In this document: piece after piece, positions 1-12,818 of the stretch
Numbering within the stretch: the first letter of the stretch is position 1
Layout: every line of letters starts with the position of its first letter
From: Candidatus Kerfeldbacteria bacterium
GTDB taxonomy: Bacteria; Patescibacteriota; Patescibacteriia; SBBC01
Length of the DNA: 12,818 bases
NCBI GenBank assembly: GCA_903854795.1
Contig: CAINXF010000019.1
Coordinates: 1 to 12,818, forward strand
Reading direction: 5' to 3'
Notes under the pieces: generated by a model
Databases searched by the model: none
What the model was told of the DNA's origin: nothing
Seen by the model: the letters and a program-made list of their open reading frames with translations, nothing else
Translations under genes and position numbers: made by a program

Positions 1-465
1 AAGAAACGCAAGCCATTTCGTACCGTCGCCATCGGTATTCATGAGATATCACATTTTCTGTTCTATGAGGAATTGGCTGCATGGTCAAAAACAAGCGGCA
101 TCGTGCTCAACGATCCATCCATTCACTATTTCAAAGAGGCGCTTGCTGCTGCCGTCATGAACCAACATGAGTTTCGACGATTCTTCGACTACCCTGAACT
201 TTTCAGTTCAGAAACCTACCGCGGTAACCCCGAGCTGCATGATCTGTCGATTGCGCAGGGCGTTGATTCGATGAACATCGTTACGTTTTTTGAAAAGGAA
301 CTGCTCCACGCGCCTGACGGGTACCATGTGGGGATGGGCCGGATCTTGGAATTGTTCGCGGATAATGCCAACGCATTCATTGAAAAGTGGGCTCTGTGGA
401 ACCAGATGTCGCGTGACAACAATGAGCTCGTGAAAAAATATCGTGAGCCAATCAGATTCGCGTAG
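1..465 (+). CDS. 3' end of an unrecognised protein with an HExxH motif (partial)
   Basis: The reading frame is open to the first base of the window, so the gene is cut on its left and the start is not visible; 154 residues remain. A TTG at 73 could be read as a start, but the frame upstream of it is coding-like, so I treat it as internal. The first visible residues contain H14-E-I-S-H18, the HExxH arrangement used by zinc metallopeptidases, in an amphipathic hydrophobic setting. The rest is a soluble, mostly helical-looking sequence rich in aromatic residues and Glu, with no membrane segment. A third zinc ligand cannot be assigned with confidence. I do not recognise the family; a metallopeptidase-like role is only a hypothesis from the five-residue motif. 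The gene ends in TAG and converges on the secreted-protein gene. Confidence 0.6.
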   Translation, partial: KKRKPFRTVAIGIHEISHFLFYEELAAWSKTSGIVLNDPSIHYFKEALAAAVMNQHEFRRFFDYPELFSSETYRGNPELHDLSIAQGVDSMNIVTFFEKELLHAPDGYHVGMGRILELFADNANAFIEKWALWNQMSRDNNELVKKYREPIRFA

Positions 466-504
466 GTCGGCATGGCGTTAGAAAGCGAGCCTCGTCGGTT
501 ACCA

Positions 505-531
505 CACCCGCCGCATTGTGTGCGGCGGGTG
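505..531. terminator. Strong hairpin between convergent genes
   Basis: An 11 bp perfect GC-rich stem (505-515 with 521-531, loop TTGTG) lies between the converging stops at 465 and 559. It is followed on the plus strand by a 12 bp palindrome, GGTTAATTAACC (532-543), rather than a T-run, and there is no T-run on the minus strand either. Its position fits a bidirectional terminator, but the weak U tract makes the mechanism uncertain. Confidence 0.55.
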
Positions 532-558
532 GGTTAATTAACCTAAGTCGTGTTGGCG

Positions 559-2283
559 TTACTGCCTCGGCGTGAGCGAAAAGTTGACGCCGGTTTTCGT
601 TTTACCTGCCGATACTTTCACGGTTACTTGCGCCGGAGTCTCGAACAGGCCGCTGATCGCGGTTATTTTTTGCGTGCCCGGTTTGATACCGTCGAGTGTG
701 AAGAAGCCGTTGGTATCAGGGCTCGTGGTGATCGTCGTCCCGACGACCTTCACAACGACCATGCCGGGATATCCTGAGATCGGAAGTCCAGTGGTCTTGT
801 CTGTGACGTAGCCGGAGACCGAGCCCGCAGCTATTAGCTTCACGTTCTTCGTGATGGTATTTGAGTTCTTCACTGTGACCGTGGCGACTTGCTCGACGTA
901 GTCGGTCGAGGTCACTACCATTTTGTACGTGCCTTTTTTGAGCCCGGAGAGCGAGTACGCGCCATTCTCGTCAGCGGTGGTGGAGAGATATGCAGCGGTC
1001 TTCGCGTTGTTCAGGGGATAGAATTCGATATATGCACCGTCGATGCCGGTATTTTTCCCGGTGTACACCTGTCCGCTGATCGTGGCGCCGGGTTCTAGCT
1101 TGTACTTGTTTCCGGTTTTATTGGCAGTAATTGTGATATATTCCGTGACTACCGTTGCATAGCCGGTCTTCGTGATCATCAGGCGATACTTGCCCGCGGG
1201 AAGCGTGTTGATCGAGAATGTACCGTCGCTGCCGGTCGTGGCGGAGAAGTCAGCGACCGTCGAACGGAGCACGGTGCGCTTGTAGAGCGAGACTATCGCG
1301 CCTGGCAGTGCGGCGTTGGTGGCATTTGATGTGATAGTGCCGCTGAATACCTTACCGGCGTTCAGTGAGAAGTCTTTCCCAGTGATTGCGGTGGTGTCTG
1401 CGGAGATTGTGAACCGTGATGATTTCGTCACATAACCCGATCCGTTCACCGTCATCGAGTAATCTCCTGCGGCGGTGTTATTATAGGGATAGGAGTCGGC
1501 GATAGTGATCACATACGCGCCCGAAGCATTCGTTGTCGCGCTGTAGCCGTTAGAACGTGTACCGCCGACCATCTTGTACGCAGTGACAAGCGCGTTCGCG
1601 ACCGCGGCGCCCGAGGAATCGATTATCGTTCCAGAGACCGAGCCGCCCTGTGTCAATCGGAAGTCCTGACTTGTCGCCGCATCATCGGCGTTCAGTTGCA
1701 CGCCGGTTGTTTGATAACTGAAATATCCTGGTCGTGAGATGGTGACCGTATAGGTGCCGATCGCGGACGTGGTCTCGTCATCTGGAGTTGGCGTGCCAGT
1801 GTATACGCCGATCGAGGATGTTTGTGCGCTCCATACACGGCCATAGGTGTCACCAGCCACATTACTGAACGTGACGATTGCGTCAGAAACCACCGTCACT
1901 CCATCTGCTTTATACACGTGTCCTGTGAACCATCCGCGACGCGAGGTCGCGATGTTAACCCCAGTCTTTGCTTCTCCGCTTCCTACTGTGACCGTGGTGG
2001 TCTTTTTGATCAACACGATCGAGTAGTTGGCATATATGTTCGACACGGAGACATCATACTTGCCTGGCGCGACTGTCGCGGTATACGTACCGTCGGTTCC
2101 CGCGACCGCACCGGTCGTCGTGTTCGTGTTGGCGTTGATGATATAGACATACGCGTTCGCCATCGGTGACCCATTTGACGCGTAGGTAATGGTGCCATTG
2201 ATGGTACCATCGGCGGCGTGCGCCGCAGGCGCGGCAAACGCAAAAGCCCCGCAGATTGCGAGGAAAATCACCAGTTTTTGCAT
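559..2283 (-). CDS. Secreted protein of six carboxypeptidase-regulatory-like (CarboxypepD_reg/Cna-B-like) repeats
   Basis: The protein is 574 residues from the ATG at 2283. Residues 1-23 form a signal peptide (MQKLV basic start, hydrophobic core, cleavage after A-H-A). Then six tandem beta-sandwich units follow at roughly 26-112, 117-211, 213-308, 310-398, 399-484 and 486-571. Each has the pattern G-x-[IV]-x-G-x-[IV] at its start, a central 'D-x-x-G-x-[YF]' (e.g. TDGTYTAT, SDGTFSIN, ENGAYSLS, TNGFFTLD), then 'PGKY/KGTY' and a closing T-G-x-[ND]-F-x-L-like strand. This is typical of carboxypeptidase regulatory-like and related secreted domains. There is no C-terminal membrane helix, LPxTG or other anchor, so it is probably released or held non-covalently. 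It is rich in Thr/Ser/Gly and poor in Cys. An in-frame extension to 2403 exists, but a good promoter sits inside it and the signal peptide begins at 2283, so the shorter start is preferred. It is transcribed divergently from the redox operon. Likely an adhesive or structural surface protein; ligand unknown. Confidence 0.85.
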   Translation of the reverse strand: MQKLVIFLAICGAFAFAAPAAHAADGTINGTITYASNGSPMANAYVYIINANTNTTTGAVAGTDGTYTATVAPGKYDVSVSNIYANYSIVLIKKTTTVTVGSGEAKTGVNIATSRRGWFTGHVYKADGVTVVSDAIVTFSNVAGDTYGRVWSAQTSSIGVYTGTPTPDDETTSAIGTYTVTISRPGYFSYQTTGVQLNADDAATSQDFRLTQGGSVSGTIIDSSGAAVANALVTAYKMVGGTRSNGYSATTNASGAYVITIADSYPYNNTAAGDYSMTVNGSGYVTKSSRFTISADTTAITGKDFSLNAGKVFSGTITSNATNAALPGAIVSLYKRTVLRSTVADFSATTGSDGTFSINTLPAGKYRLMITKTGYATVVTEYITITANKTGNKYKLEPGATISGQVYTGKNTGIDGAYIEFYPLNNAKTAAYLSTTADENGAYSLSGLKKGTYKMVVTSTDYVEQVATVTVKNSNTITKNVKLIAAGSVSGYVTDKTTGLPISGYPGMVVVKVVGTTITTSPDTNGFFTLDGIKPGTQKITAISGLFETPAQVTVKVSAGKTKTGVNFSLTPRQ

Positions 2284-2317
2284 AGGTTTTTTGTTAATAA
2301 TTTTCCCTAGCACTGCC

Positions 2318-2346
2318 AGTATACGTCGATGGAAGAAACGATGCAA
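2318..2346 (-). promoter_or_regulatory. Sigma70-type promoter of the secreted repeat protein
   Basis: On the minus strand, -35 TTGCAT (2346-2341), a 17 bp spacer and -10 TATACT (2323-2318) make a near-consensus promoter. The expected start near 2311 gives a leader of about 28 nt to the ATG at 2283, which supports that start. No clear Shine-Dalgarno is visible in the leader; a GGGAAAA lies too far upstream. Confidence 0.65.
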
Positions 2347-2427
2347 ACTTGCGTAGCCGCAAGATATGATGTTCAAAATTTCAATAATTGAAACATTGCG
2401 CAACTGTATACGTCGTTAGTGGAGAGG

Positions 2428-2447
2428 GTGTTCAGGTGGTGTTCAGG
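2428..2447. promoter_or_regulatory. Tandem 11-bp-period repeat, candidate PhoB/OmpR-family operator
   Basis: GTGTTCAGG occurs at 2428-2436 and again at 2439-2447, exactly 11 bp apart. Direct repeats of about one helical turn are how PhoB/OmpR-type response regulators bind; the actinobacterial PHO box (repeats of GTTCACC at 11 bp) is strikingly alike. The site is placed to overlap the -35 position of possible promoters in both directions: minus-strand TATACA at 2410-2405 (17 bp away) and plus-strand TATACA at 2466-2471 (18 bp away). No response regulator is encoded in the window, so the binding protein is unknown. Confidence 0.4.
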
Positions 2448-2501
2448 GAGTCATGATCTTATACGTATACACATGTTCGTGCTGTAATGAAAGAAACGAA
2501 A

Positions 2502-2531
2502 CTGCCACCGCGTACTATATAGTGCTACTAT
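2502..2531 (+). promoter_or_regulatory. Possible promoter of the redox operon
   Basis: CTGCCA (2502-2507), 18 bp, then TACTAT (2526-2531) preceded by TGC, an extended -10 element. A start near 2538 would give a leader of about 75 nt that includes the palindrome at 2552-2565. The match is moderate and other AT-rich hexamers in the region compete. Confidence 0.3.
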
Positions 2532-2551
2532 GAATACACTGATACTACAAA

Positions 2552-2565
2552 ACATCGTACGATGT
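2552..2565. promoter_or_regulatory. 14 bp perfect palindrome, possible operator
   Basis: ACATCGTACGATGT is a perfect 14 bp inverted repeat with no spacer, located 47 bp before the start of the reductase gene and downstream of the possible promoter at 2502-2531. The position suits a roadblock-type repressor site for a dimeric regulator. No second copy was seen in the window, so it remains a candidate. Confidence 0.3.
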
Positions 2566-2612
2566 GCTGAACGACCTGCGGCTCTATACCGATTAACTAA
2601 GGAAACTCAACC

Positions 2613-3644
2613 GTGCCACGAATTCGCGCCGTCATCGCCGACCTCCGGGTAGTCACGCCGACCGTCATCGAGCTCTCCGTCGTTCGAGAAGGCGGTGGCG
2701 TGTTTCCATATTTCGTCCCTGGCCAGTACTCGACCATTAGTGTACCGACATACCAGCGCCTTCGCGGTGCGCGCTCATTTTCGATCGCAAGTTCGCCGAA
2801 CGACCTTTCGACATTGAAGTTCGGGATACGCGTCCATGGCGACTACACGACCGCACTTCGCGGTGTCCGACGCGGCGACCGAGCAATCATCGGTGGACCG
2901 TATGGTTCATTTACGTTCGATCCGATCAGGGACACCTCGGTCGTGTTCATCGCTGGCGGGATCGGCATCACGCCGTTTATGAGCATGGCGCGTACGGCGG
3001 CCGCGCTCAATTTGCCGCATGATATGACACTGCTCTATAGTGTGCGCTCATTGAGCGACGCGCCGTATCTCGAGGAGCTTGATGTCATGCAGCGGGCGAA
3101 CCCACATCTTCATGTAGTCTACGCGGTATCGGATGGTCGCGTGCCAGATGCATCACGCACATACATACCAGGTAGGATTACGCGCGAGGTATTTTCACGT
3201 GCGGTCAATGAGCCCGGTAGCAAATCGTATTTTCTTTGTGGGCCACAGGGATTTATGAATTCGATGGTCGCAATGCTCCGCAGCAGCAGCGTTAGTCATG
3301 AGGCGATCCATATGGAAAAGTTCGCCGTGAGCTCGTCAGCAGTCGTCGAACGTGGATCCATCGTTCCGAAGATCGCGTTTGCGGCGTGGGGTACCGCGCT
3401 TGCCTTGGTGTTCGGCGTCATCGTTCGGATCGAGACCGCGAAACGTACGGCGAACGCCGCGGCGACGTCAATCCCGAACGACTCTTCGCCGATCGTGAAT
3501 ACCTCGCCGACGCAGGGCCAGACCGACACCTCGACAGGTACCACGTCGAATAGTGGCAGCACGACCGTGACACCGACGCCGGCCCAGACGTACACGCCGC
3601 CGCAGACGTATTACCGCGTCGCACCGCGTACGTCCGTGTCCTAG
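2613..3644 (+). CDS. Membrane-anchored FNR-like FAD/NAD(P)H oxidoreductase with an extracytoplasmic Thr/Ser/Pro tail
   Basis: A 343-residue protein in the ferredoxin-NADP reductase family. It would take electrons from NAD(P)H onto FAD. Visible motifs: PGQY (36-39) and the FAD-binding R54-S-F-S57 in the beta-barrel domain; G115-G-I-G-I-T-P121 for pyridine-nucleotide binding; and C209-G-P-Q-G-F-M215 near the end of the NAD(P) domain. Unusually, the catalytic part is followed by one membrane helix (about 252-271) with R272 and K277-R278 after it, and a low-complexity Thr/Ser/Pro tail of about 70 residues (about 275-343). No 2Fe-2S cysteine cluster is present. The domain must be cytoplasmic to meet NAD(P)H, so the tail should lie outside, although the basic residues after the helix argue mildly against this. 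The GTG start is supported by AAGGAAA about 9 nt upstream. The next gene begins 8 bp after its stop, and the membrane heme protein two genes on is the likely electron acceptor. The tail carries D305-T-S-T-G-T-T311, close to an ApbE flavinylation motif. Confidence 0.88.
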   Translation: MPRIRAVIADLRVVTPTVIELSVVREGGGVFPYFVPGQYSTISVPTYQRLRGARSFSIASSPNDLSTLKFGIRVHGDYTTALRGVRRGDRAIIGGPYGSFTFDPIRDTSVVFIAGGIGITPFMSMARTAAALNLPHDMTLLYSVRSLSDAPYLEELDVMQRANPHLHVVYAVSDGRVPDASRTYIPGRITREVFSRAVNEPGSKSYFLCGPQGFMNSMVAMLRSSSVSHEAIHMEKFAVSSSAVVERGSIVPKIAFAAWGTALALVFGVIVRIETAKRTANAAATSIPNDSSPIVNTSPTQGQTDTSTGTTSNSGSTTVTPTPAQTYTPPQTYYRVAPRTSVS

Positions 3645-3652
3645 ATATCTCA

Positions 3653-4588
3653 ATGACTACCGTCACTAATCGTTTTGCGGCGTTGGGTACCACTGTTGAA
3701 GGTGGGTTTCGTGCGGAGGAACGCGATGGAGCCATGTTGTGGAATGTTGTGAAAGAAAAGGTTACTCTTTTCGAACAGAAATTCAGCCGCTTCATCCCGA
3801 CATCGGAACTATCAGTACTCAATGCGCACGCGGGTACGCCAATAAAGGTGAGCCTGGCGATGCTCGCGATGCTCGACGCGGCACGTCGCGCGTTCGACAC
3901 GACCGGTGGACTCGTTGATCCGACGGTCGGCGGAGCGTTGATGGCGGTCGGCTACGACGGTCCCTTCGATTCGCTCCGTGACCGGCCAGAGTCGTCAAAG
4001 AGCGGCACGTCGCCTTTGGCCAGTTTCGACATGGTACATATCGATCAGGAGCGGTTGGTAGTGACGGTTCCTGTGGGTGTGACGCTTGATTTCGGCGGTA
4101 TCGGCAAAGGGTATTTGTTGGACATGTTACGACCGGACATCGAAGCCTGTACTTCAGATTATTGGTTGTCGCTCGGTGGCGATCTGATCGTCGCCGGCAC
4201 TGACGAGCAGGGGAACGCATGGCAGATCGGCGTGCAGGATCCCTCTGCGCTCGATCAAGATCTTGGCGCTTTGGCGTTGCCTGAGGGTCGATGGGGTGTT
4301 GCCACTTCCGGAACGACGAAGCGACGTGGTGTCGTCGCAGGTATCCCATGGCACCACTTGATTGATCCCCACACTGGCGCGCCGTCGATGACGAATATTG
4401 CGCACGCCACGGTTATTGCACTGACCGCACTCGATGCGGACGTCGCGGCGAAGCGAGTGTTACTCGGTGGATTTGACGAAGGTATTGTATGGGCGCGCTT
4501 GCATGGGTATGATGCGGTGGTGATTACTACCGATGGACAGCTGATCACTACGACGAATTCGCTTTTGAGGAGCAAGGTTACTGTATGA
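3653..4588 (+). CDS. apbE: ApbE-family FAD:protein FMN transferase
   Basis: A 311-residue protein matching ApbE (flavin transferase) throughout. This enzyme splits FAD and attaches FMN to a Ser/Thr of a target protein, using Mg2+. Diagnostic segments: F44-S-R-F near the N-terminus, L145-D-F-G-G-I-G-K-G-Y154 (family LDLGGIAKGY), S173-L-G-G-D177, A217-T-S-G-T-T-K-R-R225, and H235-L-I-D-P-H-T-G-A-P244. A metal-binding Asp is expected in the T-A-D-A-like segment near 258-264 (A-L-D-A-D), which is slightly divergent. Length fits the family core. Many ApbE proteins are exported lipoproteins, but no signal peptide or lipobox is visible and no earlier in-frame start exists, so this one looks cytoplasmic. 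It starts 8 bp after the reductase stop and overlaps the next gene by 4 bp (ATGA), so the three genes form one operon. It has no recognisable FMN_bind-domain target in the window; the reductase tail is the best candidate. Confidence 0.92.
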   Translation: MTTVTNRFAALGTTVEGGFRAEERDGAMLWNVVKEKVTLFEQKFSRFIPTSELSVLNAHAGTPIKVSLAMLAMLDAARRAFDTTGGLVDPTVGGALMAVGYDGPFDSLRDRPESSKSGTSPLASFDMVHIDQERLVVTVPVGVTLDFGGIGKGYLLDMLRPDIEACTSDYWLSLGGDLIVAGTDEQGNAWQIGVQDPSALDQDLGALALPEGRWGVATSGTTKRRGVVAGIPWHHLIDPHTGAPSMTNIAHATVIALTALDADVAAKRVLLGGFDEGIVWARLHGYDAVVITTDGQLITTTNSLLRSKVTV

Positions 4589-5457
4589 CACGACTACGAT
4601 CCACGTTTTTTGTCGCGGTATTCCTTTCGCTCGCGTTCGTCGTGGCGGTACCGTTCGTGCGCGCCGAGACGGAACACGAGAACGAATCCGGTGATGACCA
4701 GGGTCGTACCGCGACGACCTACCAATTGGTGACCGTGCCAGGTAGTACGTCCGTGAGCGCACCATCTGTGCCGGTGACCACGACCACTCCAACGCCTCAG
4801 GTTTCAACAACATCCACGAGCGTCTCGGTGGCGCAGGCTACGTCGTCTGCACCGATCGTCGTCCAGACAACACCGGTTGCGACGCCATTCCCTTGGGCGT
4901 GGACCGTGACAAGGTCGGCAGGCATTGCCTCGTTCTTGTTGCTCGGTCTTCTCACGATCACCGGTATGTTATTGACAACAGGTCTTCTCTACCGGATGTT
5001 CTCACCTGCGACGGCGTGGTCGGTCCATCGTGCCATCGCGTCCGTACTGCTGTTCTCGGTGATGGCCCACGTAGGGTCGATCCTTTTTGACTCGTTTCTC
5101 GGACTTCATTTCTTTGACCTGTTCATCCCGTTCATCTCGCCGTACCGGCCGTTGCTCGTCACATTGGGCATCGGTGGTTTCTATCTGCTGCTGTTGGTTC
5201 TGGCTAGCTCGCTCTACACAATGAACTCCTATGCCAAGTTCTGGCGTACCGTCCATTTCTTCGCATTTCCCATGTTCATTTTCATCTTCCTGCACGGCGT
5301 ATTGATCGGTACCGATACGAAGCAGCCCTGGATGGTGGCGTTATACTGGGGGATCGGCGTGGCAGTCGCCGCGAGCATCATGTACCGAATGGTGTGGAAA
5401 TACCGGAATCCGGTGCTACGCACGACGGTCCGCAGGGTCGCGGGTCGTGTGCGGTAA
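4585..5457 (+). CDS. Ferric-reductase/NOX-like transmembrane bis-heme protein
   Basis: A 290-residue membrane protein. Residues 1-27 are a signal peptide ending V-R-A, followed by an acidic stretch and a Thr/Ser/Pro/Val-rich linker (about 41-103) outside the cell. Five membrane helices follow (about 109-135, 145-168, 187-211, 219-243 and 247-268), then a strongly basic C-terminal tail, consistent with an internal C-terminus. H148 and H162 lie on the second helix and H224 and H237 on the fourth. The spacings of 14 and 13 residues are those of the four heme-ligating histidines in the NADPH-oxidase/ferric reductase family, so two b-type hemes spanning the membrane are expected. The dehydrogenase domain usually fused to this unit is absent and is supplied by the first gene of the operon. 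The start overlaps the apbE stop by 4 bp, implying translational coupling. Alternatives are an MsrQ (YedZ)-like heme protein, but no MsrP partner is present. Terminal acceptor (Fe3+, O2, other) unknown. Confidence 0.82.
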   Translation: MTRLRSTFFVAVFLSLAFVVAVPFVRAETEHENESGDDQGRTATTYQLVTVPGSTSVSAPSVPVTTTTPTPQVSTTSTSVSVAQATSSAPIVVQTTPVATPFPWAWTVTRSAGIASFLLLGLLTITGMLLTTGLLYRMFSPATAWSVHRAIASVLLFSVMAHVGSILFDSFLGLHFFDLFIPFISPYRPLLVTLGIGGFYLLLLVLASSLYTMNSYAKFWRTVHFFAFPMFIFIFLHGVLIGTDTKQPWMVALYWGIGVAVAASIMYRMVWKYRNPVLRTTVRRVAGRVR

Positions 5458-5481
5458 TTCCCGTAGGTTGGCGGAATTGTC

Positions 5482-5510
5482 AACACAGGTGAAAGATGGC
5501 CGGTGTTTTT
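5482..5510 (+). terminator. Probable intrinsic terminator of the redox operon
   Basis: AACACAGG (5482-5489) pairs with CCGGTGTT (5500-5507) with one A-G mismatch, loop about 10 nt, and the stem runs into TTTTT (5506-5510). It lies 25 bp after the heme protein stop. Stem strength is moderate. Confidence 0.45.
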
Positions 5511-5542
5511 GTGTAGTAGTTGATGCATCATTGAAGAAAAAC

Positions 5543-5571
5543 TTGCGTAAATCATATGAAGAATTTATCAT
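5543..5571 (+). promoter_or_regulatory. Promoter of the small ArsR-like regulator, with direct repeats
   Basis: TTGCGT (5543-5548), 17 bp, TATCAT (5566-5571) is a plausible sigma70 promoter. ATCATAT is repeated at 5551-5557 and 5567-5573, 16 bp apart, covering the spacer and -10; this could be an operator used for autoregulation. A second -10-like TATAGT lies at 5586-5591. Confidence 0.4.
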
Positions 5572-5623
5572 ATATCAGGTCTGTGTATAGTATCTTAATT
5601 CGTGATCATCGCACTGCAACCCT

Positions 5624-5926
5624 ATGACTACCGCCATGCTTTCCGCGCTCCGTGCCCGTCTTAAGTCACCGTCGTTCAATGATAGCCACCAACTACTCCG
5701 TACCGTGAGCGGTACGAGTCGTTTCAAGATACTTACGATGCTCCAGTTATCGCCCGCCGGTCTCACCCCGACCGACATCGCAAGGGTGTTGAACGTGTCG
5801 CTTTCTCGCGTGTCGCACCAACTGCGGATCCTGCGGGATCACCGTCTCGTCATGACGAACGAAGGATCGCGCGAGGTGGTCTACCGCATCGCGCCGAACA
5901 AGGTCGTACGGCAGCTCCTGCGTTGA
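5624..5926 (+). CDS. ArsR-like winged-helix transcriptional regulator
   Basis: A 100-residue protein whose middle is a winged helix-turn-helix: helices around residues 31-41, 47-55 and the recognition helix near 59-70 (S-L-S-R-V-S-H-Q-L-R-I-L), followed by a beta-wing (74-89) with T-N-E-G-S-R-E-V-V-Y-R-I. This is the ArsR/SmtB fold. The cysteines of metal-sensing ArsR proteins are absent (there is no Cys at all), so it is unlikely to sense thiophilic metals. Length is usual for the family. No Shine-Dalgarno precedes the ATG at 5624; ATG 5636 is an alternative. It lies between the redox operon and a second, PAS-fused regulator of the same fold, so it may control either neighbour. Confidence 0.8.
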   Translation: MTTAMLSALRARLKSPSFNDSHQLLRTVSGTSRFKILTMLQLSPAGLTPTDIARVLNVSLSRVSHQLRILRDHRLVMTNEGSREVVYRIAPNKVVRQLLR

Positions 5927-5946
5927 CACGCAATGTGGCGCGGTTA

Positions 5947-5967
5947 AGGAAGACGAATAGTCTTCTT
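5947..5967. terminator. Inverted repeat after the small regulator
   Basis: GAAGAC (5949-5954) and GTCTTC (5960-5965) form a perfect 6 bp stem around GAATA, extendable to 8 with one wobble pair, followed by a modest T/G-rich stretch. It lies 22 bp after the stop at 5926 and just upstream of the next promoter, so it may be a weak terminator or an operator. Confidence 0.35.
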
Positions 5968-5970
5968 GTG

Positions 5971-5998
5971 TTGATATTATTTTCAACGGTGATATAAT
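5971..5998 (+). promoter_or_regulatory. Strong promoter of the PAS-fused regulator
   Basis: TTGATA (5971-5976), 16 bp, TATAAT (5993-5998), with TGA directly before the -10 (extended -10). Expected start near 6005. An imperfect palindrome, TTGATATTATTTTCAA (5971-5986), overlaps the -35 and could be an autoregulatory site. A purine-rich Shine-Dalgarno (AGGGGAGG, 6008-6015) precedes the ATG at 6019, the clearest in the window. Confidence 0.7.
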
Positions 5999-6018
5999 GA
6001 GCGCACAAGGGGAGGACG

Positions 6019-6666
6019 ATGAAAAAAGTGTTGTATAAAAGGGTGTTTGGTACGCTCGCTAATGATGTCCGTTTGGACATCCTTATTGCGTTGCGGTCGG
6101 GGAGGAAGAACGTCAATGAACTGGCACGTGAGTTGAAGAACGATCAAAGCGCGGTCTCGCATGGGCTCACACGTCTCACGCGGGATGGCCTCGTGCTCGC
6201 GACGACGCAGGGACGTTTCCGCTACTACAGTTTGCGGAGCGGAAGGTTTGAAATGCTCATGAACGTCATCGGCCAATTCGTCGGCGAACATTCGTCCCGT
6301 GCGGCGCACGCAGGCGCATCTGACACCCAGCGACTCTATCGCATGGTTGACTCGTTCCCACATGCGGTCATGGTCGAGAGCGACGGGAAGATCGCCTATC
6401 TGAACCGGGCGGGCGTTGCCATGTTCGGCGCATCCTCCGCGTTCGATCTGATCGGACGCGAGGTGCTTTCCCTTGTGACGCCACGGTCACGGTCGGTGGT
6501 CAAGGAGCGTATAATGAGGCTGCGACATGGCGCCGAATCAAATCCATTGCTCAAGGAAGAGTGGTTTCGATTCGATGGGACGCGGTTTTCCGCTACGGTA
6601 AGCTCATCGCGGTATCGCTTGAATAAGCGTGTGGGCGCGATCGCCGTGATCCGCTCGATGACCTAA
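6019..6666 (+). CDS. ArsR-like winged-helix regulator fused to a PAS sensor domain
   Basis: A 215-residue one-component regulator. Residues 5-75 are a winged helix: R8-V-F-G-T-L-A-N-D-V-R-L-D-I-L-I-A-L is the typical ArsR first segment, the recognition helix is near 42-55 (D-Q-S-A-V-S-H-G-L-T-R-L), and G65-R-F-R-Y-Y-S-L ends the wing. After a linker, residues about 106-215 read as a PAS domain: D122-G-K-I-A-Y-L-N-R-A (family D-G-x-I-x-x-x-N-x-A), F136-G, L144-I-G-R, later F185-D-G-T and a final A-V-I-R-S-M-T, like the PAS ending V-I-R-D-I-T. No kinase or other output domain is present, so the PAS signal must act directly on DNA binding. PAS domains often bind flavin, heme or small ligands; with a flavin/heme operon next door, redox sensing is plausible but unproven. 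It has its own strong promoter and Shine-Dalgarno. Confidence 0.85.
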   Translation: MKKVLYKRVFGTLANDVRLDILIALRSGRKNVNELARELKNDQSAVSHGLTRLTRDGLVLATTQGRFRYYSLRSGRFEMLMNVIGQFVGEHSSRAAHAGASDTQRLYRMVDSFPHAVMVESDGKIAYLNRAGVAMFGASSAFDLIGREVLSLVTPRSRSVVKERIMRLRHGAESNPLLKEEWFRFDGTRFSATVSSSRYRLNKRVGAIAVIRSMT

Positions 6667-6714
6667 CACAAGGTCGTGTAGGACATGGGGTAGCCATATA
6701 CCGCTTTTTTTCGC

Positions 6715-6727
6715 TATACTGAAGGAC
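6715..6727 (+). promoter_or_regulatory. -10 element and closely set start of the P-type ATPase gene
   Basis: TATACT (6715-6720) is a good -10, but no clear -35 is found (TAGCCA at 18 bp). The predicted start near 6727 is at the ATG (6728), so the message could be leaderless. GAAGGA (6721-6726) is only 1-2 nt from the ATG, too near for a normal Shine-Dalgarno. A seven-T run at 6705-6711 follows a weak 4 bp stem (GGTA/TACC) and could weakly end the preceding transcript. Confidence 0.35.
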
Positions 6728-9250
6728 ATGCACGACACCGTCGCTCCCGCAGGGACACTCCAAGGTTTGTCGCCGTCAGAGGCGGCGTCTCGGTTCGTGC
6801 GATTCGGCCCGAACGAGGTCGCGACCAAGAAACGCATGCGGCCGATCGTCGCGTTTATCCGTAAGTTTAATAGCCCGCTCCTCTGGATACTGATCGGCGC
6901 GGCGACAATATCGATCTTCGTGGGCGAGGAAACGAACGCGTTCATCCTTGTCGTTATGATACTGATTTCGGTCGTGATCGATTTCGTGAACTCATATCGA
7001 TCCGAACGCGCGGTCGAAGCGCTCATTGCGAAGGTCGTGACGAAGACGACGGTGATCCGCGGCGGCAGTCGGCACGAGGTGCCACTCACGTCGATCGTCC
7101 CGGGTGACGTCGTAGTCCTTGCTGCAGGCAACGTCGTACCGGCTGATGGGTTTCTGCTCGTAGGCAAGGACGTCTTCGCCAATGAATCATCGCTCACCGG
7201 CGAATCGCTTCCGGTCGAGAAAATCCACGGCCAGCGCGCCGCGGGGGACACGCAGCTCACCACGCTCCAAAAGGACGCGCTGTTCATGGGCACGAGCATC
7301 GTCACCGGCGAGGCGACCATGCAGGTCGTCATGACTGGCGCGCGGACCGCCTTCGGGAAGATCGCTGAACGTTTAAGCGGCGAGGAGCAGTTAACCGACT
7401 TCGAGAAGAGTATCCGGCAGTTCAGCATCTTCCTGATGAAGGTCACCGTCATCATGGTGGTGATTGTGTTCGTCGCGTCGATCCTGAACCCGTTCGCGCA
7501 CCAACGGTTGATCGATTCGTTTATTTTCGCGATCGCGATCGCGATTGGTCTCACGCCTGAGCTCTTGCCGGTCATCATCACCGTTTCGCTTTCCCGTGGC
7601 GCCGTCCGTATGGCGCAGAAGCAGGTGATCGTGAAACATCTTCCCGCGATCCAGAATTTCGGACGGATGGATGTGCTCTGCACGGACAAGACCGGCACAT
7701 TGACCGAGAACCGCATTTCCGTCGTGAAGTATGTCGATGGAAGTGGTGCCATCTCCGACGAGTCACTTCGCACGGCATTCCTGAACAGTGCGTATCACAC
7801 GGGCGTCGCGAACACGCTCGACCATGCGATTCGAACCTACCGTTCGTGGGATCTCGGCACGTCGCGTAAGATCGACGAGATCCCGTTTGATTTCGAGCGT
7901 CGGCGCGATTCCATGATCGTCGACGACAATGGCGCGCGTGTCATCGTGACGAAGGGTGCGCCTGAGGCGGTCTTCCCGATCTGCACACAGTACCGGGCAA
8001 AGGGTACCGACGTACCGTTTGATGAGGCTCGGAAAAAGATCGCACAGGACGAGTTCATATCGTTGAGCAACGAAGGCTACAAGGTCCTGGCCGTGGCATC
8101 GAGTACCGTACCAATCAAAGCGACGCTCTACGAAAAAGAGGACGAGCGCGACCTGACGTTCGTCGGCTACATCGCGTTCCTTGACCCCCCGAAGAAGACT
8201 GCGCAGGAGGCGATCCGTGACCTCGAGGACTATGGCATCGAGGTGAAGATCCTCACCGGCGACAGTGCCGTACTGACGCAGAAGATCTGCGGTGAGCTGA
8301 AGATCCCCACGAAGGGCATCATGACCGGCGACGAGCTTGCCGCGCTCAAGGACGATGAGTGGCACGACGAGGTACTCAACCACACCGTGTTCGCGCGGAT
8401 CGACCCCGAGCAGAAGGAACGTATCATTGTGGCACTCCAAAAGGCGGGTAAGGTCGTCGGGTTCATGGGCGACGGCATCAACGACGCGCCGGCGCTCAAG
8501 GCCGCCGATGTCGGTGTGTCGGTCAGCAACGCGGTTGACGTCGCAAAGGAGACCGCTGACATCATCCTCCAACGTCGAAGTCTCCGCGTGTTGCGTGACG
8601 GCGTGATCGAGGGTCGGCGGACCTTCCAGAACGCGTTGAAGTACATCGAGATGGGGTTGAGCTCGAACTTCGGCAACATGTTTTCGATGATGGTCGCGGC
8701 ATCGTTCCTACCGTTCCTGCCGATGTTGCCGGCGCAGATCCTGTTGAACAACATCATGTACGACAGTTCGCAGCTCACACTTTCGTCCGACTCGGTCGAC
8801 GAGGAGGACGTGAGGAGGCCGACCGTGTGGAACATAAAGTTCATCAGACGGTTCATGCTCACGTTCGGTCCGATCAGCTCGTTGTTTGACTTCGCAACGT
8901 TTGGACTCATGTGGGTGTACTTTCATGACACCGCATCGAAGTTCCAGACCGGCTGGTTCATCGAATCCATCGCCACGCAGGTGTTCGTCATCTACGTGAT
9001 CAGGACGCGAAAGATCCCATTCCTCGAGAGCCGACCGAGCCTCGTGCTCATGGCGAACACGTTGCTCGTCGTGCTCGCCGCGTGGATCCTGCCGTTCACG
9101 CCGATCGGTTCGTATTTCCATCTGTCACCGTTACCGATGTTCATCCTCGCGATTCTGTTCGGCTACATCTTGGTCTACCTCGGTCTCGTGCAGGGCGCGA
9201 AGCGTTGGTTCTATCGGAAATACCGGACACACGCGGTAGTCGCTGCGTGA
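6728..9250 (+). CDS. mgtA: MgtA-type P-type ATPase (Mg2+ importer family, type IIIB)
   Basis: An 840-residue membrane pump, a little shorter than typical MgtA. The N-terminal cation-ATPase segment begins G13-L-S-P-S-E-A-A with G27-P-N. Helix pairs lie near 50-65 and 70-88. The actuator domain carries T157-G-E-S160, the phosphorylated aspartate is D320 in D-K-T-G-T-L-T, and the hinge is G581-D-G-I-N-D586. Before D320 the segment G-L-T-P-E-L-L-P-V-I-I and V-K-H-L-P-A-I-Q-N-F-G is characteristic of MgtA/MgtB, as are S-S-N-F-G-N-M-F-S-M-M and N-N-I-M-Y-D-S-S-Q in the C-terminal membrane part. Heavy-metal CxxC/CPC motifs are absent. Family members move Mg2+ inward. No mgtC, Mg riboswitch-like leader or regulator was recognised next to it; the leader is essentially absent. 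Substrate assignment is by family resemblance, not proven. Confidence 0.9.
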   Translation: MHDTVAPAGTLQGLSPSEAASRFVRFGPNEVATKKRMRPIVAFIRKFNSPLLWILIGAATISIFVGEETNAFILVVMILISVVIDFVNSYRSERAVEALIAKVVTKTTVIRGGSRHEVPLTSIVPGDVVVLAAGNVVPADGFLLVGKDVFANESSLTGESLPVEKIHGQRAAGDTQLTTLQKDALFMGTSIVTGEATMQVVMTGARTAFGKIAERLSGEEQLTDFEKSIRQFSIFLMKVTVIMVVIVFVASILNPFAHQRLIDSFIFAIAIAIGLTPELLPVIITVSLSRGAVRMAQKQVIVKHLPAIQNFGRMDVLCTDKTGTLTENRISVVKYVDGSGAISDESLRTAFLNSAYHTGVANTLDHAIRTYRSWDLGTSRKIDEIPFDFERRRDSMIVDDNGARVIVTKGAPEAVFPICTQYRAKGTDVPFDEARKKIAQDEFISLSNEGYKVLAVASSTVPIKATLYEKEDERDLTFVGYIAFLDPPKKTAQEAIRDLEDYGIEVKILTGDSAVLTQKICGELKIPTKGIMTGDELAALKDDEWHDEVLNHTVFARIDPEQKERIIVALQKAGKVVGFMGDGINDAPALKAADVGVSVSNAVDVAKETADIILQRRSLRVLRDGVIEGRRTFQNALKYIEMGLSSNFGNMFSMMVAASFLPFLPMLPAQILLNNIMYDSSQLTLSSDSVDEEDVRRPTVWNIKFIRRFMLTFGPISSLFDFATFGLMWVYFHDTASKFQTGWFIESIATQVFVIYVIRTRKIPFLESRPSLVLMANTLLVVLAAWILPFTPIGSYFHLSPLPMFILAILFGYILVYLGLVQGAKRWFYRKYRTHAVVAA

Positions 9251-9280
9251 AAATCGAACGATAGAAGGTATTATCGGCTA

Positions 9281-9326
9281 CGTCCCCGTCATTGACATGG
9301 GACGGTCTTGGTGCTACAACCCGTCC
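9281..9326 (+). promoter_or_regulatory. Promoter with nested inverted repeats before the unknown gene
   Basis: A perfect -35 TTGACA (9292-9297), 17 bp, and a weaker -10 TACAAC (9315-9320) predict a start near 9327. Three related short elements surround it: CGTCCC (9281-9286), GGGACGG (9299-9305) and CCGTCC (9321-9326). The middle one can pair with either neighbour, and the first pairing puts the -35 in the loop. This could be an operator or a weak terminator of the ATPase gene. Confidence 0.45.
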
Positions 9327-9379
9327 ATAGTGTTTCACGGTTCCTGATGTCCTACCCGTTCGTTTGGAGGATCACTCAG

Positions 9380-9751
9380 ATGAGTGAAATGCCGAAAGTT
9401 GTGCCTGTGGAATGTCCCTCGAAGGGACCCGCGACCATCGTGCACAAAATTCCTCTGCTGGAGGTGATCGCGCTCGGCGTCGCGGCCAAGGCGAGCATCG
9501 TGTCGACGCCCTCGTACGACACTCCCGCGCGCTTCTGCGTGCACCTCAAGATCAGCTCGGGGATCGTCGACATCGACCCGATCGTCGCCGAGTTCACCGC
9601 CGCGTACGGCGCGTGCGCAGAGAAGCTGGACAGGACCATGCTCGTTCACTTCCCGGCGACGAGCTACCAGATGGCCATCGCGATGATGTTCACCTGGGTC
9701 CCGAACCTTATCCACGCGGTCCTGGACAAGGTGCAGGATCCGCAGACGTAG
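9380..9751 (+). CDS. Protein of unknown function (123 residues)
   Basis: I do not recognise this protein. The start is placed at the ATG at 9380 because GGAGG (9366-9370) lies 9 nt upstream and a promoter predicts transcription from about 9327, downstream of the earlier in-frame TTG at 9308. The sequence has no signal peptide. It has alternating hydrophobic beta-like segments (I-V-H-K-I-P-L-L-E-V-I-A-L-G-V and A-R-F-C-V-H-L-K-I) and a hydrophobic C-terminal half (S-Y-Q-M-A-I-A-M-M-F-T-W-V-P-N-L-I) too polar at the edges to be a sure membrane helix. Three cysteines are present. It is a single-gene unit between the ATPase and the PspC gene, flanked by unusual repeats on both sides. Confidence 0.65.
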   Translation: MSEMPKVVPVECPSKGPATIVHKIPLLEVIALGVAAKASIVSTPSYDTPARFCVHLKISSGIVDIDPIVAEFTAAYGACAEKLDRTMLVHFPATSYQMAIAMMFTWVPNLIHAVLDKVQDPQT

Positions 9752-9780
9752 GCCTCGAGACGCACACGCATCAATCGTTC

Positions 9781-9830
9781 GTTCAGACTCACGCTAGCTT
9801 TACGCGTGAGTCTTGAACGTGAGGCTTGAA
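9781..9830. repeat. Long hairpin plus tandem 13 bp direct repeat
   Basis: GTTCAGACTCACGC (9781-9794) pairs with 9804-9818 through a 14 bp stem with one bulged T and a 9 nt loop. The right arm is itself the first of two adjacent 13 bp copies, CGTGAGTCTTGAA (9805-9817) and CGTGAGGCTTGAA (9818-9830), differing at one base. There are thus three copies of one element, one inverted. No T-run follows, so it may be a terminator with poor U tract or an operator for the PspC promoter just downstream. Confidence 0.5.
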
Positions 9831-9854
9831 TAATTGTGATAAAAGAATTACACT
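9826..9854 (+). promoter_or_regulatory. Possible promoter of the PspC/LiaF-like genes
   Basis: TTGAAT (9826-9831), 17 bp, TACACT (9849-9854). The -35 lies inside the last copy of the 13 bp repeat, so a protein bound to the repeats could control it. Expected start near 9861, about 30 nt before the ATG at 9891. Confidence 0.4.
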
Positions 9855-9890
9855 TTGGGCGCTTGTTTTTATACGCTTACCAGGAAATAT

Positions 9891-10328
9891 ATGGCTACAG
9901 AACCTCACAAACTCTATCGCTCGAACACCGATAAGGTCATTGCCGGCGTGTGCGGCGGGCTCGCGAACTATTTCAACATCGACCCGACGATCATCCGGCT
10001 AATTTTCGTGATCATCGCGCTGTCCGGCGGCATCGGCATCATCGCGTATCTGATCTTTTGGATCATCATTCCGGTCGAAGGAGCTACTCATGAAGCGGGG
10101 GCACAGGCGCGCGAGGCGGGGGAGGAGATCAAGGACGCCGCACGATCGTTCGCGCACGACATACGTCAGCCAGGGACGAGCCGCCGTACATTGTTCGGTC
10201 TGATCGTGGTGGCCGTCGGTGTGGTCGCGTTGTTCAACACACTGTTCCCGCACCACTGGATCCGTTGGGATGTCGTGTGGGCAGGAGCGATCATTTTCGT
10301 TGGATTTGCACTAATTGTCAGAAAATAA
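9891..10328 (+). CDS. PspC-domain envelope protein with a C-terminal two-helix membrane module
   Basis: A 145-residue protein from the ATG at 9891, chosen because AGGA lies 5-6 nt upstream; an in-frame TTG at 9855 falls at the promoter. Residues 8-62 are a full PspC domain: L8-Y-R-S-N-T-D-K-V-I-A-G-V-C-G-G-L-A, F28-N-I-D-P-T, then a long hydrophobic helix (about 37-61) ending I-P-V-E. A charged linker rich in Ala, Glu and Arg (65-95) leads to two further hydrophobic segments (about 100-118 and 128-142), resembling the small membrane domain found in LiaF-like proteins. PspC-type proteins sit in the cytoplasmic membrane and take part in envelope-stress sensing; PspA/PspB were not seen here. Together with the LiaF-like gene 22 bp downstream it probably forms one unit. 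Confidence 0.85.
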   Translation: MATEPHKLYRSNTDKVIAGVCGGLANYFNIDPTIIRLIFVIIALSGGIGIIAYLIFWIIIPVEGATHEAGAQAREAGEEIKDAARSFAHDIRQPGTSRRTLFGLIVVAVGVVALFNTLFPHHWIRWDVVWAGAIIFVGFALIVRK

Positions 10329-10350
10329 CCGCTTGTAATCACATACATAT

Positions 10351-11397
10351 ATGGAACCACAGAAAAGAGAAGAAGGTCCGAAGGTTGAAGAGATGAAAAA
10401 GGAAGAGGGAGCGAAGATCGAGGAAGGTTTAAAGGTTGAGGAGGTTAAGAAGGGGGAACCGCAGAAGGAAGCAACCCAGCCGACGGTCATTAAGGAAATT
10501 CATCACCACCATCACTACAAGCGCGGATTCAGCGTGTTCCGGTTGGCGCTCGGTCTGTTCGTCATATTGATCGGCCTTTCGTTCCTTGCAAGCTCGTTCG
10601 GCTGGTCGTGGTCGATCGGCTTCGATGCCTGGAAGCTCTGGCCGGTGTTCGTGATTCTGATCGGCCTTTCGATGGTGAGCAGAGGATCGGCGGTCTCGTC
10701 GATCATGGGCGCGGTCGTGGCCGTTGCCGTCGTCGCGTTCGTGGCACTCGGCGTGTTCGGCATGGGATCGCATCAGACGAGCGTATCGCAGGGCACGAAT
10801 CCGATCATCGCAGGTGCGGTAGCCGCCGACGTGCATATCGCGACGGGGGCATCGTCGCTTACTGTCAAAGGTACCTCGGATACCACGTTCTTCAATCGTG
10901 TGGAGTCCAACAGCGCCGACCTCGTGGTCGATTCACATCTTGTCGGTACGACGCAGGACGTTACGTACTCGTTGAACCAGCGGAATTGGGAATGGTTCAG
11001 CTTCAAAAACCTTCTCGAAGTGCACGTGCCTGACACGTTGCCGACCAATCTGACCATCGACGGCGGGGCCATGACCTCGAACATCGACCTGACGGACGTG
11101 AAAGCGTCGCGCGTCGCGATCCACACCGGCGCGTCGCACCTTGACCTCGTGTTCGGTGATACGGTCGAATCGAGCGTGGCGACCATCGACGCGGGTGCGA
11201 GCTCGATCCATGTCACATTACCGAAGGCTGTCGGCGTGCACCTGACGCTCGACACGGGCGCGACGTCGAAGACGCTCACTGACTTCAACCAGACCGGTGA
11301 CAAGCAGTACACCTCGACAAACTACGACACGGCCGCGCACAAGATCGACTGCACGATAAAGGCAGGCGCGTCGTCGATCACGGTGGACTGGCGGTAA
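10351..11397 (+). CDS. LiaF-like membrane protein with an extracytoplasmic beta-repeat domain
   Basis: A 348-residue protein in four parts. Residues 1-49 are a Glu/Lys-rich cytoplasmic segment with a near repeat (P10-K-V-E-E-M-K-K and L27-K-V-E-E-V-K-K). H51-H55 is a natural run of five histidines next to the membrane. Three helices follow at about 62-82, 95-110 and 115-136; the first two share F-V-I-L-I-G-L-S, also near-identical at DNA level, indicating internal duplication. Residues 141-348 form a secreted beta-rich domain with recurring G-A-S-[SH]-[LI] units (near 166, 257, 284 and 340), as in the C-terminal domain of LiaF-type 'cell wall-active antibiotic response' proteins and related toast-rack folds. 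Such proteins act in envelope-stress sensing, usually with a LiaRS two-component pair not present here. No Shine-Dalgarno is visible before the ATG. It is probably cotranscribed with the PspC gene. Confidence 0.78.
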   Translation: MEPQKREEGPKVEEMKKEEGAKIEEGLKVEEVKKGEPQKEATQPTVIKEIHHHHHYKRGFSVFRLALGLFVILIGLSFLASSFGWSWSIGFDAWKLWPVFVILIGLSMVSRGSAVSSIMGAVVAVAVVAFVALGVFGMGSHQTSVSQGTNPIIAGAVAADVHIATGASSLTVKGTSDTTFFNRVESNSADLVVDSHLVGTTQDVTYSLNQRNWEWFSFKNLLEVHVPDTLPTNLTIDGGAMTSNIDLTDVKASRVAIHTGASHLDLVFGDTVESSVATIDAGASSIHVTLPKAVGVHLTLDTGATSKTLTDFNQTGDKQYTSTNYDTAAHKIDCTIKAGASSITVDWR

Positions 11398-11403
11398 CCG
11401 GCG

Positions 11404-12000
11404 ATGGAGGAGTGCGAGGTCAAGTTTCTCAATATCGATCCTGTCGCGCTTGAAGCGTCACTATTGGCGCGTCGAGCGACGAAACAGTTCGACCGCGTGT
11501 ACCGGCGCACGGTGTATGATTACCCCGACCGGCGATTGGACCGGCAGGGCGCGTGGATCCGTGTGCGCGACGAAGGCTATCGCGTCACGTTGACGTACAA
11601 GCAACGGGTCGGCATGAAGGGCGGTCTAAGCGGCGCACAGAACGACGACTCGATGCAGGAGATCGAGGTAACGGTGAACGACTACGGCGCGACCTGTGAG
11701 TTTTTGGAAACATTGGGTCTTACCGTGAAGTTCTACCAGGAAAACCGGCGCGTCCGATTTATGCTCGACGAAGCTACGTGCGACATCGATCGTTGGCCGA
11801 AGCTTTCGCCGTATCTCGAGATCGAGGGGCCTTCTTGGAAATCGGTCGATGCGGCGATTGCAACACTTGGACTCGATCCTTCCCATAAGAAGATCTTTTC
11901 AGCGAACCAGATCTACCGACTCGCGGGCATCGAGCCGAACGATTACCTTGAGATGACGTTCGGTCGGATGACGAAGAGGGGATGCCCGGGTACGCCTTGA
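11404..12000 (+). CDS. CYTH-domain protein (adenylate cyclase class IV / triphosphatase superfamily)
   Basis: A 198-residue protein. The defining CYTH signature E-x-E-x-K is at E3-C-E5-V-K7. Other charged tunnel residues expected of the fold are visible: R53 and R55 in W-I-R-V-R-D, K66 in L-T-Y-K-Q, E86 and E88 in E-I-E-V, and R116/R118 with D127-I-D near Y137-L-E-I-E-G-P. Members bind triphosphate compounds with divalent metal; activities include adenylate cyclase, thiamine triphosphatase and inorganic triphosphatase. The sequence does not say which applies, and the CyaB-like variants in candidate-phylum genomes have no assigned substrate. It begins 6 bp after the LiaF-like gene, without a good Shine-Dalgarno, so translation is probably linked to it. 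The start at 11404 places ExExK at the very N-terminus, as normal. Confidence 0.85.
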   Translation: MEECEVKFLNIDPVALEASLLARRATKQFDRVYRRTVYDYPDRRLDRQGAWIRVRDEGYRVTLTYKQRVGMKGGLSGAQNDDSMQEIEVTVNDYGATCEFLETLGLTVKFYQENRRVRFMLDEATCDIDRWPKLSPYLEIEGPSWKSVDAAIATLGLDPSHKKIFSANQIYRLAGIEPNDYLEMTFGRMTKRGCPGTP

Positions 12001-12025
12001 GCCTAGGAAAAAATCCTGCTACACT
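11997..12025 (+). promoter_or_regulatory. Extended -10 promoter of the LOG gene, probably leaderless
   Basis: TTGAGC (11997-12002), 17 bp, TACACT (12020-12025), with TGC immediately before the -10. The -35 overlaps the last codons of the CYTH gene. The predicted start near 12032 is 3 nt from the ATG at 12035 and no Shine-Dalgarno is present, so the message is likely leaderless. Confidence 0.55.
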
Positions 12026-12034
12026 AGTATCACT

Positions 12035-12730
12035 ATGACCACAAAGAAATCAAAAAAACCTGTCGAACCCCATGCCCAGTCGTTCGACTTTACCAACGAC
12101 GTAACGTGGCGGATCTTCCGCATCATGTCCGAGTTCACCGAGGGCATCGAGTTCGTCTCGCAATTGAAGCGCCCGGTCACGTTCTTCGGTTCTGCGCGCT
12201 TTAAGGAAGACAGTCGGTACTACCAGGAAGCCCGTCAGCTCGCGAAACGGCTCGGTAAGGCGGGATTCACGGTCGTCACTGGCGGAGGACCTGGTATCAT
12301 GGAGGCAGCAAACCGTGGCGCCTACGAGGCGAAAGCGGCGTCGGTCGGTCTGAACATCCAGCTCCCGAATGAGCAGCGTACGAACAAGTACGTCAAGAAC
12401 AGCATCGCCTTCTACTACTTCTTCTCCCGCAAGAGCATGCTGTCCATGTCGGCACAGGCGTATGTCTTCTTCCCGGGCGGCTACGGCACGCTTGACGAGC
12501 TGTTCTCGATCTTGACGCTCATCGCGACGAAGAAGATCGAATCGCGGCCGGTCATCCTCTACGGCAAAGACTACTGGCGGAAGCTCAATTACTTCGTCAA
12601 CGTGAACCTGTTGAAGCGGCACAAGACCATCTCCGACAACGAGGCGGTCATTTACTCGCTCGTCGACTCGGTCGAGCAGGCCGAGAAGGTCATCAAGCGC
12701 TCGAAGAAGCGCGTTTACTCCTTCATGTAA
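12035..12730 (+). CDS. LOG-family Rossmann-fold protein (TIGR00730 type)
   Basis: A 231-residue protein with the LOG ('lonely guy') signature: G83-G-G-P-G-I-M-E90 and P147-G-G-Y-G-T-L-D-E155, with S131-R-K133 between them as the expected catalytic Arg-Lys. F51-G-S-A-R is the first Rossmann strand and loop. Well-studied members hydrolyse cytokinin riboside 5'-monophosphates to the free base and ribose 5-phosphate; bacterial members more generally cleave nucleotide monophosphates (AMP/IMP-type nucleosidase). The N-terminal 20 residues are basic and low-complexity, then a helical segment (22-45) precedes the fold, a form usual in candidate-phylum genomes. The substrate here is unknown; plant-hormone synthesis should not be assumed. 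It has its own promoter. Confidence 0.9.
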   Translation: MTTKKSKKPVEPHAQSFDFTNDVTWRIFRIMSEFTEGIEFVSQLKRPVTFFGSARFKEDSRYYQEARQLAKRLGKAGFTVVTGGGPGIMEAANRGAYEAKAASVGLNIQLPNEQRTNKYVKNSIAFYYFFSRKSMLSMSAQAYVFFPGGYGTLDELFSILTLIATKKIESRPVILYGKDYWRKLNYFVNVNLLKRHKTISDNEAVIYSLVDSVEQAEKVIKRSKKRVYSFM

Positions 12731-12752
12731 TCATTCGCATAACGACACGACC

Positions 12753-12818
12753 ATGCCAACCCAACCAAAACGTCTCTTCCGCTCCCGCACGAACAAGGTG
12801 ATCGCCGGCGTGTGCGGC
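12753..12818 (+). CDS. Start of a second PspC-domain gene (cut by the window end)
   Basis: The first 22 codons from the ATG at 12753 encode L8-F-R-S-R-T-N-K-V-I-A-G-V-C-G, the opening of a PspC domain, almost identical to residues 8-22 of the PspC protein at 9891 and sharing a GCCGGCGTGTGCGGC DNA core. It starts 22 bp after the LOG stop, without a clear Shine-Dalgarno. Only the beginning is present, so length and other domains cannot be judged. It is a paralogue of the 9891 gene. Confidence 0.75.
   Translation, partial: MPTQPKRLFRSRTNKVIAGVCG

Follow-up and report, generated by a model that had tools for sequence, protein, structure and literature searches.

In the MsrQ-like flavinylation systems, as passages of Meheust et al. 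(2021, PMC8238504) describe them, a PF01794-type membrane heme protein and a PF00175 NAD-binding domain occur with apbE; a gene for an FMN-binding domain is typically present, the NAD domain is often C-terminal on the same chain, and electron export from NAD(P)H has been proposed. SpNOX (PMC5676040, in excerpt; structures 8qta and 8qt6) joins a four-His ferric-reductase domain (FRD) fold to an FNR-type dehydrogenase domain. In MsrQ/YedZ, the FRD and the flavin reductase Fre are separate polypeptides, and Fre 'could be' the electron donor of MsrQ according to an excerpt of PMC5676040; MsrQ passes its electrons to MsrP. Excerpts of PMC11334425 further report FMN_red flavoproteins whose predicted ApbE sites lie on a C-terminal extension without structure; these belong to another protein family than those reported here, come mostly from Firmicutes and carry a canonical-like motif. 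The known ApbE acceptor motif is given in a passage of PMC12052999 as D-x-x-[S/T]-G-A-[S/T].

Patescibacteria are described, in the portions of PMC7507113 used here, as dependent on fermentation, with no complete electron transport chains, and oxidases have been reported in some of them (PMC12577380, in excerpt). The window analysed here, a stretch of DNA of 12,818 nucleotides, belongs to a genome of 1.07 Mb whose named relatives are Kerfeldbacteria and Falkowbacteria. It contains a three-gene operon of order FNR, ApbE, FRD, all on the + strand at positions 2613..5457. A three-gene export unit conserved across two or more classes of the phylum would offer these cells an electron sink. No description of the operon was found in the open-licence literature at title and abstract level, nor any open-licence paper pairing ApbE with Patescibacteria; for Saccharibacteria and ferric reductase, the only open-licence match concerns a Legionella pilin. 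The features of the operon are as follows.

2613..3644, + strand: FNR-like NAD(P)H/FAD reductase (FNR), 343 aa, with the FAD/NAD domain at residues 1-240
3369..3425, + strand: hydrophobic helix of the FNR, residues 253-271, hydropathy 1.97; helix 250-284 in the model
3426..3641, + strand: Thr/Ser/Pro-rich tail of the FNR, residues 272-343, from the alignment of homologues; pLDDT low from about residue 281
3624..3641, + strand: terminal hexapeptide PRTSVS of the FNR, conserved as P-x-[TS]-x-x-S-COOH
3653..4588, + strand: ApbE-type FAD:protein FMN transferase, PF02424 at 164.4 bits, lacking a signal-like N-terminus
4451..4453, + strand: Lys267 of ApbE, where 7esa and 4xdt have Thr at the aligned site (D+4)
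4585..5457, + strand: membrane ferric-reductase-domain protein (FRD), 290 aa, predicted to be di-heme
4603..4659, + strand: N-terminal hydrophobic signal or signal-anchor of the FRD, residues 7-25, hydropathy 2.58; helix 2-21
4666..4698, + strand: acidic patch of the FRD, residues 28-38, before a Thr/Pro-rich linker, from the alignment; predicted to lie outside
5026..5028, + strand: FRD H148, presumed inner heme ligand, invariant in 41 aligned sequences
5068..5070, + strand: FRD H162, presumed outer heme ligand, from the alignment
5254..5256, + strand: FRD H224, presumed inner heme ligand, from the alignment
5293..5295, + strand: FRD H237, presumed outer heme ligand, from the alignment

All three genes were present at 47 of 57 fetched ApbE loci, some of which had come from searches with FRD or FNR; ApbE alone had led to 38 of the loci, and of these 30 were complete and 3 were cut. 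The order FNR-ApbE-FRD on one strand was kept in 47/47 complete loci, with median gaps of -1 and -4 bp. Among the ten incomplete loci, four were cut by contig ends, four had ApbE alone (L200, L203, L206, L210), one had no FRD (L207) and one had no FNR domain. The co-occurrence of the three genes, on which the original prediction had staked itself beforehand, thus held at most loci, although the four lone ApbE genes and the FRD-less L207 mean that the linkage is not absolute.

The FNR has the FAD_binding_6 and NAD_binding_1 domains and the fold of an FNR-type flavin reductase, and by structure comparison its predicted fold resembles the SpNOX dehydrogenase domain and NqrF. For the FRD, a PDB search with its profile returned only STEAP4 (E 0.014), and structure comparison was therefore used. 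Its predicted membrane fold resembles the cores of SpNOX, NOX5, DUOX and NOX2, with SpNOX as the best match and cytochrome b561 scoring like NOX5. The four histidines keep the NOX2-like spacing of 14 and 13 residues that the original prediction had read as that of NOX/ferric reductase heme ligands; they are invariant in 41 sequences, and both pairs occur in 47/47 FRDs of complete loci. In excerpts of PMC3591440, the first heme His of YedZ is replaced by Arg; its counterpart in the window, H148, is present and invariant. Both halves of SpNOX align structurally with the window proteins, and the linkage and the predicted folds agree with the view that the operon divides a NOX/FRD-like transmembrane electron path between two genes that flank ApbE. 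FRD and dehydrogenase are fused in SpNOX, whereas in the window they are two ORFs separated by ApbE. SpNOX is not known to include an ApbE or a tail. The separation itself, which had been put forward as novel, has a precedent in MsrQ/YedZ, already a separate chain with Fre as its proposed donor (PMC5676040, in excerpt).

As an MsrQ-like gene in an apbE-associated cluster, the window FRD fits the flavinylation systems of Meheust et al. with the reservation that its PF01794 score is 16.7 bits against a cut-off of 28, below threshold and missed in the scan of its own genome; PF01794 is carried by 14/47 listed FRD homologues. The operon differs from those systems in that it has no FMN_bind protein, its ApbE does not look extracytosolic (signal peptide or lipoprotein), and its FNR is a separate protein with a helix and a motif-bearing tail.

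The FNR helix is probably a membrane anchor of N-in orientation. Among the listed FNR homologues (the best 120 of 2,144 matches, query included), 116/120 have the helix, and the mean net charge of its flanks is +1.37 before and +0.73 after. Positive residues are thus present after the helix too, which was counted against the proposed topology.

The tails beyond the helix end mainly in two ways: type P, P-x-[TS]-x-x-S, and type C, C-x-T-[TS]-x-S-G-x-x-x-C. The type P motif occurs in 79/120 listed homologues, against a shuffled mean of 0.918 and a maximum of 4. Neither strict motif is found in 18/120 listed homologues, with near-matches among them (P0079, P0094, P0165, P0134, P0152) kept out of the counts, or in 8/50 FNRs beside ApbE; P0106, P0146, P0147 and P0151 show a third kind of tail end, which is acidic. 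In two loci the FNR itself has no motif, and it is found instead at the end of a separate protein made up of helix and tail (L029, PTTKVS; L030, PRTTVS). At the fetched loci, none of the nine FNR matches outside ApbE operons (L032, L033, L038, L039, L041, L087, L089 and the second FNRs of L084 and L088) has the motif, which ties it to ApbE. The terminal hexapeptide may be an acceptor for ApbE or may serve in docking. There are two Cys in type C tails, and the SG kept in them is reminiscent of [ST]GA[ST].

A general sorting signal was considered for the tail motif and rejected. The PRTxxS form, which the scan covered (forms with other residues for R being outside it), gave 22 matches on both strands of the own-genome DNA, 10 of them forward, against 14 for the reversed-pattern control; apart from the FNR, none of these matches lies at the end of an open stretch longer than 94 codons.

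The window ApbE, the sole ApbE found in its own genome, has PF02424 with FAD-site and HH[LI]IDP motifs, and its PDB relatives are 7esa, 1vrm and 4xdt. By hydropathy it has no signal-like N-terminus (N-terminal value 0.37), and judged in the same way, by hydropathy only, the N-terminal value is at most 1.24 in 56/57 ApbEs and 1.79 in L187; the L030 and L211 rows have no true N-terminus. The D+4 Thr of 7esa and 4xdt is presumably a Mg ligand. At this position the operon-type ApbEs have K, S or once G, rather than Thr: K in 19/19 of type P, and S in 21 and G in 1 of the 22 readable type C loci. This co-change of tail and ApbE residue corresponds to two changes on the FNR tree (L205, with a cut ApbE, is omitted) and one independent pair, and thus has no statistical weight. 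Near-copies (L083/L193, L085/L209, L028/L048) remain in the counts, while repeats of other loci (L043-L046, L049) were excluded and the G955 match lies outside the fetched set.

From the presence of ApbE, the original prediction had derived covalently bound FMN as an additional carrier. On its own, the gene is not enough to show such a carrier: no FMN_bind (PF04205) was found in the own genome, the canonical site is rare and the ApbE is without a signal-like N-terminus. Among 14 other operon genomes checked, FMN_bind was not found in 11, and in the other 3 it adjoined an additional ApbE unlike that of the operon; the operon ApbE therefore probably acts on something else. Canonical [ST]GA[ST] was seen in only 2/52 FNR, 4/50 FRD and 0/58 ApbE ORFs across the loci, as well as in 0/16 Big_14-like and 0/5 extra proteins. 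The four FRD cases are one stretch in related proteins. The tail of the window FNR contains DTSTGTT, near D-x-x-[ST]-G-A-[ST]; a canonical flavinylation site was rejected as the general acceptor, since DTSTGTT is not kept in homologues and [ST]GA[ST] is nearly absent from the loci.

On balance, we consider it somewhat more likely than not that the operon encodes a transmembrane electron-export unit in which ApbE flavinylates an operon protein, likeliest at the end of the FNR tail. With cofactors, electron direction and topology taken from family knowledge, a cytosolic FNR, anchored to the membrane through its helix, would have its FAD reduced by NAD(P)H, and single electrons would pass from FAD to the inner heme (H148/H224), the outer heme (H162/H237) and an acceptor outside. 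The ApbE of the same operon, having no signal peptide, would place FMN on an operon protein, the likeliest acceptor being the conserved hydroxyl-bearing peptide at which the FNR tail ends (type P or type C), and the flavinylated tail would serve as a flexible tether with an extra flavin. Flavinylation of the FNR tail is offered as a hypothesis only. The further proposal of a new ApbE substrate class is doubtful: here the C-terminus of a disordered reductase tail would carry FMN, and the last carrier of a compact three-gene Patescibacteria export chain would be a flavin that swings on its tether, put there by an ApbE without a signal in which Lys or Ser replaces the metal-binding Thr. Against the export-unit explanation with its tail acceptor, type P tails are without the G-A of the known motif, ApbE looks cytosolic while the tail is expected outside, some FNRs have neither strict motif, the PF01794 score is below threshold, and cytochrome b561 scores like NOX5.

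A rather unlikely variant keeps the export unit and has the tail end dock to a partner outside the cytoplasm, with ApbE serving something else or only converting FAD to FMN. The proposed partners are the acidic N-terminus of the FRD and, in type C operons, the Ig-like Big_14 protein. A Big_14-like protein that is membrane-anchored and has conserved Cys adjoins the FRD in 13/23 type C and 0/19 type P loci, and likewise in L182, L211 and L030; the two Cys of type C tails, a topology with tail and partner both outside, the Lys at the presumed metal ligand of type P ApbEs, and the canonical site that is neither kept in FNR or FRD nor found in the Big_14-like and extra proteins all fit docking. Against it, ApbE lies between both subunits in 47/47 complete loci, and the missing motif in all nine FNR matches outside ApbE operons ties the motif to ApbE. 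Possible, if doubtful, is an assimilatory or dissimilatory ferric reductase, with the outer heme reducing Fe(III) near acidic or calcium-type extracytoplasmic segments; this would be a choice of acceptor and is compatible with the export-unit explanation. At least five D/E within 50 residues after the signal occur in 24/28 of the closest FRDs, and repeats of PF18884, which we take to be TSP3, occur in P0029, with similar stretches in L026 and L028; acidic patches do not prove iron binding, however, and no iron transporter was found among the 13 window proteins scanned (Pfam, NCBIfam).

The residue four positions after H162 speaks to two of the readings. NOX2 His-119 is among the positions that probably mark superoxide makers versus presumptive metalloreductases, as excerpts of Zhang 2013 (PMC3591440) have it; its equivalent in the window FRD, by ungapped offset, is Ile, which favours ferric reduction. 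It argues against a bacterial NADPH oxidase that would turn oxygen into superoxide, whether to dispose of oxygen or to act against neighbours, as does the want of any pointer to oxygen use among the 13 scanned window proteins; we regard that reading as improbable even though the best structural match of the FRD, SpNOX, is called a bona fide NADPH oxidase in an excerpt of PMC5676040. Highly improbable is a repair system of the MsrPQ kind, in which the electrons would go to a periplasmic methionine sulfoxide reductase. In one source P0008 and P0009 bear the name 'methionine sulfoxide reductase heme-binding subunit', and the FRD/FNR split resembles MsrQ with Fre, but no MsrP-type protein was found among the 13 window proteins scanned, and the FRD has four His where, in excerpts of PMC3591440, YedZ/STEAP have the first replaced by Arg.

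The export unit would be invisible to the flavinylation survey because signal-less ApbEs were removed there. In passages of that survey, orphan ApbEs remain in 4% of the dataset (Meheust et al. 2021, PMC8238504), and the end of the FNR tail is a candidate, open to direct testing, for an ApbE substrate not yet known. A cupredoxin regular expression gave 0 matches among 303 neighbour ORFs and missed even the cupredoxin-like protein that adjoins the FNR of L207. On the 3.1 kb Acidimicrobiales contig L051, which differs from the window in having no FNR-profile match, ApbE lies directly before a related FRD.

The genome that contains the window comprises 1,071,605 bases in 211 contigs, and the window is contig C19 (12,818 bases). 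Three closely packed plus-strand genes encode an NAD(P)H/FAD reductase of FNR type, the FAD:protein FMN transferase ApbE and a membrane ferric-reductase-domain heme protein (FRD). In the FNR, the FAD/NAD domain (residues 1-240) is followed by a hydrophobic helix (253-271) and a Thr/Ser/Pro-rich tail, modelled with low confidence, that ends in PRTSVS. In ApbE the domain itself forms the N-terminus, and nothing signal-like precedes it. At the N-terminus of the FRD, a hydrophobic signal is followed by an acidic patch and then by a linker rich in Thr and Pro; five long helical stretches come next and carry H148/H162 and H224/H237. The arrangement described in the original prediction, a NOX- or ferric-reductase-like system divided over an operon with ApbE and bis-heme histidine spacing, is real, and a split electron-export unit is well supported. 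The separateness of the chains is not a novelty, since separate-chain FRD and FNR are already described.

The separate chains distinguish the operon from fused NOX, which is a single chain. The operon works like the MsrQ-like flavinylation-associated systems (PMC8238504) and is probably related to them, though divergent, but two features usual there, the FMN-binding protein and the extracytosolic ApbE, are missing here; by the Arg criterion (PMC3591440), the FRD falls outside MsrQ/YedZ. What is new is that two or more classes of the phylum conserve the export unit together with an orphan ApbE that lacks a signal and a sharply conserved FNR tail end with candidate roles.

FRD matches at E 0.001 were found in 21 of 380 genomes of the window's class, 11 of them (own genome counted) below 1e-30. 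Named relatives are Kerfeldbacteria and Falkowbacteria, with two weaker matches in Acidimicrobiia. A second group occurs in another class, where 34 of 372 genomes match one of that group's ApbEs at E 1e-20; this class is probably that of Saccharibacteria/Saccharimonadales, because some of the listed FNR homologues (best 120 of 2,144 matches) bear those names. Both neighbours were present in 47 of 57 fetched loci with operon-type ApbE, always in the order FNR-ApbE-FRD (47/47), and the operon was complete in 30 of the 38 loci fetched through ApbE alone (L174-L211). Among the ten incomplete loci, a contig end cuts four (L023, L185, L205 and L211). L207 has FNR and ApbE only, adjoined by a cupredoxin-like protein (PF13473; 5938-6720) that is a possible electron acceptor. 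In L030 the FRD is present, ApbE is split into two ORFs (region 2441-3399), the helix-plus-tail forms its own gene and no FNR domain lies close by. Solitary operon-type ApbEs, with no FNR or FRD nearby, occur at L200, L203, L206 and L210; by eye, ATP synthase genes adjoin that of L206.

Among the same 120 FNR homologues, query included, 116 have the helix, and the tail beyond it varies in sequence and in length (48-229 residues, median 88). Its end is far more constant: P-x-[TS]-x-x-S is exactly C-terminal in 79 (type P), against a chance mean of 0.918 and maximum of 4 when the last 50 residues were shuffled in 500 rounds. Another 23 end in C-x-[TS]-x-x-S-G...C (type C), and 18 in neither form. 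The two types align on a [PC]-x-T-x-x-S core, and the L198 end, PMTCTSRGC, looks intermediate. The motif also ends the separate helix-plus-tail proteins of L029 and L030. It was absent from all nine FNR hits outside ApbE operons in the fetched loci, and in an own-genome scan no second long ORF ended in the PRTxxS form.

The window's ApbE is the only copy in its genome, where a domain search found no FMN_bind; three of 14 other operon genomes checked have FMN_bind, each time beside a second, shorter ApbE. Operon-type ApbEs mostly retain the GKGY, GGD, ATSG and HH[LI]IDP motifs. Four positions after an Asp (D+4), the aligned 7esa and 4xdt have Thr, which we take to be a metal ligand. This residue is Lys with 19/19 type P tails; with type C tails it is Ser in 21 and Gly in one (L177) of 22 readable among 23, and with eight other tails Lys in six and Ser in two. 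The correlation may serve as a clue, not a test, because it reflects two changes on the FNR tree and one starred independent pair. A different ApbE group of about 290-300 aa, common in the window's class, appears at several of L100-L118; there CGSAGNR often replaces ATSG and D+4 is mostly Thr.

Five loci (L026, L028, L029, L047 and L048) have an FNR-to-ApbE gap of 442-582 bp. In L026 and L028 the gap encodes a protein that opens with a signal-like segment and has an acidic stretch; in L029 it encodes the helix-plus-tail protein. Directly after FRD, 16 loci encode an Ig-like (Big_14) membrane-anchored protein (e.g. L082, 9464-10087): 13 of 23 type C loci, none of 19 type P, plus L182, L211 and L030. 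One of three such proteins scanned exceeded the Pfam cut-off. The Big_14-like proteins have conserved cysteines, and their presence is linked to the two-cysteine tail type. The window operon has neither a gap gene nor a Big_14-like gene.

By what is well established for FNR and FRD proteins, cytosolic NAD(P)H would reduce the FAD of FNR, single electrons would pass to the inner and then the outer heme, and from there they would leave the cell. No canonical flavinylation site is conserved in the FNR, FRD and ApbE ORFs or in the Big_14-like and extra proteins scanned from these loci; with ApbE in the operon and no FMN_bind, an unconventional ApbE acceptor is therefore left. A candidate FMN acceptor is the hydroxyl peptide at the end of the tail, since no other conserved Ser/Thr feature found was special to ApbE-linked FNRs. 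Location is the weak point of this proposal, with ApbE seemingly cytosolic and the tail seemingly outside; loading before export, unusual ApbE export or a tail kept inside could each circumvent it. Alternatively, the tail end might dock to a partner outside the cell, which fits the Big_14 association well.

The operon's neighbours in the window are as follows.
559-2403, minus strand: protein with a signal and six CarboxypepD_reg-like stretches, its gene divergent from the operon
5624-5926: ArsR-type regulator, upstream of the next
6019-6666: ArsR-type HTH-PAS fusion
6728-9250: magnesium-type P-type ATPase, 1.3 kb downstream of the operon

A connection of the HTH-PAS regulator to the operon is possible, because redox state and heme are among the cues to which PAS domains can respond. 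In L047 a related ATPase (6554-9085) abuts the operon on the opposite strand.
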